DNA of 64,000 bases from Oceanospirillaceae bacterium. GTDB lineage: Bacteria > Pseudomonadota > Gammaproteobacteria > Pseudomonadales > Litoribrevibacteraceae. The notes under the pieces are model-generated. The model ran no database searches, was not told the origin of the DNA, and saw only the letters and a list, made by a program, of their open reading frames with translations. Where the stretch lies: positions 620,001 to 684,000 of the forward strand of contig JADFAD010000001.1 of NCBI GenBank assembly GCA_015665455.1. Reading direction: 5' to 3'. Position numbers and translations under genes: made by a program. Position 1 is the first letter of the stretch, and every line of letters begins with the position of its first letter. This document shows, one piece after another, positions 1 through 64,000 of this stretch.

Positions 1-411
1 AAACAGGTTGAACGCATCACCCGTAATAAGAATACCGGTAAGGCCTGCTAGGCAAAGTAAGTGCGCAGTATAGAACAGGGTGTGTTTTGATTTCTCGATT
101 TCTTTTTCTATGCTGTCTTTAGAATAAATCAGCACCAGTGTTGAAATGGCAGACACCGCCAGCAATACAAAGGCGTTGGCCGCATCGACACGCAGTTCGA
201 TTCCCCAAGGGGCAGGCCAGCCGCCGACCGCATAGCTCAGTACGCCTTCTGACAGAGCAGCAACCAGTAATTGCCAAGAAACAAAACAGGACAAGCCACT
301 GATTAACGTAGCAAAGCCCCAAGAAAGTAATGACCGGCCCAGAATAAGCGCGATCGGCGCTGCAATTAAGGGCAAGATAATAGGGAGTACAGCCAAGTGT
401 TGTTCAAGCAT
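1..411 (-). CDS. mnhD: Na+/H+ antiporter subunit D, N-terminal part (MnhD/MrpD)
   Basis: This is the first 137 codons of a hydrophobic protein that runs off the left window edge. The visible part begins MLEQHLAVLPIILPL and contains several membrane segments, as expected for the proton-translocating MrpD/NuoN-like subunit of the Mrp antiporter complex in the inner membrane. Its ATG shares one base with the mnhC stop (TAATG), which is typical of translational coupling in mnh operons. Identity rests mainly on its position directly after mnhC and on the hydrophobic profile; the proton-channel lysine/glutamate region lies outside the window. Confidence 0.85.
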   Translation of the reverse strand, partial: MLEQHLAVLPIILPLIAAPIALILGRSLLSWGFATLISGLSCFVSWQLLVAALSEGVLSYAVGGWPAPWGIELRVDAANAFVLLAVSAISTLVLIYSKDSIEKEIEKSKHTLFYTAHLLCLAGLTGILITGDAFNLF

Positions 412-767
412 TAGATGGCATCATCCTTGTTTTCAAATTCGTTTTCTTCAACGGTACCATATGCACGTTTGATCCGAACAATGAGAGAAAGGCCCACGGC
501 CGTAGTCGCGACTCCGACCACAATGGCGGTAAGAATCAATACGTGGGGCAAAGGGTTTGAATATTGGGTAACACCCTCAACGACGATAGGAGCGGTTCCT
601 CCGGTGACTTTACCCATGGATATATAAAGCATGAAGACGGAAGTCTGAAAGATGTTGAGACCTACGATCTTTTTAACAAGATTATTTGCCGAAATGACAA
701 TGTAAAAGCCGGTCATCATCAAAAATACGACGATCCAGTAGTTGTAATAGTCGAGAATTAAGTTCAC
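411..767 (-). CDS. mnhC: Na+/H+ antiporter subunit C (MnhC/MrpC, NuoK-like)
   Basis: This 118-residue protein has three predicted membrane helices and ends in a charged tail. The segment GLNIFQTSVFMLYISMG and the SNPLPHVLILTAIVVG stretch are characteristic of the MrpC/NuoK family. It is a small subunit of the membrane-embedded Mrp cation/proton antiporter. The start is GTG, overlapping the stop of the upstream mnhB-like gene (GTGA), and the stop overlaps the mnhD start, so translation is coupled on both sides. Confidence 0.93.
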   Translation of the reverse strand: MNLILDYYNYWIVVFLMMTGFYIVISANNLVKKIVGLNIFQTSVFMLYISMGKVTGGTAPIVVEGVTQYSNPLPHVLILTAIVVGVATTAVGLSLIVRIKRAYGTVEENEFENKDDAI

Positions 768-1744
768 TTGACGTTTGACCTCTCTACCTGACTGCCAAAG
801 GCATAGAAAATACTAAGCATGACGGCAAATACGGTAATACCAACACCCAACTCAATGATTATGATGCCGTAGTGCTGACCTGCCACCGGATCCGCTGCGA
901 GTTTGCTGTAATCAAGAAACTGGCCGCCCTTGAACATACTGTATAAGCCGACGCTTGCGTACAGTAGAACGCCGAAGGAAGCCATTAGTTGTAGAAACTT
1001 TGCGCCCACGACGGAGAATGCTTGAGGCAGACCAAACACCAATGCATAGAGAATAAATGCTGCAGCGGCAATTACTCCGGCCTGGAAGCCACCTCCGGGA
1101 CCAAAATCACCGTGGAACTGTACGTAGAGGGCAAATAGAATAATCAGAGGAATAAGCATTTTAGCCACAACACGCAGTACATGATGTGTCAGGAATCCGG
1201 ATTCTTCTGCGGCGAGATCTTCACGTCTTCTTACTCCAAGAAGCGCAATTACACCAATCGCAGCTGAGAAAACAACCACTGTTTCACCTAGAGTATCGAA
1301 GCCTCGGTAACTGGCCAGTACTGATGTGACCATATTAGGAAGACCGACTTCCTTCGGTGACTCTTCAATGTAGCGTGGCGCGACGTGTTGATGAATAGGG
1401 TTGTTGGGGTCGCCGAATGGAGGCATATCCAAGGTACCGTAAATAAGAGCAGCACCGGTAACGGTCACTACCAATAGTGGTAGAACAGTGGAGCGTTTGT
1501 TTTCTTTTTCGGTGCGCCCTGTGAGAGCCAATGTAACCAGCATCAATACGGTGGAAATGCCGGCTCCTACGGAAGCTTCAGTGAAAGCAACGTCTACAGC
1601 ATCGAGGTTGACGAAAATCAGCGCCGACAGAAAACTGTAGATACCGAATAACATGACAACTGCAAATAAATCTTTGAGAAAGATAACCCTTAAAGCAGTG
1701 AGCGCCAGCATTGCTAGCAGAACCAGATCAATAAACTCCGCCAT
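764..1744 (-). CDS. mnhB: Na+/H+ antiporter subunit B fused to the MrpA C-terminal (DUF4040) domain
   Basis: The protein has 326 residues. Roughly residues 1-90 form a three-helix module with a DAVDVAFTEASVGAG signature, which is the DUF4040 domain that ends MrpA in other organisms. Roughly residues 180-326 match MnhB, with a HGDFGPGGGFQAGV signature after a helix. The fusion replaces separate MrpA C-terminal and MrpB parts of the antiporter. It lies between mnhG and mnhC with overlapping stop/start codons (TAATG upstream, GTGA downstream). The full-length MrpA-like large subunit is not visible and may lie beyond the window. Confidence 0.92.
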   Translation of the reverse strand: MAEFIDLVLLAMLALTALRVIFLKDLFAVVMLFGIYSFLSALIFVNLDAVDVAFTEASVGAGISTVLMLVTLALTGRTEKENKRSTVLPLLVVTVTGAALIYGTLDMPPFGDPNNPIHQHVAPRYIEESPKEVGLPNMVTSVLASYRGFDTLGETVVVFSAAIGVIALLGVRRREDLAAEESGFLTHHVLRVVAKMLIPLIILFALYVQFHGDFGPGGGFQAGVIAAAAFILYALVFGLPQAFSVVGAKFLQLMASFGVLLYASVGLYSMFKGGQFLDYSKLAADPVAGQHYGIIIIELGVGITVFAVMLSIFYAFGSQVERSNVK

Positions 1745-2073
1745 TAGTGCGTTTGCTCCTGTTTGTCTTTATTGGTTTCAGCCAATGTCAGTAATCCTCC
1801 ATGTCGGGCTGATTTGGCCAGAGCATGTGAGGCAGTGGGGCTGGTTAGCATCAAAAACAGCAGAATAAAAAACAGTTTTGCTGTATTGAGATCGAATGAG
1901 GTTTGAAGGAGCAGACCACCAATAATAAGAATGGCTGCGATGGAGTCTGTAACACTGGCCGCGTGCACGCGAGTGAAGAAATCGGGGAATTTAAAAAGCC
2001 CGATTGCGCCGCTTAAGCCGAAAAAAACACCTGCAATAAGCAGTAAACTACTAACTATGTCTAGGATAAACAT
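1744..2073 (-). CDS. mnhG: Na+/H+ antiporter subunit G (MnhG/MrpG)
   Basis: About 109 residues with three membrane helices. The motif GLFKFPDFFTRVHAASVTDS is diagnostic of the MrpG family (PhaG_MnhG_YufB). I chose the ATG at 2073. A TTG two codons upstream (2079) would add two residues, and neither start has a convincing ribosome binding site. The stop shares one base with the mnhB start. It is a structural subunit of the Mrp antiporter, in the same minus-strand operon. Confidence 0.93.
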   Translation of the reverse strand: MFILDIVSSLLLIAGVFFGLSGAIGLFKFPDFFTRVHAASVTDSIAAILIIGGLLLQTSFDLNTAKLFFILLFLMLTSPTASHALAKSARHGGLLTLAETNKDKQEQTH

Positions 2074-2100
2074 ATTCAACCATTGTTAATTATTGAGTTG

Positions 2101-2367
2101 TTATTCAATTGGCGAGGTGTACTCAAAGAATCTGAGTACTGCAACCATCCCTATGAAATTGATCAGCGCGTATACGATGGCGATGTCTAGGAAGTCAGGT
2201 CTTCCCATTAAAAAGCCAACGACTGCAATAAATAGCACGGTTTTGGTACCGAACATATTAACGCCAAGGATACGGTCGTAGACCGTAGGTGCTTTAAACG
2301 CCCTGCATAGAGCAAGGGCCATCACAACCAATATAGCAATACAGACAGCGGACAAAATACCCGTCAT
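2101..2367 (-). CDS. mnhF: Na+/H+ antiporter subunit F (MnhF/MrpF)
   Basis: An 88-residue, three-helix protein containing the MrpF signature APTVYDRILGVNMFGTKTV. The ATG at 2367 overlaps the mnhE stop (ATGA) and has GGAG about nine bases upstream, so it is preferred over an in-frame ATG five codons further up. MrpF is a small membrane subunit required for assembly and activity of the antiporter. The gene is followed by a 27-bp gap before mnhG. Confidence 0.93.
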   Translation of the reverse strand: MTGILSAVCIAILVVMALALCRAFKAPTVYDRILGVNMFGTKTVLFIAVVGFLMGRPDFLDIAIVYALINFIGMVAVLRFFEYTSPIE

Positions 2368-2840
2368 TTTTTCTTGCTCCAATTACCATTAATTTTTTCT
2401 TCCATATCACCTTGCTCCAACTCTTCTATTGAAGACTTCTGAAGAGCATGAACGGTTACTTCTCCGTCTTGCAGATCCACACTGAGTGTACCGGGAGTAA
2501 GCGTAATGGAATTGGCGTACATAACTTGTTTTTTAGCCGGAACGTTTTTAACAGAAACTTTTGCAAGCGCAGGGGACAGTTTGTCAGGGGAACTCCAAAT
2601 TAGTTTGGTCACGTGAACACTTGAGCTAACGATTTGGCCCATGAGCCATAAAAGATAACGAATATTCTGTTTCCTGAAGCTTATACGCTTAGGTTCCTTA
2701 TCGACATCATCCATTCGTTTAAGAACGATAAGGACTATAAAGATGGAAATGACTCCAAACGTGAGTAATAAAGGCTGGATGTAGCCCGAAAGTAAGATCC
2801 AGAATACAGAGAGTAATGCTGCCCATTTGCCGATATGCAT
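2364..2840 (-). CDS. mnhE: Na+/H+ antiporter subunit E (MnhE/MrpE)
   Basis: A 158-residue protein with two N-terminal membrane helices and a cytosolic domain. The stretch YANSITLTPGTLSVDLQDG followed by VHAL is the hallmark of the MrpE (MNHE) family. It is the first gene of the minus-strand operon, and the E-F-G-(A'B)-C-D order is one of the known mrp arrangements. It overlaps mnhF by four bases. An operon promoter should lie in the roughly 300 bp upstream, but I could not assign -35/-10 boxes with confidence. Confidence 0.93.
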   Translation of the reverse strand: MHIGKWAALLSVFWILLSGYIQPLLLTFGVISIFIVLIVLKRMDDVDKEPKRISFRKQNIRYLLWLMGQIVSSSVHVTKLIWSSPDKLSPALAKVSVKNVPAKKQVMYANSITLTPGTLSVDLQDGEVTVHALQKSSIEELEQGDMEEKINGNWSKKK

Positions 2841-3141
2841 AGAAAAATGTCGCCCAGCTGTTGTAGTTTAGTGAGAGTATAGTAAAAAAAACTAATGGGG
2901 TTAAGAAATTTGGCGACAGAATAAATTAAAATCAATTTAAATATCAATGGCGTAAAGGAATAAATTCGAGTCAGATGGAATGTCTGGTTGGTCAGGTTTT
3001 GATTGGCTGGTTGTTTATTATACTTCTTTTGAGGATGGTATCGGGATCGAAGTATCGAATACTCTTTTCATTGGTTGTTGTTAGTGTTGATCCCGAATTT
3101 TTCGTTTATAACGTATTCTTACTATATGGCTAATAGGTTTA
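2841..3141. other. Intergenic region upstream of the mnh operon
   Basis: No gene is seen here. The region must hold the mnh promoter and the 3' end signals of the minus-strand hydrolase gene. No clear terminator hairpin was found. Confidence 0.4.
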
Positions 3142-4023
3142 TCAGCCAATGCTAGCCGTTTTGATGAATTGATCTGAACCTCGATCGTATTCAGGCTGAT
3201 AGTGGTTTCGTTGCCATTGATCGACTAAATTTTGGTTTTGATGATCCCATGGGTGGAAGTCTTTACGGAAAAAATCCATGTACGGCTTTCGTAGGCTTCG
3301 CATCATCCCTTTTCGGCCAAACATAAACGCGGCATAGCCTTTTATGTCTTTCCAGCTTGGTCGTATTTTTGACCAACGCAGTAATCGGAACATGTACTTG
3401 GTGACACGCCAAGAGAATAATAAAGACGCTTCTATTAAGGATTTTCGTAATAACTTACGGTCGCCGTCACACGCCATGTACAGATCAAAGGCGACTGCTT
3501 TATGCTCGATTTCTTCGACGGTGTGCCACAGCATGAGATCCTTAATGGTGTCGTCTAAGCCGTCCAGAGTGCTGGTATCCCTCAAGAAGTAATCCGACAT
3601 GATGGCGGTTAAGTGTTCGAAGCACACAGTGTAGGCAAGTCTTTGTCGATCTGATTTACCATTGATGGTGTATTCAAGGTCTTTTTCAAAATCGCTTTCC
3701 ACTCGAACAGCATCGAACCCCAACTCTTTTAATGATTGGTTAAAGCGCTTGTGCTGAAAGCTGTGATGACCTTCTTGACCGATGAATCCTTTGATTTGTT
3801 TTTTTAATTCAGGGTCATTGATTTTATCTCGAAATAAACGTACGGAGTCAATGAACTCGCCTTCACCTGCCGGAAAGGTTGCTGAGAGTGCGGTTATAAA
3901 CGCGGACTTTAATGGATTATCATCGAAAAAATACGTTTCATTGACTTGCTCAAATGGGAAATTCATTCGGCGTGGTTTTATGTCAATGTCTGAAGAACTG
4001 ACGGCATTGGTTGTGTTATTCAT
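3142..4023 (-). CDS. Metal-dependent hydrolase, PF10118 family
   Basis: About 293 residues matching the predicted metal-dependent hydrolase family (PF10118, COG3687), a ferritin-like helical fold. Candidate metal ligands visible are an E-G-H-H motif near residue 85, a conserved CFEHLTA helix and a TVEEIEHKAVAFD helix. There is no signal peptide, so it should be cytoplasmic. I placed the start at the ATG at 4023, which has AGGGAAG just upstream; a GTG four codons earlier lies within that Shine-Dalgarno region. It is divergent from an AraC regulator, the common partner of this family, so regulation by that neighbour is inferred. The substrate is unknown. Confidence 0.85.
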   Translation of the reverse strand: MNNTTNAVSSSDIDIKPRRMNFPFEQVNETYFFDDNPLKSAFITALSATFPAGEGEFIDSVRLFRDKINDPELKKQIKGFIGQEGHHSFQHKRFNQSLKELGFDAVRVESDFEKDLEYTINGKSDRQRLAYTVCFEHLTAIMSDYFLRDTSTLDGLDDTIKDLMLWHTVEEIEHKAVAFDLYMACDGDRKLLRKSLIEASLLFSWRVTKYMFRLLRWSKIRPSWKDIKGYAAFMFGRKGMMRSLRKPYMDFFRKDFHPWDHQNQNLVDQWQRNHYQPEYDRGSDQFIKTASIG

Positions 4024-4139
4024 CTCTTCCCTCACTTTATTATTTTGGATTTTTATCGGTATCTGAGATGCAATATGTCAAATTGATCACAATTGAAACA
4101 GGTGATAAGGTATCAATATTATGGTGATTTGGGCTCAAC

Positions 4140-5183
4140 ATGACGATGAATGAATCTGAGGCATTAAATCTGGCATCGGGGGACTACTTGGCTGTCGTTC
4201 GTGACTTTGCCATGAGTAAAGGCATTGCGCCTCAAGACCTTCTCCGTGGCAGTAAGTTCACCATGGAACAGTTGATTAATCCGCCTCCGATGATTAATAA
4301 CATGATGATTAATCGGGTGGGTTTTAACCTCTATAATAGCCTACAAAACCCCGATAACGATGTGGTGGGGTTTGGACTTGCGATGACGGTGGCTTCTCAT
4401 GGTTCTTTGGGATTGGCTGTACAAAGTTCACCGAATATCAGAGCCGCTTATGAAGTCATGGTGTCGTATTTTAATACCCGAGTGAATTCGCTAAGCATTG
4501 CGCTTGCAAAAGAAGGGGATGACTTTCGGTTGAGAATAAACCTAAAAAAAGGCGTCGTCGCTGTTGAGCCTGAGGTGCTGTTTTTCTTTGATTTTGCTAC
4601 GTTCATTAGTATTGCCAGTATTACTGAAACGTATCTTAATGCGGATGCTTTGAGCACCAAATTACGACTCAATGTGAATCGTCCTGAGCCCATTAGTTTT
4701 CCTTATCATCAGTTGTCAGACTACATTGATGTGGTCTTTGATCAGGCCCACCTTGAACTCTGTATTCCTCATGATTGGATGGAACAACCGTTATCTTCAG
4801 GGAATGAAATGTTCGCCAAAGCCGCCATGGATAAATGCCAGTCGGAGCTTCAGAAGTTAAGCCCAAAAGACACGGCAACAAAAGTGCGGCATTTGGTTCA
4901 GTCTTCTTTAGAAAATCTTCCTACACTCTCTCAATTAGCCAATGCATTACACATGTCGCCAGCGACTTTAAAACGAAGGTTAAAGGAACTGGATGTGACG
5001 TATCAAAGCATTAAAGATGAAGAACGTTTTAAGCGAGCTAAGGAGCTCATTCGCTTAGGGGAATTATCGATGGAGGACATTTCAGATCAACTGGGATACG
5101 TGGACCCGTCCAACTTTACAAAAGCGTTTAAAGGCTGGGCGGGCATTACTCCGAAGCAGTTTCAAGGCATCGGCCATTCTTGA
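4140..5183 (+). CDS. AraC-family transcriptional regulator (PF12625 type)
   Basis: The protein has 347 residues. The N-terminal part (about 20-210) resembles the Arabinose_bd PF12625 ligand-binding domain seen in OruR/ArgR-type regulators. The C-terminal 100 residues carry two helix-turn-helix motifs, with LSQLANALHMSPATLKRRL as the first and the LGYVDPSNFTKAFKGWAGI signature as the second. It is divergent from the PF10118 hydrolase gene with a 116-bp gap and probably regulates it. No strong ribosome binding site is visible ahead of the ATG, so a start two codons downstream is also possible. Confidence 0.9.
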   Translation: MTMNESEALNLASGDYLAVVRDFAMSKGIAPQDLLRGSKFTMEQLINPPPMINNMMINRVGFNLYNSLQNPDNDVVGFGLAMTVASHGSLGLAVQSSPNIRAAYEVMVSYFNTRVNSLSIALAKEGDDFRLRINLKKGVVAVEPEVLFFFDFATFISIASITETYLNADALSTKLRLNVNRPEPISFPYHQLSDYIDVVFDQAHLELCIPHDWMEQPLSSGNEMFAKAAMDKCQSELQKLSPKDTATKVRHLVQSSLENLPTLSQLANALHMSPATLKRRLKELDVTYQSIKDEERFKRAKELIRLGELSMEDISDQLGYVDPSNFTKAFKGWAGITPKQFQGIGHS

Positions 5184-5254
5184 TTATTTTTTATGGTTTC
5201 ATGAATTCACAGTGCAGTTTGTATGATGAAATCAGTTCTCTGTTATTGTTCTGG

Positions 5255-6086
5255 TCAACGCCAACCGAACACTTTTCTTAGAGAATTTTCATAGTTAACT
5301 GGCGACATATCTTCGTCCGCCGTATGAAGCCTTTCAAGGTTGTAATACTTGATATAGGCAGCCACATCTTTTTTCATATGTTCTCGCGTTGGTTGATGAA
5401 CTTTAAATAACCAATCGTGTTTCAGGCTTCCAAAGAATCGTTCTACCACTGCATTATCCCAGCAAGCCCCCACGTCACCCATACTTGCCCGGATACCAAA
5501 GCCTTTTAGAAGCTTACTATAACGTTTGCTCGTATATTGAGAACCTCGATCACTGTGAAATACTAGTCCTTCAGAGGGTTGTCTCAGGTTTGTATGCCTT
5601 CATCACAGCTTTGCACACCAGATCAGAAGTCATTCTCTTGTCTATGTGCCAACCAACGATTCGGCGCGAGAATAAATCCATAACAATGGCTAGATACATC
5701 CAGCCTTCGTTGGTTTTTAAGTAGGTCACATCACCTGCCCAGATCTCATCAGGGCCAACAGGATTGAAATTCTGGTTCAGCAAGTTATCAGCAACTGAAT
5801 CACTATGCTTACGTTTTGTTGTCACTTTATAAGCAACTCGCTGAGTAACTTCCAGCTCAAGTTTCTTCATGATTGAGCGTACTTTATAGCGCCCAACTTC
5901 GAAGCCTTCTTCACGTAACTTCTTGGTCATTTCTCGATTGCCTAGACTTTCACGGCTGTCTCTGAACAGCTCTTTCGTCTTGCGATATAATCTAAGCTCT
6001 TCTTCTGTAATCAGCTTGGCTGGGCGCTTGATCCAAGCATAGTATGCAGAAGTGCTGACATTCATACATCGGCACAATAAGGTCAC
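5255..6086 (-). pseudogene. IS3-family transposase OrfB (DDE integrase core), frameshifted
   Basis: The reading frame starting at GTG 6086 runs through an HTH_21-like N-terminus and the first catalytic aspartate (WAGDVTYL), then ends prematurely at 5571. The next frame continues as LRQPSEGLVFHSDRGSQY, the second aspartate motif, and NAVVERFFGSLKHDW with the catalytic glutamate, ending at 5255. Removing one A from the TACAAACC run near 5589 (minus strand) rejoins the two parts into a normal OrfB of about 277 residues. Programmed frameshifts in IS3 elements occur between orfA and orfB, not here, so this is an inactivating insertion, or a sequencing error in a short homopolymer. Confidence 0.85.
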
Positions 6087-6124
6087 CGGGTATTCAGGTG
6101 ACTCGACCTTAATGAAATTGAACT

Positions 6125-6415
6125 TTACTTCATTTCTTTCGCGAAGAAGGCCGACGCCTTTTTTAAAATCTCTTTCTCCATACGAAGCTCTTTGACTTCT
6201 TTGCGCAAACGCTTAAGCTCTTCACGCTCATTGTCACTCATATCTTGGCCTTCTTTTTCAACTTCGATTTTTTCTTTCCATTTGTAGAGCAATGATGTCT
6301 TAATACCTAGAGAGTCTGCGGCTTGAGCAACGCTGTAACCTTGCTCTAGAACTAAGGCTACAGCCTCTTCTTTAAATTCTTTTGTGTATTGTTTATACGC
6401 TCGTTTTGTACTCAT
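6125..6415 (-). CDS. IS3-family transposase OrfA (helix-turn-helix)
   Basis: This 96-residue protein has the HTH_Tnp_1 (PF01527) fold: YTKEFKEEAVALVLEQGYSV is followed by the AADSLGIKTSLLYKWK recognition helix region, then a Glu/Lys-rich coiled coil likely used for multimerisation. It binds the terminal repeats of the IS and is fused to OrfB by -1 frameshifting in this family. It is intact, unlike OrfB. Confidence 0.93.
   Translation of the reverse strand: MSTKRAYKQYTKEFKEEAVALVLEQGYSVAQAADSLGIKTSLLYKWKEKIEVEKEGQDMSDNEREELKRLRKEVKELRMEKEILKKASAFFAKEMK
6158..6164 (-). promoter_or_regulatory. Programmed -1 frameshift heptamer (A AAA AAG) in orfA
   Basis: In the orfA frame the codons read TTA AAA AAG, giving the classical A-AAA-AAG slippery heptamer about 11 codons before the orfA stop. 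A -1 slip leads into an open frame that joins OrfB without a stop. This is the usual way IS3 elements make the OrfAB transposase. Confidence 0.75.
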
Positions 6416-6483
6416 ACTGACACCTTATTGATTGACGATTATTGTCTCTCATTAAAGTGTCCGGTTCCATTAGACCAGAACAG

Positions 6484-6582
6484 TTGCACTTATTATCTGA
6501 ATTCAGGAACCTAAGACCAAGAAAATGCCTTGGGTTTAAACAGCCGCAGAAAGTTTACGATGACTTAAAAGCTGCGGCTTAG
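6484..6582 (+). pseudogene. 3' remnant of an IS30-family transposase
   Basis: The 33-codon open stretch starts right at the edge of the IS3 element and reads LRPRKCLGFKQPQKVYDDL near its end, followed by a stop. This RPRKCL(G/N)(F/Y)K-P-VY/F block is the conserved C-terminus of IS30-family transposases. The rest of the gene is missing; it is not found on the left of the IS3. The IS3 therefore probably inserted into this gene, and the remainder was deleted. Confidence 0.75.
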
Positions 6583-6614
6583 AGCGAGTGTTGCACTTCG
6601 GAGTTGAATTCGCG
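6574..6614 (+). repeat. IS30-family right terminal end, copy 1
   Basis: These 41 bases contain the end of the transposase remnant and the terminal GTGTTGCACTTCGGAGTTGA sequence typical of IS30-type right ends. They match 15991-16031 at 37 of 41 positions by my alignment. Confidence 0.65.
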
Positions 6615-6842
6615 TATTAATGCTTGTTACTTCCTTAATGTATTTTGAGTGTGAATGTTAATAGTCGGAGGATGAAGGTAGTAAACTGTTAGTAGTTTGA
6701 GGTGTTTGTTAATCCTTTGGGAATATTAAGTGCTCCTCTATGGACGGAGAACAGGACGATAACGTGATCTTACTTTATAGAACGCCGTAATGATATTGAT
6801 AAATTATTTATTAAACCTATAATGCTATGAAAGGTTTTATGA

Positions 6843-7652
6843 CTAAAAATTTAGTTGGTTTTTTTTGTCTAATTTTTCAATATTACTTTCACTTTGATGC
6901 CAGGACTTTGCAATGAAATAATTAAATAACGAATATCTGGAACCACTACTAATTATTTTTCCTGTGTGAATACCTCTTGTGTCTACTAGAATTAGGGTTC
7001 CTTTAGGTGCAACTAGTTCGCTTGTTTTTTGGTTGCAAATCAGCTTTATTTTCTCTATGTCTTCTGAAGAGTACCTTGGATAGTTAGCAGCATAATTTCG
7101 ATTTAACTTTAATAAAACTTTAATTATATTTTTCAGCTTATGCGACCCTTTTATGTATTGAAATGGACCTCCGTCTATTGAGACATCATTTAAGTATATA
7201 ACTGCTTTAAATTGTCGAGAAAAACTATCTCGGTGCCAACCTCCGCCAGACCCATGTTTTACGGATTTTCTTGCTGTTATTTTTGCTGCCATTGTAGTTT
7301 GAAGGATTACTTCTTCTCCTAAGTAAGCTTTTGCTACATCCTTAAAAAATGGTTCGTTTGTGAATATTTTGTTATGTAAATCGCTTAAATGATTAATTCC
7401 AAATATACGCTTGTCATTTAATATTTTTTTCGAATGTTTCTTTTCTTTTCTTTCAAAAATATCAATAAGCTCCTTACATTGTTCATCACTAAAGAAGTTT
7501 TCTATAATAGCAACTCCATCATTCTTAAGTGATTTTAGAGCTCGGTCTCCTTCTTTGTTAAGATTGGTTTTGTATTTTTTTGGGTTTATTGATTTCAATA
7601 AAAGTGCGATAGAGAAAATATACTTATTTTTTTTTATGTTATTAAATGACAT
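6843..7652 (-). CDS. Phytanoyl-CoA dioxygenase (PhyH)-like Fe(II)/2-oxoglutarate oxygenase
   Basis: A 269-residue protein with the PhyH-family facial triad visible: H140 and D142 in WHRDSF and H229 in DTRGIHTGK, followed by R239 in SRYSLFNYF, which would bind the 2-oxoglutarate carboxylate. The family hydroxylates small molecules or lipids using O2 and 2-oxoglutarate; the substrate cannot be told here. The start has AAGG six bases upstream. The coding sequence is strikingly AT-rich with a Lys/Asn/Ile bias unlike most neighbours, and it lies next to IS debris, which suggests horizontal acquisition. No biosynthetic partner genes are adjacent. Confidence 0.82.
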   Translation of the reverse strand: MSFNNIKKNKYIFSIALLLKSINPKKYKTNLNKEGDRALKSLKNDGVAIIENFFSDEQCKELIDIFERKEKKHSKKILNDKRIFGINHLSDLHNKIFTNEPFFKDVAKAYLGEEVILQTTMAAKITARKSVKHGSGGGWHRDSFSRQFKAVIYLNDVSIDGGPFQYIKGSHKLKNIIKVLLKLNRNYAANYPRYSSEDIEKIKLICNQKTSELVAPKGTLILVDTRGIHTGKIISSGSRYSLFNYFIAKSWHQSESNIEKLDKKNQLNF

Positions 7653-8116
7653 GGCATACCTTAGTGGTTTTTATCTGTGTTTTTACTTTTAGTTTATTTA
7701 AGCTTAATTAGTGATTGATAGGGAAAATATTTTCCTGACGTTTTTGATCTGGGTCAATGTAGGGTGAGGATTTCTGGGTTTGAACGTGATTACTGGATTA
7801 TTTTCTTTTTTATCACCTTATTCTTATTTCTTGGTTATAAACCGCGAAATCCTCTCAAGTTTTCCTTTAATTTTTCGCCATGCTTTCTTCCTAATTACTA
7901 AAAAATGCGCTTAAAAAAGCGTGTTTTTGACGTCTATTCCCAGTGTTGGTACTTCTTTATGCTGTTAGAGTTGCTGTCCGTTTGGGATAGGGGCTGGTCT
8001 TATATAGGTTCTGAACATCTGTATCTAAGTGAGCTAGCCCCACTTTGAAAGGGAACTTCATTTATTCCGACGTTTTGATTATTGGATTATTACAAAGGCA
8101 TAGGGAGATCAAACAC
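7653..8116. other. Intergenic region, AT-rich
   Basis: No gene seen. It separates the divergent PhyH-like gene and the lipoprotein gene and should hold both promoters. A weak CGCTT/AAGCG hairpin with a T-run lies near 7910-7927 but belongs to no obvious transcript end. Confidence 0.35.
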
Positions 8117-9163
8117 ATGGACGTTAGTCGGCAGGGCTTTTCGTTAGTATTTTTCAGCTTTTTTCTATTTCTTATTTCTGGGTGCAGCACTAATCAAGGG
8201 TATTCTCTCGCTGCAGTGTCTGTGGAAGGGTTTACTGAAGATGTGGCCATTCCATATATTTTAAAAACGAATGATAGCGATGCCAGCTGCCAACTTGGTA
8301 GCAGTAATTGGCCTTTGTTTTCGAGCTTGAATGACCTGAGTGAACGACCACCAAAAACACTTTCCCTGTTGTTACTTCTTTCTGCAAATTGCAGTGAACA
8401 AAAGGCGTTTGCTGCTGAGTTACGATCCATTCGGGCTTTTAAAACTGGGTTATATAGCGAAGCGAAAGACGCCAATACAGAATATAAAACCTTGATTCAG
8501 TTGACGGCTGAAAGACGCCTCAAGAGCTATCAAGCCGCTATGAACAGCGTCGGTTTTAATCCGGATGATCGGCAAGAGGAATGCCCGGATTTTGAAGATG
8601 AACAGTCAGAAATGGTGTTTCTTTATGGCCTAGTCACTGGTTTACAAGCCATGTTGGCGGATACCTTGGTTGAAGGAAGAGCTGGAGTGCCTCGTAGCAT
8701 AGCTCCTTCGGCTGCGCGTGCTGCGGGATGTTTTGATAACACTCAATGGGGCGGGACACCTAAAGCCATCCAAGCTGCTGTTTGGTTGATGTTACCTGAT
8801 CTTAATAAAGACTCGAACCAATCCCCTTGGGGTTTACTACGAGAGAGTGTAGAAGAAGGCAATCAGTTTGGTGTCAGTACTCCACTCGCCATATTCAGTC
8901 TGATGGCCGACTCTGTTAATAATGAGCCTCAGTTGGCTTGGGCATTGGCAACGTTAAAAGAAGAAAAACAAATAAACGCTTCTTTGGCATTGATTGATTC
9001 CATCGCTCTTTCACAAGTGCAGGCTGTGTCGGATCGTCTTTGGACGCAAAAAACTGGCGAACGAACACCGTTCGGTAAATTGGGGTCTATGCCTCAAAAC
9101 GATTCAATGGAGTTGTTTGAAGATGATGATCAAGCCGCCAGCGCCTTGGATGATTTCTTGTAA
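8117..9163 (+). CDS. Putative outer-membrane or periplasmic lipoprotein, function unknown
   Basis: About 348 residues. The N-terminus is a lipoprotein signal with lipobox LISGC, Cys at position 23, followed by STNQG, so the mature form should be lipid-anchored. I chose the ATG at 8117, preceded by GGGAG at nine bases, over an upstream in-frame ATG that would bury the signal peptide. The C-terminus is acidic (ELFEDDDQAASALDDF). The central region is rich in helices and has several cysteines. I do not recognise the family. It is followed after 91 bp by a DUF6091-like binding protein in the same direction, so the two may be cotranscribed. Confidence 0.75.
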   Translation: MDVSRQGFSLVFFSFFLFLISGCSTNQGYSLAAVSVEGFTEDVAIPYILKTNDSDASCQLGSSNWPLFSSLNDLSERPPKTLSLLLLLSANCSEQKAFAAELRSIRAFKTGLYSEAKDANTEYKTLIQLTAERRLKSYQAAMNSVGFNPDDRQEECPDFEDEQSEMVFLYGLVTGLQAMLADTLVEGRAGVPRSIAPSAARAAGCFDNTQWGGTPKAIQAAVWLMLPDLNKDSNQSPWGLLRESVEEGNQFGVSTPLAIFSLMADSVNNEPQLAWALATLKEEKQINASLALIDSIALSQVQAVSDRLWTQKTGERTPFGKLGSMPQNDSMELFEDDDQAASALDDFL

Positions 9164-9254
9164 TGCTGTCCGATCGAGTAGAAACCGAATAAGTGGGTGT
9201 ACCAATAGAGACGTCCATTCTTTAGTGAGATCAGAGTAAAAGGCTTAGCGTGAT

Positions 9255-10247
9255 ATGAAGTACTTGTTGTTATTGTTCGTTTTAATTTCTCCCTCTCTTT
9301 GGGCTGAGAACGGGAAAAAGCTGTGTGTCTTCGACCCTTATGGAAATAAAGGGGAGATGTACCAACTGTTAAAAGATTATGTGCTGGAAATGGCGCCTCA
9401 TGGCGTGTTGTTTGATCTCATTCCTTACACAGACGAGAGGCTAGCAGTAGAAGCTTACATATCCAAGGGTTGTGATTTGGTTGCCGCTACGGACATTCGT
9501 CTTAGACCATTGGTGCCATTCAGTGGCAGCATCAGTGCTGTGGGGGCATTGCCGACGATTCAAAATCTTCGTACTTTGTTGCTTACGTTAAACCGTCCGA
9601 GAGCAGCTAAGTACTTGGATGATGGTGAGCACTCCGTCGTTGGTATTTTCCCCATCGGTTCTGCTTATCTGTTCGTTGATGATCGTACAATTGATACCTT
9701 GAAAGAGCTTAAAAATAAAAAAGTTGCCGTTCTGAGCTATCAACCTGATGCGATTATGATGACCAAGCACGTTGGCGCTAAACCCATAAAGAGTGACTTA
9801 ATGACCTTTGCTAAGAAGTTTAATAAAGGTTGGGTGGATGCTTGTTACGCACCTGCGGTTGTTTATGATGTGTTTGAATTAAATAAGGGCTTGAAAGATA
9901 AAGGAGGGATAGTTCAGTACCCGCTGGCACAGCTTACTTTTCAGTTGGTTTCTCATAGCGGCACGCTTTCAAAGAAGCAGGAAAAGATTTCTCGTAAAGT
10001 CATGCTTGGTATGTTCGATAATGCGTTTTCAATAATTAATCGGCATGAAAAGAAGATTGATCCGGATTATTGGATTCATATCTCAGAAGAGGATAAAGAC
10101 ACTTATCGTGAAATGTTTCGCTTGAGTCGCTTAGGCATGAAAGAAGAAGATGTCTTTGATAAAAAGGTACTCTCAATCATGCGTAAAATTCGGTGTTCAG
10201 ACAACATCGCCGCTATCGAATGTTCAAGAAAGATCGCGAGGGAGTAG
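9255..10247 (+). CDS. Putative periplasmic solute-binding protein (DUF6091-like)
   Basis: The protein has 330 residues with a clear signal peptide cleaved near SLWA/ENG. The mature sequence, with CVFDPYGNKGEMYQLLKDY at the start and segments such as VAATDIRLRPLVPFSG and KKVAVLSY, resembles a small family of type 2 periplasmic-binding-like proteins annotated as DUF6091 putative solute-binding proteins. Two cysteines near the C-terminus (CSDNIAAIEC) could form a disulfide. No permease or ATPase gene is next to it. It follows the lipoprotein gene and may share its transcript. Confidence 0.7.
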   Translation: MKYLLLLFVLISPSLWAENGKKLCVFDPYGNKGEMYQLLKDYVLEMAPHGVLFDLIPYTDERLAVEAYISKGCDLVAATDIRLRPLVPFSGSISAVGALPTIQNLRTLLLTLNRPRAAKYLDDGEHSVVGIFPIGSAYLFVDDRTIDTLKELKNKKVAVLSYQPDAIMMTKHVGAKPIKSDLMTFAKKFNKGWVDACYAPAVVYDVFELNKGLKDKGGIVQYPLAQLTFQLVSHSGTLSKKQEKISRKVMLGMFDNAFSIINRHEKKIDPDYWIHISEEDKDTYREMFRLSRLGMKEEDVFDKKVLSIMRKIRCSDNIAAIECSRKIARE

Positions 10248-10281
10248 GTCAGAATCGATCGTACTCTTATAGGTGAATTCC

Positions 10282-10626
10282 TTAGTTCTCTTCATGTTGA
10301 ATTCCAAAATAGAGCACAGTCAGAGCAGTAGATCCTGTATTTTTTAATTCATGTGTTTCATTGGGTTCAATGGTAATGCACATGCCTTCGATTAAGTGAA
10401 TAACTTCACAATTGACGGTGATGATTCCTGCTCCTGATTGGATGAAGAACACTTCTGTCATATCTGAATGACTGTGTACATAAGCAATTTCATTCGGAGG
10501 GAATATGGCTTGTGAGAAGTTCGTTAGGTGCTCAACTTGACCATTATCAATAAGGACTTTTTTTGAAATGTTTTTATTGTGAGAAACTTCAGTTATTTTT
10601 GTGTTTTGGAGTGAGCTGATCTTCAA
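10282..10626 (-). CDS. Small cupin-domain protein
   Basis: A 114-residue single-domain protein. The cupin motif 1 region reads AYVHSHSDMTEVFFIQSG, supplying His/His/Glu metal-ligand candidates, and motif 2 reads TIEPNETHELKNTG. It is likely a cytosolic beta-barrel that binds a metal and a small ligand; the role is unknown. The likely start is TTG at 10626 with AGGA eight bases upstream, since no ATG lies before the cupin core. It is downstream of the TIGR02285-like gene on the same strand with a 30-bp gap, so an operon is likely. Confidence 0.82.
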   Translation of the reverse strand: MKISSLQNTKITEVSHNKNISKKVLIDNGQVEHLTNFSQAIFPPNEIAYVHSHSDMTEVFFIQSGAGIITVNCEVIHLIEGMCITIEPNETHELKNTGSTALTVLYFGIQHEEN

Positions 10627-10656
10627 AGCTTTTTCCTATCTTAAATTCATGATGTG

Positions 10657-11595
10657 TTACTTCACAATCAGATCCATTGAATCTATCAATGGATCTCTGC
10701 AAACGCCATTCTTTATGCAGTGTTGATTAAATGCTGCCTTTTCTTGTATCTCTGAAATGTCAGGTAATGCTTTTTGAAACAAGACAAATATTTTGTCTCT
10801 TAAGCCGTTGTTCAATAGTTTGTTGATTTCAGAAACAATCATTCTACCTTGTTGGGTATCTGGGCAACTGGCGCGAATAGGCGCAAAGCTGCTGCCTTCT
10901 TTTAGCATTAAGTATTCAAGAGTATGGTCTGAGTTCTGTTTATCGAAGACTGTATATTCTTCGGGGAAGATTAAAACACTGTCTACTTCGCGATTGGGGG
11001 TGTTGGCCATTTTTAAAAGGGTCACAGGGCCTTCTGCAGCAGTCATGTAGTGGATTTTGGTGTTCTTCTCATTCTTGTTCTTTTCAATGATGTTACCCAT
11101 TTCTCCGAACACGGGACGGCCGTCCAGAATGAGCATATTGCCAGAGGTCTTTGTGGCTTCAATGACGTCTGAAATGGAAACAACTCTAGTTTCCCCGTTA
11201 TTCGATAGTTTCTTATATAACTCAGGTCGAACAGCCACGCCATAATCGACGGTATTCAGGATGGAGTCAGAATAAACTCGATGGCTTGTTTTTGGTAATT
11301 TCCAGCTCCCGGTGCTGCAAAACTCGTTGTTTTTAGGGTTAGTCATATCTTTTTGCCAGCGAGCGGGGTTGGCTAATACAACCTTACTTTCAAAGCCTGC
11401 TTCGAAGTAAGCGTTAGCCAGTTCATAGCCAATGCCGCGTTCTGAGGTGGAGCCAAAAGGTGGAATGTTAAAGGTATACCAAGAGTAAGGTGATTCCCCG
11501 TAACTTGTAGAACTCATTGCAAATAGGAGAGGTGCAATAAAAGAGTAGATGATTTGCTTGGGGCATCTGAATAATCGTTTGCTAAACACTGTCAC
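10657..11595 (-). CDS. Periplasmic solute-binding-like protein (TIGR02285 family)
   Basis: A 312-residue protein with an N-terminal signal peptide ending near SYGESPYSW. It resembles the TIGR02285 group of conserved type 2 periplasmic-binding-fold proteins, which start with an aromatic YxxxxxPPF-like strand and often sit without transporters. A cysteine pair near the C-terminus (CIKNGVC) may form a disulfide. The start at GTG 11595 has no strong ribosome binding site, so the exact N-terminus is uncertain. It precedes a cupin gene in the same orientation. Confidence 0.7.
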   Translation of the reverse strand: MTVFSKRLFRCPKQIIYSFIAPLLFAMSSTSYGESPYSWYTFNIPPFGSTSERGIGYELANAYFEAGFESKVVLANPARWQKDMTNPKNNEFCSTGSWKLPKTSHRVYSDSILNTVDYGVAVRPELYKKLSNNGETRVVSISDVIEATKTSGNMLILDGRPVFGEMGNIIEKNKNEKNTKIHYMTAAEGPVTLLKMANTPNREVDSVLIFPEEYTVFDKQNSDHTLEYLMLKEGSSFAPIRASCPDTQQGRMIVSEINKLLNNGLRDKIFVLFQKALPDISEIQEKAAFNQHCIKNGVCRDPLIDSMDLIVK

Positions 11596-11812
11596 AATAA
11601 GAACGTCTCTATTAATCGTCTTGCATTGATTCTACGCCTGCCAACTTTTCTCAGCAACATCTTACGATTATCGGGCTAAAAGCAGCTCTCAAAGGTGTAC
11701 TGTTTTAAAATACGTGAGGTAATACGGTTAAGTCGTCATCGTATTACACACAAAGAATTGCTACTCTTTTGGGTAACAAGTTCGGTACTAAAACATACAA
11801 GGGAGAGTGTGA

Positions 11813-13261
11813 ATGTTAAGACGTACTAAGATTGTTGCGACGTTAGGCCCTGCAACTGATTCAGTGGAATCCTTAGAAGCCATTATTAAAGCAGGTGTGG
11901 ATGTTGTTCGTTTGAATTTTTCTCATGGAGAGAGTGAAGACCACATTCAACGGGCGCAACGTGTTAGAGACATTGCCAGTAAACTAGGACGTTATGTTGC
12001 TGTATTGGCCGATCTTCAAGGGCCTAAGATTCGAATTGCTCGATTCGAAAATGACAAAATTAAACTGAACGTCGGTGATTCCTTTGCACTCGATACACGG
12101 CTTGGTGTATCAGAAGGCAATCAAGAAGCGGTGAACATTGATCATGAAATTGTCATCAAAGATACCAAGCCTGATGACATATTATTACTTGATGATGGTC
12201 GAGTTGAGTTGTTGGTTAAATCGAATGATGGCGTACGCATTGATTGTGAAGTGCTAATCGGAGGCGTTCTTTCAAACAACAAAGGGATAAATAAAAAGGG
12301 CGGTGGTCTCTCTGCGAAAGCTTTGACTGATAAAGATAAATCGGACATTAAAGTCGCTGCTAAATTTGATGCCGACTACGTGGCCGTTTCATTTCCGCGT
12401 GATGCAGATGATATGAATGAAGCGAGGGCTTTGTTGAAAGAAGCGAATTCGAATGCGGGCCTAATTGCTAAAATCGAACGTGCAGAATTAGTCGCTGATA
12501 ACGACATGTTGGATGAAGTAATTCGTGTCTCTAACGGCGTTATGGTTGCTCGTGGAGATCTTGCGGTTGAAGTGGGCGATGCAGAGCTGGTTGCGATTCA
12601 AAAGCATATTATTGCTCGAGCGAGAGCATTAAATCGTGTTGTTATTACTGCAACTCAGATGATGGAATCTATGATCACAAGCCCGATGCCTACTCGTGCA
12701 GAAGTATCTGATGTTGCAAATGCGGTGATCGATGGTACAGACGCCGTGATGCTTTCAGCGGAAACAGCCGTTGGTGAATATCCAGTGGAAGTGATCGAGG
12801 CAATGGATCGTATCTGTTTGGGCGCTGAACGTAGCCCTACAACTCAAGTGTCCAAGCATCGTATTAATGAATCGTTTGAGAAAATCGATGAGAGTATCGC
12901 TTTATCTGCCATGTATGCTGCAAATCATCTTCAAGGCGTAACGGCAATTCTTAGCATGACAGAAACGGGAGCAACGCCTTTACTGATGTCTCGTATCCAT
13001 TCAAAAATGCCCATCTTTTCGTTTTCTGCGCAAGTCCAGACTCAGCGCCGAGTCGCTTTATATCGAGGGGTTCAAACCGTTCCATTTGATGCAGCGGAAG
13101 TTGAAAACAAAGACGTGAATAGCTTTGCTATCAATACGTTGTTGGAACAAAAAGTCGTAAAAGAAGGGGATTTAGTGATCTTAACGAAAGGGGATTACGT
13201 TAAAGCTCAAAGTGGTACGAATACCATGAAAATCTTAAGAGTAGGTGATGAGATTCACTAA
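11813..13261 (+). CDS. pykA: Pyruvate kinase (type II, PykA-like)
   Basis: The enzyme has 482 residues, the normal length for PykA. It converts phosphoenolpyruvate and ADP to pyruvate and ATP in the last step of glycolysis. Visible motifs are RRTKIVATLGPA at the N-terminus, the R33-x-N35-FSH nucleotide/PEP site, LADLQGPKIRI, the catalytic GLIAKIERAE signature and the MVARGDLAVEVG and MLSAETAVGEYP segments, then the C-terminal allosteric domain. The start ATG has GGGAG at a good distance. Two strong inverted repeats follow the stop, and the gene appears monocistronic. The sequence resembles PykA more than PykF. Confidence 0.97.
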   Translation: MLRRTKIVATLGPATDSVESLEAIIKAGVDVVRLNFSHGESEDHIQRAQRVRDIASKLGRYVAVLADLQGPKIRIARFENDKIKLNVGDSFALDTRLGVSEGNQEAVNIDHEIVIKDTKPDDILLLDDGRVELLVKSNDGVRIDCEVLIGGVLSNNKGINKKGGGLSAKALTDKDKSDIKVAAKFDADYVAVSFPRDADDMNEARALLKEANSNAGLIAKIERAELVADNDMLDEVIRVSNGVMVARGDLAVEVGDAELVAIQKHIIARARALNRVVITATQMMESMITSPMPTRAEVSDVANAVIDGTDAVMLSAETAVGEYPVEVIEAMDRICLGAERSPTTQVSKHRINESFEKIDESIALSAMYAANHLQGVTAILSMTETGATPLLMSRIHSKMPIFSFSAQVQTQRRVALYRGVQTVPFDAAEVENKDVNSFAINTLLEQKVVKEGDLVILTKGDYVKAQSGTNTMKILRVGDEIH

Positions 13262-13301
13262 TTCTATCTGAGTATTAGGTGCATCGGGGCAGGGCAATTA
13301 A

Positions 13302-13330
13302 TAAAGTGAGCATTGAGTATGCTCACTTTA
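13302..13330. terminator. Perfect 12-bp inverted repeat after pykA
   Basis: TAAAGTGAGCAT and ATGCTCACTTTA flank a 5-base loop. It is the first of two tandem hairpins between the convergent pykA and parvulin genes. There is no long T-tract, so the mechanism is uncertain. Confidence 0.6.
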
Positions 13331-13332
13331 TG

Positions 13333-13362
13333 TACTCTTTGGGTGGCGTCACCCAAAGAGTA
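13333..13362. terminator. Perfect 13-bp inverted repeat between pykA and the parvulin gene
   Basis: TACTCTTTGGGTG and its complement flank a 4-base loop. It lies 13 bases after the parvulin stop and probably serves both converging transcripts. Confidence 0.65.
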
Positions 13363-13375
13363 AAACGAGTCGTGA

Positions 13376-13654
13376 TTACGTACGGCTCGTTACTTCTAGC
13401 AAGTGGTAACCGAACTGAGTCTTAACCGGGCCAAGTACTTTGTTAAGTTCGCCACTGAAAACCACTTCGTCAAATTCCTTAACCATCTGGCCTGGACCAA
13501 ATTCGCCCAATGCACCACCTGATTTGCCTGATGGACACGTTGAGAACTCTTTAGCAACTTCAGCGAAATCAGTACCGCTCTCGATTTTTGCTTTTAGTTC
13601 GTTACATTTTTCTTCGCTGTCTACCAAAATGTGTCTTGCACTGGCACGTGACAT
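13376..13654 (-). CDS. ppiC: Peptidyl-prolyl cis-trans isomerase C (parvulin)
   Basis: A 92-residue single-domain parvulin with no signal peptide, as in cytosolic PpiC. The motifs ARHILVDSEEKC, DFAEVAKEFSTCPSGKSGG and LGEFGPGQMVKEFDE contain the expected His and Cys/Ser active-site positions, and FGYHLLEV closes the domain. It catalyses proline isomerisation during folding. The ATG at 13654 has GGGAG nine bases upstream, so the in-frame ATG 12 codons earlier was rejected. Confidence 0.95.
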   Translation of the reverse strand: MSRASARHILVDSEEKCNELKAKIESGTDFAEVAKEFSTCPSGKSGGALGEFGPGQMVKEFDEVVFSGELNKVLGPVKTQFGYHLLEVTSRT

Positions 13655-13931
13655 AGTAATTCTCCCAATTGATTTTATAACCTGAAACATTTAATGGGGA
13701 TGGCCGTTGGATTTTCAATGGTTGAGGTACTAATTCTTAACTCTCTAATGATTTTGTATGTCTTTGTGATTTTGCTTATTACAGTTTTTGGTACTGATTA
13801 TCAAAACTATAAAGGATTGTTTGAATTAGTCATATAGGAAAGGCACTGTACGCGTCTTGAGAAAAATGGATTGTCTGTAAGGCTGTAAAGTGGTCTTTCA
13901 GGCATTGGAAACTTAAAGAACAGGACGTTCA

Positions 13932-14750
13932 ATGATGCGTTTATTATACCTTACATGTTTGATTCTATTGATTAATGGCTGTGCAAACTTAACATCGAGT
14001 TTGAATGGTGGAAAACTAAGCTCCAGTGAATATTTTACTCACTGGGAAACCGTGAAAGAGTTCGAATATACAGACAGCATTTCACGCCGTGAAATTGTTA
14101 ACGAAATCTCTCAGCTAATAAAGTCGACATCCACATATCGTCCACCTAATTATAATAATGGAACCTCTTATCGAGATATCTATGTAGAAGATGGTGGCGA
14201 AAATATCATCATTACTTTCACCAGTGGGCAAGGAAAGTCAAAGAACTCGAGATACGAAACAAGCTCAAAGGTGTATGTCCCTTTTACGTTTGAAAAAACG
14301 TTCAATTCGACGAAGTTTTCCGTTGGGGCGCCTTCTAAGGTGCTTGAGGATATAAGAATTGGTGCGCTGTTCACTGCTATCAATCCTGTGGCAACACCAG
14401 ACTTACTAGCGAACGATGTAGCTCAAATTATAACTAACCTAGACTTACCGCCCATTCAACGGTATCTGAGCGTTAAGAAGGAGTGGAAAAGCCAATATAC
14501 ACCCAGTTCTGTCTCTTCAAACTTTAAGCGGCTGGCAAAGTGTAACGTAACGCCATCCATCAAGAGTCAGTGTAATTTATACTCTGTTAATGGTTACTTA
14601 GAGGTACTTCCATATCGATCCGGTTCTGCAGTTTCGGCGAACTATTCTATTCAATATTTAGTCGACTCGGACGGTTTGAATGGCCGAGATGAGGCAGAGA
14701 GGAAGGTAAGTAAAGCGACCGAACGCACGCTTGCTATTATCAATGATTAG
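13932..14750 (+). CDS. Putative lipoprotein, function unknown
   Basis: A 272-residue protein with a lipoprotein signal: LLINGC, Cys17, then ANLTSS. The rest is rich in Ser, Thr and Asn with beta-type segments and includes a two-cysteine stretch (CNVTPSIKSQC). The ATG has AGGA eight bases upstream. I do not recognise the family, and the neighbours are unrelated (convergent parvulin upstream, binding protein downstream on the other strand). It is probably anchored to the inner leaflet of the outer membrane. Confidence 0.75.
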   Translation: MMRLLYLTCLILLINGCANLTSSLNGGKLSSSEYFTHWETVKEFEYTDSISRREIVNEISQLIKSTSTYRPPNYNNGTSYRDIYVEDGGENIIITFTSGQGKSKNSRYETSSKVYVPFTFEKTFNSTKFSVGAPSKVLEDIRIGALFTAINPVATPDLLANDVAQIITNLDLPPIQRYLSVKKEWKSQYTPSSVSSNFKRLAKCNVTPSIKSQCNLYSVNGYLEVLPYRSGSAVSANYSIQYLVDSDGLNGRDEAERKVSKATERTLAIIND

Positions 14751-14878
14751 GTTGATCTTTCTGGGTTAATACTAAAGAGTATTCAGGCGTTTGTTTGAAT
14801 GCTCGATATTTATATTATACGGTTTGAGCCTTAAAAATTTGCTTTACAGTTTTAAAATATAAGCGATTTTGCATTGAG

Positions 14879-15907
14879 TTAGTACGGGGATTTGTAGATG
14901 TTTTCTCCTGCTTCTTTCTTAATTGAATCAGGAATAATAAGGCCAAACTTTTTAGCTTTTTCTAGATTGAGAGCAATGCCGAACTCAGGTTGTTGGGGAA
15001 TAATCTTATCCAACGCTTTTCCCCTAAATATGTCCGCAATCATATTACCTGCCTTCCTTCCGGAATCCAGATATGACGGATAGATAGTGACAGTCGCCCC
15101 CCAGTTCTCCATAACGTCATCTTTGACTAAGCCTATTAGCGGCTTGGTTGCGTTTTCTTCTACTACCTTGGCAAATGTCTTTTGTGAGCCTAATGTGTCA
15201 TTTGGGCTTAAGAATAGATCCACTTTGGAATTTAATTCTCTTATGTGTGTTTTAGCCAAATGGGCCATTCTTGCATCACCAGCTTCACTGCGAACAAAGT
15301 CAACGCTGCGAAAATGAAATGTGAAGTGCTTAAATTCGTCGAGTTTTATGGCCGCATTTAAGCGTTTTATGTAGCTTCTGGATTGCGGCATGTCTGCGTA
15401 AATGAACCCAATATCAGTAGCGGTAGGCATGATGGTTTTAATGAAGTTTAATCGATCTTTGATTGCGACAGGGTATGAAACTCCGGTGAAATTTGACTTA
15501 GGGGTATCCTCAAAGTTATCAATGACGCCAACATCAATAGGGTCTGTAACCGCTGCAAACACGAATTTGTATTTGTGATCATTGAACGCGAACTTCATGA
15601 AGTTCATGGTTGCTATGGTGCCATTTAAAAAGATGACATCGTAATCTTTATCTTTCTCTTCTTGCCAAACGCGTTGGCTCATGCCATCTGAGTTGCCAAC
15701 AGACCAGCGTTTAATTGTTAAGTTCTTTTCTGATGTATAGCCCTGTAAAGATAATTCTTGTTCCATTGCTTGTCTTATTGATGTGTACGGCTCTGAGGCC
15801 AAGGAGTCGACGATAAGTAGTTCCTCAGCATGAAGATTCACTTGGTGAAACAGTAAAGAAGTAATGAGTAATGTGCGGAATAGGAGTGTTTTAAAAATGG
15901 AAGTCAT
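14879..15907 (-). CDS. ABC-type substrate-binding protein (PF04392-like)
   Basis: A 342-residue secreted protein with a signal peptide ending near NLHAEE. The order of segments fits the ABC_sub_bind family of two-lobe periplasmic proteins: DVIFLNGTIATMNFMKF, FAAVTDPIDVGVIDN, NFTGVSYPV, IGFIYADMPQS, NDTLGSQKTFAKVVEE, then an ATVTIYPSYLDSGRKAG loop. In this family such proteins bind small solutes for import or sensing. No permease or ATPase is adjacent, so it may be an orphan or feed a sensor. Confidence 0.85.
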   Translation of the reverse strand: MTSIFKTLLFRTLLITSLLFHQVNLHAEELLIVDSLASEPYTSIRQAMEQELSLQGYTSEKNLTIKRWSVGNSDGMSQRVWQEEKDKDYDVIFLNGTIATMNFMKFAFNDHKYKFVFAAVTDPIDVGVIDNFEDTPKSNFTGVSYPVAIKDRLNFIKTIMPTATDIGFIYADMPQSRSYIKRLNAAIKLDEFKHFTFHFRSVDFVRSEAGDARMAHLAKTHIRELNSKVDLFLSPNDTLGSQKTFAKVVEENATKPLIGLVKDDVMENWGATVTIYPSYLDSGRKAGNMIADIFRGKALDKIIPQQPEFGIALNLEKAKKFGLIIPDSIKKEAGENIYKSPY

Positions 15908-15990
15908 GTGCGTTTACTCCATAAAAAGTACCCTGAATTGTAGTTCTGAATGCTGGGGACGCAAATATATGTATCGTTGATATAAGGACA

Positions 15991-16031
15991 GTGGCTTAAA
16001 GCGAGTGTTGCTCTTCGGTGTTGAATTCGCG
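15991..16031 (+). repeat. IS30-family right terminal end, copy 2 (relic)
   Basis: This stretch matches 6574-6614 at 37 of 41 positions, including GCGAGTGTTG and GTTGAATTCGCG. No transposase is left beside it, so it is a scar of a lost IS30-type element. Confidence 0.6.
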
Positions 16032-16118
16032 GTTTCATTTGGGCAACCGGACGATGTGGCAGAAAATGAAAATGGAAGGTTTGTGATATTTCCTTTTGAA
16101 CAAGAAGAAAAAGGTTGA
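16032..16118 (+). pseudogene. Possible 3' fragment of an unknown gene beside the IS30 scar
   Basis: An open frame of 28 codons starts exactly at the end of the IS30 relic and ends at a TGA after FVIFPFEQEEKG. It has no start codon or ribosome binding site and looks like the tail of a gene cut by the element. The parent gene is not identifiable from this length. Confidence 0.3.
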
Positions 16119-16201
16119 GCGTATTTTTGAGGTGTAGACGCTGGCACAGACCATTTTAGAGGGATACCATACGCATCAATTTACTTAAGGATGAGTTTAA
16201 A

Positions 16202-16831
16202 ATGCGTTTTATTGTGCTTACTTCGTTTCTTTTTCTATCTGCATTATCTTTTGCCCAAGAGGAAGAGTCTTCTTGGTCTTTGAAGAAAGACGATGATGGA
16301 ATCAAGGTATATACACGAGAAATCATTATAGACAGTCCGGCTGAGGAGGTGAGTGAAAATCAGCTTTCTTACCGAGGCATTGTAAGTATTAAATCGGATT
16401 TGAACTCCTTTCTAAATGTTATGCGTGATGTCCCTAATTTCGATCAGTGGCTTCATAACAGTTATGACCCATCGATTGTAGAAAAAATAGATAATAACAC
16501 TCGAGTTGTGTATCAAAGAATCACTGCGCCTTGGCCGACTACGGACAGAGATTCTGTTCTGTTGCAGTCATTAGAGCAAGCCGGAAATGATTACATTCTG
16601 ACTATGGAAAGTGTTGATCATGATGATGCGCCTGAATCGGAAGATTACGTTCGAGTGCCGTATTACAGCGGTTTCTTCTTTATAAAGCCCCTAAGCACAA
16701 ACGAACTGGAAGTGACTTATGAAGCCGCTTTCGATTCAGGTGGAAGTGTTCCTGGTTTAGTAGCCAATTTATTTATCGTCGATGTGCCTTTCTATTCGTT
16801 ACAAAACCTTCGAGCGTATGTAGAAAACTAG
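16202..16831 (+). CDS. START-domain (lipid-binding) secreted protein
   Basis: A 209-residue protein with a signal peptide cleaved after LSFA. The mature part is a START/SRPBCC lipid-binding fold: LKKDDDGIKVYTRE, FDQWLHN, APWPTTDRD and a PYYSGFFFIKPL strand. Such bacterial periplasmic START proteins are of unknown role but may bind lipids. A paralogue lies at 62361-63095 with the matching WPITDRD motif. A strong terminator follows, so it is probably monocistronic. Confidence 0.88.
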   Translation: MRFIVLTSFLFLSALSFAQEEESSWSLKKDDDGIKVYTREIIIDSPAEEVSENQLSYRGIVSIKSDLNSFLNVMRDVPNFDQWLHNSYDPSIVEKIDNNTRVVYQRITAPWPTTDRDSVLLQSLEQAGNDYILTMESVDHDDAPESEDYVRVPYYSGFFFIKPLSTNELEVTYEAAFDSGGSVPGLVANLFIVDVPFYSLQNLRAYVEN

Positions 16832-16860
16832 ATTTTTTAATAACAGTGGAATAAGTGATC

Positions 16861-16894
16861 GCCCGCTCTTTGTTTAGGTCAGCGGGCTTTTTTT
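16861..16894 (+). terminator. Rho-independent terminator after the START-domain gene
   Basis: GCCCGCT pairs with AGCGGGC around a 13-base loop, followed by seven T residues. Confidence 0.85.
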
Positions 16895-16936
16895 GGTTGG
16901 CTTGTCGGCAGTTTCGAATGCCTGATTTCTTAAACG

Positions 16937-17359
16937 TTATGAGATCGTCGTTGATGTATCAATGTTGCCTCGTGTTGCGTTTGAGTAGGGACAGACTTTA
17001 TGTGCGGTTTCGACCAGTTTCTCGACAATCTCTTTTTCCAAGCCAGGAATATTAACGGTTAAATCTGCTGAGATTGTGAAGCCAATGCCTTTTGAATTTT
17101 CGCCAATTCCTATTTTTGCCGTCACCGTAAGGTCTTCGGGTAGCTTGATTTTTTCTTGTTGAGAAACAAACTTCAAAGCACCAATGAAGCACGCAGAATA
17201 ACCGGCGGCAAAGAGTTGTTCCGGGTTTGTGCCTGAACCACCTGCACCACCCAGTTCACTCGGTGTACTTAGAGAGAGTTCAAAGTCATTATTTTGAGAA
17301 AATGACTTTCCGTCTCGACCGCCCGTTGAAGTGACTTCTGTTGAGTAAATTGGTTTCAT
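16937..17359 (-). CDS. ohr: Organic hydroperoxide resistance protein (Ohr)
   Basis: A 140-residue OsmC/Ohr-family thiol peroxidase that reduces organic hydroperoxides, usually with lipoyl groups as reductant. The two catalytic cysteines are visible: C57 in AGYSACF and C123 in KVCPYSNATRGN. E47 and R15 are the expected partners at the active site. The start has GGAG seven bases upstream. It is divergent from ohrR, with matched palindromes between them, so peroxide-responsive repression by OhrR is likely. Confidence 0.96.
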   Translation of the reverse strand: MKPIYSTEVTSTGGRDGKSFSQNNDFELSLSTPSELGGAGGSGTNPEQLFAAGYSACFIGALKFVSQQEKIKLPEDLTVTAKIGIGENSKGIGFTISADLTVNIPGLEKEIVEKLVETAHKVCPYSNATRGNIDTSTTIS

Positions 17360-17386
17360 AAATATTCTCCTGAATAAACGACAAAG

Positions 17387-17426
17387 TTATCGCAATAACT
17401 AATTTGTGTGTATGTTATTGCGATAA
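17387..17426. promoter_or_regulatory. Candidate OhrR operator: two inverted copies of a 12-bp palindromic site
   Basis: TTATCGCAATAA at 17387-17398 and TTATTGCGATAA at 17415-17426 are exact reverse complements of each other, 28 bp apart, just upstream of the ohr start. MarR-family regulators such as OhrR bind this kind of AT-flanked palindrome next to the gene they control. Assignment to OhrR is inferred from location. Confidence 0.7.
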
Positions 17427-17642
17427 TTATTTGTGTGCAAGGCTTAGGTGTATTTAAATGATAATTAGGGGATTAATGCTCGTTATTGATATCATTCATA
17501 TTTATGATTACAGGATTCTCTAGTTCATCCTGATGATTCAAATAAAGGTTCGTTAGTCTGCTCTGTATGAAGTAAACTCTTGAGTAGGTTACGCAGGAAG
17601 TAGTTTTCTACTGTTCGATAATTAATAAATGTTGGTGTTTTA

Positions 17643-18083
17643 ATGTCCGTTAAAGAAGATGCACTTCTTTTAGATAGTCAGCTTTGTTTTTCTTTATATT
17701 CAACGTCATTAACCATGACTCAGTTGTATAAACCAATGCTTGAACCTCTGGGTCTAACTTACCCGCAATATCTAATTATGATGGTGTTATGGGAAGAAGA
17801 TGGAATAGGTCTTAAAGACATTGGCGCTCGATTGAATCAGAAATCGGGAGCGTTAACGCCTGTAATGAAACGCTTGGAAGAAGATGGCTTACTAAATCGA
17901 GTTCGCGTGCCTGATAACGAACGTCAATTGGATATTCGATTAACACCGAAAGGCAATGCCTTAAAGGCAGATGCGTTTAAAGTGAATCAATGCATTATTG
18001 AGTCTTGTGGCATGCCGATGGAAGAATTAATCGAGCTTAAAAATACATTGGATAAGCTGCGGGATAATTTGTCTAACGCTTAG
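17643..18083 (+). CDS. ohrR: Organic hydroperoxide-sensing MarR-family repressor (OhrR)
   Basis: A 146-residue winged-helix protein. The N-terminal LDSQLCFSLYSTS contains the OhrR peroxide-sensing cysteine at C15. The DNA-binding part includes LKDIGARLNQKSGALTPVMK and the wing RVPDNERQLDIRLT. Oxidation of C15 by organic peroxides releases the repressor in known homologues. It is divergent from ohr and followed by a terminator. A Cys near 117 could form an inter-subunit disulfide as in two-Cys OhrR types. Confidence 0.95.
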   Translation: MSVKEDALLLDSQLCFSLYSTSLTMTQLYKPMLEPLGLTYPQYLIMMVLWEEDGIGLKDIGARLNQKSGALTPVMKRLEEDGLLNRVRVPDNERQLDIRLTPKGNALKADAFKVNQCIIESCGMPMEELIELKNTLDKLRDNLSNA

Positions 18084-18106
18084 ATGTTTCTGAGATCACC
18101 AAAAAT

Positions 18107-18150
18107 GCCTTCACTCTTAATGGTTTTCCTTAAGTGTGAAGGCTTTTCTC
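18107..18150 (+). terminator. Rho-independent terminator after ohrR
   Basis: GCCTTCACTCTTAA pairs with TTAAGTGTGAAGGC (one mismatch) and is followed by a short T-run. Confidence 0.8.
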
Positions 18151-18183
18151 ATTCTGTAACCGGTTAAATAATAACTGGGCCAC

Positions 18184-18354
18184 TTAGTTAATGCAGTTCA
18201 GATCACGTTTACGGTCAATTCGCTTTCCGTATGCACAAACGGAGTTTGTGTTGTCTAGGCCGTTGAAACCAGTTGATTTTACGTCATTTGCCATAGATAC
18301 CGATGCGAATGATGCAATTGCAATTGCGATGATTGTTGATGTGATAGTTTTCAT
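18184..18354 (-). CDS. Small secreted basic peptide, array member 1 (56 aa, two Cys)
   Basis: Member of a five-gene family described here. It starts MKTITSTIIAIAIASF, a signal peptide probably cleaved after VSMA, leaving about 33 residues. The C-terminal core is CAYGKRIDRKRDLNC, with a Cys on each side of the basic motif that could form a disulfide loop. The start has AAAAAGGCA upstream. It is separated from the other four by a 255-bp gap containing a hairpin, so it probably has its own promoter. TTATTGCGCAA in its upstream region resembles the ohr palindromes. I do not recognise the family; the function is unknown. Confidence 0.8.
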   Translation of the reverse strand: MKTITSTIIAIAIASFASVSMANDVKSTGFNGLDNTNSVCAYGKRIDRKRDLNCIN

Positions 18355-18570
18355 TATTTTGCCTTTTTAGTGTCTAAAACGTGTTTTGATCGTTATTTAT
18401 ATTATTGCACTAACTATTATTGCGCAAGGTTATTTTTTGAGTGATTTCAAAGGTGTAAGAATGAAAATTATTCAAATGAGAGGCTGTGATGGGCTGTTAT
18501 AACAAAAGAACAGATATAAATGATGAGAGGTTTTGGTAAGGTGCTAAGAAAGGGGATTGGGATAGTGCCT

Positions 18571-18593
18571 CCCTTAGAGGGTCGCTCTAAGGG
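18571..18593 (-). terminator. Perfect 9-bp inverted repeat after array member 2
   Basis: CCCTTAGAG and CTCTAAGGG flank a 5-base loop just downstream of the member 2 stop codon. It probably ends the transcript of members 5 to 2. Confidence 0.55.
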
Positions 18594-18609
18594 TAAATAC
18601 TGCATTCAC

Positions 18610-18780
18610 TTAGTGAACGCAGTTTAAATCGCGCTTACGATCTGCTCGCTTGCCGTATGTACATACTTTATTTACGCTATCAGAAGCACTGAATCCAGTA
18701 GCTGTTATGTTATCTGCCATCGAAACAGACGCAAATGATGCGAAAACAACTGCGAACAATGTTGATGTAATTACTTTCAT
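18610..18780 (-). CDS. Small secreted basic peptide, array member 2 (56 aa, two Cys)
   Basis: A paralogue of the neighbouring genes. It has a signal peptide, MKVITSTLFAVVFASFASVS, with cleavage likely after MA, then NITATGFSAS and the core CTYGKRADRKRDLNC. The Cys pair matches member 1. I placed the start at the ATG at 18780, which has GGAG in place; an ATG four codons earlier would include that ribosome binding site. The function is unknown. Confidence 0.82.
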   Translation of the reverse strand: MKVITSTLFAVVFASFASVSMADNITATGFSASDSVNKVCTYGKRADRKRDLNCVH

Positions 18781-18826
18781 ATTCTTCTCCAAATCTTAAA
18801 ACGGATTGACTAATTTAATAGGCTGA

Positions 18827-19000
18827 TTAAGTGCGGGTTAGGTCACGCTTGCGGTCTGCACGTTTGCCATAAACATTTGTCGAAATTTCTTTGTCTATGT
18901 TTTTGAACCCTACTTCAGCACTTTTAGCTTCACCGGCGATAGACACGGATGCGAAAGATGCGATAACGATAGCTGCAACGGTTGATGTAATAGTTTTCAT
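18827..19000 (-). CDS. Small secreted basic peptide, array member 3 (57 aa, no Cys)
   Basis: A paralogue with signal peptide MKTITSTVAAIVIASFASVS and a mature part starting near GEAKSAEVGF. The core reads VYGKRADRKRDLTRT: the two flanking cysteines of members 1 and 2 are absent. AAAGGGCA precedes the ATG. It sits about 47 bp upstream of member 2 and about 72 bp downstream of member 4. It was identified by translating the region and by the shared protein pattern. Confidence 0.78.
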   Translation of the reverse strand: MKTITSTVAAIVIASFASVSIAGEAKSAEVGFKNIDKEISTNVYGKRADRKRDLTRT

Positions 19001-19072
19001 GATTTTGCCCTTTGTATATAAGTATAATTTTTTAGTATGTTGTTTGTGCTTTTACTTCATAAATGTTTCGAA

Positions 19073-19246
19073 TTAGATTCGAGTCAGATCACGTTTACGA
19101 TCAGCACGCTTACCGTAAGTACTTTCAGATGCATGCTTGTCGACGTTTGTGAAACCAAGCTCTGTACCTTTACTTTCGTTTGCAACAGAGACAGATGCGA
19201 ACGATGCGATAACAGCGGCTGCAACAGTTGATGTAATAATTTTCAT
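19073..19246 (-). CDS. Small secreted basic peptide, array member 4 (57 aa, no Cys)
   Basis: A paralogue nearly identical to member 5. The signal peptide starts MKIITSTVAAAVIASFASVS and ends near VA; the mature part reads NESKGTELGFTNVDKHASES, then the core TYGKRADRKRDLTRI. The 5' leader is the same as that of member 3, with AAAGGGCA ahead of the ATG. It lies within a 246-bp tandem duplication. Confidence 0.82.
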   Translation of the reverse strand: MKIITSTVAAAVIASFASVSVANESKGTELGFTNVDKHASESTYGKRADRKRDLTRI

Positions 19247-19318
19247 GATTTTGCCCTTTGTATATAAATAAAATTTTTTAGTATGTTGTTTGTGCTTTTA
19301 CTTCATAAACGTTTCGAA

Positions 19319-19492
19319 TTAGATTCGAGTCAGATCACGTTTACGATCAGCGCGCTTGCCGTAAGTACTTTCAGATGCATGCTTGTCTACATTTGTGAAA
19401 CCAAGCTCTGTGCCTTTACTTTCGCCAGCAACAGAGACTGATGCGAATGATGAGATAACGACGGCTGCTACGGTTGAGGTAATAATTTTCAT
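19319..19492 (-). CDS. Small secreted basic peptide, array member 5 (57 aa, no Cys)
   Basis: The first gene of the array in transcription order. Signal peptide MKIITSTVAAVVISSFASVS, mature part GESKGTELGFTNVDKHASES plus TYGKRADRKRDLTRI. It differs from member 4 at only four residues (A11V, A14S, N23G and one other alanine/valine-type change near the signal, by eye). AAGGGCA lies upstream of the ATG. The array promoter is probably in the 440 bp upstream. The role is unknown. Confidence 0.82.
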   Translation of the reverse strand: MKIITSTVAAVVISSFASVSVAGESKGTELGFTNVDKHASESTYGKRADRKRDLTRI

Positions 19493-19935
19493 AATGTCTG
19501 CCCTTAATTTATGAATGTTTCAAATTTATTAAATGTACTGAGTTAGAAGGGGGGTTGCTGATTTGGTTCAAGAAACAACCAGAACAAATGTTTATAAAGC
19601 GAGCAATAAATAATCTAAAAGAATATGGAACTTTAATTTTATGGGGTTTGGTTATGAGCTGTTAGGAGAGGTAAAGCCAAGCTCTGACTGGTTTTAATCA
19701 TTATTGAGTACGTGTGATCTCATCGCTTTACAGAGTGGCAAAAGAGAGCGTTGGAGTTGTAAAGTCCGTCTTTTTGTAGTCGAATTACCTAAAAATAATT
19801 TCAAACTCGTTATTATTTTTTAATTTCTCTATGAATTTAACTGCTTTTTTGCACTACAGATGGTGGTCTAAACCTTCATGGACACTTTCGGCCAAGGGGG
19901 CGGAAAGGAACATATAGCCAATTTGGGAACAATAA
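19493..19935. other. Intergenic region upstream of the peptide array
   Basis: No gene seen. It lies between the divergent peptide array and the 19936 gene, so it should contain both promoters. No strong hairpin or operator was recognised. Confidence 0.4.
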
Positions 19936-20430
19936 ATGGAAAAGTCGGCTCGATTTGAACAGTTAAAAAACGAATGTCAGCTAAAAGATTCAGATTTTTA
20001 CTTTCTGGAGTTGATTCCATTGATTGAAATGATTTGGGCGGACAATCAAAACCAGGAGCCTGAATTAAACCTACTTTATAAGTTTACGACAGAACACATT
20101 GCTCGTATTTGTAACGAAGCAGGTAGCCCTAACTTAATTACAGTAGATCAAGCGAATGATTTCTTAGATCGTTTCGCTCATACCAAGCCTGAACAAAGGG
20201 TTCTTGAGCTGTTGAAACAGTTGGTCATTGAAAGCTGGCAGACTCAACGGGATTCTGAACAGAAAGAAATTACCAAGCAATCCATCTTAGACTATTGTTT
20301 GGATATTGCAGCCAGTTGTGTCGATGCTTATCCTTATGAGCACCATCAGCGTGTCACCACAGTAGAAAAGCAACTCCTGCAAGAATTGATGATAGGGTTC
20401 CATATTGATCCCCTATGTAAAGTCAGTTGA
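19936..20430 (+). CDS. Hypothetical helical cytosolic protein
   Basis: A 164-residue acidic, mostly helical protein without a signal peptide or membrane segment. Segments such as FYFLELIPLIEMIWADNQNQ and LLYKFTTEHIARICNEAG are regular amphipathic helices. A loose resemblance to TerB-like helical domains is possible but I cannot establish it. It stands alone between the peptide array and a convergent DJ-1 family gene. Confidence 0.7.
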   Translation: MEKSARFEQLKNECQLKDSDFYFLELIPLIEMIWADNQNQEPELNLLYKFTTEHIARICNEAGSPNLITVDQANDFLDRFAHTKPEQRVLELLKQLVIESWQTQRDSEQKEITKQSILDYCLDIAASCVDAYPYEHHQRVTTVEKQLLQELMIGFHIDPLCKVS

Positions 20431-20516
20431 ACAGAAGAGCTCACTGCAAGTCTTGCCTGTAACTATCATAAAATGTATTAGGCATTGTCACTAATGCATG
20501 TGGTTAACGACAGCGG

Positions 20517-21410
20517 TTAATGTATATTGTTAACTAAGTTAACGAAGTCTTTAGCCATAGTATGAACGTCCCCGGGCCAGCGAGCGGAAATATAGTTTCC
20601 GTCTTGAACAACCCAAGCTGCCCGATCGTCTGTTAGGGTATCCCTGATAAGACCTGAGGTTTTAATGAAGTGGTGATTGGACGCCTTAGGGACATCAATA
20701 AAATCAGATTTGTCCTTAAGAGCACGAGTAACTTCGCTTTCAACACTCCAATAGCCTAATGCTTCTCCTTTGGATTCCATATAGGTTCGATAGTATGTGG
20801 AATCCCAAAATCGAGCGAAATACCTGGTGAGGTCCCAGGCTGATTTTTCGAGAGCCCAAGTCAAAGCGGTTGTCTTTTTTCCAAAGAGCACTGAGCGCTG
20901 TGTTTGTTTGGAGGTTGAACGTGCCGCTAATACCACCCCGTGGCAAACGGCAGCAATGGGCTTGTGGTTTTTGGCTTCGTCTAGGTCTTCAAAGAACTGA
21001 ACCACAAAACGCTGTAGAACCTCGTTTTCCAAATATTGTTTCATGCCCGAAGCATGGCCACCGGGAAGTACCATTCCGTCATAGTCTGAGGCTTTAAGTG
21101 CATCGAAACGTACCGGCTTTAAGAATGCGGTGTCTTTCTCCAGCTGTTGATAGGCTGTTCTTGCTGCTTTATTACCTCTGAGAAATAACCCGATCAATCG
21201 AACTCTCTTTACTACAGGAATCCATCCCCAGGGATCTAGGCCTTCACCAGAGATCATTAGAGGGTCGCAATGGCCGCGTTTTCCATCTTCCGTCGCAAAC
21301 GTTACTTGGAAGCCCGCATCCGTTAACACTTTCCAAGAGATTGATACTTCCGTTGGGTCAAAGTCATGAGAGGGCAGTGGTATTATGATGTTTTTATTCT
21401 TCTTAGACAT
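20517..21410 (-). CDS. DJ-1/PfpI family protein (type 1 glutamine amidotransferase-like)
   Basis: A 297-residue protein with the DJ-1/PfpI fold. The nucleophile elbow is visible as C156-H157 in IAAVCHGVV, and the oxyanion/Glu region is LPGGHASGMKQYLEN. It is longer than classical DJ-1 proteins, with an insert after residue 60 and a C-terminal extension, as in the Hsp31-like or plant-type group. The function (chaperone, glyoxalase or other) cannot be told. It has no signal peptide. It converges with the 19936 gene. Confidence 0.88.
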   Translation of the reverse strand: MSKKNKNIIIPLPSHDFDPTEVSISWKVLTDAGFQVTFATEDGKRGHCDPLMISGEGLDPWGWIPVVKRVRLIGLFLRGNKAARTAYQQLEKDTAFLKPVRFDALKASDYDGMVLPGGHASGMKQYLENEVLQRFVVQFFEDLDEAKNHKPIAAVCHGVVLAARSTSKQTQRSVLFGKKTTALTWALEKSAWDLTRYFARFWDSTYYRTYMESKGEALGYWSVESEVTRALKDKSDFIDVPKASNHHFIKTSGLIRDTLTDDRAAWVVQDGNYISARWPGDVHTMAKDFVNLVNNIH

Positions 21411-21459
21411 TTAGGCTTTCTCAATAAAGAGGATATTCATGGTTGTAGAGTTTATTAAC

Positions 21460-21735
21460 TTAACTTAACCATGATTGAAACATACCTTTACAGGGTTTAT
21501 CGATACATCTATTACATTTAATACTGAGTCTATGTTGTTCGGTGATGAAAACTTGATGCACTGCTCTATTGATGATGCGCTTAAGAATAAAGTCTGATAA
21601 AAGCTTGGCGTTTCTTTTTCTTGGTCCTTTAATAAACTGTAAATGAAGGGCGACCCTTTGAAATGCTTTAAAGTTCTTTAGCTTCGGTCTGCAGCCACAT
21701 TTAATGTCTGCTTTTTTAACTTTTGTATTTATAAC
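21460..21735 (-). pseudogene. Cys-rich open stretch without a start codon, possible gene remnant
   Basis: About 90 codons are open on the minus strand upstream of the DJ-1-like gene. The translation has a protein-like pattern: KADIKCGCRPKLKNF near the start and IKCNRCIDKPCKGMFQSW at the end, with two CxxC-like clusters that could bind a metal. No ATG, GTG or TTG lies ahead of the first cluster, and no ribosome binding site is seen. It could be a degraded gene or use a rare ATT start. Confidence 0.3.
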
Positions 21736-21758
21736 AAGAATAAAGGACGTTCAAAATC

Positions 21759-23693
21759 ATGGATAAGATCATCAGTGGGCCACTGGTTAGACGAGTATCT
21801 AAAACAGATGCTTACATTTGGCTGGTGGTAGCAGGGGCTTTTCAAACGGATCAGTTTACTGGCGTTGCAAAGACAGCGAGTCATCAGGTGTCATCCAGTG
21901 CTTCGCTTGAATCGATTTCTCTTTCGCCTGAACTTCATGTGGTGATGTTGAAACTGTCAACTGACGAAGAGAGTTGGCCAACGTCTGAAGCTATTTTTTA
22001 TGATCTGAGTTATCAAGGAGCTTCAATTTTTGAACGAAGTGCTTTTTCGGAAAATGGTAACCAATTTTTTGATGGCCCCCTGCCTATTTATGATGCATTT
22101 GAATACCCGTTTTTTAAGTATGAGACCAATCATAAAAAGATTATGAGTGGTTCATGTCGTAAACCTCATGGCGCAGAGGCCCCTAAAGGTAATCAAGATG
22201 CGTTGGTGGCGTTTGATAAGCGGTTTGCCAGCAGCATGAACATTGAAAAGTTGCCTTCATTACTGTTTCTAACGGGGGACCAAATCTACGCCGATGATGT
22301 CGAGACTACTCTGGCAGCGTTTATTTCAAAACGATCCAAAGCGTTTTTTCCGAATGAAGTTTTTCACCCATCATCGGGAAATGCTTCTCTGAATGACATT
22401 GTTCATTCATCCCGAGATCAGATCTTAACGGAAGGCGAGGGGTTTTATTCAACGGAAAAAAGCCATCACCTGATGGGTTTTAGAGAATACTTTACGATGT
22501 ACATGGCTGTGTGGGGAGGATTGAACGTTGATCTAGAACGGCCGTCCATGCCAGATAAAATTCGTGGTAATGCAAACAGTCGAACATTATCCAAATACCT
22601 AAGGGCGAAGAAGAAAGCGCTGGCAAACATTCGTCTTCATGAAAAAACAAAATGTTTTTTTGAGAACACTTGGCGAGTTCGCCGATTGTTATCCCATGTT
22701 TCAACGTACATGATGTTTGATGATCATGAGGTGACAGACGACTGGAACTTAACCGCTGCCATTACTGAATCATTGGGGGCTGAAGGCTCAATGGGGCAGC
22801 GGCTCGTTACTAATGCATTAGCAGCTTTCAATCTTTGCCAAGGCTGGGGTAATGATCCGGTCTCGATTCAACGTAATATCTATGATTCAGTTAAGCCGTA
22901 TGTTGATCGTCTTGGTGAGTATGACAGTGTGCTAACTCACAAAGTGTTCAGTGCGCTTAATCGCAGTTATACCTTTGTTACACCGACGGTTCCGGCTGCG
23001 ATTGTTCTTGATATTCGAACCCAAAGAACCTTTCGAGATAATAACCCTTCATGCCCATTGCTTGTGGATGATGCAGAGCTTGAAAATATAAAGACGCAAT
23101 TGACTAAGGCCGCTCATGACGGCATTGAGCAACTCATACTTGTGTCCCCAGCACCGGTTTACGGTTTTACCACGGTGGAAAAGGCTCAGTTGGCCGCTTC
23201 TAACACCTTTGGCATGTCGACGTCTGCGGATGCGGAGTCGTGGATCAGTGACGAACAGCAAATGAATGCCTTGATTGAGCGAGTTATGTGTTTTCCTGAT
23301 TTGAAAGACTGCTACATATTCTCGGGGGATGTTCATTATGGCTTTTCTCGCAAAGAAACAACGCAGCACCCAACGAAAGGCCACGACGTTAATCTTTGGC
23401 AGTTTACCAGCAGTTCAATCTCAAATGTGCCAACGGGGATGATGTCGCCGGGATTAAAATTGCTTCATTCGACGACCATTTTTGTGCGACACAACACGCC
23501 TTTCTTTAAGGTTCGCTCGCCTTACTTATTACCAAATCGCAAAGAAGGTACTTTCTTAACAGGGCATATTAACCTTGGTGTGTTGGAGCTTAATGATGAA
23601 AGATCAAAAACTTATACTCTATTAAGACCACGGCCTAATGGCAGCTGGAAAGATTGGGTATACGATTTAACGAAACCAAGGTTACTTGATTAA
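21759..23693 (+). CDS. PhoD-like metallophosphatase (alkaline phosphatase D family)
   Basis: A 644-residue protein with the metal-binding motifs of the PhoD-like family: SGSCRKPHG, LTGDQIYADDVE, MFDDHEVTDDWN with the DDHE block, and FSGDVHYGFS near the end. In the family these bind Ca/Fe and cleave phosphodiesters or monoesters. There is no signal peptide or Tat motif, so unlike secreted PhoD this protein is probably cytoplasmic. AGGACG precedes the start. The neighbour downstream, a DUF3592 membrane protein, has no obvious link. Confidence 0.9.
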   Translation: MDKIISGPLVRRVSKTDAYIWLVVAGAFQTDQFTGVAKTASHQVSSSASLESISLSPELHVVMLKLSTDEESWPTSEAIFYDLSYQGASIFERSAFSENGNQFFDGPLPIYDAFEYPFFKYETNHKKIMSGSCRKPHGAEAPKGNQDALVAFDKRFASSMNIEKLPSLLFLTGDQIYADDVETTLAAFISKRSKAFFPNEVFHPSSGNASLNDIVHSSRDQILTEGEGFYSTEKSHHLMGFREYFTMYMAVWGGLNVDLERPSMPDKIRGNANSRTLSKYLRAKKKALANIRLHEKTKCFFENTWRVRRLLSHVSTYMMFDDHEVTDDWNLTAAITESLGAEGSMGQRLVTNALAAFNLCQGWGNDPVSIQRNIYDSVKPYVDRLGEYDSVLTHKVFSALNRSYTFVTPTVPAAIVLDIRTQRTFRDNNPSCPLLVDDAELENIKTQLTKAAHDGIEQLILVSPAPVYGFTTVEKAQLAASNTFGMSTSADAESWISDEQQMNALIERVMCFPDLKDCYIFSGDVHYGFSRKETTQHPTKGHDVNLWQFTSSSISNVPTGMMSPGLKLLHSTTIFVRHNTPFFKVRSPYLLPNRKEGTFLTGHINLGVLELNDERSKTYTLLRPRPNGSWKDWVYDLTKPRLLD

Positions 23694-23799
23694 TGAGTAA
23701 CGTAGTTTCCAATGTAAACATTTCTCTACAATAGCCAATGAATTTTCGGCCATAATGAACCCATTGAGTTTGAATAACGCTTTAACACTAGGGACGGTT

Positions 23800-25494
23800 A
23801 TGAAAAAAGGTGGCTATTTATTTGGTGGGGTTTTCTTTCTTGCAGGTGCAGGGTTCTTCATTGGTGTGGTGTTAAGCCAGTTATTTGATGCGATCAATAT
23901 GCAAAGCTGGTCGCGAATTAACGCCCAACTGATTTCAGTTGACGTTAGCAGCTACCAGAGTCGTAATGATAATGGCAGTTATACAACGATGTATAAGCTG
24001 GATGCTTCGTACCAATATGAAGTTAACGGTCGAACCTTCGTGGGAAATCGTACGGCGATCAGTACAGGAAGTAGCAGTGATCAAAATGAACATTATCAGT
24101 TGCTCTCACAATTAAAGAATGAGCAAAGTAGGCACGGTCATATCCAGATATGGGTTGATCCTGATGACGCAGCAGGTTCAGTCTATGACAGGTCGTTAGA
24201 CGTTCGTTTAATGCTGACCATGACGTTGTTTTGTTCTATTTTTATGATGATTGGCGGAGGCATTGTCGTTTATGTTTACACTCATCAAGAAGAGAAAGAC
24301 TTGGTCGATAATGTTGACCCTAATAAGCCTTGGACCTCTCGAACATCATGGGCTTCACCTATCGTTTATTCACAGGCAGAGAGCAGTGTTAAATTTGCTT
24401 GGTTCTTTGCTGCCTTAGCCTTAGTTTTTTTTGGTACGTTCATATCGGCTATGTTCGGTCGTCATCCTGTGGCAACCGGGTTTGCTGTTGTTCTTGCGAT
24501 TATACCTGCACTTGTTATCAAGCGAGCTTTACGAATTCATAAGGAATGGAAGCGCTTTAAACGCGTGCCCGTTACGTTGAACCCTTATCCTGGTGTGATT
24601 GGTGGTGAGGTCGGTGGTGAATTGGTTGTTCCTGTTCGGTTAAGTTCTGGGGATCGATATACGTTAACGCTTGCATGTACCCGTCATTGGACAACTCGGA
24701 GTGGTAATAAAACTGAGTCACATCAAAGCGTGGTTTGGACGAGTGAGCAAACCGGTCAAAGTAAAGCCACGTTTAATGGTACGGGTATCAGTTTTTCTTT
24801 TAATGTTCCGGCAGAGCAAGAACCCTCGAGTAAACCCGACAATAACTACCATCGATGGACGTTGGCAGTTAAAGGGGAGGTTGAAGGTGTTAACTTTGAC
24901 CGGACGTATGAAATTCCAGTTTTCGTCACTCAAGAAAGCCAATCCATAGAGGAAGAACTGGAAGCTCAGCCTTTGAGTGTAACGGAACAGCAAGCAATAA
25001 ATGCAAGACTCTCAGTTGAGCAGGATGGGGATACCATTTCTATGGATACTCCGGGCTCACAAATAGGGACTGTCTTTGCAGCTGTTGGTGGTTTTTTCAC
25101 TGTTCTTGGGTTATTGATTTTCCATTTTACTGGGACAATGGGGGGGCTTTTCTTTAGCTTCATTGGCAGTTTATTTTGTGCTCTGGGCCTGTGGATCAGA
25201 GGACGCAATTGTAAAGTACAGGTTTCTCCCAATCGTTGTGAGGTTGAAGTATTTTGGTTTTCTAGAAAGACCAAGCATCATGTATTGCAAGCTGAGGATG
25301 TAAAAGACATTGAAATATTTAATTCCTCTTCAAGCCAAGGCCCTAATGGTCAGGTGTCTGAGAAATTTGATTTACGATTGAACACTACGCAAGGTACTCG
25401 TATTGATATTGGAGGGGAGTTTAAGTCTAAGAAGAATGCGACGCATATGAAACGAGAGATTGAACGAGTATTAGGGACGGCAATCAGTACATAA
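23800..25494 (+). CDS. DUF3592-domain inner-membrane protein
   Basis: About 564 residues. The N-terminal half has a DUF3592 (PF12158) pattern: a membrane helix (FFLAGAGFFIGVVLSQLF), a beta-rich extracytoplasmic domain with YQYEVNGRTFVGNR and IQIWVDPDDAAGSVYDR, then another helix. Two further helices lie near residues 210-250 and two near 430-465. I chose the ATG at 23800, which has AGGGA at a suitable distance, although an in-frame ATG at 23755 is possible. The function of the family is unknown. Confidence 0.82.
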   Translation: MKKGGYLFGGVFFLAGAGFFIGVVLSQLFDAINMQSWSRINAQLISVDVSSYQSRNDNGSYTTMYKLDASYQYEVNGRTFVGNRTAISTGSSSDQNEHYQLLSQLKNEQSRHGHIQIWVDPDDAAGSVYDRSLDVRLMLTMTLFCSIFMMIGGGIVVYVYTHQEEKDLVDNVDPNKPWTSRTSWASPIVYSQAESSVKFAWFFAALALVFFGTFISAMFGRHPVATGFAVVLAIIPALVIKRALRIHKEWKRFKRVPVTLNPYPGVIGGEVGGELVVPVRLSSGDRYTLTLACTRHWTTRSGNKTESHQSVVWTSEQTGQSKATFNGTGISFSFNVPAEQEPSSKPDNNYHRWTLAVKGEVEGVNFDRTYEIPVFVTQESQSIEEELEAQPLSVTEQQAINARLSVEQDGDTISMDTPGSQIGTVFAAVGGFFTVLGLLIFHFTGTMGGLFFSFIGSLFCALGLWIRGRNCKVQVSPNRCEVEVFWFSRKTKHHVLQAEDVKDIEIFNSSSSQGPNGQVSEKFDLRLNTTQGTRIDIGGEFKSKKNATHMKREIERVLGTAIST

Positions 25495-25543
25495 ACTTTG
25501 GCGGATGACTGGCAAAGCTTGATTAACTTAGGATAGGGAATTC

Positions 25544-26533
25544 ATGACGACCAAAAAGGACATAACCATCATCGCTTCTGACCATTGTCTATTCTCTGGG
25601 ATAGCAGGGCCAATGGATATGTTTCTACAGGCGGGAGTGGTGTGGAACTGGTTTCAAGAACAAGAGCCGTCTCCGTATTTTAATGTGAAAATTGCAACCT
25701 TAGATGGTAACCCTGTTACTGCCAGTAATGAAATGCCTATTATGCCGCACTGCTCGGTCCATGATATTGATCATACGGATTTGATTATTGTTCCTTCACA
25801 GGGCTCTCAATTTGCGGTGCATGATGATGCGTATTTTCAGCGAGTCGAGTGTCTAACGTCTTGGTACGACAAAGGAGCAGACCTGGCAAGTATTTGTACC
25901 GGTGCTTTCGCATTAGCTGGCACTGGCTTGCTTGATCATAAAATGGCAACCACGCATTGGGCTGTGGCAGAAACCTTCAAAAAGACCTTTCCTAAGGTCG
26001 ACTTAAGGCCCGATCTGATGGTGACCGATGAGGGGCGACTATTCTGTGGTGGGGGTATTACTGCAGATTTAAGCTTGGCTCTTTATTTGATCAATAAATA
26101 CTGTGGCCGAGAAATTGCGTTGCAATGTTCGCGTTGTTCTTTGGTGGATTTAGATCGCCTCTCTCAGTTGCCTTTCTCTATCTTTATGCCACAAAAAGGG
26201 CATAAAGATGTGGAAGTTCAGCGTGCTCAAGATTGGATCGAAAAACATTACAACCAAAACGTTTCGGTCGATGCGTTGGCTCAACACGTGGGGTTAAGCA
26301 CTCGTCAGTTTAACCGTCGATTTAAAGAAGCAACGGATGAAACCGTGGTTAAATACCTTCAACTTGTACGCGTAGAAGCGGCAAAAAAAGCGTTGGAGCA
26401 AAGCTTGTTAACCTTCGATGAAATTGCTGTCAGTGTCGGTTATGAGAACGTCAGTTTTTTTCGTCGTGTTTTCAAACAGGCGACCAGCTTGGCTCCATCG
26501 GCTTACCGTAAGAAATTTTGCGAGTTTGTTTAG
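25544..26533 (+). CDS. GlxA-type AraC-family transcriptional regulator
   Basis: A 329-residue protein. The N-terminal DJ-1/PfpI-like domain (about 5-190) contains LASICTGAFALAGTGLL and ATTHWAVAETFKKTFP, as in GlxA/FtrA-type regulators. The C-terminal AraC domain has SVDALAQHVGLSTRQFNRRF and VGYENVSFFRRVFKQAT. It lies directly before a methyltransferase and an NmrA-like gene in the same direction and may regulate them; the ligand is unknown. The start has an AGGATAGGGA ribosome binding region. Confidence 0.92.
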   Translation: MTTKKDITIIASDHCLFSGIAGPMDMFLQAGVVWNWFQEQEPSPYFNVKIATLDGNPVTASNEMPIMPHCSVHDIDHTDLIIVPSQGSQFAVHDDAYFQRVECLTSWYDKGADLASICTGAFALAGTGLLDHKMATTHWAVAETFKKTFPKVDLRPDLMVTDEGRLFCGGGITADLSLALYLINKYCGREIALQCSRCSLVDLDRLSQLPFSIFMPQKGHKDVEVQRAQDWIEKHYNQNVSVDALAQHVGLSTRQFNRRFKEATDETVVKYLQLVRVEAAKKALEQSLLTFDEIAVSVGYENVSFFRRVFKQATSLAPSAYRKKFCEFV

Positions 26534-26700
26534 TTCTCATTCTTTAAATCTTTGAAACAGTTTCCTTGAATACCTTCCATGTCCGGATAGGACCTTTTTT
26601 GACGCTTTCGGTGCTGATAAGTCGTAGACTTAAACCGTAATCTTGCTATGTATTCATGATTTATCAACGGATAAATCCAACGTTACTAGTGGAGTTTATT

Positions 26701-27534
26701 ATGGTTTCAGTAATAAAAAGCAGTCAACATTATTCCAGCCCAGACCTCATTGAGCGAATTACTGTTGGTCTTCGTGAGATGGGAAAAACCCCAGAAACGG
26801 TCACCATCGATGATTTAAGCTATGTGGATGAGTTTCATGTCCGAGGAGCGGTGGCCACTCAAGATATTATTCAGTTGCTGCAATCAAAATCGAATGATCG
26901 ATTGATTGATCAGGGGTCTGGCTTAGGTGGGCCTGCACGGCGTATTGCATCCACCGTCGGTTGCCATGTAACAGGCATTGATTTGAGCCCTGATTATCGA
27001 AGGACGGCCAAAGAGCTTACAAAATGGGTAAGTTTGGACGGCAGTACCGATTTCGAGTTGGGCTCTGTTACCGACTTATCCGCACACGCAGATGATAGCT
27101 TTGATGGCGCTTACAGCATACATGTGGCCATGAACGTTGAAGATCGGGTGGCGTTCTACAGTGAAGTATCACGAGTTCTAAAAACTGGGGCTCGTTTTGT
27201 TATGTACGATATCGTCCTCTCCAAAGAAAATGCGCCAATGAAATACCCTCAACCTTGGTCGCCTGATATACACAACAGCTTTTTGAAGACAGAAGACCAG
27301 ATGTTAACCGCATTGGAAGACGCAGGGTTTGAAATAGAACATACCCGTGATGACAGCGTACTTGCGGTGGAGTTTCTAAAAAACAACAATGCAAAAATAC
27401 AAAAGTTCGGGCCGCCCCCTTTGAGCTTAGTCACCGTACTAGGGCCAGTTGCTAAAGAAGCCATTCCTAATTTGGCTCAGAATTTTATTGCAGGCAGTTT
27501 ACGGGTGTTGGCGGTGTCAGCCATCAAGAAGTAA
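26701..27534 (+). CDS. SAM-dependent class I methyltransferase
   Basis: About 277 residues. The Rossmann methyltransferase motif I is LIDQGSGLGGPARRIAS, followed by the acidic end of strand two (VTGIDLSPDYR) and a FDGAYSIHVAMNVEDR motif IV/post-I region. This resembles Methyltransf_11 enzymes that act on small molecules such as sarcosine/glycine or ubiquinone precursors; the substrate is unknown. The ATG at 26701 has GGAG seven bases ahead. It is followed 34 bp downstream by an NmrA-like gene. Confidence 0.9.
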   Translation: MVSVIKSSQHYSSPDLIERITVGLREMGKTPETVTIDDLSYVDEFHVRGAVATQDIIQLLQSKSNDRLIDQGSGLGGPARRIASTVGCHVTGIDLSPDYRRTAKELTKWVSLDGSTDFELGSVTDLSAHADDSFDGAYSIHVAMNVEDRVAFYSEVSRVLKTGARFVMYDIVLSKENAPMKYPQPWSPDIHNSFLKTEDQMLTALEDAGFEIEHTRDDSVLAVEFLKNNNAKIQKFGPPPLSLVTVLGPVAKEAIPNLAQNFIAGSLRVLAVSAIKK

Positions 27535-27568
27535 TCCATGTGTTTTTACAACTTTGATAGGTGTTTAT

Positions 27569-28555
27569 ATGTCTTCTTCTGAAAAATATTTAATCACTTC
27601 GGCAACGGGTAACACAGGCTACTTGATCGCACAGCAGTTACTTGAAAAGGGCTGTAAGGTTCGGGTCATGTCCCGCTCAAATAATGCAACGATTCAACAA
27701 TTGGAAGCTTTAGGCGCAGAAGTAACGCTAGGGAGCATGAGTAACCGATTAGACATGCAGCGTGCGTTACTGGGAATCCAGCGTGTTTACTATTGCTACC
27801 CCATCGTGCCTGATTTACTTATGGCTACGAAGTTATTCATTGAAGTAGCTCAACAAGCGAAGATAGAAGCAGTGGTGAACATGGGGCAGTACTTAGCAAC
27901 GTTAGATAGCCACAGAAGCAAGCAAACCCAAGAACATAAGTTAGGTTATCAATTACTGGATGAAGCAAATATTGGCGCGATTCATCTCACGCCAGGCTGG
28001 TTTGCAGGAAATGTATTTGCTACGTCAATTTTCATCACTCAATTGGGCCGAGTACCGTTTCCTATTGATGAAGGTCGAAGCCCTGTGGTCTCTAATCATG
28101 ACATGGCGGCCGTTGCGGTGAGTTTATTGCTTGCGCCGGAAGGGCACATTGGCAAACGGTATCAGCCAACGGGGCCTAAATCTTTAAGCTTGAATGACAT
28201 GATGGCGTCTTTTGAACGAGTGCTGGGCAGAAAAGTAAAAACGTTATCTATGCCGTTAAGTATGCTCTTTAAAGCGACAACGCACTTTGGTTATTCTGCG
28301 TATTTGGCCTCGCAATTAAAGCTTTATATTGAAGACTTTAAAAACGATATATTTAACTATGAACCAACGGATGTCGTGCTTCAACTGACGGGTAAGCCCG
28401 CAGAAGACTTTGATGTAACAGCTCGACGATACTTTGAAGAGCTGGGGCTGATTGATAAAACCTTTTCAGGGCAAATGGAAGCCTGGAAAGAGTTTATGAG
28501 AATCGGATTTACAAAGGGGCCTAGTTCAAAAGAAATGACAATAATGAACGGTTAG
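27569..28555 (+). CDS. NmrA-like NAD(P)-binding protein (atypical SDR)
   Basis: About 328 residues. The N-terminal nucleotide-binding site reads LITSATGNTGYLIAQQLL, a variant of the GxxGxxG Rossmann motif, followed by CKVRVMSRSNN. The protein matches the NmrA/YtfG-type atypical short-chain dehydrogenases, which bind NAD(P) as sensors or act as quinone or other reductases. The ATG at 27569 has AGG just upstream. It appears cotranscribed with the methyltransferase gene. Confidence 0.87.
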   Translation: MSSSEKYLITSATGNTGYLIAQQLLEKGCKVRVMSRSNNATIQQLEALGAEVTLGSMSNRLDMQRALLGIQRVYYCYPIVPDLLMATKLFIEVAQQAKIEAVVNMGQYLATLDSHRSKQTQEHKLGYQLLDEANIGAIHLTPGWFAGNVFATSIFITQLGRVPFPIDEGRSPVVSNHDMAAVAVSLLLAPEGHIGKRYQPTGPKSLSLNDMMASFERVLGRKVKTLSMPLSMLFKATTHFGYSAYLASQLKLYIEDFKNDIFNYEPTDVVLQLTGKPAEDFDVTARRYFEELGLIDKTFSGQMEAWKEFMRIGFTKGPSSKEMTIMNG

Positions 28556-28565
28556 GCTTGCGGTC

Positions 28566-28601
28566 AATGCAGCAAAGACGAATTACGGTTTTTGCTGCAT
28601 T
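28566..28601 (+). terminator. Perfect 11-bp inverted repeat after the NmrA-like gene
   Basis: AATGCAGCAAA and TTTGCTGCATT flank a 14-base loop directly after the stop codon. There is no long T-tract, so terminator function is only likely. Confidence 0.5.
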
Positions 28602-28731
28602 ATCCCAACTCTATAGAAAAAGCATTGATCATAAGGTGAATACGCCTGTTGAGCATGAATACCAAATGAATCTCTAATTCTTTGCTAGCCTTTAAGGGTG
28701 TTTTCTTTATTTTGAATAGGGAAGAACTTTG

Positions 28732-29205
28732 ATGACAAGGCTCGTTAAGCTGAAGACACCTTCGACTTTAATGCTTGGAGTAACGCTCCTTTTGTTGAAT
28801 GCAAAGCTCTTAGCACCACAAGCGAGTTCTTTGCAGATGCCTGTGAGCGCTCAAGAATTAATTGTTCAGCAATGGCGACAAGGGCTCAGCGGCGCAAAGC
28901 TGACGTCATACTCGGGTTCAGTTATTAATTCAAACAGCACATTAACGGTGATTGATTTTTGTCGAAATGGCCGTTACAACTACTACAAAGAAGGCAGTTG
29001 GTCGGTACCCGGTACAGCGGGTGGCGCTTCTAATAATACGGTTACTGGCCGTTGGCGCATTCAGCAACAAGGCAATTACACCATGCTTGAGTATGTAACG
29101 GATCAAGGCGAGCGAGGAGTGTTCCCTATTTATCTCCAAAACAACGGTCGCGTTAATATAGGTGGTACTGAATTCGCTGCTCAGCAAGGCGGAGCAGGTT
29201 GCTAA
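28732..29205 (+). CDS. Hypothetical secreted protein
   Basis: About 157 residues with a hydrophobic N-terminal segment (LMLGVTLLLLNAKLLAP) that is a signal peptide or anchor. The mature part is beta-rich, with WRQGLSGAKLTSYSG and TGRWRIQQQGNYTML, which recalls secreted lipocalin-like or DUF-type domains but is not assignable. The ATG at 28732 has AGGGAAG eight bases upstream. It ends three bases from the convergent oxidase subunit IV gene. Confidence 0.65.
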   Translation: MTRLVKLKTPSTLMLGVTLLLLNAKLLAPQASSLQMPVSAQELIVQQWRQGLSGAKLTSYSGSVINSNSTLTVIDFCRNGRYNYYKEGSWSVPGTAGGASNNTVTGRWRIQQQGNYTMLEYVTDQGERGVFPIYLQNNGRVNIGGTEFAAQQGGAGC

Positions 29206-29207
29206 AC

Positions 29208-29525
29208 TTAAGAGCCTATTGTCGTCATTTTAACCAAGGCTTCAGGAAACAACCAAACGAATACCGCAATGACAGGAAATACATAAAAGTAAGCATTCAT
29301 TAGGTGGTAGATCCAAGGAGATGCGCCTTTAAGCTCCATAAAATAATCAATGACCAAGCGGGCTTTGATTACGATCAGTACGCAAATCACGAGCGTAATT
29401 AAAAAGCCCGGTTCTGCTTGTTCTGCAATGGCGGCGCTGGCAAGTGTCATAGTCATCAATATGAGCCAGATATAATCTAAGTAGTTGCCTTTATTGGAAG
29501 CGCTTAAACGTTTGGCCATGTTCAT
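29208..29525 (-). CDS. Cytochrome c oxidase subunit IV-like membrane protein (PF03626)
   Basis: A 105-residue protein with three membrane helices, of which FLITLVICVLIVIKARLVIDYFMELKGAS is the diagnostic COX4_pro segment, including the VIDYFMEL motif. The family supports heme-copper oxidase or NO reductase-type enzymes. It follows the subunit III-like gene on the same strand with a 39-bp gap, so they form an operon. No subunits I or II lie in this window. Confidence 0.85.
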   Translation of the reverse strand: MNMAKRLSASNKGNYLDYIWLILMTMTLASAAIAEQAEPGFLITLVICVLIVIKARLVIDYFMELKGASPWIYHLMNAYFYVFPVIAVFVWLFPEALVKMTTIGS

Positions 29526-29564
29526 TTATTCCTAGATGGATGATTGTTCAAAGACAGCACAGTC

Positions 29565-30254
29565 TTATCGAAGTACATAGTGCAGAGGAAAAATAACAAT
29601 CCATGCTAAGTCAATCATGTGCCAATAACAGGCTGCAGCGATTAACCCTGAATGACTATCGGCTGTAAAGTTACCTACTTTTATCTGATAGATAGCCCAA
29701 AGAATTCCGCCACTGCCCCAACCAACATGCAGTAAGTGATTGAAGGTGGTGTAGTAATACACGGCAAAGAAGTTATTTGAATTGGTTTCAATGCCTTGCG
29801 CCAAGTTCCACTGGTATTCCCAGTATTTAATAACAAAATAAACCATACCTGCGGCTACGGTTAGCCAAAGCCAGCGAACGGCGGTAGCAGGGCGATTATT
29901 TCTAAGAGCAAAAATCCCTTTAACAACAAAATAACTACTACTGATAAGAACCAAGGTGTTGATGGTGCCTGCAAGCGTGTGCAGTTGGGTGGGGCCGTTA
30001 GTGAATTGTTCTGGGTAGTGTGCTCTGGCGATGAAATATATGACAAAGAACAAGGCAAACTCTGTGAGTTCCGAGAAAATCCCCACCCAGATTGCAGGGT
30101 TGCCGGGAATCGTCTTTGGATTGAAAACAGGGGCGTGAGGCTCTTGATTCATTGAGGTTGAGGATAGTTTTTCATCCGGAACTTGATCGCTAGGAAACCT
30201 AATGTGCGTTTCAGGCTGAAGTGTATTTGAAATGGTCATTTTGGGGCTACGCAT
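29565..30254 (-). CDS. Heme-copper oxidase subunit III family protein (NorE-like)
   Basis: About 229 residues with an N-terminal cytosolic tail and five membrane helices. The motifs NPAIWVGIFSELTEFALFF, TINTLVLISSSYFVV and HLLHVGWGS plus CYWHMIDLAWIVIFP match the NorE-like small subunit III proteins rather than full-length CoxC. Such proteins often accompany NO reductase genes but none are seen here. The exact start is uncertain between ATG 30254 and an ATG five codons downstream. It forms a pair with the subunit IV-like gene. Confidence 0.88.
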   Translation of the reverse strand: MRSPKMTISNTLQPETHIRFPSDQVPDEKLSSTSMNQEPHAPVFNPKTIPGNPAIWVGIFSELTEFALFFVIYFIARAHYPEQFTNGPTQLHTLAGTINTLVLISSSYFVVKGIFALRNNRPATAVRWLWLTVAAGMVYFVIKYWEYQWNLAQGIETNSNNFFAVYYYTTFNHLLHVGWGSGGILWAIYQIKVGNFTADSHSGLIAAACYWHMIDLAWIVIFPLHYVLR

Positions 30255-30257
30255 CAC

Positions 30258-30568
30258 AGCTTATGAAGAATTAACTTGGATAGAGCAGCAACCGTGCCAG
30301 AATAATTTTAGAGAATAGCCGCCTTATTCTGGCCGATGCAGCGTATTTATTGTGTATTTTTATGTATGAAACTGAATAGCGTCGCGAAATAGCACTGATG
30401 GTGATATTTCGTGTTAAGAAAATTACGGATCGAATTCTTGATCAACTTAACAAAACGAAAACTCAGTTTTGCTTCATGATATCTCAGTGGGTATCTTGTG
30501 TGCCGTTATCTTAAGGAATGATTCCTGATAACTTAATTTCTGCTTTGATATGACAATAAGGATGTGTC
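30258..30568. other. Intergenic region between divergent genes
   Basis: No gene seen. It should contain promoters for the oxidase-subunit pair (minus) and the 30569 gene (plus). An ACGATAAG-type run is not distinctive, and no hairpin was assigned. Confidence 0.35.
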
Positions 30569-31276
30569 TTGGATATCATAACTAATCAATACGTTCAGAG
30601 TCAGGTTAGCCAGCTTAAGCATCTTTCGAATCGTGCGATCGGTAACGATTTTAAAGATCAGGTTGAATTAGCGATACAAATAACAATAGCCAGTGGCGCG
30701 GTGTATAACCGTTTACAAAGAACGTATTCTGCGAACGTAACCAAACAAGATCAAAAAAGAGTTACAGCGGGTCGTTTAACCACGGAAAATATTCAGTTTT
30801 CACGAAGCCCAACAGGTGGATCTTCATTTAAAAATTTGGAACGGGCCTTGTCGGGAGGCAGTAGTTTATCTGCTAATGTTTCTAAAACAGCAAATGAAGT
30901 TGCTGTTGCTGCCAATCAACCTCAAGCGATTAATTTACTTTCTTTATTGCATCCTATGATTAAAGGGGATGTAACCAAAAATGATAACAGCATTCAGCGT
31001 ATTGCAAATGTATTGGGACTAGCGGCTACAACCGCAGGTTTTGTTGCAACAGGAGGGCTCGCAGGATCCGCTGTGAACTGGATAGGGAGAGTTGCGACGT
31101 ATTCGGGTTTTGGTATGTCATTGATCAAACCTGATGCGCCGGATAAAGCATTTCACCAGCTCAGTAATTATATTGCTTGTTTGAGTGCTTGGTGTAAAAA
31201 GTCTTGTCAGTTAATTGATGTTGCAGACCCGAATGGGGAATGGAGCTATAGGGATGTGCAGAAGGGCGCAGCTTAA
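30569..31276 (+). CDS. Hypothetical protein
   Basis: A 235-residue protein starting with TTG, with AGGA seven bases upstream; the overlapping ATG at 30562 is in another frame and stops quickly. The N-terminal half is helical and polar, and a Gly/Ala-rich segment near residues 145-175 (AATTAGFVATGGLAGSAV) may insert into or associate with membranes. There is no signal peptide and the family is not recognised. A link to membrane-active proteins is possible but unsupported. Confidence 0.6.
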   Translation: MDIITNQYVQSQVSQLKHLSNRAIGNDFKDQVELAIQITIASGAVYNRLQRTYSANVTKQDQKRVTAGRLTTENIQFSRSPTGGSSFKNLERALSGGSSLSANVSKTANEVAVAANQPQAINLLSLLHPMIKGDVTKNDNSIQRIANVLGLAATTAGFVATGGLAGSAVNWIGRVATYSGFGMSLIKPDAPDKAFHQLSNYIACLSAWCKKSCQLIDVADPNGEWSYRDVQKGAA

Positions 31277-31309
31277 CTGAACCCTATACAGGAGCGGATT
31301 TTTCTTTAG

Positions 31310-31666
31310 CTACTTCTGCCTGAAGTAGCTATAAACCTCTCTCATGTAATTTTCTCTATATTCGGCCTGATCAACAGGTCGAATCCACTTCAATATTTTA
31401 GGCAATATCGTGGTTTCAATAATTTCAGGGTCATTGAATTGTTTGTGTAATTTGTCTACAACTGCTTTTCCCCAAGCGTTCCTAGTATAGCTAATATAAT
31501 TGGGTTTATTGCCCGTGTCCTCTTGCATCGGGTAGGTTACAAATGGGATTGTACTGCCAAGCGTTTTTTCCATGAAGTCAACTTCAACCCAGTCGCCTAA
31601 AGTGTAATCTACTCGACCTGCTTGTAACATTCGATAGACGCTTCTGCTGTTTGAAAATAAGCGCAT
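31310..31666 (-). pseudogene. C-terminal remnant of a TIGR02285-like solute-binding protein
   Basis: The 118-residue frame starts inside a domain: RVDYTLGDWVEVDFMEK, a proline/aromatic strand, NYISYTRNAWGKAVVDKL and LPKILKWI correspond by order to the last third of the TIGR02285-type proteins (compare the gene at 10657-11595). There is no signal peptide, and upstream sequence in frame hits stops quickly, so the N-terminal two thirds are missing. It could be expressed as a short protein but is most likely broken. Confidence 0.6.
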
Positions 31667-31927
31667 GATCTTTCACAGTGATTAGAATTCTTTTTAGTAC
31701 TATTTTTGGCGTTTAACTTATTGATTTACTGACTATTAGTGTTTTTACGCATTCATCGAGTATTTATTGCAAAATAATCACTAATAATTCGTGGAAGAGT
31801 GAACTGAGTCGTAGAAAAAAGGGGAGGACACAAGGCAAAATGGCGAAAAATTATAAAAATAGATTCAGACCTATTTCTGAATTTAAATTAAATACAAATA
31901 CGTTGTCATAAAGGGTAACCACGTAGC

Positions 31928-32251
31928 ATGCAAGACCAACCGAATGAGTTAATGTTTGAGAGAAAGGTTATTGATTGTATCGCTTCTATTTGGAATCCGT
32001 TTGCTAAGAATCAAGTAGCGTCTCTGGATCTAACCGTTGCTGCGTTTGCAGAACTTCAAAATGAATACAGCAGTGAAGATATCTTGAATGTTCTGCGCTC
32101 TGAACTGAATCGTTTAGAAAATATTCTACGGATTAAGCCGGGTGGGTTATTGGCTAAAGAGATGCAAACGCAAGATCGTGATGCTCATTGGAATTGTCTA
32201 GCCTTAATTGAACATCTTGAAGCGAATAGCAATGCCGTCTGCTCAGCGTAG
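31928..32251 (+). CDS. Hypothetical small protein
   Basis: A 107-residue protein without a signal peptide or membrane segment. Helical segments such as DILNVLRSELNRLENILR and WNCLALIEHLEAN dominate. An AAGGG-type sequence lies about ten bases ahead of the ATG. No family was recognised and the neighbours give no clue. Confidence 0.6.
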   Translation: MQDQPNELMFERKVIDCIASIWNPFAKNQVASLDLTVAAFAELQNEYSSEDILNVLRSELNRLENILRIKPGGLLAKEMQTQDRDAHWNCLALIEHLEANSNAVCSA

Positions 32252-32510
32252 ACGTTTACTAAAAAACGAGCATAGAATGTTTCCATCTCAGATGTCATTT
32301 CATTCTTGAGTGACCGATTTAAGATTTATTCCTTTCTTACTGTAAGTTGTACTTCATTAGTGTTTTGGTTTGTCGATAACAATAACGGGCTGCATGTTAT
32401 GCCATGTATTGTTTAATAGCATTAATGTAACAGACTAAAATTTTGCCCATGGTTAATAGTATGATGCCCATTGTATGGTTGCTGACTTCAGCGCATATAT
32501 TGATTTGCAA
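32252..32510. other. Intergenic region ahead of the carboxypeptidase gene
   Basis: No gene seen. The carboxypeptidase promoter should be here, with a hairpin immediately after it (32511-32537). Confidence 0.35.
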
Positions 32511-32537
32511 GTAGAGGTCTATATAGTAGACCTCTAC
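32511..32537 (+). promoter_or_regulatory. Perfect 11-bp palindrome in the carboxypeptidase leader
   Basis: GTAGAGGTCTA and TAGACCTCTAC surround a 5-base loop, ending 35 bases before the start codon. There is no T-tract after it, so it is more likely an operator or leader hairpin than a terminator. Confidence 0.45.
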
Positions 32538-32572
32538 GACGTATCACAGATGATGTACCAGACAGGAATTGC

Positions 32573-33694
32573 ATGACTTTCGTTCGATACAATACTCGCC
32601 GCGTATTTAAACGCTTTTTTGCTCTTATTACTTTATGCTGTTTGTCTTTTATTGCCTGGGGCTTGGAAGAACAGAACACCTCAAAGGTGAATCAAAAACA
32701 AAGCCAGAATAAAGAGCTGAGCCCAATCGATCAGCTATGTCAGAAAATCGGCAGCACCTTGGGCAGTGTGAGCACCCGTCAATGTTTAAGCCTCAATATG
32801 ATGGATTACAAAGGCCGCTCAACAAAGCAAAGTGCTTTAGCGATCAAAGAGTATTCGCCCGTTGAAGGCGTGAAGCCTTTAGGTCGAGTTTTGTTGATGG
32901 GGGGGATTCATGGCGATGAGTACTCTTCCGTTTCACTGATGTTTCGGTGGATGGAAATCCTTAATAAGCACCATTCAGGCCTTTTTCATTGGCAGGTGAT
33001 CCCGTTATTGAATCCAGATGGCCTTTTTCAAAAGCCAAAAGCCACTCGCCAAAATGGCAATGGCGTTGATTTGAACCGAAACTTTCCAACAACCGATTGG
33101 AAGGCACTTGCAGAAAAGTATTGGGTAAAGCGCACGTATCGAAACCCTCGTCGGTACCCCGGACCTGAAGCTGGAAGTGAACCAGAAACACGTTGGTTTA
33201 TGAAGCAAATAGAAACGTTTAAGCCTGATGCCATTATTGCTGTGCATGCGCCTCACCATTTAGTTGATTTTGATGGCCCTCAAATTCCGCCCGATAAGTT
33301 AGGCCCATTAAGGCTTCGACGCTTAGGGACGTATCCTGGAAGTTTGGGGAATTTTGGTGGAGGTAAATTAGATATACCAGTGATTACGGTTGAACTTGCT
33401 TCAGCAGGCATCATGCCGCCAAGTAAAGAAATCAGTCGCATGTGGGTTGATATGGTCCGTTGGTTACGCAAAGAAGTGCCTAAGCAACGTCAGGCGACAC
33501 TTGAGAGAGAAAAGAAGCTCTCTGCAAAAGCCGTTTCTACGGCTGAGCCCCGAGCGGCTTTGGCTGCAGAGAAGACCTCTAGCACTGAACAGAAGCTCTC
33601 TGGTACGGAACAGAAGGTATCGGGTTCTGAAAAAAATGTTTCTGACTTTGAACAAAACACCTCTGACGTAGCCCCTCATGCGTCCCTTAATTAA
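32573..33694 (+). CDS. M14-family zinc carboxypeptidase, MpaA-like, secreted
   Basis: A 373-residue protein with an N-terminal signal (LITLCCLSFIAWG). The zinc ligands of M14 peptidases are visible: H113 and E116 in GGIHGDEYSS, and H225 in IIAVHAPHH; the catalytic glutamate is E274 in VITVELASAG. NPDGLFQ and NGNGVDLNRNFPT are substrate-site motifs shared with murein tripeptide amidase MpaA, so a periplasmic role in cleaving peptidoglycan-derived peptides is inferred. The last 60 residues form a hydrophilic repeat tail. AGGA lies seven bases before the ATG. Confidence 0.9.
   Translation: MTFVRYNTRRVFKRFFALITLCCLSFIAWGLEEQNTSKVNQKQSQNKELSPIDQLCQKIGSTLGSVSTRQCLSLNMMDYKGRSTKQSALAIKEYSPVEGVKPLGRVLLMGGIHGDEYSSVSLMFRWMEILNKHHSGLFHWQVIPLLNPDGLFQKPKATRQNGNGVDLNRNFPTTDWKALAEKYWVKRTYRNPRRYPGPEAGSEPETRWFMKQIETFKPDAIIAVHAPHHLVDFDGPQIPPDKLGPLRLRRLGTYPGSLGNFGGGKLDIPVITVELASAGIMPPSKEISRMWVDMVRWLRKEVPKQRQATLEREKKLSAKAVSTAEPRAALAAEKTSSTEQKLSGTEQKVSGSEKNVSDFEQNTSDVAPHASLN
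33572..33667 (+). repeat. Four-unit 21-bp coding repeat in the carboxypeptidase C-terminus
   Basis: Codons 334-361 read KTSSTEQ, KLSGTEQ, KVSGSEK, NVSDFEQ, followed by NTSD. The heptads are imperfect but clearly aligned, forming a short low-complexity tail. Confidence 0.75.
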
Positions 33695-33708
33695 ACGGAT
33701 TCTTCACC

Positions 33709-33730
33709 GCACTGAATCACGATTCAGTGC
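33709..33730. terminator. 9-bp inverted repeat between convergent genes
   Basis: GCACTGAAT and ATTCAGTGC flank a 4-base loop after the carboxypeptidase stop, overlapping the last codons of the minus-strand gene. Confidence 0.5.
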
Positions 33731-34172
33731 TGTATTCGTTCTTAATAAGTTTTTTCCAACGGCGTTGTCTGTACCGATAAAAGATATTTGCGTATAACCA
33801 AACGGGAAGCGTGAATGCTCCTGCTTTGACGTCGATCTCATCCAGATAAATACAGTGAGTAGCGCTGATTGGCGTTACTTTCATTCGGTGTTGCCAATGG
33901 GGAATGAGCCCGCCGCCTTCGTTTGTAAGTAATTCTCTGTGTTTGTTACTTATACGTGAAAAGTGTAATCGATGCTGCCAGCCGGGGATTACCCCAAAGA
34001 ACATGAGTTTGGTGTGTTCTGTGTTTCCTTCAACCCACTCTTCAGGGAAGTGTTTAAATTCCTTAAAACCAAGAAACCCTTTTGTCACAAAGATCAACGT
34101 TTTACTTTGTTTAATGGCAGACCACGCGTCCTCTACGGGTGTATTTAATGTGGATGAAATCCTGGCCTTCAT
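33717..34172 (-). CDS. SRPBCC-like (polyketide cyclase/START-fold) protein
   Basis: About 151 residues, a typical SRPBCC length. It begins MKARISSTLNTPVEDAWSAI, the usual start of the fold, and ends with a VWLYANIFYRYRQRRWKKL helix. No signal peptide is present, so it is cytosolic. I chose the ATG at 34172 with an AAGAGGC ribosome binding site; an in-frame ATG ten codons upstream is less likely. The ligand is unknown. Confidence 0.75.
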   Translation of the reverse strand: MKARISSTLNTPVEDAWSAIKQSKTLIFVTKGFLGFKEFKHFPEEWVEGNTEHTKLMFFGVIPGWQHRLHFSRISNKHRELLTNEGGGLIPHWQHRMKVTPISATHCIYLDEIDVKAGAFTLPVWLYANIFYRYRQRRWKKLIKNEYSTES

Positions 34173-34454
34173 AATGCCTCTTGCCGTTATTAGAAATGTC
34201 ATTTAATTATTATTTAAAGCTTTTTGTGTGTGTCTCTTTTCTCCTAAATACCATAAGCCTAGGCGTAGGGCACGGGTCAAGTGAAAGGCGACTAATAAGA
34301 AATAAATCAAACTCTTAGGCAGAAAATTACATTCGAATCCTGCCTTTTTGCTGATTGTTAACTATATTCAATACAGCAACAGGAAAGCTTAAATGATGTA
34401 CTGCGGTTTCGGGCAGATATATTGAGTAATTGATGGTCGTTGTATGGGTCTTAA

Positions 34455-37136
34455 ATGAATTCAGTTAATACGTTAAAAACCGAAGAAAGTGCAAGCCGCT
34501 ACGGTTCTTTGACCAGTAAATTCAGTCTTTTCTTTTTTTTACTTATTGTGCCTTTGATCGTGTTTTGGGTGAACTCAGTCACGCTTCAGTTCAGTGAAAT
34601 CGAATCCATAAAGAATAAGAAAGCGAACCTTGACGTGGTTCAACAGTTTAGTGATTTGATTCATATCGCTGAGGAGTTAAGAGATTACAGTGTTAACGCC
34701 TCGTATGGCCATGATCAAAAAGCGGTGAATGAATATTTCCAATTAAAGGGCATTCTGTCCTCACAGCTCAAAGCATTAAAAAATGAGAGTGATCTAAAGC
34801 GCGATCTCTTTTTTATTGAAGCCACCTTATCGAAGATTCAAAGTTATCTTAATGAACTGAACATTACCGTTGGTCTCGAAATGGGGGCTGAAGAAATTAC
34901 GTTCAATAAGCATCATCAGTTAGTACGTGAGCTTTATAAAATCCAAGCAAGGATTGTTGATCAGTCGCGTTTGTTTTCGGACGAAGACAAAGTCTCGATT
35001 CAGCTTGTGTTTTTTGCTCTTGAAGAGCTAAAAGACCTCTATTACTACACGGGCGTTGTGCGAGCGTATGGCAGTTACTTTGCTAATCGAGGGTATGTTA
35101 CATCCAAAGGGGGAGAGCAGCTTGAAGTTGCCTATGACAACTTAATATTGTTTGGTGACGTGCTATCAAATAAAGCCCAAGACATTGCTTCTCTTGATGT
35201 CGACATTGATATTGATCAAGCCATCTCCAAGAATGAGTTTGAGCATATTCCGACGATCGCCCAATATTTGGATGATCAAATCATTCAAAGCGGTGATATA
35301 GAGGTTTCTTGGCAAGCGTATTTTGCAAAAAACTCACGCCATATTAATAAGTTACACCAAGTACAGTCCCGTATATTAGATTTGGTTGCTGCTCGTTATT
35401 CCGAACGAATCAGCTGGTTAGAACGTATGCAGATTTTTTACCTGATTGGGTTAATTATCCTTCTGTTTATTGTTGGGTATATTTACAAAGTCGACATCAA
35501 AGAAACCAATTTACGTATCTCAGCACAGAAGAAACGGATGGTGGCGGAAGCTGCGACCAAGGCGAAAAGTGAGTTTCTGGCCAGCATGAGCCATGAAATT
35601 CGTACGCCCATTAACGGTGTGATGGGAATGACGGAGCTTCTAAGTGGCACAGAATTGGATGAGGAGCAGCAACAATATTTATCGACCATTAAGATTTCAA
35701 GCGAATCTCTACTGAGCGTGATTAATGATATTTTGGATTACTCGAAGATAGAAGCCAATAAGCTGGATCTTGAACGAGTGCAGTTTGATGTGTGTGAGTT
35801 GATAGACCATTGTGTCGCGATGTTTGTGGCGCCTGCCCACAAGAAATCCTTGTCGTTTACTTATGATATAAAGCCGGATGTCCCATGCGAATTAAACAGC
35901 GATTCGGCACGTATTCGGCAAATACTGTTGAATTTCATAAGTAATGCGATGAAGTTTACGCATGAAGGGAGCATTCATATTGATGTCTCTATTCGTTCTG
36001 TTAACGGTGATAATTATCTTCAGTTTTCCGTGTTTGATACTGGGGTGGGCATTGAAAGCGATAAAATTGAAAGTTTGTTTACGGCTTTCGAACAAGCCGA
36101 TTCGTCTGTGACAAGGAAATACGGGGGAACAGGCCTAGGCCTTGCGATTTCTAAAAACTTGGCACTGCTGCTTGGTGGGGATATTGGCGCAAAGAGCAGA
36201 GAATGCGGAGGCACAGAATTTTGGTTTCAAGTGCCGCTAGAATCGCCTTCGGAGAAAACATTTTCACATTGGTTGGATGAACGAATTGAACGAACTTCCA
36301 TAGCACTCAAGCTAAATGATCTGGATTATCAAAAACAATGGTTTAACTTACTGACAGGGTGGGGGTTTGATTGTGTTTTACCGGAAACAGCTGAAGAACT
36401 TGCGGCGTGGTTAGATCTTCAAAAAGCGAAACCATCAGATAAGGCACCGAGTTCTCTGTGTCTTTTAGACGATCAAACAGCCATTGAACTTCTAAAAACG
36501 GTGACTCATTCTGACATCGAATGGAACGAAATCGAATGGGAAAGTCATTTCATTACGTACGATGAAAGTGAACATACAGACCCAACTTTAAAGGCTCAAT
36601 TGGAGTCAATTCCTCATGTCCTTAAGTCCCGATGTTGTGGCAATCGCATTACCTCAACGTTGTCTTTGATGCAGTTTAATAATGTGCTTTTGAAACTCCA
36701 AAATTTGGAGCAGAAAGAAGTGGTTTCTACTTCCCGCATTGATATTGATTTATCCAGCACGCGGGTGTTGATTGCAGAAGACAATAAAGTGAATCAGATG
36801 GTGCTCAAAGGCATGTTAAAAAGGTTGGATATTGAAGGAGTAGTGGCCAATAACGGTCAAGAAGCGTTGCAATACTATTCTTTAAATCCAGAGCTTTATG
36901 ATTTGATATTAATGGATTGGGAAATGCCTGTGCTTGATGGTATTGGAGCCACTAATCAAATTCGTGAACTTGAAAAGGCACAGAATATGGAATCGGTGCC
37001 TATCATCGCACTGACTGCACATGCCTTGGACGGTTATGAAAAACGCGCGTTTGAAGCAGGCATGCAAGGTTTCTTATCCAAACCTATACTAATTAACAAG
37101 TTGGCTGCAAAAATGGATGAAATTTTGAACCATTAA
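34455..37136 (+). CDS. Hybrid sensor histidine kinase with receiver domain
   Basis: An 893-residue inner-membrane protein. A membrane helix near residues 24-44 and another near 326-346 enclose a roughly 280-residue periplasmic sensor. The HisKA dimerisation domain has H380 in [15 protein letters not shown], the ATPase domain shows the N box ([13 protein letters not shown]), DTGVGI and [10 protein letters not shown], and the C-terminal receiver has D821 in LILMDWEMP. It would autophosphorylate and relay to the internal receiver and onward to an unlinked Hpt partner. The ligand and targets are unknown. It is followed by a DUF1329 gene in the same direction after 43 bp. Confidence 0.95.
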
Positions 37137-37179
37137 CGGAGTTAACTCATTAACATTCACTTAATATCAGTTGTATAAG

Positions 37180-38577
37180 ATGATGTTTATTTTGAACGTA
37201 TTATGTACACCAAATGGCAATCAATTCTTTTTGCACAGTTGTTTGGTCGCTGTATTTGGCGCTTCATTGTTTTTCTTTTTGAGCGCCTTAACCGTTCACG
37301 CGGACGTTTCCCCGGAGCAAGCGGCAAGATTAACGCGCGATTTAACGCCGTTAGGGGCAACGCGAAGTGCAAATTCCGATGGCAGTATTCCTGAGTGGGA
37401 ACTTGATACCATGCCAGCGGAAACGCACAGTAAACTGCTTAATGATTTAGAAAAAGAGACGCCATTGTTCACTGTGACCCATGCTAATATGGATCAACAC
37501 CTTGAACTGTTAAGCCCCGGCCTTCAAAGGTTATTAACGACTTATCCTGACACATTTTATATTCCCGTTTATCAAACGCATCGAACCGCACGCTTGCCGG
37601 ATTGGTTGTATGAAAACGCGATTAAGAATGCTTCAGAAGCTAAGATCAGCGAATCAGGCGGTAACGTCACTTATGCTTTACCGGGCATACCTTTTCCTAT
37701 ACCTAACAGCGGTGAAGAAGCCATATGGAACCACGAGTTACGTTGGAAGGGGCTGTTTTTTAAGCTCAATACTATTGAAGCCATCATCAACAAAAACGGT
37801 AGCTACAACCTAATTCGTAACATGTTAGAGGTGTATTCTGTTTATCATAATGTAAATCGACCAATAAACTTTGATAACTGGCGATACACCTATTATTTGT
37901 CTTATATTCAAGCGCCAGCTCGAATTGCGGGTGGAGCGTACCTTTCTTATGAATCAATGAAACCACAAACCAATCCTAGGCAATCTTGGATGTACGTTGC
38001 AGGGCAGCGGCGCATGAGAAGATCTCCAGTGATGGGGTACGACGCACCTACGTTTACCTCGGATGGGTTGCGAATGATGGATGAAATAGATGTGTTCAAT
38101 GGTGCCCTTGATCGTTACCAATGGTCGCTTAAAGGCGTCAAAGAAATGTACATTCCGTACAATAACAGCGTCTTACATAAAGCGATGAGTAACGATGAAA
38201 AGGTGCTTACTTCGCTGCACACTAATCCTGAATACACTCGTTATGAAAAACATAGGGTTTGGGTCGTGGATGCCACATTAAAGCCGGGCAAAGAACACCT
38301 CTATAAGCGTCGAACGTTTTATCTGGATGAAGACAGTTGGGGCACCATGCTCGTCGATATTTACGATGAAGACGATGATCTGTGGCGCGTAACTCAGCGC
38401 TATGCTACCTATTTCGAAAGTGTGCCCGTGACTTTTACTGCGATGGACACTTACAGCGATTTAAAGAAACAGAGCTACTACATTCAGGCGTTCCCAGAAG
38501 GGTTTGTTCATAGCTACGAGCCGCCACGAAAAGGGTACTTTTCTCCGAACATTGTGCGGCAGCGTTTGCATCGTTAG
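37180..38577 (+). CDS. DUF1329-domain periplasmic/outer-membrane protein
   Basis: About 465 residues matching the DUF1329 family, whose members have a LolA/LppX-like fold. After a long hydrophobic N-terminus ending in SALTVHADVSPEQA come the LTPLGATRSANSDGSIPEW opening, RNPxxSW-like NPRQSWMYVAGQRR and VWVVDATLKPGKEHLYKRR. The family often sits beside RND-type transporters or esterase genes; none are here. The start is ambiguous: ATG codons at 37180 and 37183 and a TTG at 37171 are all possible and none has a strong ribosome binding site. Confidence 0.85.
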   Translation: MMFILNVLCTPNGNQFFLHSCLVAVFGASLFFFLSALTVHADVSPEQAARLTRDLTPLGATRSANSDGSIPEWELDTMPAETHSKLLNDLEKETPLFTVTHANMDQHLELLSPGLQRLLTTYPDTFYIPVYQTHRTARLPDWLYENAIKNASEAKISESGGNVTYALPGIPFPIPNSGEEAIWNHELRWKGLFFKLNTIEAIINKNGSYNLIRNMLEVYSVYHNVNRPINFDNWRYTYYLSYIQAPARIAGGAYLSYESMKPQTNPRQSWMYVAGQRRMRRSPVMGYDAPTFTSDGLRMMDEIDVFNGALDRYQWSLKGVKEMYIPYNNSVLHKAMSNDEKVLTSLHTNPEYTRYEKHRVWVVDATLKPGKEHLYKRRTFYLDEDSWGTMLVDIYDEDDDLWRVTQRYATYFESVPVTFTAMDTYSDLKKQSYYIQAFPEGFVHSYEPPRKGYFSPNIVRQRLHR

Positions 38578-38612
38578 TGCGACTTAGCAACCAAAAATTG
38601 GCGAGTCTAACG

Positions 38613-39587
38613 TCAGTCGACTCGGTGGTAAGTCTCTGAGGGTAGTTCGCCAAAGAGCTGTTTGTAGTCTTTAGCGAACTGGCTTAAATGCCAAAACCCC
38701 CAATGTGATGCGATGTCAGCAATGGAGCGATCAAAATCGCCGCTGGTTTTACAGCGATAAAGCGCACGACGAACACCGTTTAAGCGATTCATCCGTAAGA
38801 ACTGCAGTGGACTGATGCCCATAATGGATTCAAAGCTGTATTGTAGGGTTCGTCGACTGACGTTCGATATGTCGCACAATTCGGTGATGGTCACGGGTGT
38901 GTTTTGATGGGTTGAAAGATACGCTCTGACGTTGTCGACCACCGATTTTCGGTGTTGGTGGCTTTGGGTGATGATTTGATTCGGAGTTTCTTTTTGAAGT
39001 ACGTCAAGCAGAGCCATCATGACCACATCGTGTTGTAGGCGTTTCGTGGTGGCAGAGTGCTCAGACGCCAACGTTCGATTAAGAACAAACCGCAGTTCAG
39101 ACAAGGTTTTTTGTGGCACATCTAATCGGCAATGGTAATTCAGTTCTTGCCAATTGAGGTTTAGACCATGAATCTCCGCGACGTCTTTGAGTGCAGAAAT
39201 GCTGACGACGATGCCGAAGATGTCGTAAGAAGCGGGCGTTGTGAGTTCAAATTCATGGTTGCCGGGGCGACACATGATGGATTCGCGCTCAACCGGGAGA
39301 CCATCAATCCTTACATCTGCATTGTTATGCGATGAAATTCCGAACCAGAGGGAGTCAGGCCATACGTTGCATGTTTGATTGAGCGCCTGACTGGTGTGTT
39401 CTTTAAACAGCTGAATATCGTCGAGGGGCAGTTCTAATATGTTGCCGTAAAACTTCCCTCGGCTGATTTGATCGTATTCTTGTTGCCAATTGGTGAGGTT
39501 GAGGGCGTGTTCATCGGCATCATTGGCTTCGAACAGGACTCTATGAGTGCTCTGTCGTGGTGCATCTTGATAATTACAGTGATTCAT
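38613..39587 (-). CDS. eutR: AraC-family regulator, EutR-like
   Basis: A 324-residue regulator. The N-terminal region has the MCRPGNHEFELTTP cupin-like segment of EutR-type regulators, and the C-terminal HTH pair reads VTITELCDISNVSRRTLQYSF and HWGFWHLSQFAKDYKQLFG. The RTLQYSFE-GISPLQFLR block is typical of EutR. It is divergent from eutB and probably activates eutBC-eat in response to ethanolamine and cobalamin, as EutR does elsewhere. AGAGGA lies seven bases before the ATG. The symbol is given by context and family. Confidence 0.83.
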   Translation of the reverse strand: MNHCNYQDAPRQSTHRVLFEANDADEHALNLTNWQQEYDQISRGKFYGNILELPLDDIQLFKEHTSQALNQTCNVWPDSLWFGISSHNNADVRIDGLPVERESIMCRPGNHEFELTTPASYDIFGIVVSISALKDVAEIHGLNLNWQELNYHCRLDVPQKTLSELRFVLNRTLASEHSATTKRLQHDVVMMALLDVLQKETPNQIITQSHQHRKSVVDNVRAYLSTHQNTPVTITELCDISNVSRRTLQYSFESIMGISPLQFLRMNRLNGVRRALYRCKTSGDFDRSIADIASHWGFWHLSQFAKDYKQLFGELPSETYHRVD

Positions 39588-39801
39588 TTCAACGTCCTCT
39601 TTGCACCATTTTTATAAAATACTATTTTGCTTTTTTTGTATCTTTTTGATTTTTAAAATAAAATTTATTTTTGCCAAAACTTGATAACCGCTATTAAGTC
39701 AGTTTGATACTTTAATCAACAGCAAGACACGTTCCTAAATCGAGGTTGTAAGCGCTTTAACGAATGTGACATTCCGCTCTAAGTTGTGAGGAGTTATGGG
39801 T

Positions 39802-41232
39802 ATGAATCATCAAACACGCCGTCGATCTGAAGGTCATCAATTCAGTCATGTGTTGGGTGCAGAGACTTACGGGTTTAAAAACTTGGCCGAATTAATGGCG
39901 AAAGCAACGCCTGCGCGTTCAGGTGATCGTTTAGCGGGGGTGGCTGCCGCTTCAGCAGAGGAACGAGCCGTTGCTCAAATGACGTTGGCCGAAGTGCCGC
40001 TCAAAACGTTTCTGAACGATGTTTTAGTGCCGTATGAAGACGATGAAGTTACGCGTTTAATCATTGATGAGCATGATTCTGAAGCCTTTAACCCCATTTC
40101 TCATCTTACCGTAGGGGATTTCAGAAATTGGCTTTTGAGTGATGACACCACACCCGAACAACTTATACAGGCAAGAATGGGCATTACCCCTGAAATGGCC
40201 GCAGCCGTCAGTAAGCTAATGCGTAACCAGGATTTGATCATGGTTGCAAAAAAGTGCCATGTGACCACGGCCTTTAGGAACACCATTGGACTACCGGGCC
40301 ACTTTTCAACACGTTTACAGCCCAATCATCCGACGGATGATGTAACTGGCATTGCAGCCAGTATGTTGGATGGCTTGCTGTACGGCAGTGGGGATGCGGT
40401 AATCGGCATTAATCCAGCAACGGACAATGTAGCTCAAGCCATCAAACTCATGACCTTGATGGATGACGTGATTCAGAAGTACCAAATACCCACACAGTCT
40501 TGTGTGTTGACGCATGTCACCAACACCCTAGAGGCCATTGAGCAGGGGGCGCCTGTGGATTTGGTGTTCCAATCCATTGGCGGCACAGAAGCCACTAATT
40601 CAAGCTTTGGCTTTAACTTGAACGTGCTTGAAGAAGCGCAGCAAGCCGCACTTTCTTTGAATCGAGGGTCGGTGGGCCAAGACGTTATGTATTTTGAAAC
40701 AGGGCAGGGCAGTGCACTGTCTGCCAATGCCCATCACGGATTAGATCAGCAAACCTGTGAAACGCGTGCTTATGCGGTTGCCAGAAAGTTTAATCCGTTA
40801 CTGGTGAACACCGTGGTGGGGTTCATTGGTCCTGAATACTTATTCGACGGTAAGGAGATCATTCGCGCCGGCTTAGAAGATCATTTCTGCGGCAAGTTAT
40901 TGGGTGTGCCTATGGGGTGCGACGTGTGTTACACGAATCACGCTGAGGCCGACCAAAATGACATGGATAATTTACTGACCTTACTTGGTGTTGCTGGTTG
41001 TTCATTTATCATGGGGATTCCTGGTTCCGATGACATCATGCTTAACTACCAAACCACGTCATTTCATGATGCTCTCTACGCGCGGCGGGTGTTGGATCTC
41101 AAGCCTGCCCCTGAATTTGAAAAATGGTTGGCGGACATGCAGATTTTTAATAACACGACCACCTATGAATTGAGTCACGGTATCCCGCCTGCATTTTCTA
41201 AATCTCTTTTGAACGTTAAGGGACGTGTTTAA
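39802..41232 (+). CDS. eutB: Ethanolamine ammonia-lyase large subunit
   Basis: About 476 residues, close to the usual EutB size. It is the catalytic TIM-barrel subunit of the adenosylcobalamin-dependent enzyme that converts ethanolamine to acetaldehyde and ammonia. Conserved blocks include GVAAASAEERAVAQ near the N-terminus, FQSIGGTEATNSSFG, MYFETGQGSALSANAHHG with the substrate-binding residues, CDVCYTNHAEADQND and IMGIPGSDDIMLNYQTTSFHD. I chose the second ATG (39802), with GAGGAG eight bases upstream. It is followed immediately by eutC. Confidence 0.97.
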   Translation: MNHQTRRRSEGHQFSHVLGAETYGFKNLAELMAKATPARSGDRLAGVAAASAEERAVAQMTLAEVPLKTFLNDVLVPYEDDEVTRLIIDEHDSEAFNPISHLTVGDFRNWLLSDDTTPEQLIQARMGITPEMAAAVSKLMRNQDLIMVAKKCHVTTAFRNTIGLPGHFSTRLQPNHPTDDVTGIAASMLDGLLYGSGDAVIGINPATDNVAQAIKLMTLMDDVIQKYQIPTQSCVLTHVTNTLEAIEQGAPVDLVFQSIGGTEATNSSFGFNLNVLEEAQQAALSLNRGSVGQDVMYFETGQGSALSANAHHGLDQQTCETRAYAVARKFNPLLVNTVVGFIGPEYLFDGKEIIRAGLEDHFCGKLLGVPMGCDVCYTNHAEADQNDMDNLLTLLGVAGCSFIMGIPGSDDIMLNYQTTSFHDALYARRVLDLKPAPEFEKWLADMQIFNNTTTYELSHGIPPAFSKSLLNVKGRV

Positions 41233-41233
41233 T

Positions 41234-42139
41234 ATGGCCACACACATCAAACGTCAGGATTTGGCTCAGCAGCAGTGTTTTGTAGAAAACCCATGGGATC
41301 ACCTGAGAGATTTTACTGACGCTCGAATCGGTTTAGGCCGAGCTGGCGTGAGTGTCCCAACTCATCATTTGTTGGCTTTTCAATTGGCCCATGCTCAAGC
41401 TCAAGATGCGGTGCATTTCCCGTTGGACATTGATCAACTGACGAATAACTTAGTTACCACAGGGTTACTTCCAAGTGATGAGCAGCCTTTGGTATTACAG
41501 AGTCAAGCGGTGGACCGCGCCATGTACCTGCAACGACCCGATTTAGGAAGACGATTGGACGAAGCTTCTAAAGCCCTTCTGAATCAGCAAACTAGGGGTA
41601 GGGATGACGTCTACGATTTGGCGATTGTGATCGTTGATGGTTTGTCGTCTCTTGCGATTCAACAAAATACTCAGCCATTTCTTGCTGCGTTGGATGGATT
41701 ATTAACACCGCCTTCTTTAGCGAAAGCGTCTTTGCAAGAAATGTCACCGAAAGAACCCGCTGAGAAAAAAACTGCGTTAAATATAGCGCCATTAACGATC
41801 GTTAAGCAGGGACGAGTGGCCATTGGTGATGAGGTGGGTGCGTTATTGAAGGCCAAAACCGTGTTGGTGTTGATTGGTGAACGCCCGGGCCTGAGTTCTC
41901 CGGACAGTTTAGGCCTGTACATGACTTGGGCACCCGAAGTGGGACTGACGGATGCCTCGAGAAACTGCATATCCAACGTGCGTGATGCAGGCTTGAGCCA
42001 TGAAGACGCTGCTAATAAGTTGATGTATCTATTGCACGAGTCTCGACGGCTCAAATTATCGGGCGTGCAGCTTAAAGAGCGTTCCGAAGAAGTTCGTCTC
42101 GAACAAAGTGAAGGGCAGACGAACTTCCTAATTGCATAA
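41234..42139 (+). CDS. eutC: Ethanolamine ammonia-lyase small subunit
   Basis: About 301 residues, normal for EutC, the subunit that completes the cobalamin site. Markers are TDARIGLGRAGVSVPT near residue 35, DLAIVIVDGLSSLAIQ, RVAIGDEVGALL and LIGERPGLSSPDSLGLYM followed by DASRNCISNVRDAGLS. The ATG at 41234 lies just after the eutB stop, with AGGGAC about 11 bases upstream. It is translated with eutB and followed after 90 bp by the permease gene. Confidence 0.97.
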   Translation: MATHIKRQDLAQQQCFVENPWDHLRDFTDARIGLGRAGVSVPTHHLLAFQLAHAQAQDAVHFPLDIDQLTNNLVTTGLLPSDEQPLVLQSQAVDRAMYLQRPDLGRRLDEASKALLNQQTRGRDDVYDLAIVIVDGLSSLAIQQNTQPFLAALDGLLTPPSLAKASLQEMSPKEPAEKKTALNIAPLTIVKQGRVAIGDEVGALLKAKTVLVLIGERPGLSSPDSLGLYMTWAPEVGLTDASRNCISNVRDAGLSHEDAANKLMYLLHESRRLKLSGVQLKERSEEVRLEQSEGQTNFLIA

Positions 42140-42229
42140 TGGTAGCCAACGTTATTTCACGGCTTCAACACTAAAAATTCAATCGAATTCAAATCATTTT
42201 ATTTTCTTAATTCATGAAAAGGTGAATCT

Positions 42230-43684
42230 ATGTCTACAAATACGCTTGATCAAGAATATCTTGCCAAACGGCAGTTGAAAAAGGGCAGCGCTGGTTGGTT
42301 GTTGCTTGCTGGTTTGGGGGTCTCTTACGTGATCTCAGGTGACTTTGCTGGTTGGAACTTCGGTATTGCAGAAGCCGGTTGGGGAGGCTTTGCCATTGCT
42401 GCTGCATTGATGGCGTTGATGTATTTTACTCTGGTGTTGTCTTTGGCTGAAATGTCTGCGGCCATCCCTGCATCGGGTGGGGGGTACAGCTTTGCGCGTC
42501 AGGTGATGGGGCCAGCGGGGGGGTACCTCACCGGCCTCGCTATTTTAATTGAATACGCATTAGCGCCAGCAGCCATTGTCATATTCATTGGTGCAGCGGT
42601 AGAAGAGCTTCTCGGTATTAATGGCCCCATGGTGTACGCCGCCTTTTATGGTGTGTTCATTATCGTTCATTTGTTAGGTGCCGGTGAGGCTCTGAAGGTA
42701 ATGATGATCATTACTGCCATGGCGATTTTTGCCATCATCGCGACGGCAGTTTCGTTATGGGGCAGCTTTGATTCAGCCAACTTATTTGATATCGCTGTGA
42801 CTGACGCTGCGGGCGCTTCAGAGTTCATGCCGTTCGGTTGGTATGGCGTGTGGGCGGCATTACCGTTTGCAATGTGGTTGTTTTTAGCGGTTGAAGGCGT
42901 GCCATTGGCAGCAGAAGAAGCCAAGAACCCAGCGAAAGACGTACCTAAAGGCATCATTGGTGCAATGGTCTTCTTATTGGTAACGGCTTTGTTGGTTGTG
43001 TTTTTACTGGCGGGTTCTGCTGGGGCTGAGGTGATAGGCAAAAGTGCTGTGCCATTGGTGGATGCCTTGAAACTGAGCGGTAATGAAAATTTAGCGACAG
43101 TCGTTAATGTACTTGGGCTGGCTGGTTTGATCGCTTCATTCTTCTCAATAATTTATGGCTACAGTCGTTTGGTGTTTGCTCTGTCTCGTGCGGGGTATCT
43201 GCCAAAGTTTTTATCGCTGACCAGCAAACGCAAAGCACCGACTTGGGCGTTGGTTGTACCGGGTGTGTTTGGGTTTATTGCATCATTGAGCGGTGAAGGT
43301 GATTTGATGTTGGCCATGGCGGTTGTTGGTGCGACCATTTCTTACGCATTGATGGCCCTGAGCCACATCTTGCTTCGAATTAAGCAACCTGAGTTGCCAC
43401 GTCCGTACAAAACACCGGGTGGAGTGGTAACTTCTTCCATCGCTTTAATTTTGTCTGTAGTTGCGTTAACTGGGGTGTACGCTTTTGACCCTCGCGCGTT
43501 CAACTACACCATTGTTTTGTATGTAGTGGGCGCTTTGTATTACTTCTTCTACAGCAAGAATCACTTGGTGGCGAAAACAGCAGAAGAAGAGTTTGAAATG
43601 CTGGCTATAGCAGAAAGTAACTTATATTCAGCCGATGATGCTTATAAGAATGAAGCGACGGTCTATGGCGCTAAGGTTAGTTAG
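42230..43684 (+). CDS. eat: Ethanolamine permease (APC family, TIGR00908-type)
   Basis: A 484-residue inner-membrane protein with about 12 helices of the APC superfamily. The N-terminal LAGLGVSYVISGDFAGWNFG and SAAIPASGGGYSFARQVMGP are characteristic of the ethanolamine permease group. It would import ethanolamine for EutBC. AAAGGTGA precedes the start. The short eutBC-eat layout without shell-protein genes points to a microcompartment-free pathway. A terminator follows. Confidence 0.93.
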   Translation: MSTNTLDQEYLAKRQLKKGSAGWLLLAGLGVSYVISGDFAGWNFGIAEAGWGGFAIAAALMALMYFTLVLSLAEMSAAIPASGGGYSFARQVMGPAGGYLTGLAILIEYALAPAAIVIFIGAAVEELLGINGPMVYAAFYGVFIIVHLLGAGEALKVMMIITAMAIFAIIATAVSLWGSFDSANLFDIAVTDAAGASEFMPFGWYGVWAALPFAMWLFLAVEGVPLAAEEAKNPAKDVPKGIIGAMVFLLVTALLVVFLLAGSAGAEVIGKSAVPLVDALKLSGNENLATVVNVLGLAGLIASFFSIIYGYSRLVFALSRAGYLPKFLSLTSKRKAPTWALVVPGVFGFIASLSGEGDLMLAMAVVGATISYALMALSHILLRIKQPELPRPYKTPGGVVTSSIALILSVVALTGVYAFDPRAFNYTIVLYVVGALYYFFYSKNHLVAKTAEEEFEMLAIAESNLYSADDAYKNEATVYGAKVS

Positions 43685-43733
43685 TGTTTAAATATATGCT
43701 TAATTAAGTCTATTTTATTAAGGTTTTATAGAA

Positions 43734-43758
43734 ACGCCTGGTTTATCCAGGCGTATTT
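43734..43758 (+). terminator. Terminator hairpin after the eat permease gene
   Basis: ACGCCTGG and CCAGGCGT flank a 5-base loop, followed by ATTT. Confidence 0.7.
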
Positions 43759-43817
43759 AAAGCCTCGTTTTTAGCTATAGATCAAAACTCGGCATTATTT
43801 TGAACGCTCTCGTAACG

Positions 43818-44849
43818 TTAACTGGATGTTCTTTCTCTCATGAAGTCGATTTGTGTTAAATGTTCTTTAAGTAACTTTATTGATTCATTTTCAATTTGGC
43901 GAACTCTTTCATTGCTTAGGCTTAATTGATTAGCTATCACATTTCTTGTTTCTCCTAAACTCCTATTCAGACCAAACCTCATATTCAACACTTTTTTTTG
44001 TCTTTCAGAAAGAAATCCCAGTGCTTCATCCAAATAGTATTTATCATGCTCCCGATTGATGTAAGAATCTATTGGGGGACTCTGTGATTCAAGTGTGTCT
44101 TTAAACGGTACTTTTGCTTGCGGAGAAGGTACATCATAAGGTTGACCAAAATCTTCTATTTCTAATATTTCAGTTACTTTTTCAACTGGCATTTCAATTA
44201 TAGTTGCTAAGTATTTATATGATGGTTGTATACCGTGAATTCCTTTGTAATCTATGATGATGCTATGTAGCTTTGTTCGTATGCTATTTATGTGATAAGG
44301 CACCTTTATTATTGATCTATAATTACTGATTGCTTTACGTATGTAAGACTCAATCCACTGATAGGCGTAAGTTGAAAATTTGTAGTTTAACTCGGGTTTA
44401 AAACTGTCCATTGCTCTTATTAAACCCATTGATCCTTCGTGAATCAGCTCTGTAATTTGTATTCCCAGAGAATGGTTTTTATTTAGTTTGTATGCGATCT
44501 TCACTACAAGCCTAAGATTACGATCATGAATCTCATCTCTTATTGCGATAAGAGACTTTTCTAGCGCACTAAAAAAGGTAACCTTCTTCTTATTGATTTT
44601 TGTTTTTTGACTGTATAGTTCTTTAAGCTCTGCGAGCAATAAGGAGGTTGTAATAAAGCTGGATTCGTTCTGTGTAATTCTATTTTTTGAGTTTGAGAGC
44701 TTTCTATTAAGAAGCTCTTTCAATTCTATAAAATAGCTGAAAGCATTTTCTTCCTCTTTTTTTGTAAATACGCCTTGATTAGCTAAAAACCTTCTATAAA
44801 AACTCAGTGTGTCTTCAAGTTCGGTAAGAACACCCTGTTGATTTTTCAT
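43818..44849 (-). CDS. Sigma-70 family RNA polymerase sigma factor, group 2-like (RpoS/RpoH-like)
   Basis: A 343-residue protein. Region 2 is clear: DRNLRLVVKIAYKLN, ITELIHEGSMGLIRAMDSFKP and KFSTYAYQWIESYIRKAIS. Regions 3 and 4 follow, ending in FLSERQKKVLNMRFGLN and ANQLSLSNERVRQIENES. The primary-factor region 1.1 is absent and the sequence is divergent, with a Lys/Asn-rich N-terminal half, so this is an alternative factor. It might be related to RpoQ-like factors of Vibrionales, but I cannot decide. It is divergent from a MerR-type gene and the region is AT-rich. Confidence 0.88.
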   Translation of the reverse strand: MKNQQGVLTELEDTLSFYRRFLANQGVFTKKEEENAFSYFIELKELLNRKLSNSKNRITQNESSFITTSLLLAELKELYSQKTKINKKKVTFFSALEKSLIAIRDEIHDRNLRLVVKIAYKLNKNHSLGIQITELIHEGSMGLIRAMDSFKPELNYKFSTYAYQWIESYIRKAISNYRSIIKVPYHINSIRTKLHSIIIDYKGIHGIQPSYKYLATIIEMPVEKVTEILEIEDFGQPYDVPSPQAKVPFKDTLESQSPPIDSYINREHDKYYLDEALGFLSERQKKVLNMRFGLNRSLGETRNVIANQLSLSNERVRQIENESIKLLKEHLTQIDFMRERTSS

Positions 44850-44962
44850 AGCGTCTCTCCAATAGGTATTTAATCTACTTATTCGTTGTTTACGTATAAA
44901 TGGATTAATAAAGTTCGATTTTTAGTTAGACAAAAATTAGACGGGTGGAATAAGGGGCTGAT

Positions 44963-45895
44963 ATGTACTCTATAGGAACAGCAGCAAGATTAGCTGGGGT
45001 TAGTACTCATACAATTCGAGCATGGGAAAAACGGTATAATTTAAAGGTGTGTACGAAAGATAAGAATGGGCATAGACGATATTCTCGAGCACAAGTTGAT
45101 CATCTTATCTTATTGGTAAAGTTAACTCAGCAAGGTAGAAAGATCAGTGATATTGCTCATCTGTCTGTTGATGCTTTGAATTCGGAAGCGCTTGATAATA
45201 AATTTAAAAAAATTATTATTGATGATCCTGTGATATTAATAAAGGGACTGGCTCTAGAATCGATTGTAAAAAATAACATTCGGTCTTTTGATATTTTCAA
45301 GATACTTAAACTTACAGACGTATTAGATGAAATTAAAAAGCCTGATTTGATTTTGGTATCGGACGATGAAAAAAAGTCAGGTTATATCGGGGATGAAATA
45401 GCATTGATTAGTAAGCTATTTCCGCATTCGTCCATTGTTCTCTTTGCAGAAGAAGACAAAATTGAAGGCGTACTAGGTCAGAACCTGAGATTCTTGAGCT
45501 GCATAGCTTCAGAGCCAAATAGAGAGCTTGTAATAAATATTCTACAGGAAATAAAAAAACAAAAGCACTTGTATCTTTTTACTTTAAAAAAATCTGAGGC
45601 TACTTTAAAAAAAGTCAGAGCTCATATTACTCGCTCAGATGTTTCACCTAGGGATTTAAACAAGTGTATTAATCCGATATTTCAAATTGAGCCTGAATTT
45701 ATTGAGATTTTAAGTGAGGCTCTATCTAAGCTTTATGATTTGCGAAGTTACACTATACTCAACAAGCAATACTTGTCCGACATCCGCTTAAATCAGTTGA
45801 TTTTTGATTACGTAGCAGATGCTATAGAGTTGATTGAACCGTTAACTTCAATAGCCATTGAATCAGAAAGTTTGATGGCATCGTCTGATCAATAA
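44963..45895 (+). CDS. MerR-type transcriptional regulator with divergent C-terminal domain
   Basis: A 310-residue protein. The N-terminal winged helix-turn-helix reads YSIGTAARLAGVSTHTIRAWE followed by NGHRRYSRAQVDHL, as in CarA/LitR-like members. The roughly 220-residue C-terminal part is the size of the cobalamin-binding domains of CarH/LitR, but I do not see their DxHxxG motif, so B12-based light sensing is not supported. AAGGGG lies ahead of the ATG. It is divergent from a sigma factor and upstream of a TIGR01777 epimerase, both commonly found with LitR-type regulators. Confidence 0.85.
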   Translation: MYSIGTAARLAGVSTHTIRAWEKRYNLKVCTKDKNGHRRYSRAQVDHLILLVKLTQQGRKISDIAHLSVDALNSEALDNKFKKIIIDDPVILIKGLALESIVKNNIRSFDIFKILKLTDVLDEIKKPDLILVSDDEKKSGYIGDEIALISKLFPHSSIVLFAEEDKIEGVLGQNLRFLSCIASEPNRELVINILQEIKKQKHLYLFTLKKSEATLKKVRAHITRSDVSPRDLNKCINPIFQIEPEFIEILSEALSKLYDLRSYTILNKQYLSDIRLNQLIFDYVADAIELIEPLTSIAIESESLMASSDQ

Positions 45896-46103
45896 ATTGT
45901 TTAAGTCTTAAATAAAGCTTTTAACTAATTCGTACCATACCATAAAACCCTTCACTCTTTTTTATAAGATTTAGTGGTGATCATTTCGCTAGTTTACGTG
46001 TAAGAAAGTTTAAATTTAATCCTATAGGTCTTTATGATCTGATACTAAATAAGTTCCGTATATTAATAGCAGAGTAGTTTAGAAAGTTCCTGAGGCTGTG
46101 AAC

Positions 46104-46991
46104 ATGAATATTTTAATATCGGGAGGCACTGGGCTGATAGGTTCCTTGCTTTGCAGTAAATTGAAGAAAAAACATAGACTAACCATCATTTCAAGGAAAT
46201 CTTACATAGCTGACCGTGATATTACTTTTGTTAATAGTTTTGAAGAAATCCGTTCCGATGAGCATTTCGATGCCTGTATTAACCTAGCCGGTGAACCTAT
46301 TGCTCAAAAACGATGGTCGATGCGACAAAAGAACAATATTCTATCTAGTCGTCTAAATATGACAGAGGATTTCATATCCTTTTTTCGTAGGGTAAACAGT
46401 TTGCCGAGCGTATTCATCAGCGGTTCCGCCATAGGTTTCTATGGGATTGAGGACACCTCTGATAACGTCACGGAAGAAGGTTTAGGAGACCTAAGCTTTT
46501 CAAGTTCATTGTGCAGGCAATGGGAAGCGGCAGCAATGAAGGCTGAAAGCATGGGAGTCAGAACATGTTTATTAAGAACTGGGGTCGTTTTGTCTTTAAA
46601 TGGTGGTGCATTAAAAAAAATGATGCCCGCTTATAAATATTATTTGGGTGGCCCAATTGGCTCTGGCATGCAGTGGATGTCTTGGATTCATATATCTGAT
46701 TTAATTGGTATTATTGAATTTAGCTTGTATGAAAAAAGTTTGAGAGGGGCTATTAACTGTACTGCTCCTGAACCAGTAACCAACATGAATTTCTCTGCTG
46801 CACTAGGAGAGCAGCTTCATAGACCAACTGGATTTCGTATACCTGCATTTATAATTATTTTATTAATGGGCTCTATGGGACGTGAGTTGTTGCTTTCAGG
46901 AAAGAAAATATTACCTACTAAAATTTCTCGTTTAGGATATGTTTTTGAATTTAATGACATAAAGAGTGCATTAGAAGATTTGTGTAATTGA
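46104..46991 (+). CDS. TIGR01777-family NAD(P)-binding epimerase (YfcH-like)
   Basis: A 295-residue extended SDR. The nucleotide-binding motif is NILISGGTGLIGSLL, followed by CINLAGEPIAQKRWS, FISGSAIGFYG and LLRTGVVLSLNGGALKKM, all hallmarks of TIGR01777. The chemical role of YfcH-type proteins is unclear. I chose the ATG at 46104, which has GAGG at eight bases, over the GTG at 46098. In many gammaproteobacteria this family sits with photolyase, LitR and sigma-factor genes in light-stress clusters; here only three such genes remain. A terminator follows. Confidence 0.9.
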   Translation: MNILISGGTGLIGSLLCSKLKKKHRLTIISRKSYIADRDITFVNSFEEIRSDEHFDACINLAGEPIAQKRWSMRQKNNILSSRLNMTEDFISFFRRVNSLPSVFISGSAIGFYGIEDTSDNVTEEGLGDLSFSSSLCRQWEAAAMKAESMGVRTCLLRTGVVLSLNGGALKKMMPAYKYYLGGPIGSGMQWMSWIHISDLIGIIEFSLYEKSLRGAINCTAPEPVTNMNFSAALGEQLHRPTGFRIPAFIIILLMGSMGRELLLSGKKILPTKISRLGYVFEFNDIKSALEDLCN

Positions 46992-46997
46992 GTTTTT

Positions 46998-47024
46998 GTT
47001 AGGCTTCTTTATTCGAAGCCTAAC
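46998..47024 (+). terminator. Perfect 10-bp hairpin after the TIGR01777 gene
   Basis: GTTAGGCTTC and GAAGCCTAAC flank a 7-base loop, just after a T-run near the stop codon. Confidence 0.65.
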
Positions 47025-47181
47025 ACTTAGTGAATAAATTACTTCAAGTATTTATCGCATGTGTTCCACCGAAAGCACGTTCAATTTCCGTGAAATATTG
47101 TTTGATTAGACGGTTTTCACAGGGTTTAGGGCTAAAACACATAGCTAATTAGATTCATAGTTCAAAACAAGGACGTTTCGA

Positions 47182-47580
47182 ATGAGTTCAACAGTACCCG
47201 TACTACGCGTTGCAAGACCTACTGATCACCTTGATGACATCACGTCTATGTACATGGCGGGGTTGGATTTCCAGCTCCTTGCTGGTTTTAAAGAACATGC
47301 AGGGTTTGATGGCTCCATCATTGGCCATCCTGATCATAATTTTCATCTTGAGTTTACTCACCACTCTGGCACCACGGTAGGTAATGCTCCGACAAAAGAT
47401 AATCTTTTGGCCTTCTATATTCCTGATCGTAAGGAATGGACTGAACGCTGTGAAAAGATGATTCAAGCGGGTTTCAAAGGCGTCTCTTCTTACAACCCGT
47501 ATTGGGATGAAATAGGGAAAACCTTTGAAGACTTGGATGGGTATCGGGTCGTTCTACAGAATGAAGAATGGCTTCCCTAG
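47182..47580 (+). CDS. VOC-family protein (glyoxalase/dioxygenase fold)
   Basis: A 132-residue protein made of two beta-alpha-beta-beta-beta units. Markers are LRVARPTDHLDDITSMYM, HPDHNFHLEFTHH and the C-terminal DLDGYRVVLQNEEW. It resembles YycE-type VOC proteins; metal-ligand candidates are H and E residues in those strands. The catalytic role is unknown. An AAGGACGTTT ribosome binding region precedes the ATG. The gene stands alone. Confidence 0.87.
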   Translation: MSSTVPVLRVARPTDHLDDITSMYMAGLDFQLLAGFKEHAGFDGSIIGHPDHNFHLEFTHHSGTTVGNAPTKDNLLAFYIPDRKEWTERCEKMIQAGFKGVSSYNPYWDEIGKTFEDLDGYRVVLQNEEWLP

Positions 47581-47761
47581 TAAATTAATCAATATGCTAG
47601 CTAAAGGGTTTAGACAGTGGCTTGTTTCACTGAATGTCCTAACCCTTTTGCTCGTATTTTTCTCACGTTGATGTTCATCAAGTGGCGAATGCCATAACGA
47701 AATAGAATCTTCTTTACGCCTGACAGATTAATACCGAGCCGTCAGAAAAAGTTGGCTAACT

Positions 47762-48184
47762 TTACTTAGACAAATGTTTTGCTTCTCGAATCGACATACC
47801 AAACAAGCTCCGGAAGGTTCGGCTTAAATGTGCACTGTCAGAAAAGCCTGCGACGTGGGCCGCTTCTGTGGCGGATAGGCCTTTGGTAATGGCACCTACC
47901 GCGCAGATTGTGCGCCGCCAAAGCAGGTAAGGGCGCCAAGCTATGCCCATTTTTTCACTGAATAGATGTAAGAATCGGCTTTCTGATAGGGATAACTGAC
48001 TGGCTACTTCATCGGCTCGCCAACCGATGGGCTTGTGGCAATCCCCCGGCAGGCATTGATCCAAGTTGGTCAGCAGCTTTTCGATGCGTTTATTCGTTAT
48101 TCCGTTTGCTAGCGTGGTGTGGGCGTAGGTTGGTTTTATATCGAGCATTGTGTTTATGGCTGTTTGCGTCCAACGACGATCCAT
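47762..48184 (-). CDS. AraC-type DNA-binding protein lacking a sensor domain
   Basis: At 140 residues it holds essentially only an AraC DNA-binding unit: RADEVASQLSLSESRFLHLF and HVAGFSDSAHLSRTFRSLFG are the two HTH motifs. AraC regulators usually carry another 120-170 residues ahead of this. No in-frame start with a better ribosome binding site was seen upstream, so it is either a natural stand-alone DNA-binding protein or an N-terminally truncated gene. The target is unknown. Confidence 0.75.
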   Translation of the reverse strand: MDRRWTQTAINTMLDIKPTYAHTTLANGITNKRIEKLLTNLDQCLPGDCHKPIGWRADEVASQLSLSESRFLHLFSEKMGIAWRPYLLWRRTICAVGAITKGLSATEAAHVAGFSDSAHLSRTFRSLFGMSIREAKHLSK

Positions 48185-48528
48185 AAATGATGAGTATGCC
48201 TGGTTTGAACCAAACGGTGGGAAACATAAATAATCGCTTCTCTTATGGAGTAAAAATCAGTAGCTGAGCCTTTACAGCCTGACCCATAGTCGAACGTGTC
48301 TAGAACTGCATTTACATATTGGTAAATTGATTCAATGGTTCAGTCTTACATTAATCGCTGATAGCCAGTTTATTCAAGTATTTGAATATATCCAAATGCT
48401 AATCTATTCGGCATTGGAACGGGTGATCAGATGTTACTTCAAGCACGGGTTAACTTTTAACTCTCTAATAGATAGCACCTACTTCATTGAGTTTACACAA
48501 TCGAAATTCAACGAGCGGAGAATTACAC
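48185..48528. other. Intergenic region between the AraC-type and CDF genes
   Basis: No convincing gene is seen. It lies between divergent genes and should hold both promoters. A short open frame on the plus strand here is not protein-like and overlaps the CDF start. Confidence 0.4.
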
Positions 48529-49383
48529 ATGAGCCACAGCCATAATCATTCAAGTGATGGAAAATTAAGCTTCGCGGTGTTCATCAATATTCTTTTGACG
48601 ATTGCTCAAGTCGTTGGCGGGATAATGTCTGGCAGCTTATCTCTTATTGCAGATACGTTGCATAACTTAAGCGACGCTGGCGCCATTGTCGTCGCTATTG
48701 TTGCTAGACGCATAGCCAATAAGTCAGCAAATAAAACAATGACTTACGGTTATAAGCGTGCTGAATTAATAGGGACATTAGTAAACAGTACATCTTTAAT
48801 TTTAGTGGGCTTGTACTTGATCTATGAAGCCATTGGAAAGTACTTTAACCCAACGCCGATTGATGGTTGGATCGTACTCTGGGTAGCAGGCATTGCATTG
48901 GTTATAGACATTGCAACGGCGGTATTAACGTACTCTGCGGGCGCTAAAAATAACATGAATATTCGTGCTGCGTTCATCCATAACGTCTCGGATGCGATGG
49001 CATCGCTTGTTGTGATCATCGCCAGTTTGCTGATTATTTTCTTTGAGCTATACATCTTTGATGTCATTGCTACGATCGGCATATCGGTTTATGTCATCTA
49101 TCACGGCAGTTTGCTTATGAAAAAGTGCATCATGATTATCATGCAAGCCGTACCTGACTCAATTTCTGTAGAAGAAATTCAGAATGCCTTAGAAGCAGTG
49201 GAGGGCGTGCAATCAGCAAAGCACATTCATGTATGGCAGTTGGAGGACGAGCGAGTTTTCATGGAGGCACACTTAGTTTTGAACAGTGATAATCAGGAGG
49301 CGGTTAAGGTCCAATCTCGCTCTATTCTTGAGGAAACGTTCAACATATCTCACGCCACGTTAGAAACGAGAACGGTTGGATAA
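48529..49383 (+). CDS. Cation diffusion facilitator (CzcD/ZitB-type metal exporter)
   Basis: A 284-residue inner-membrane protein with six helices, opening with a His-rich MSHSHNHSSDGK. The transport-site HxxxD motifs are visible: LIADTLHNLSDAG in helix II and AAFIHNVSDAMASL in helix V. The C-terminal cytosolic domain contains HIHVWQL. It would export Zn2+ or a similar ion in exchange for H+. The ATG at 48529 has GGAG nine bases upstream. A strong hairpin follows. Confidence 0.93.
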   Translation: MSHSHNHSSDGKLSFAVFINILLTIAQVVGGIMSGSLSLIADTLHNLSDAGAIVVAIVARRIANKSANKTMTYGYKRAELIGTLVNSTSLILVGLYLIYEAIGKYFNPTPIDGWIVLWVAGIALVIDIATAVLTYSAGAKNNMNIRAAFIHNVSDAMASLVVIIASLLIIFFELYIFDVIATIGISVYVIYHGSLLMKKCIMIIMQAVPDSISVEEIQNALEAVEGVQSAKHIHVWQLEDERVFMEAHLVLNSDNQEAVKVQSRSILEETFNISHATLETRTVG

Positions 49384-49412
49384 GGAATGATCGTTGATAA
49401 CGAGATAAACAC

Positions 49413-49442
49413 TTTGTGCTAATCCATATGGATTAGCACAAA
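49413..49442. terminator. Perfect 13-bp hairpin between the CDF gene and cti
   Basis: TTTGTGCTAATCC and GGATTAGCACAAA flank a 4-base ATAT loop, about 30 bases after the CDF stop. The A/T arms suit termination in both directions. Confidence 0.75.
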
Positions 49443-49485
49443 AGCGATCAGCACAGAAAAGGGTGAGCAACGAAAAGGAGCAGGT

Positions 49486-51852
49486 TTACCGATTCTCCAG
49501 CCGATTGTAATCCAATAGGCCTGCGGTATTTGGTTGGCCTTTCTCGTACTGTTTATGAATTGCATCGCTGTGCTGCCAGAAGTTTGGATTGGTTCGGCGT
49601 ACGCCGAAGGCGTCCATCAAATGATCGTAATCATCTTCCGATTGAAGCTTGGATACTGCAGCGACAAAGTCAGGCACACTCTTAAGTTCTACGTGCCAAT
49701 AAGCACCGGGATAGCTTCCTGTGATGCCTTTGTTGATGGTCAGGTAGTCTTCTTCGGGTAATCGGTTTTTATCTTCAAACAGTAAACTGTCGATGTTACT
49801 GTGGCCGCTGTTTCTAATGATACTGTATAGAGTGATGTCATCGCCATCTTGTATGGAAAGAATCCCCATTTCAGGCATGATGGTTGGAGCCCCTTTGGGG
49901 ATGTTTTGCAGTTGAGCCAGAGTTGAATCCAGAGGTTGGTTCGTTAAGTTGTGTGGGCTTTGTTGCAGTGCACCTAGCTTTTCTTTAACGTGATCAAATA
50001 ACTCTGATTTTGGTTCGCTTGATGTAAACGTAATGTTGGTTTTTACATCAAAGTTAACCCTCGGCCCGAATACATATTCTTTTACTTTTTGATGGGAGTT
50101 TCGGTACCAGTATTGCCAAAGCTTCTTTCGTTCTTCGGCAGGTAAAAGAGACAGGAAGTTGCCTTCACCTTCCATACGGAGGAAGTCCATATACAGACGG
50201 GTGTTGACCTGATGTCCTACATTGCCAAATACATCGTATTCCGCAACAAGTAGGTAATGTATGCGTTCAAGCAACGGATAATCGATTAACCAAGCCGTTT
50301 TAGGCTCTTGCCCAACAAGTCCTTTCAAGACTGAAGAGCTGTCGAAGTGTCGGAAGATGGTGAGCGTCGCATTGTCATTGTGTTGGTCGCCGTCCCAAAT
50401 TAAATCTAAGTTCAGTTTATCCTCATCACTTAATCGTTTGATCAATTGAAGCTTATTTTGAAGGTATTTGTTTTGATGGACAGAAAAGTTTAGCCAATTT
50501 TTAATCACGCCCGCGTTGCTTTGTTTTTCACCCGGAAGGACTAAGTTATCACGTTGTTCAGCGACGAATTTCTCCATTTCCTCGGGCGCATTATCGGGAT
50601 CTACAAACAGCACCCAAAAGTGATCATCAATGACATTGAGAGCAATTTGCCCTCGACAAACAGGACCTTTGATGAACCCCATGATGGTGAATTGAGCTTC
50701 TTCCAGCATGAACCGATAGCGAGATTGAGCCGGGATTTCTTTGAAGGCTTCAAAAGGATTCGCTGCTACTTTGGGGTCATAGCTTGGGAAACTGGATACT
50801 GTGTAGTTCGGTTGAATGAATAGGGTGTCCATTCTGTCCATTCGGTTTTGATCCAGAGAATAAGGCATAAGGGTTTTAGCCAGAATGCTCTCATCATCTC
50901 GTTGTAACCGGTAGTAAACTCGTTGAACGCCAGGGTCATCGTAAGGGCGTCTTGTCTGGATTGGGTCAATCGGAACGCCCGGCGGTGTGGAGGAGCGCAC
51001 TAGTTTAAAATATTCTTTATATTGCGATGATATATTGGCTTCGAGATCCGTAAAATACAAATGAGCGAGGTAAATATGCTCATAAGCGTAACGAGCCATG
51101 AGTTGATGCTTTAAACCGTCTTGGTTTAAAAATGTTTCCCATGCTTGGATTTCTGTCTGATAGGCTTCTGACAGTGGGGCTTGGTTTGCCATCGTAGCGC
51201 CGTCTGATAGCCACTTAGTCAGAACAGAAAACTCGTTGTCAGATAACGCAGGCAAACCATAAGGCATGCCGTGATTTGGGTTGTCAGCCAGAAATTCTTG
51301 CGAATCAACCAACGTTGGACATTGATTTTGTTGGTTTATGCCTGTGATGATATCAGAACTTAAACGCTCAGTTTCGGCGACGGGTTGCTGTTGTTTATGT
51401 TTGATAAATTGATAGAGCAGACTGGCCTCAAGGTTTACCGCTGGGGTTTGGGTTCGTTCGTTCAGCACTGAATGAAACCCTTTTTGGCGCCACTCAAAGG
51501 TGCTTCTCGCATCGATGCCTAAACGTGTAGGGTTACTTGCTAAAATACGAGTGCCGTCGTAGACCACGTCTTTACTGGCACCACGATCAATGCCCTCAGG
51601 AGATGAAAGCTTAAGTTGGCAGGGCGCGTCATAACAACCGTGGCACACCACACATCGTTGTTCAATGATGGGTTCGACTTCTGTTAGGTAAAACTGTCCC
51701 GCAGGTGACGTTGTTTCGACTATCCGGCTTTTGGGCGAGTCTTGGCCGTAAATTTCATCCAGAGGATCGAACTGTGTGATACCGACACTGGCACAACCGG
51801 CCAGTAATAAAATAAGCCAAGGCCAGTGCAACTTTAATTGAAATGAACGCAT
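49486..51852 (-). CDS. cti: Fatty acid cis/trans isomerase (Cti)
   Basis: A 788-residue periplasmic enzyme, the usual length of Cti. It isomerises cis to trans double bonds in membrane phospholipid acyl chains as a fast response to solvents and heat. The signal peptide contains a lipobox-like LLAGC. The heme c site CVVCHGCYDAPCQLK is present near residue 67, as in Pseudomonas and Vibrio Cti. The rest (LPALSDNEFSVLTKWLSDGA and similar) matches the family by eye. The gene is monocistronic. Confidence 0.94.
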   Translation of the reverse strand: MRSFQLKLHWPWLILLLAGCASVGITQFDPLDEIYGQDSPKSRIVETTSPAGQFYLTEVEPIIEQRCVVCHGCYDAPCQLKLSSPEGIDRGASKDVVYDGTRILASNPTRLGIDARSTFEWRQKGFHSVLNERTQTPAVNLEASLLYQFIKHKQQQPVAETERLSSDIITGINQQNQCPTLVDSQEFLADNPNHGMPYGLPALSDNEFSVLTKWLSDGATMANQAPLSEAYQTEIQAWETFLNQDGLKHQLMARYAYEHIYLAHLYFTDLEANISSQYKEYFKLVRSSTPPGVPIDPIQTRRPYDDPGVQRVYYRLQRDDESILAKTLMPYSLDQNRMDRMDTLFIQPNYTVSSFPSYDPKVAANPFEAFKEIPAQSRYRFMLEEAQFTIMGFIKGPVCRGQIALNVIDDHFWVLFVDPDNAPEEMEKFVAEQRDNLVLPGEKQSNAGVIKNWLNFSVHQNKYLQNKLQLIKRLSDEDKLNLDLIWDGDQHNDNATLTIFRHFDSSSVLKGLVGQEPKTAWLIDYPLLERIHYLLVAEYDVFGNVGHQVNTRLYMDFLRMEGEGNFLSLLPAEERKKLWQYWYRNSHQKVKEYVFGPRVNFDVKTNITFTSSEPKSELFDHVKEKLGALQQSPHNLTNQPLDSTLAQLQNIPKGAPTIMPEMGILSIQDGDDITLYSIIRNSGHSNIDSLLFEDKNRLPEEDYLTINKGITGSYPGAYWHVELKSVPDFVAAVSKLQSEDDYDHLMDAFGVRRTNPNFWQHSDAIHKQYEKGQPNTAGLLDYNRLENR

Positions 51853-52333
51853 ATTAATCTGTCTGATGTCCTATTAAGTCGTTCATTTTGGCATAGAATT
51901 CAGAAATATAAAGGAGAAAACAGGGTGGGGAAATAGGTTGAGAAGAGGGCGTTTTCCCCAGTAAACACGTGCACTTCGTTTACCCTTAATTTCTCAGGGG
52001 TAAGCGATATTTGATTTTCTAGAGGGTTTTGTCTTCAGGTCGATGAAAGATAGCTCGTGATGAAAGACAACACGCGATTAAAGGCACCCCGTTCGTATAT
52101 TAAATAAATCGTAGGCGTTAGCATATTAGCTTAGTGTGTGGTGTTACCCTGTATGAAGCCGGAGATAGAGTAATGCACTTCGCTTTATTTAATTAAATAA
52201 GGAAGTAAGATGTGTTTATGCGTTTGGTTTTTTAGTGTTGGAGCCTGACTAAACCAACGTGACTTATATAAAAAATCGAGTTTGACAGATTCATGCCTTA
52301 TTGGAAGAAAGGCGGTTTTGAATATCAAAGATA
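51853..52333. other. Intergenic region upstream of cti and the transglutaminase-like gene
   Basis: No gene seen. It contains the divergent promoters of cti (minus) and the 52334 gene (plus). No operator-like repeat was recognised. Confidence 0.35.
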
Positions 52334-52969
52334 ATGGATTATATGAATAAATACTTAGAATCTTCGGAATACATTGATTGGAAAGACCCAGCGATCCTAT
52401 TGAAGGCAAAGGTCTTAGCAAAAGCCTTTTCTCAGCCTCAAGATGTTGCCAAACGTTGTTTTGAGTTTGTTCGTGATGAAATCAAACACAGCTGGGATTA
52501 CAAGTTAAATCCCGTTACTTATAAAGCATCTGATGTTCTTAAACATGGCACAGGTTATTGTTACGCGAAGAGTCATTTATTAGCTGCGCTTCTACGAGCT
52601 AACCATATCCCTGCTGGTTTATGCTATCAGCGTCTAACGATCACCGACGAACCGCCATTTTGCTTACACGGTTTAAATGCTGTTTATTTGGAGGGTGTTG
52701 GTTGGTATCGCATGGATGCAAGGGGGAACAAACAAGGGGTAAACGCCGCGTTTTCTCCACCTATTGAAGCGTTAGCGTTTAACACCGCTACGAAAGGAGA
52801 AGCCGATTTACCCGGTATTTGGACAGAGCCTTTACCTGGCGTAATTAAGGCGTTAAAAAACAGTAAAAACTATCAAGAGGTTGCTGACAATTTGCCTGAT
52901 ATTGCTGACTACAAAGAAATGGAAGGCAAGATTGGTATGCTTGAAGACATTCAAAAAGAAGTTTCATAA
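52334..52969 (+). CDS. Transglutaminase-like cysteine protease-fold protein
   Basis: A 211-residue cytosolic protein. The catalytic triad of the transglutaminase-like superfamily is visible: C76 in GTGYCYAKSHLL, H112 in CLHGLNAVYL and D128 in YRMDARGNK. Members hydrolyse or crosslink amide bonds, but the substrate is unknown. The start could also be the fourth codon (ATG 52343). A secreted small protein and an acetyltransferase follow in the same direction, suggesting an operon. Confidence 0.85.
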   Translation: MDYMNKYLESSEYIDWKDPAILLKAKVLAKAFSQPQDVAKRCFEFVRDEIKHSWDYKLNPVTYKASDVLKHGTGYCYAKSHLLAALLRANHIPAGLCYQRLTITDEPPFCLHGLNAVYLEGVGWYRMDARGNKQGVNAAFSPPIEALAFNTATKGEADLPGIWTEPLPGVIKALKNSKNYQEVADNLPDIADYKEMEGKIGMLEDIQKEVS

Positions 52970-52992
52970 TTCGTATTACGCAAGGAGTGCAC

Positions 52993-53328
52993 ATGAAGGT
53001 CATGGTAGTCGGTTTACTTACTTTGTTTTCAATCGGTGTTTCTGCTCATCCGAGTGAACAACCGCCTGAACTTTGGTCTTGGTTCAAAGATTTAAATAAA
53101 TCGAAAGAGGCTTGTGAAATACAAAGTGCCTTCACTATGAAGGAATTTGAGTTAGAGAATCAGAAAGAAACGGAATATGGCATTTACGGGAACGTGAAAA
53201 GTAACAAGGTCGTGGTTAAGTGCATTTCAATGAGTGAAAGTACAAGTAAGTTGATGGTTGCTGTTGCGGGTCATGATCGTGATTCAGTAGCGCTTGTTCG
53301 AAACAAAATCATCGAAGCCATTAAGTAA
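52993..53328 (+). CDS. Hypothetical small secreted protein
   Basis: A 111-residue protein with a signal peptide (VGLLTLFSIGVSA) cleaved near HPSEQ. Two cysteines, one in KEACEIQ and one in VKCISM, may pair. I chose the ATG at 52993, five bases after AAGGAG; the GTG two codons earlier overlaps that site. The family is not recognised. It sits between the transglutaminase-like gene and a GNAT gene. Confidence 0.7.
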   Translation: MKVMVVGLLTLFSIGVSAHPSEQPPELWSWFKDLNKSKEACEIQSAFTMKEFELENQKETEYGIYGNVKSNKVVVKCISMSESTSKLMVAVAGHDRDSVALVRNKIIEAIK

Positions 53329-53334
53329 TTGTTT

Positions 53335-53793
53335 ATGCAAAAAATATACTATGCAAAGTTTAACCAATTAGACCCAGCAGACTTTCTCCCCATTCTTAAT
53401 GAAGAAAGTATAAGGGATCACCTGATTTCTCACAGACGGTTTGATGTTCAAAGTGTTACTGAGTGGGTAAAAGGAAAGATTATTAGTGATGCTATGCCAG
53501 GTTGTCGCATTCGAGCGGTATATTCTGAAGGCGCGTTGGTGGGGTGGTGTGGCATTCAACAAGACAATGAAGACTTTGAAATTGCCATTGTCATTTCACC
53601 TGCGGTTTGGGGGATAGGGCTTTCCATTTTTAAAGCGTTAATGGCGTGGTCGAAAGAGTTGGGGCATCAAGAGGTTGTAATTCACCTGCTTGAGACCCGA
53701 CCTGTCTATAAGTTTTTAAAACGGAAGGCGATAAAAGTTAAGCAGACGGAGATGCTAGGCCGAAGTTTTATGACGTATCATCTGGCTGTTTGA
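53335..53793 (+). CDS. GNAT-family N-acetyltransferase-like protein
   Basis: About 152 residues. The fold elements of GNAT enzymes are recognisable: a GALVGWCGI strand, an acetyl-CoA loop region PAVWGIGLSIFKALMAW in place of the canonical QxxGxG/A motif, and a C-terminal strand. The substrate is unknown. The start at ATG 53335 overlaps closely with the preceding stop and has no clear ribosome binding site, so translational coupling is likely. Confidence 0.72.
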   Translation: MQKIYYAKFNQLDPADFLPILNEESIRDHLISHRRFDVQSVTEWVKGKIISDAMPGCRIRAVYSEGALVGWCGIQQDNEDFEIAIVISPAVWGIGLSIFKALMAWSKELGHQEVVIHLLETRPVYKFLKRKAIKVKQTEMLGRSFMTYHLAV

Positions 53794-53817
53794 AGTGATG
53801 CTTATCTCCCTCAATCG

Positions 53818-54921
53818 CTAACTGCTTTGAACTTGATTCACCGCCGTGAAATATTCAGTAATTAAGCGGTTGGCCCAAGGCTTTGCAGTGATGCCTTCAA
53901 AGTACGCACAATGACTGCCCCGATCTGTGACCACTAGAATGATGTTATCCATGGCCTCGATACGATGTTTATGTTCATAGACATTATCGATGTGGCAGAC
54001 CGGATCATCTTTCGCATTCAGGATCAGCGTTGGAATTGTAATCTGATCAAACACTTCGGAAGGGTTGGAGTTTTTCATATAATCTTCCATGCTTTCGTTG
54101 CCAGCGACTTCGTATAAGTGCTGGTGGAATTCATGTAAGTCTTGTGTCTTTTCTAGCGTTTCAAACGACTCTAAGTGCTGAAGCGTTTCTTTGTTCGGAG
54201 TGATGAACAATTTATGAAGCTTCTTCGCCATCATTTTACTGTAAAAAGGGACGGCACGAGAAAAGGCGTTACGCATATCGTAGGCAGGGCAGTAGGCGAC
54301 GGCGGCTTTGATGGGAGTTTCGTTGCCAACCTTGCCCAGATAATGAGCCAAAACACCAGAACCCGCAGAAATGCCCGTTGCGTACAAATCCGATTGTGGA
54401 AAGTTCTTTTGGATGTGTTTTATTTGTGCTGCAAAGTCATCGGTGTTTCCCATGGTATTGAAACTTGCTGTTTTTAAATCCATTTCGCCATGACCTCGGC
54501 GAACACACAGAGCCACACGCCAACCTAATTGTTCTCTGACGTATCTTACAAAACCGCGCATGCTTTGCGGGTTTCCAGAAATGGTATGGAGTACCAGCAT
54601 AGTGGGTGTTTCTTCCGGGAGATCCAGACCGAGCCAATCCACAGAAACCTGCCCACCATCGTCCATAGTCAATACATCTTGTCGGTCGTACGTTAAGGGT
54701 TTTGAAAAGCCCTTGATAAATCCTAAAACGATAAGCTGAAGGTGTGTATTGAATAGCCATGGCGTAGCAAAGTAACGGCGGTTCAAAGAACGGGTCGATT
54801 CTACAAGCGTGGTGTTCAATGGTGTGGCTTGGTAGGTCAAAGACGGCTTTTTAGCTGCGGTTGCGAAATAGTATGCAGTAAGCAGTACAACCACTCCTAG
54901 ACTAATAAGAAGTAACGTCAT
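53818..54921 (-). CDS. Alpha/beta hydrolase, YheT/ABHD1-like
   Basis: A 367-residue protein with an N-terminal membrane helix (LLLISLGVVVLLTAYYF). The catalytic serine is S185 in TGISAGSGVLAHY; the acid is in LNAKDDPVCH and the base is in DRGSHCAYFEG. FNTHLQLIVLG and RRGHGEMD are typical of the YheT/ABHD1-3 group. Substrates in this group include lipids and esters, but none is known for this protein. It has its own promoter region downstream of no obvious partner. Confidence 0.87.
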   Translation of the reverse strand: MTLLLISLGVVVLLTAYYFATAAKKPSLTYQATPLNTTLVESTRSLNRRYFATPWLFNTHLQLIVLGFIKGFSKPLTYDRQDVLTMDDGGQVSVDWLGLDLPEETPTMLVLHTISGNPQSMRGFVRYVREQLGWRVALCVRRGHGEMDLKTASFNTMGNTDDFAAQIKHIQKNFPQSDLYATGISAGSGVLAHYLGKVGNETPIKAAVAYCPAYDMRNAFSRAVPFYSKMMAKKLHKLFITPNKETLQHLESFETLEKTQDLHEFHQHLYEVAGNESMEDYMKNSNPSEVFDQITIPTLILNAKDDPVCHIDNVYEHKHRIEAMDNIILVVTDRGSHCAYFEGITAKPWANRLITEYFTAVNQVQSS

Positions 54922-55190
54922 AAAGGCAATCTCTGTAGTAGGAAGGTATTATTTTAAAAGAATGTTTTTACAGTGTAAAGATTGCTGTTTTGTAGAAAGA
55001 AACGCCTTCTTCGGCGTACTTGTATTTAACATTTTCGTTCATCCTTTATTTATAGGTTTACGTTGAAAAAGGAGGGCGGAACTTGGAAGTTACATCGTGA
55101 TATGTAGAGCAGCAGTTTAACCCCGCAATGACGGGGCCGATTAAACACCAATAGCATTTCAATGTGAGATGTTTTTGAGTAAGTAGGTGC
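54922..55190. other. Intergenic region with a short CCCCG/CGGGG hairpin
   Basis: No gene seen. A 5-bp CCCCG-CGGGG hairpin lies near 55122-55137. Confidence 0.35.
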
Positions 55191-55221
55191 CGTTAAGCAC
55201 ATTTTGGTTTTGTGCTTAACG
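55191..55221 (-). terminator. Perfect 11-bp hairpin downstream of the LruC-domain gene
   Basis: CGTTAAGCACA and TGTGCTTAACG flank a 9-base loop, 20 bases after the stop of the minus-strand gene. Confidence 0.6.
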
Positions 55222-55241
55222 ACGTAGTGTTTATTGATTCC

Positions 55242-56726
55242 TCACCATTTCCATTTGTTTTTATTGTTGGCCGTTACGCCGGATTCAATTCTGTTTTCGT
55301 ACCAACTTGTGTTGCTTGTGTTGTTACTTTCTACAAAGCTAATGAACGTTGGGTAGGCATTACCTAAATCCACGTATTCATTGGGAAATAGCCAATTCTC
55401 TGGGAGTATGAGTGCAAATGGATAACCGTTGGCGTCCTTAAAATTAGTTTCACCGTTTTGAGTATTCGCAGATTGGTTGAGTATGGCACTGTGTTCCGGT
55501 AAATGGATTTCATATCCGGTATCTTGGACGTACAGAATAGGGTCGAAAGGCGCGAGCGTCATTTGATTAATTGGGACACCATTATCTAGGGTTACAGAGA
55601 AACTGAATTTAGGGCCCGGAATGTGTTCTGTATACCAAAGTGTATTAACAAATGTCTCGTTGGGATCGTAAAAGATCTGTTGAGAGTTTGAATACACTTC
55701 CATTAGAACATGACCTGTTGAGGCAATATCACTCGGAAAACCTTCCATTGGGCTTGAAGAGCTGGGTTGGTTGACGGTCAGACTTCCTGTTGCCGTAATT
55801 GAATTGGGTAAGTTGATGTGTAAGTACCAGTTGTGATTGTATGAACCGCCTTTGGCGATCATGTACCCATCTCCTTCAATTGTTTTTACTCGACCATTGA
55901 TGTCCAGCCCGTATTTGACTTGATACCCGACTACGAGATCGTTGAAGTCATAGTCGCCTTTACTTGGGAAGTTATCTTCATAGACGGCTATGTAGTAACT
56001 TGAAGACGACGGATAGAATAAATAACTGCTGACCGTTGCGTTTTCTTCATCAAGAACGACCAAAGGCGCTGAACTCCTACCTGCAGCTAAAGCATCAAGG
56101 TAGACGGCATCTTCATACGTTATGATGGCCAGATCTTCAAACCCTGCGGAATAATCGTAGAACGCTTCTGGGTCACCTAAGCTTTCATTTGTTTCGACTA
56201 ATTCGATCTCCAAATTTACTGACGTGGCATCCGACAGGTTGGTATCGACAGGGATTGACAGCGTGGCATCAAACGATGAACCGTTGATGTCTCCATCTCC
56301 ATTAGGTGTTAGACGACTCGAACCTGTTTCTCCCAATAATGTGTAATACATTTGACGGTTAGTGGACCCTGACTCTGCCAATGATGTTTGGGTTTTGGTA
56401 GAGAACTGGCTGAAGCTATAGGTTATGCCATACTTTACCACTTCGAGGTTAATGCTCTTTACTGCAACGCCTTGAGTCGATGCCTTTTCTGTTCCGTTAG
56501 CCGCTTCGTTAATGTCTACAGCTAACACGATGATCCCCCCGTTCTCTTGTCTCAAGCTCTCTAGCATTTCTGTTGTGATAGAGGCGTTACCTGTGGATGC
56601 ACGAAGTAAATCTATATCTCCAGAACCTTGTTTTATGGTGTCTTTTAGTTGCGTTGAAACAAATTCGGATGCATTCGATAGGGTCGCTAATAATAAGCAT
56701 GTGATGAATGAAGTAAATAATCTCAT
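55242..56726 (-). CDS. LruC-domain (DUF4842-like) secreted protein
   Basis: A 494-residue protein with a signal peptide (FITCLLLATLSNASE). The central-to-C-terminal part has the LruC hallmark: SYYIAVYEDNFPSKGDYDFNDLVVGYQVKYG, with the acidic DYDFNDLV segment (quoted here only in part) that may bind Ca2+. Members are surface or secreted proteins found in Leptospira, Bacteroidetes and marine gammaproteobacteria; the function is unknown. Its start overlaps the preceding lipoprotein stop by four bases (ATGA), so the two are coupled. Confidence 0.8.
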   Translation of the reverse strand: MRLFTSFITCLLLATLSNASEFVSTQLKDTIKQGSGDIDLLRASTGNASITTEMLESLRQENGGIIVLAVDINEAANGTEKASTQGVAVKSINLEVVKYGITYSFSQFSTKTQTSLAESGSTNRQMYYTLLGETGSSRLTPNGDGDINGSSFDATLSIPVDTNLSDATSVNLEIELVETNESLGDPEAFYDYSAGFEDLAIITYEDAVYLDALAAGRSSAPLVVLDEENATVSSYLFYPSSSSYYIAVYEDNFPSKGDYDFNDLVVGYQVKYGLDINGRVKTIEGDGYMIAKGGSYNHNWYLHINLPNSITATGSLTVNQPSSSSPMEGFPSDIASTGHVLMEVYSNSQQIFYDPNETFVNTLWYTEHIPGPKFSFSVTLDNGVPINQMTLAPFDPILYVQDTGYEIHLPEHSAILNQSANTQNGETNFKDANGYPFALILPENWLFPNEYVDLGNAYPTFISFVESNNTSNTSWYENRIESGVTANNKNKWKW

Positions 56727-57187
56727 AGGGTGATCTCCAGAACCTTAGTGATGTCCGCAGAGCTTTCACTGAATATATCTACATACACCATTTCAGTGGA
56801 GGCCTGAGGGTTGATATCTACTTCAAACACGTTGGTTGGGTGAACTTTTCCTAGAAAATACACGTTGCCGTCAGTGTCATAAATTTTGATGAATCGGTGG
56901 CTACCAAAAAGTGGTGTATCTGACGGGTTAAGCGTTAATGTTTGATTTATAAAGTTAGAGAAACTTGCTGTTGCGGGTAATGGATTGTCCGCCAGAGTCG
57001 TTGTGGCACTTTCTTCAACAGTGTCATCGTTGTTGGTACTTGTGTCTTGGGTTTGAGTGGGTGATGCATCGCTTCCGCCATCCCCTCCGCCACCCCCACA
57101 ACCGAAAAGTGTTATGCACATTAAAAGATAAAGAGACAGCTTCGGGATTCGTTTTAAATCAGTCGTTATGGCACAGGGGTAGTGCAT
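56723..57187 (-). CDS. Putative lipoprotein upstream of the LruC-domain gene
   Basis: A 154-residue protein with a signal peptide and lipobox LFGC, the cysteine being followed by a Gly-rich GGGGGDGGSDAS linker. The mature C-terminal domain has short beta strands (HRFIKIYDTDGNVYFLGK and EVDINPQAS). The ATG at 57187 has GGAG nearby. It overlaps the LruC-domain gene by four bases, so the two probably act together at the cell surface. No family was recognised. Confidence 0.72.
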   Translation of the reverse strand: MHYPCAITTDLKRIPKLSLYLLMCITLFGCGGGGGDGGSDASPTQTQDTSTNNDDTVEESATTTLADNPLPATASFSNFINQTLTLNPSDTPLFGSHRFIKIYDTDGNVYFLGKVHPTNVFEVDINPQASTEMVYVDIFSESSADITKVLEITL

Positions 57188-57743
57188 AGGGATTCTCCAT
57201 GATTAATTAACTTAGGTAGTTTTAATCACGATGTCTGCCGACTTTGGGTTTGTTTATAAATATCAATTGGTTACGTTTTTTATTGGGTGTTTTTTTTGCA
57301 AGATAAGAGTCGTTATGAAAATGAGTTATTTATATGCAAAGAATGAAGGGACAGAGGATGTGATTTTTGAACTGGAGATTATGTTTATCTTTTAGTTTAT
57401 TTGGGGGTCTTAAAAAGCCTTTGAGATAAGTTGTCTCAATTTGTGAGTTGAGGTGGCTTTATCTGTCAGTGTGATTGCCTTTGAAAGCCGCTAAGTTAAG
57501 GAATCAAATTAACGTTTGAATAGCCCGTAAACAGCGTTCTGTAATCTCGGCAGCAGTGCAAATAAAAACAATAAGTGCATTTCGCCAGATAGGTAGCCGT
57601 TTCGATCTGAGTTTTAAGACATTAATAACCGATCTTTTGACACGATTTAAACCTGCCTTTATTGGGGCTCATTGTCCAGGAGTATCAGCCTGCGGCTAAC
57701 AGCCTGACACCAGCAACTCATCCTTGAATTAAGGTGAATACGT
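57188..57743. other. Intergenic region upstream of the lipase gene
   Basis: No gene seen. The region is AT-rich and should hold the lipase promoter, the LruC operon promoter and possibly regulatory sites. A weak sigma-54-like spacing near 57284-57300 was noted but not accepted. Confidence 0.4.
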
Positions 57744-58751
57744 ATGAAAACAAAAATAAGAAATCTTGCAGTATCTCTCTCTTTCGTTGGTGCCGCTTTA
57801 GGTGCAGTAACAACAAACTCAACGGTCATGGCTGATACTTCGGGCGCGGTAAAGCATCCGATTGTTTTGGTTCATGGTTTATCTGGGTTTGATTCTGTTT
57901 TAGGCGATTACTTTTATGGCGTTAAAAGTGAATTAAATGGCGTTGGTGCGTCACAAGTTTTCACGCCTCAAGTCACCGGTTGGGACAGTGACGAAGCGCG
58001 TGGTGAAGAGCTCCTTGCTTACGTTGAAGATGTACTTGCAGCAACGGGTGCTTCAAAAGTTAATTTAATGGGGCATTCACAAGGCGGTACAACATCACGC
58101 TATGTGGCTGCGGTTCGTCCTGACTTGGTGGCGTCGGTAACATCGATTGGTAGCCCGCACTACGGCAGCAAGGTTGGAAACCTGTTTAATGATTCTGTAC
58201 TGGAAGGACCTGCAGTTGCGATTGGTAATGCGATTGGCAGCATGATCGCACTTTTATCTGGCGATTCAAGCCAAGAGTCTAATGCGATCGGTGCGATTGA
58301 AGCTCTGAACGAAGCTGGCGCAGCTGAGTACACGGCTAAGTATCCGCAAGGCGTTCGTTCTGGTTCATGTAAAGATACGCCTTCATACAATGCTGGAAGA
58401 TGGTGGTGGCCAAATTGGGTGAAAGATTATTCTGTGAATGATGGTCAGCATCAGGTAAACGGTGTTCGTTATTACTCTTGGAGTGGTACGTATAACGGTG
58501 TCTTTGATTCAAATGTGCTTGATCCTTTGGATGGTGTTCTTGCTTTAGCGAATGTATTGCACAGTGGTGAAGAAAACGATGGTCTAGTCGAACGTTGTTC
58601 TTCGCACATGGGCGATGTTATTCGTGACGATTATACGCTAAACCATGGTGATGAAATAAATGGCTTCTTTGGTTTGCGTGGTTTGTGGTCTTCCGCGCCG
58701 CTACCAATTTATTCTGCGCAAGCGCGCCGTTTAAAATCAGCGGGTCTATAA
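57744..58751 (+). CDS. lipA: Secreted triacylglycerol lipase, family I
   Basis: A 335-residue extracellular enzyme that hydrolyses triglycerides. The signal peptide ends at VMA (residue 30). The catalytic serine is S112 in GHSQGG; candidate Asp is D279 in ENDGLV and His is H288 in CSSHMG. Cysteines 209 and 285 are placed as in the single conserved disulfide of Pseudomonas/Burkholderia family I.1-I.2 lipases. AAGGTGA lies seven bases before the ATG. A foldase gene follows, which supports the assignment. Confidence 0.95.
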   Translation: MKTKIRNLAVSLSFVGAALGAVTTNSTVMADTSGAVKHPIVLVHGLSGFDSVLGDYFYGVKSELNGVGASQVFTPQVTGWDSDEARGEELLAYVEDVLAATGASKVNLMGHSQGGTTSRYVAAVRPDLVASVTSIGSPHYGSKVGNLFNDSVLEGPAVAIGNAIGSMIALLSGDSSQESNAIGAIEALNEAGAAEYTAKYPQGVRSGSCKDTPSYNAGRWWWPNWVKDYSVNDGQHQVNGVRYYSWSGTYNGVFDSNVLDPLDGVLALANVLHSGEENDGLVERCSSHMGDVIRDDYTLNHGDEINGFFGLRGLWSSAPLPIYSAQARRLKSAGL

Positions 58752-58865
58752 GTTTTACAGTAAATAGTTAGTGCAGTTAAGAGGGAGGGAGGGTGGTTCG
58801 CCCTTTCTTTTTCCATTGTTTTACTGGGTGTTTTGACCGTTATCTATGAAGGGCGTTGATGTTAT

Positions 58866-59960
58866 ATGACTCGTTTCTATCAGTACCTCATTTCTGGTTT
58901 AATTTTGTTTCTGTTCACTTTGACCGGGGTGTTTGTCCTGCTTGAAAAAGAAGGCAGTCTTGCGAATCAAGCAACAACGCTTTCAGATACAGAGTTGAAG
59001 ACGGATCATCTCAAGCTTGAGAAAACCGTTTCGCCAGAACTTATCTCCCAGCTTGTGGCTCAAAACCGTGTCAACGAGGCGTCTGGGACGGAATTGAATG
59101 ATGAAGCTGCAGAAGCCTTTTATTCTAATCTTCCTGGGTCATTAAGTGATGCCCCTAAACCTGCGGCTTTGGCTGTTGATCCGGAAGGGAACCTTATTCT
59201 GGATAAGCGCGTTCAGCGGGTAATTGAATTCTATTTGATGGCCATGGGCGAAGAGCCGATTGAAAGCATCATTGCCCGAATTAAACACGATATGAATTCA
59301 CAGTTGGATTCTATGGCTTATGGTCAGGGTGTCTCGTTTCTAGAGAACTATTTACAATATCGAAACAACATAGGTGATATCAAAAATCAGTTTGCTGATC
59401 GAGTATCGGAAGGTGGTCCGGATATTTCTGTCATTCGGGAAATCAAACAAGCCATTCGCGATTCGCGATCTGAATTCTTTTCGGGGGATGTGATTGAATC
59501 TTTGTATTCTGGTGAAGATGAATACGATGATTATATGATGAGTAAGGCTGAGATTTTAAATGATCGATCCTTGTCGCTCGAAGAGAAGAACGCTGAGCTT
59601 GCGCTGTTAAATCAAAATACCTCAGATGAATTAATTCAATCGCAAAACCAAGCCAACCAATTGTCTCAAGTTCGACACAGTGTTAATGATTTACGTGAGC
59701 AGGGGGCAAGCGACGATGAAATTAACTTATATCGTGAACAGCAGTTGGGCTCTGACGTGGCTGAGCGCCTTCGTGCGTTGGATGAAAAAAGGAATGCATG
59801 GAAGACTCGCGTGGATGACTACCGTTTGGCCTTAGCGGACATAGAATCAATGGATTCATATTCAAGCGAACAAAAAATGCACATGGTTGAAGCGTTAAGA
59901 TCGGAACACTTTGATGAGCGTGAAGTATTACGAATTCGAGTGTTGGATCGAATGAAGTAA
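58866..59960 (+). CDS. lifO: Lipase-specific foldase (lipase chaperone)
   Basis: A 364-residue inner-membrane protein with one N-terminal helix and a periplasmic helical body, as in Lif proteins. The signature RxxFDY-like motif appears as VQRVIEFYLMAMGEEP. It folds the neighbouring lipase in the periplasm before type II secretion. The lipA-lif order and 114-bp gap are typical. Helices with regular Glu/Lys/Gln content dominate the second half (QNQANQLSQVRHSVNDLRE). Confidence 0.92.
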   Translation: MTRFYQYLISGLILFLFTLTGVFVLLEKEGSLANQATTLSDTELKTDHLKLEKTVSPELISQLVAQNRVNEASGTELNDEAAEAFYSNLPGSLSDAPKPAALAVDPEGNLILDKRVQRVIEFYLMAMGEEPIESIIARIKHDMNSQLDSMAYGQGVSFLENYLQYRNNIGDIKNQFADRVSEGGPDISVIREIKQAIRDSRSEFFSGDVIESLYSGEDEYDDYMMSKAEILNDRSLSLEEKNAELALLNQNTSDELIQSQNQANQLSQVRHSVNDLREQGASDDEINLYREQQLGSDVAERLRALDEKRNAWKTRVDDYRLALADIESMDSYSSEQKMHMVEALRSEHFDEREVLRIRVLDRMK

Positions 59961-60110
59961 GTTCGTTTCTGTATTGGAAATAATGAGTTCTCATTGTTGA
60001 TATATATGAATTTGGTCGAAGTTCCTAATATGTATTGAATCACAGACTCAAGCAGCAACAAGTTGGTGCAGGATGAGCGTGTAAAAACTCATTTAGGGAA
60101 GGAAACAATC

Positions 60111-60737
60111 ATGTATACACTTTATTTCATGCCAGGTGCGTGCTCACTTGCGACACAGGTTATATTGCGAGAGTTAAATCAACCGGTACGTTTGATAGAC
60201 AAGTCCAACACACCAGATTTCGCTAAGATAAATCCAGTGGGGTCAGTTCCTGTATTGGTTGATGGTGAGCAACAAGGTGATCAAGCAATCCTTAGAGAAG
60301 GGGTTGCGATCATTTTGCATTTATTGAATAAACATGAAAACTCGTTAATGCCGTCGGGTTCAGTATTTAGAACCCAAGCGGTTGAAAATCTACTTTATGC
60401 CAACGCTACAGTACATCCTGCTTATGGGCGTTTATTTTTTATTGCAGAACACATAAGTGATGGCCCGAATAAAGACGCAGCCTTTAAAGCGGCGGCTGAT
60501 TCGATAAACCACTTGTGGGGTGTGGTCGAAAACAAGTTAGCAGGCCAACCGTTTTTAGGTGGTGATCGGGTTTCACCGGCAGACATTTTATTGGCTGTGT
60601 ACTCTCGTTGGGGTGAGTACTTTCCTGTTGATATTCGAATCGGGGAGAATACTTCTCGCATGATAAACAAAGTCATTCAGATGGATAGCTTTCAGCGCTC
60701 TCTTGCCGCTGAAAGTACCGAGTCGAATGCTGCCTAA
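60111..60737 (+). CDS. Glutathione S-transferase family protein
   Basis: About 208 residues, normal for a GST. The N-terminal thioredoxin-like domain begins MYTLYFMPGACSLATQVILREL, with the S in PGACS as the likely glutathione-activating residue, and KINPVGSVPVLVDG is the cis-proline strand. The C-terminal helical domain has PFLGGDRVSPADILLAVYSRW. The start at 60111 has AAGGAAA eight bases upstream. It resembles beta/GstA-type enzymes used in detoxification. Confidence 0.93.
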   Translation: MYTLYFMPGACSLATQVILRELNQPVRLIDKSNTPDFAKINPVGSVPVLVDGEQQGDQAILREGVAIILHLLNKHENSLMPSGSVFRTQAVENLLYANATVHPAYGRLFFIAEHISDGPNKDAAFKAAADSINHLWGVVENKLAGQPFLGGDRVSPADILLAVYSRWGEYFPVDIRIGENTSRMINKVIQMDSFQRSLAAESTESNAA

Positions 60738-60841
60738 ACATGCTATTCGATAAGCCCCATTTGTTTAGATAAAACCCCATACGCTGAAGACAGGAGAGCA
60801 GTTAATTCTTTTAGTCAGCGAATGTTGGGCTCTTTCGTAAC

Positions 60842-61441
60842 TTATGCCGTTACGTTAACAAGGAAACCACTTTGGTTTTGGTTGTAGTCTCTTTGATACT
60901 CATTGGTTTGTCTGGCAACTAAAGATGCGTAGGACTCATTGTAAAGTGTGTCGTGAATGTCTGCATACGTGGGCTCAGAACCACTGGGGAAACGATCAAG
61001 AGTGACGGCGCCTCCGTAGTGTCTACCTAATATGGATTGAATCGCATTTAAGTCGCTGCCCCCATGAAGCCCTGAGTTAGCCAGTGTTTGCCCAACGGAA
61101 CCGCTGAATGATGTAATGCCTTGGTTGCTGATTGTGCCGATGATTTTATTATTCTCTTTAATCACGGCGGTTTGTTTTTCGTTGCCTTGGCGTTGGAGTT
61201 GCGCTTCATACTCTGCTGGCGTCATTGGAGCGGGCAGAGGCTTTAGAAGGGACTCAGGGAACTTCTTAAGTTCGTACTGACTGAGATCTATTTCCATTCC
61301 ATCTTTAATTTCTATGCCTGTCTTTTTGGCTTCCGTATTACTGTTTATTTCTTTGTTATCCGAAGATGCAACATTGTTAGCAGGGGGCTTGCTGTTTTGA
61401 TTATAGGAGGCAAGCGCTTGCCCTCCGAGCGTGACATTCAT
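60842..61441 (-). CDS. Hypothetical protein
   Basis: A 199-residue protein with no signal peptide. The N-terminal third is Asn/Ser/Lys-rich and probably unstructured (SNTEAKKTGIEIKDGM); the rest has mixed helical and Gly-rich segments (GVRSGS-like ISSF, GGAVTLDRFP). I do not recognise it. It is divergent from the Imm11-like gene, with about 200 bp between, but no evidence links them. Confidence 0.6.
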   Translation of the reverse strand: MNVTLGGQALASYNQNSKPPANNVASSDNKEINSNTEAKKTGIEIKDGMEIDLSQYELKKFPESLLKPLPAPMTPAEYEAQLQRQGNEKQTAVIKENNKIIGTISNQGITSFSGSVGQTLANSGLHGGSDLNAIQSILGRHYGGAVTLDRFPSGSEPTYADIHDTLYNESYASLVARQTNEYQRDYNQNQSGFLVNVTA

Positions 61442-61645
61442 TGAATATTCCCTTACTTCTTAGTCATTAACTTCAAGCAGCAAAATCTATTCCAATAAGT
61501 ATTGGTTCTGTGTGGGTGGTCAGAGATTGGATTTTAGGAAGAAATTAAGATAAAAAAGACAGGCTAGACAGTAGTGTTGATCAACATTCTGTTAGTTGAT
61601 ATTAGATATAAACCCATTCCGTAATCCCACTCAGTAGGGCTGAAC

Positions 61646-62233
61646 ATGAGCACTGAACTTACGTATTCGTCTCTCGAACTTAATTCTGACGAAGCTTTCG
61701 CAACCATTAAAAGACTGCCTGGTGTGCCGTATTCGTACATGTTAAGAGAAGGGGATGCTTTAACAGCGCAAGATTTCCCTGATGGGTTGCTGTTTCCTAT
61801 TGCTCCAGAAAATGGTGATTGTTTAGGTGATTCAGTGGATAACATCTTTTCGTGTTTTATGGTTTCAGAACGCTTGAAGGTCTTTCTTGAGGGCATTCCA
61901 GAATTAGACGGAGCGATTCAATTCTTACCTTTTGGTGTGTTAGATAAGAACGCAGAAAAAATTGAAGGAAAGTATTACTTAGCCAATGTGTTACCTTCGT
62001 ACGATTGTTATGACGTAGAAAGAGGGGATTTTAAAGCTCACCCTAGAACAGGGCTAGTCTGGAGAATTAAGACAATGGTACTAGATGACGGAAAAATTCC
62101 TAATGATGCAATGATCTTTCGATTAGGCGAAATTAAAGCGAGAATTATTCTGCGATCGGATCTCATTAAAGCCATTAATGATCAAGGATTTATCGGATTA
62201 TCTGTTTGTCCTAACGGCGCCTTGCTGCCATAA
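61646..62233 (+). CDS. Imm11/DUF1629-like immunity-type protein
   Basis: A 195-residue cytosolic protein. The order FMVSERLKVFLEG, IQFLPFGVLDKN, KYYLANVLPSYDCYDVE and TGLVWRIKTMVLDD fits the DUF1629/Imm11 family of polymorphic-toxin immunity proteins as I remember it. No toxin gene with a recognised domain lies beside it, so it would be an orphan immunity protein or have another role. The start at 61646 has no clear ribosome binding site. A database profile search would settle the family. Confidence 0.6.
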   Translation: MSTELTYSSLELNSDEAFATIKRLPGVPYSYMLREGDALTAQDFPDGLLFPIAPENGDCLGDSVDNIFSCFMVSERLKVFLEGIPELDGAIQFLPFGVLDKNAEKIEGKYYLANVLPSYDCYDVERGDFKAHPRTGLVWRIKTMVLDDGKIPNDAMIFRLGEIKARIILRSDLIKAINDQGFIGLSVCPNGALLP

Positions 62234-62360
62234 CAAGTGGCTTAACCACACAAAACATAGTCCGATGTTCGTATAAGGTTTCATTGGATGATCGAGTACC
62301 CTCCCACGCGTATTTGGCGTTTACCGCCAAGGTTAAAATCCCTACGGGAAGGTTTGTTTT

Positions 62361-63095
62361 ATGCTCTTCATTCTACGTTTTTGGTCCTCGTTATTTTCTT
62401 CTGCTGTTAAACGCATTTTAATTATTCATAGAACGTCTTTCTTTGTTAAAAAGACGGCATTGATTAGCGCGTTTCTTTTGCTTTCAGGCAGCCTTTACGC
62501 AGGTATCTCGTTTGACGACACCGGTTGGCAATTAAGCAAATCAGATCAACGAATACGTGTATACAGCCTGTCTATTGATGGCTCGGATATGGATGCAGTA
62601 AAAGGGGAAACAACGGTCAATGCCCCACTGGATCGGGTTCTTTCTGTGTTTCTGAAGTCTACGGATTGTCAGGATTGGCTGCACGACTGTTCTAATTATA
62701 AAGTCTTAAAAGACAATGATGATGAAAATAGGCAGATCTATTTTGTTCATGATTTCCCTTGGCCTATCACCGACAGGGATTACATTTTGGATGTTGAAGA
62801 AGTGCAAAACCCTAATGAAGTCGTGCTCCACATCGTAAGTGATAATGATGCACTGCCTTCAAAAAGCGGTTTTATTCGTGGTGGCAATATGGAAGGCTCA
62901 ATTCGTTTAACACCGTCTGCATCAAATAAGAAAACCAAAGTGACTTGGATGTTGCATATTGAAGTGGGGGATGGAATTCCTAAAGTCCTCGCTAACTCAC
63001 ACATCATCGATATGATGCACGGTTCATTAATGAATTTATCAAAATCAGTCAAGTTGGAGCGCTACAAAAATTTGACTGATTTGTCTTCGAATTGA
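62361..63095 (+). CDS. START-domain secreted protein, paralogue of 16202-16831
   Basis: A 244-residue protein with a long N-terminus (FVKKTALISAFLLLSGSLYA) that acts as signal peptide or anchor. The lipid-binding START fold shows WQLSKSDQRIRVYSL, DCQDWLHDC, FPWPITDRDYILDV and FIRGGNMEGSIRL. The WPITDRD motif is shared with the other START gene in this window (WPTTDRD). The long N-terminal region ahead of the signal may be an artefact of an early start, but no later ATG was seen. The ligand is unknown. Confidence 0.83.
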   Translation: MLFILRFWSSLFSSAVKRILIIHRTSFFVKKTALISAFLLLSGSLYAGISFDDTGWQLSKSDQRIRVYSLSIDGSDMDAVKGETTVNAPLDRVLSVFLKSTDCQDWLHDCSNYKVLKDNDDENRQIYFVHDFPWPITDRDYILDVEEVQNPNEVVLHIVSDNDALPSKSGFIRGGNMEGSIRLTPSASNKKTKVTWMLHIEVGDGIPKVLANSHIIDMMHGSLMNLSKSVKLERYKNLTDLSSN

Positions 63096-63265
63096 CTAGT
63101 CAGTTTCTTGCGTGGCCGGTTGTATGAGATTGGACTGGTTGCGCTCTGAGAGGTAGGTCATCATAATAAATGATGGCTTAAATTGATTGAGGATGGTATG
63201 GATACCAGAAAAGCAACCGATCGTGATCTGGATGCGATATGTATTAACTAGGTTAAGGGATTAGC

Positions 63266-63721
63266 ATGAGCATTTACCGTTTTGTACTTTGTGTCTTTAT
63301 AAGTGTTTTTACCTCGATGGCGAACGCAGACAATGGCTTAGTTTCGATTAAAAGCAATTTTACTGTGTCTGAAACTGGAAGTCGTTTTGAACAGTTATTG
63401 AGCAAAAAAGGCTTAACGCTTTTCAATCGAATTAACCATTCCTCTAATGCTGCCAGTGTTGATCTCAAACTCAGGCCCACTGAAGTGATTATTTTTGGTA
63501 ATCCAAAAGTAGGCACACCATTAATGCAATGCTCTCAAACCATGGCAATCGATTTACCTCAGAAAGTTTTGATCTTTGAAGACGAAAATGGACAGGTCTG
63601 GTTAACTTATAACGACCCTGTCTATTTGAAACGACGTCACAAGATTGAAGCATGCGAGGCAGTGATTACGAAAGTATCCAAAGTACTTAATATCTTATCA
63701 GCGTCAGCTGCTTCTCATTAA
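63266..63721 (+). CDS. DUF302-domain secreted protein
   Basis: A 151-residue protein with a signal peptide ending near MANA. The mature sequence contains FEQLLSKKGLTLFNRINHSSNA and PTEVIIFGNPKVGTPLMQC, which are typical of DUF302. The fold has one core domain, and the role is unknown. It has a C-terminal cysteine pair candidate (C in LMQCSQ and IEACEA). A TonB-dependent receptor starts 77 bp downstream in the same direction. Confidence 0.88.
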   Translation: MSIYRFVLCVFISVFTSMANADNGLVSIKSNFTVSETGSRFEQLLSKKGLTLFNRINHSSNAASVDLKLRPTEVIIFGNPKVGTPLMQCSQTMAIDLPQKVLIFEDENGQVWLTYNDPVYLKRRHKIEACEAVITKVSKVLNILSASAASH

Positions 63722-63798
63722 TTCATCGATGTGGAGTGGTTATATTTTCTTGGTTGTCTATATTTTAAACAGTTTGTGGTGTCTTAAGAGCTAAATCT

Positions 63799-64000
63799 AT
63801 GGCGCGTAATTGTTCTTCTTTTTTCTCCCTCTTGCTGGGGGTATCTCTTTCCCAGGTGAGTTCATCTGACGACTTGGATTTCTTTGATGTTTCGTTGACT
63901 GAATTAAAAGAAATGAAGGTGACGGTTGCTTCTGGTTTTGAAGAGTCGGCACTAGACAGTGCTTCGAGTGTTTCTTTAATAACCCCGACGGATTGGCAAA
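63799..64000 (+). CDS. TonB-dependent receptor, N-terminal part
   Basis: The 67 visible codons start with a signal peptide (CSSFFSLLLGVSLSQ) followed by LDFFDVSLTELKEMKVTVAS and SASSVSLITPTDW. This DVSLTELKEMKV-type segment is the plug-domain start seen in TonB-dependent receptors of siderophore or cobalamin type. The gene continues past the right window edge. TAAGAG precedes the ATG. The identity is likely but based on a short segment. Confidence 0.7.
   Translation, partial: MARNCSSFFSLLLGVSLSQVSSSDDLDFFDVSLTELKEMKVTVASGFEESALDSASSVSLITPTDWQ

Follow-up and report, generated by a model that had tools for sequence, protein, structure and literature searches.

We have identified a family of small orphan peptides, with seven copies in one genome and one in a sister genus, whose eleven-residue core, YGKRxDRKRDL, is almost fixed and which is preceded at some of its loci by a candidate stress promoter. 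The peptide genes are real coding genes, and purifying selection is concentrated on the core to an extent far from chance. Within the reach of the present searches the family is new, whereas the general kind to which it belongs, the small lineage-specific exported peptide, is already known.

The peptide genes and their genomic settings

The original prediction described five tandem minus-strand genes between positions 18184 and 19492 of the window, the 64,000-nucleotide stretch of DNA that was analysed, and all five open reading frames were found there with the expected lengths of 56 or 57 residues (Table 1). The start of g2 was taken as the ATG at 18780; the mechanical reading frame begins at a TTG further upstream. 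The proposed division into a signal peptide and about 34 mature residues also stands on inspection by eye: all five precursors begin with MKxITST..., continue with a hydrophobic stretch and reach S[MIV]A, a plausible signal-peptidase site, after which 34-35 residues follow. In the eight copies, the mature parts are hydrophilic and mildly basic (GRAVY -0.75 to -1.42; pI 8.0-9.7; charge +0.7 to +2.8 at pH 7). Two sub-types are present in the array. In g1 and g2 the core is flanked by a cysteine on either side (C-x-YGKRxDRKRDL-N-C); g3-g5 have neither cysteine, and their middle region is two residues longer than in g1 and g2.

Table 1. Coordinates of the peptide array and nearby features in the window
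Feature	Position	Strand	Remarks
OhrR-like gene	17643..18083	+	convergent with the array
Hairpin and T-run after g1	18101..18143	-	strong; z -5.29 for 18090-18186; probable array terminator
g1, last array gene	18184..18354	-	56 aa, two-Cys; profile match E 3.1e-33
Hairpin after g2	18571..18593	-	aligns with the terminator stem of copy A, lacks a T-run
g2	18610..18780	-	56 aa, two-Cys; profile match E 1.5e-31
g3	18827..19000	-	57 aa, Cys-less; profile match E 1.7e-28
g4	19073..19246	-	57 aa, Cys-less; profile match E 2.0e-30
g5, first array gene	19319..19492	-	57 aa, Cys-less; profile match E 3.2e-30
Candidate promoter upstream of g5	19542..19570	-	TGAACC-N17-TCTAAC; loosely sigmaE/AlgU-like
Gene for a 164-aa protein	19936..20430	+	divergent from the array
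Gene for a ThiJ_like protein	20517..21410	-	farther upstream of the array than the 164-aa gene

The array is not the whole set of genes, since the host genome carries two more copies at other loci. Copy A (contig C1; L005, L053) is located between a glutaredoxin gene and glpK, and copy B (C9; L007, L054) lies 14 nt 3' of a DJ-1/PfpI gene and is convergent with recJ. The sister genus, represented by G001, the only other genome compared from the host's taxonomic family, carries a single copy (L009) at its own glpK/glutaredoxin site, so that the tandem layout does not recur there. The order of genes at this site is common to both genomes: sensor kinase, response regulator, glutaredoxin, peptide, glpK, glpR-like, glpD-like and enoyl-CoA-hydratase-like, names given by eye except for the glutaredoxin and the FGGY kinase. 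Because the sister's only copy sits there in the same gene order, the glpK site is probably the ancestral site of the peptide gene.

The array itself neighbours genes for an OhrR-like MarR regulator and, beyond it, for an Ohr peroxiredoxin. The array was said to follow ohrR; the OhrR-like gene is in fact convergent with it, and the two are therefore not in one transcript. Nor is this adjacency general, as no peptide gene was detected beside the best ohrR-like gene of G001 (52% identity, L048), which may not be an ortholog. The same is true of the DJ-1/PfpI relative in G001 (57% identity), beside which no peptide gene was detected. At the glpK site, a terminator-like hairpin precedes the glutaredoxin gene. 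A conserved operon with redox genes (Ohr, glutaredoxin, DJ-1/PfpI) was consequently rejected as a general rule on the grounds of gene orientation, the hairpins and the sister genome. The DJ-1/PfpI protein before copy B and the glutaredoxin near copy A each have an apparent signal peptide. Two of the host's three peptide sites have a gene for a DJ-1/PfpI-type protein nearby, namely the array (the ThiJ_like protein of Table 1) and copy B (directly before it, L007 1674-2366, minus strand); this proximity may be due to chance because the genome has 10 matches to the copy-B protein. The 164-aa protein encoded divergently from the array has no Pfam match above cut-off; it also found no match in the sister genome, in a search run without a positive control, whose empty answer is uninformative.

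As to the growth of the array, genes g5 and g4 are a tandem duplication of a 246-nt gene-plus-spacer unit and form the youngest pair (dN 0.03, dS 0.35), their coding sequences differing at 16 of 174 bases, 12 of them at third positions. The spacers 19001-19072 and 19247-19318 differ at only 3 of 72 bases; set against a dS of 0.35 between the two genes, this suggests that the spacer may be constrained or homogenised. Gene g2, in turn, is the array gene nearest to copy A (75% identity), and its 3' flank can be aligned with that of copy A, including the terminator stem. It therefore probably came from the glpK locus together with its terminator, and the hairpin after g2 is probably a relic of this origin. 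The hairpin and T-run after g1, which probably terminate the array, are absent from the list of a simple terminator scan.

Searches at several taxonomic depths did not extend the family beyond two genera. A peptide gene was found in 2 of 95 close genomes, the host and its sister. Within the order, the whole-protein profile matched 31 of 390 genomes at E <= 0.1, again including these two. Among the other 29, the loci of four were inspected (L014, L037, L023, L038) and the remaining matches were judged by the matched range, mostly the signal peptide, and by long open frames. The match in L014 (E 9.1e-4) is out of frame in a 567-aa ORF without a signal peptide and that in L037 is in frame inside a 210-aa, membrane-looking protein; both were attributed to chance. 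The profile of the mature part alone matched three of the 390 genomes, the third being taken as chance; with this profile L014 scored E 2.2e-4, for which about 0.09 matches are expected over 390 genomes. In the class, only the host genome was matched at E <= 0.001 (1 of 369 genomes). Weak extra matches in the host genome (three at E 1.0-2.0, one at E 0.5) were likewise regarded as chance. No convincing relative was found in viral contigs, genome contigs, plasmids or phages; the genome-contig scans used tblastn confirmation at E 1e-3, which distant relatives would escape, and may not have contained the host genome.

Profile libraries gave a similar picture. Pfam has no match to any of the eight whole proteins or eight mature parts, and thus no named family that covers the core in any copy. 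NCBIfam returned nothing above cut-off for the eight whole proteins: ExtJ (NF040942, a selenite/tellurite operon protein) matched three of the eight at best with 16.9 bits against a cut-off of 52.5 (E 0.0061), in the signal-peptide region only; BhsA matched the sister copy alone (13.3 bits against 90, E 0.091), again in the signal peptide only; and Csx18 remained below cut-off (E 0.17). The best PADLOC match, also Csx18 (E 0.036), was dismissed as chance. PHROGs gave nothing significant (best E 0.17, in one of the eight copies) and a PDB sequence search gave one insignificant match (E 0.5). Wherever the range of a weak NCBIfam, PHROGs or PADLOC match was shown, it fell in the signal-peptide region. 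The core strings do not occur in the literature searched. That these small, exported, basic peptides form an undescribed family is supported in that no profiled family was matched and no convincing relative was found outside the two genera.

Conservation of the core and a predicted hairpin

The signal peptide and the core had been described as more alike than the middle of the protein, and codon comparisons (28 pairs among eight copies) single out the core as the best-conserved part. In the core, 136 comparisons were identical, 143 synonymous and 29 non-synonymous, against 198, 186 and 232 in the signal peptide, 101, 104 and 333 in the middle, and 15, 15 and 64 in the tail. Across the copies, synonymous divergence is close to saturation or outside the reach of the method: dS was not computable for 9 of the 28 pairs and exceeded 1 for 18 of the remaining 19. 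In the seven copies of the host genome, the core has a single variable position, occupied by A or I. Nine of the eleven positions are kept in comparison with the sister-genus copy, x being counted as kept if A or I.

Both cysteines are present in five of the eight copies and jointly absent from the other three (g3-g5), which retain the core. The ancestral peptide is likely to have had one cysteine on each side of the core. For the mature alignment, AlphaFold predicts two strands (17-22 and 28-33; mean pLDDT 65.4, pTM 0.25), with block pLDDT means of 50, 67, 76 and 72, the last three of which cover residues 11-34. In the full precursor, two strands are predicted in the same region (mean pLDDT 56.8, pTM 0.19). 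Both models are weak and based on eight sequences, and a beta-hairpin around the core is to be taken as a lead only. To judge from the strand limits, Cys 18 and Cys 32 would face each other in such a predicted hairpin. As Cys-less forms exist, a disulfide is not always needed.

The upstream element and its partial likeness to sigmaE promoters

A common element, TGAACY-N17-TCTAAC, precedes g5, copy A and the copy of the sister genus. It was found by looking at these three upstream regions themselves, and their likeness is not independent because they are homologous by descent. When aligned, the three regions agree at 11 of the 12 columns of the motif, as against 49 of all 119 columns without gaps (Fisher p 2e-4); this is moderate support, as the test was made after the fact on sequences that share ancestry. 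Genome-wide, the pattern has three matches in each genome, of which the peptide sites account for two in the host and one in the sister. A reversed control pattern matches about as often (two in the host, three in the sister) and the motif is therefore not enriched; its weight lies in where the matches fall, not in their number. The three remaining matches have carA-like, TonB-receptor-like and polA-like genes (by eye) as neighbours, and are followed neither by a rightly directed gene of at least 60 aa, apart from frames opposite a longer gene, nor shortly downstream by a peptide-like ORF of at least 25 aa. A looser pattern matched once in the window against a shuffle mean of 0.70, which means nothing by itself. 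The motif is absent from the starts of copy B, g4, g3, g2 and g1. The look-alike that precedes copy B and ends in TCTGA lies within the DJ-1/PfpI gene, and a search of the 300 bases before this gene gave no such site.

Host and sister genome each encode an RpoE that passes the NCBIfam cut-off, along with weaker ECF relatives. Upstream of rpoE in each of them, we noted by eye a GGGAAC...GTCGWA element (GAAC-N18/19-TCGWA) that was not flagged by script. The peptide sites agree with it in the -35 element and spacing and differ by 1-2 bases in the -10 element (TCTAA vs TCGWA). Two published accounts give GGAACTT and TCAAA as the E. coli-type sigmaE elements and report a TCTAA -10 element for meningococcal sigmaE (PMC4890791, PMC2893595); against the E. 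coli-type elements, the peptide sites match at 4-5 of 7 and 4 of 5 bases. According to a further source, ECF sigma factors require near-consensus promoters (PMC12153292), which counts against a sigmaE reading of such a partial match. Of the roles named in the original prediction, that of a periplasmic stress peptide may draw indirect support from this putatively sigmaE-like element. Both genera also have a second ECF-type sigma factor, which is extended at its N-terminus (L060 1315-2058, L061 1459-2232). In each of them its gene and a TetR-like one (named by eye) are divergent, and the intergenic region contains two near-palindromic ACAGRTCTGTAC-like boxes.

Possible roles of the peptides

We tentatively propose a Sec-exported envelope peptide that is induced by envelope stress and whose basic hairpin tip binds an anionic partner, a reading that we consider possible but short of probable. 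The peptides of about 34 residues would be exported by the Sec route and be active either within the periplasm or on the cell surface. Their ancestral form would be a two-Cys beta-hairpin with KRxDRKR as its basic tip; this tip would be the working part, and its most likely partner would be anionic, such as lipopolysaccharide, peptidoglycan or the acidic face of a protein. Envelope stress would switch on copy A and the array through a sigmaE/AlgU-type promoter, the additional copies would provide a higher dose, and the Cys-less g3-g5 may be a sub-type that has come to do without the disulfide. We infer sigmaE control from the likeness of the promoter and an anionic partner from the basic core; the envelope target of the tip is a guess. 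Quite doubtful is the more specific idea of a new class of sigmaE-switched, Sec-exported hairpin, whose tip would bind one particular envelope partner (e.g. a lipopolysaccharide-transport or envelope-sensor protein) and either feed back on the stress response or act as a released alarm, the Cys-less array copies being a second, redox-insensitive form.

Small envelope proteins of the sigmaE/RpoE (AlgU) regulon offer one close comparison: the predicted export signal, a candidate GAAC...TC-AA element with sigmaE-like spacing and the presence of RpoE in both genomes recall them, but the peptides have no sequence relation to a profiled family and their -35 and -10 elements match the consensus only in part. 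The BhsA/McbA/YdgH-type (DUF1471) proteins are small periplasmic stress proteins. They are, like the present peptides, small, exported and stress-linked (putatively so here), whereas the mature part of the peptides is shorter, basic and outside the BhsA match, and lacks any Pfam match. If the sigmaE link is true, the family would show a lineage inventing its own envelope-stress effector; if false, it would be another lineage-specific exported peptide without a known role.

The case for a signalling, an antimicrobial or a redox role is weaker than that for an envelope-stress peptide. A secreted signal, trimmed from the exported precursor perhaps at the basic pairs of the core and sensed by the population, with extra copies raising the signal, is in our view unlikely. 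A short precursor with an export signal, an invariant core next to a middle that varies, and the existence of several paralogues are all compatible with it, and in both genomes the glpK site includes, on the far side of the glutaredoxin gene, genes for a sensor kinase and a response regulator (named by eye). However, this sensor pair is set off by a terminator as well as by the glutaredoxin gene, and positions 15000-23000 of the window contain no counterpart of it; in the stretches compared (window 15000-23000, L053, L054), no gene for a receptor or for processing was recognised that the three sites share; and a core that varies at one position only among the host's seven copies gives no sign of signal-receptor diversification.

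We regard as improbable a periplasmic thiol-redox or metal-handling peptide tied to peroxide defence. The neighbours are suggestive, with Ohr and the OhrR-like regulator at the array, glutaredoxin at the glpK site and DJ-1/PfpI at copy B, but the first pair is separated from the peptides by orientation and the glutaredoxin gene by its hairpin. Only the DJ-1/PfpI link is operon-like, and the sister's relative of that gene has no adjoining peptide gene. Moreover, three of the seven host copies lack cysteines yet keep the core, and these three have at most one histidine in the mature part, which also weakens the metal- or heme-binding role considered at the outset.

An exported cationic hairpin that harms competing bacteria is a poor prospect as well. 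Size, export signal, basic core and the weakly predicted hairpin would fit such an antimicrobial. Membrane-active hairpin peptides are unlike such weakly charged, hydrophilic mature parts, and the membrane-lytic variant suggested earlier loses ground on this account. Three copies are without cysteines, no immunity or dedicated exporter gene was recognised in the stretches examined, and relatives were not found in phages, plasmids or viral contigs. Thanatin, a disulfide beta-hairpin peptide, resembles the present family in the weakly predicted hairpin, the cysteines in register and the basic tip; unlike it, the peptides described here are more hydrophilic and less basic, retain Cys-less forms and are made as a Sec-type bacterial precursor.

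Very unlikely, finally, is a low-value young family that is cheaply kept, with selection acting for the most part on how soluble its product is or how well it is exported: its restriction to two genera and the varying copy number (7 and 1) would suit this explanation, but nine of the eleven core positions have been kept across a genus-level split at which synonymous sites are near saturation, and an upstream element is shared. For the envelope-stress peptide that we favour, the joint loss of both cysteines with retention of the basic core amounts to a natural structure-function experiment.
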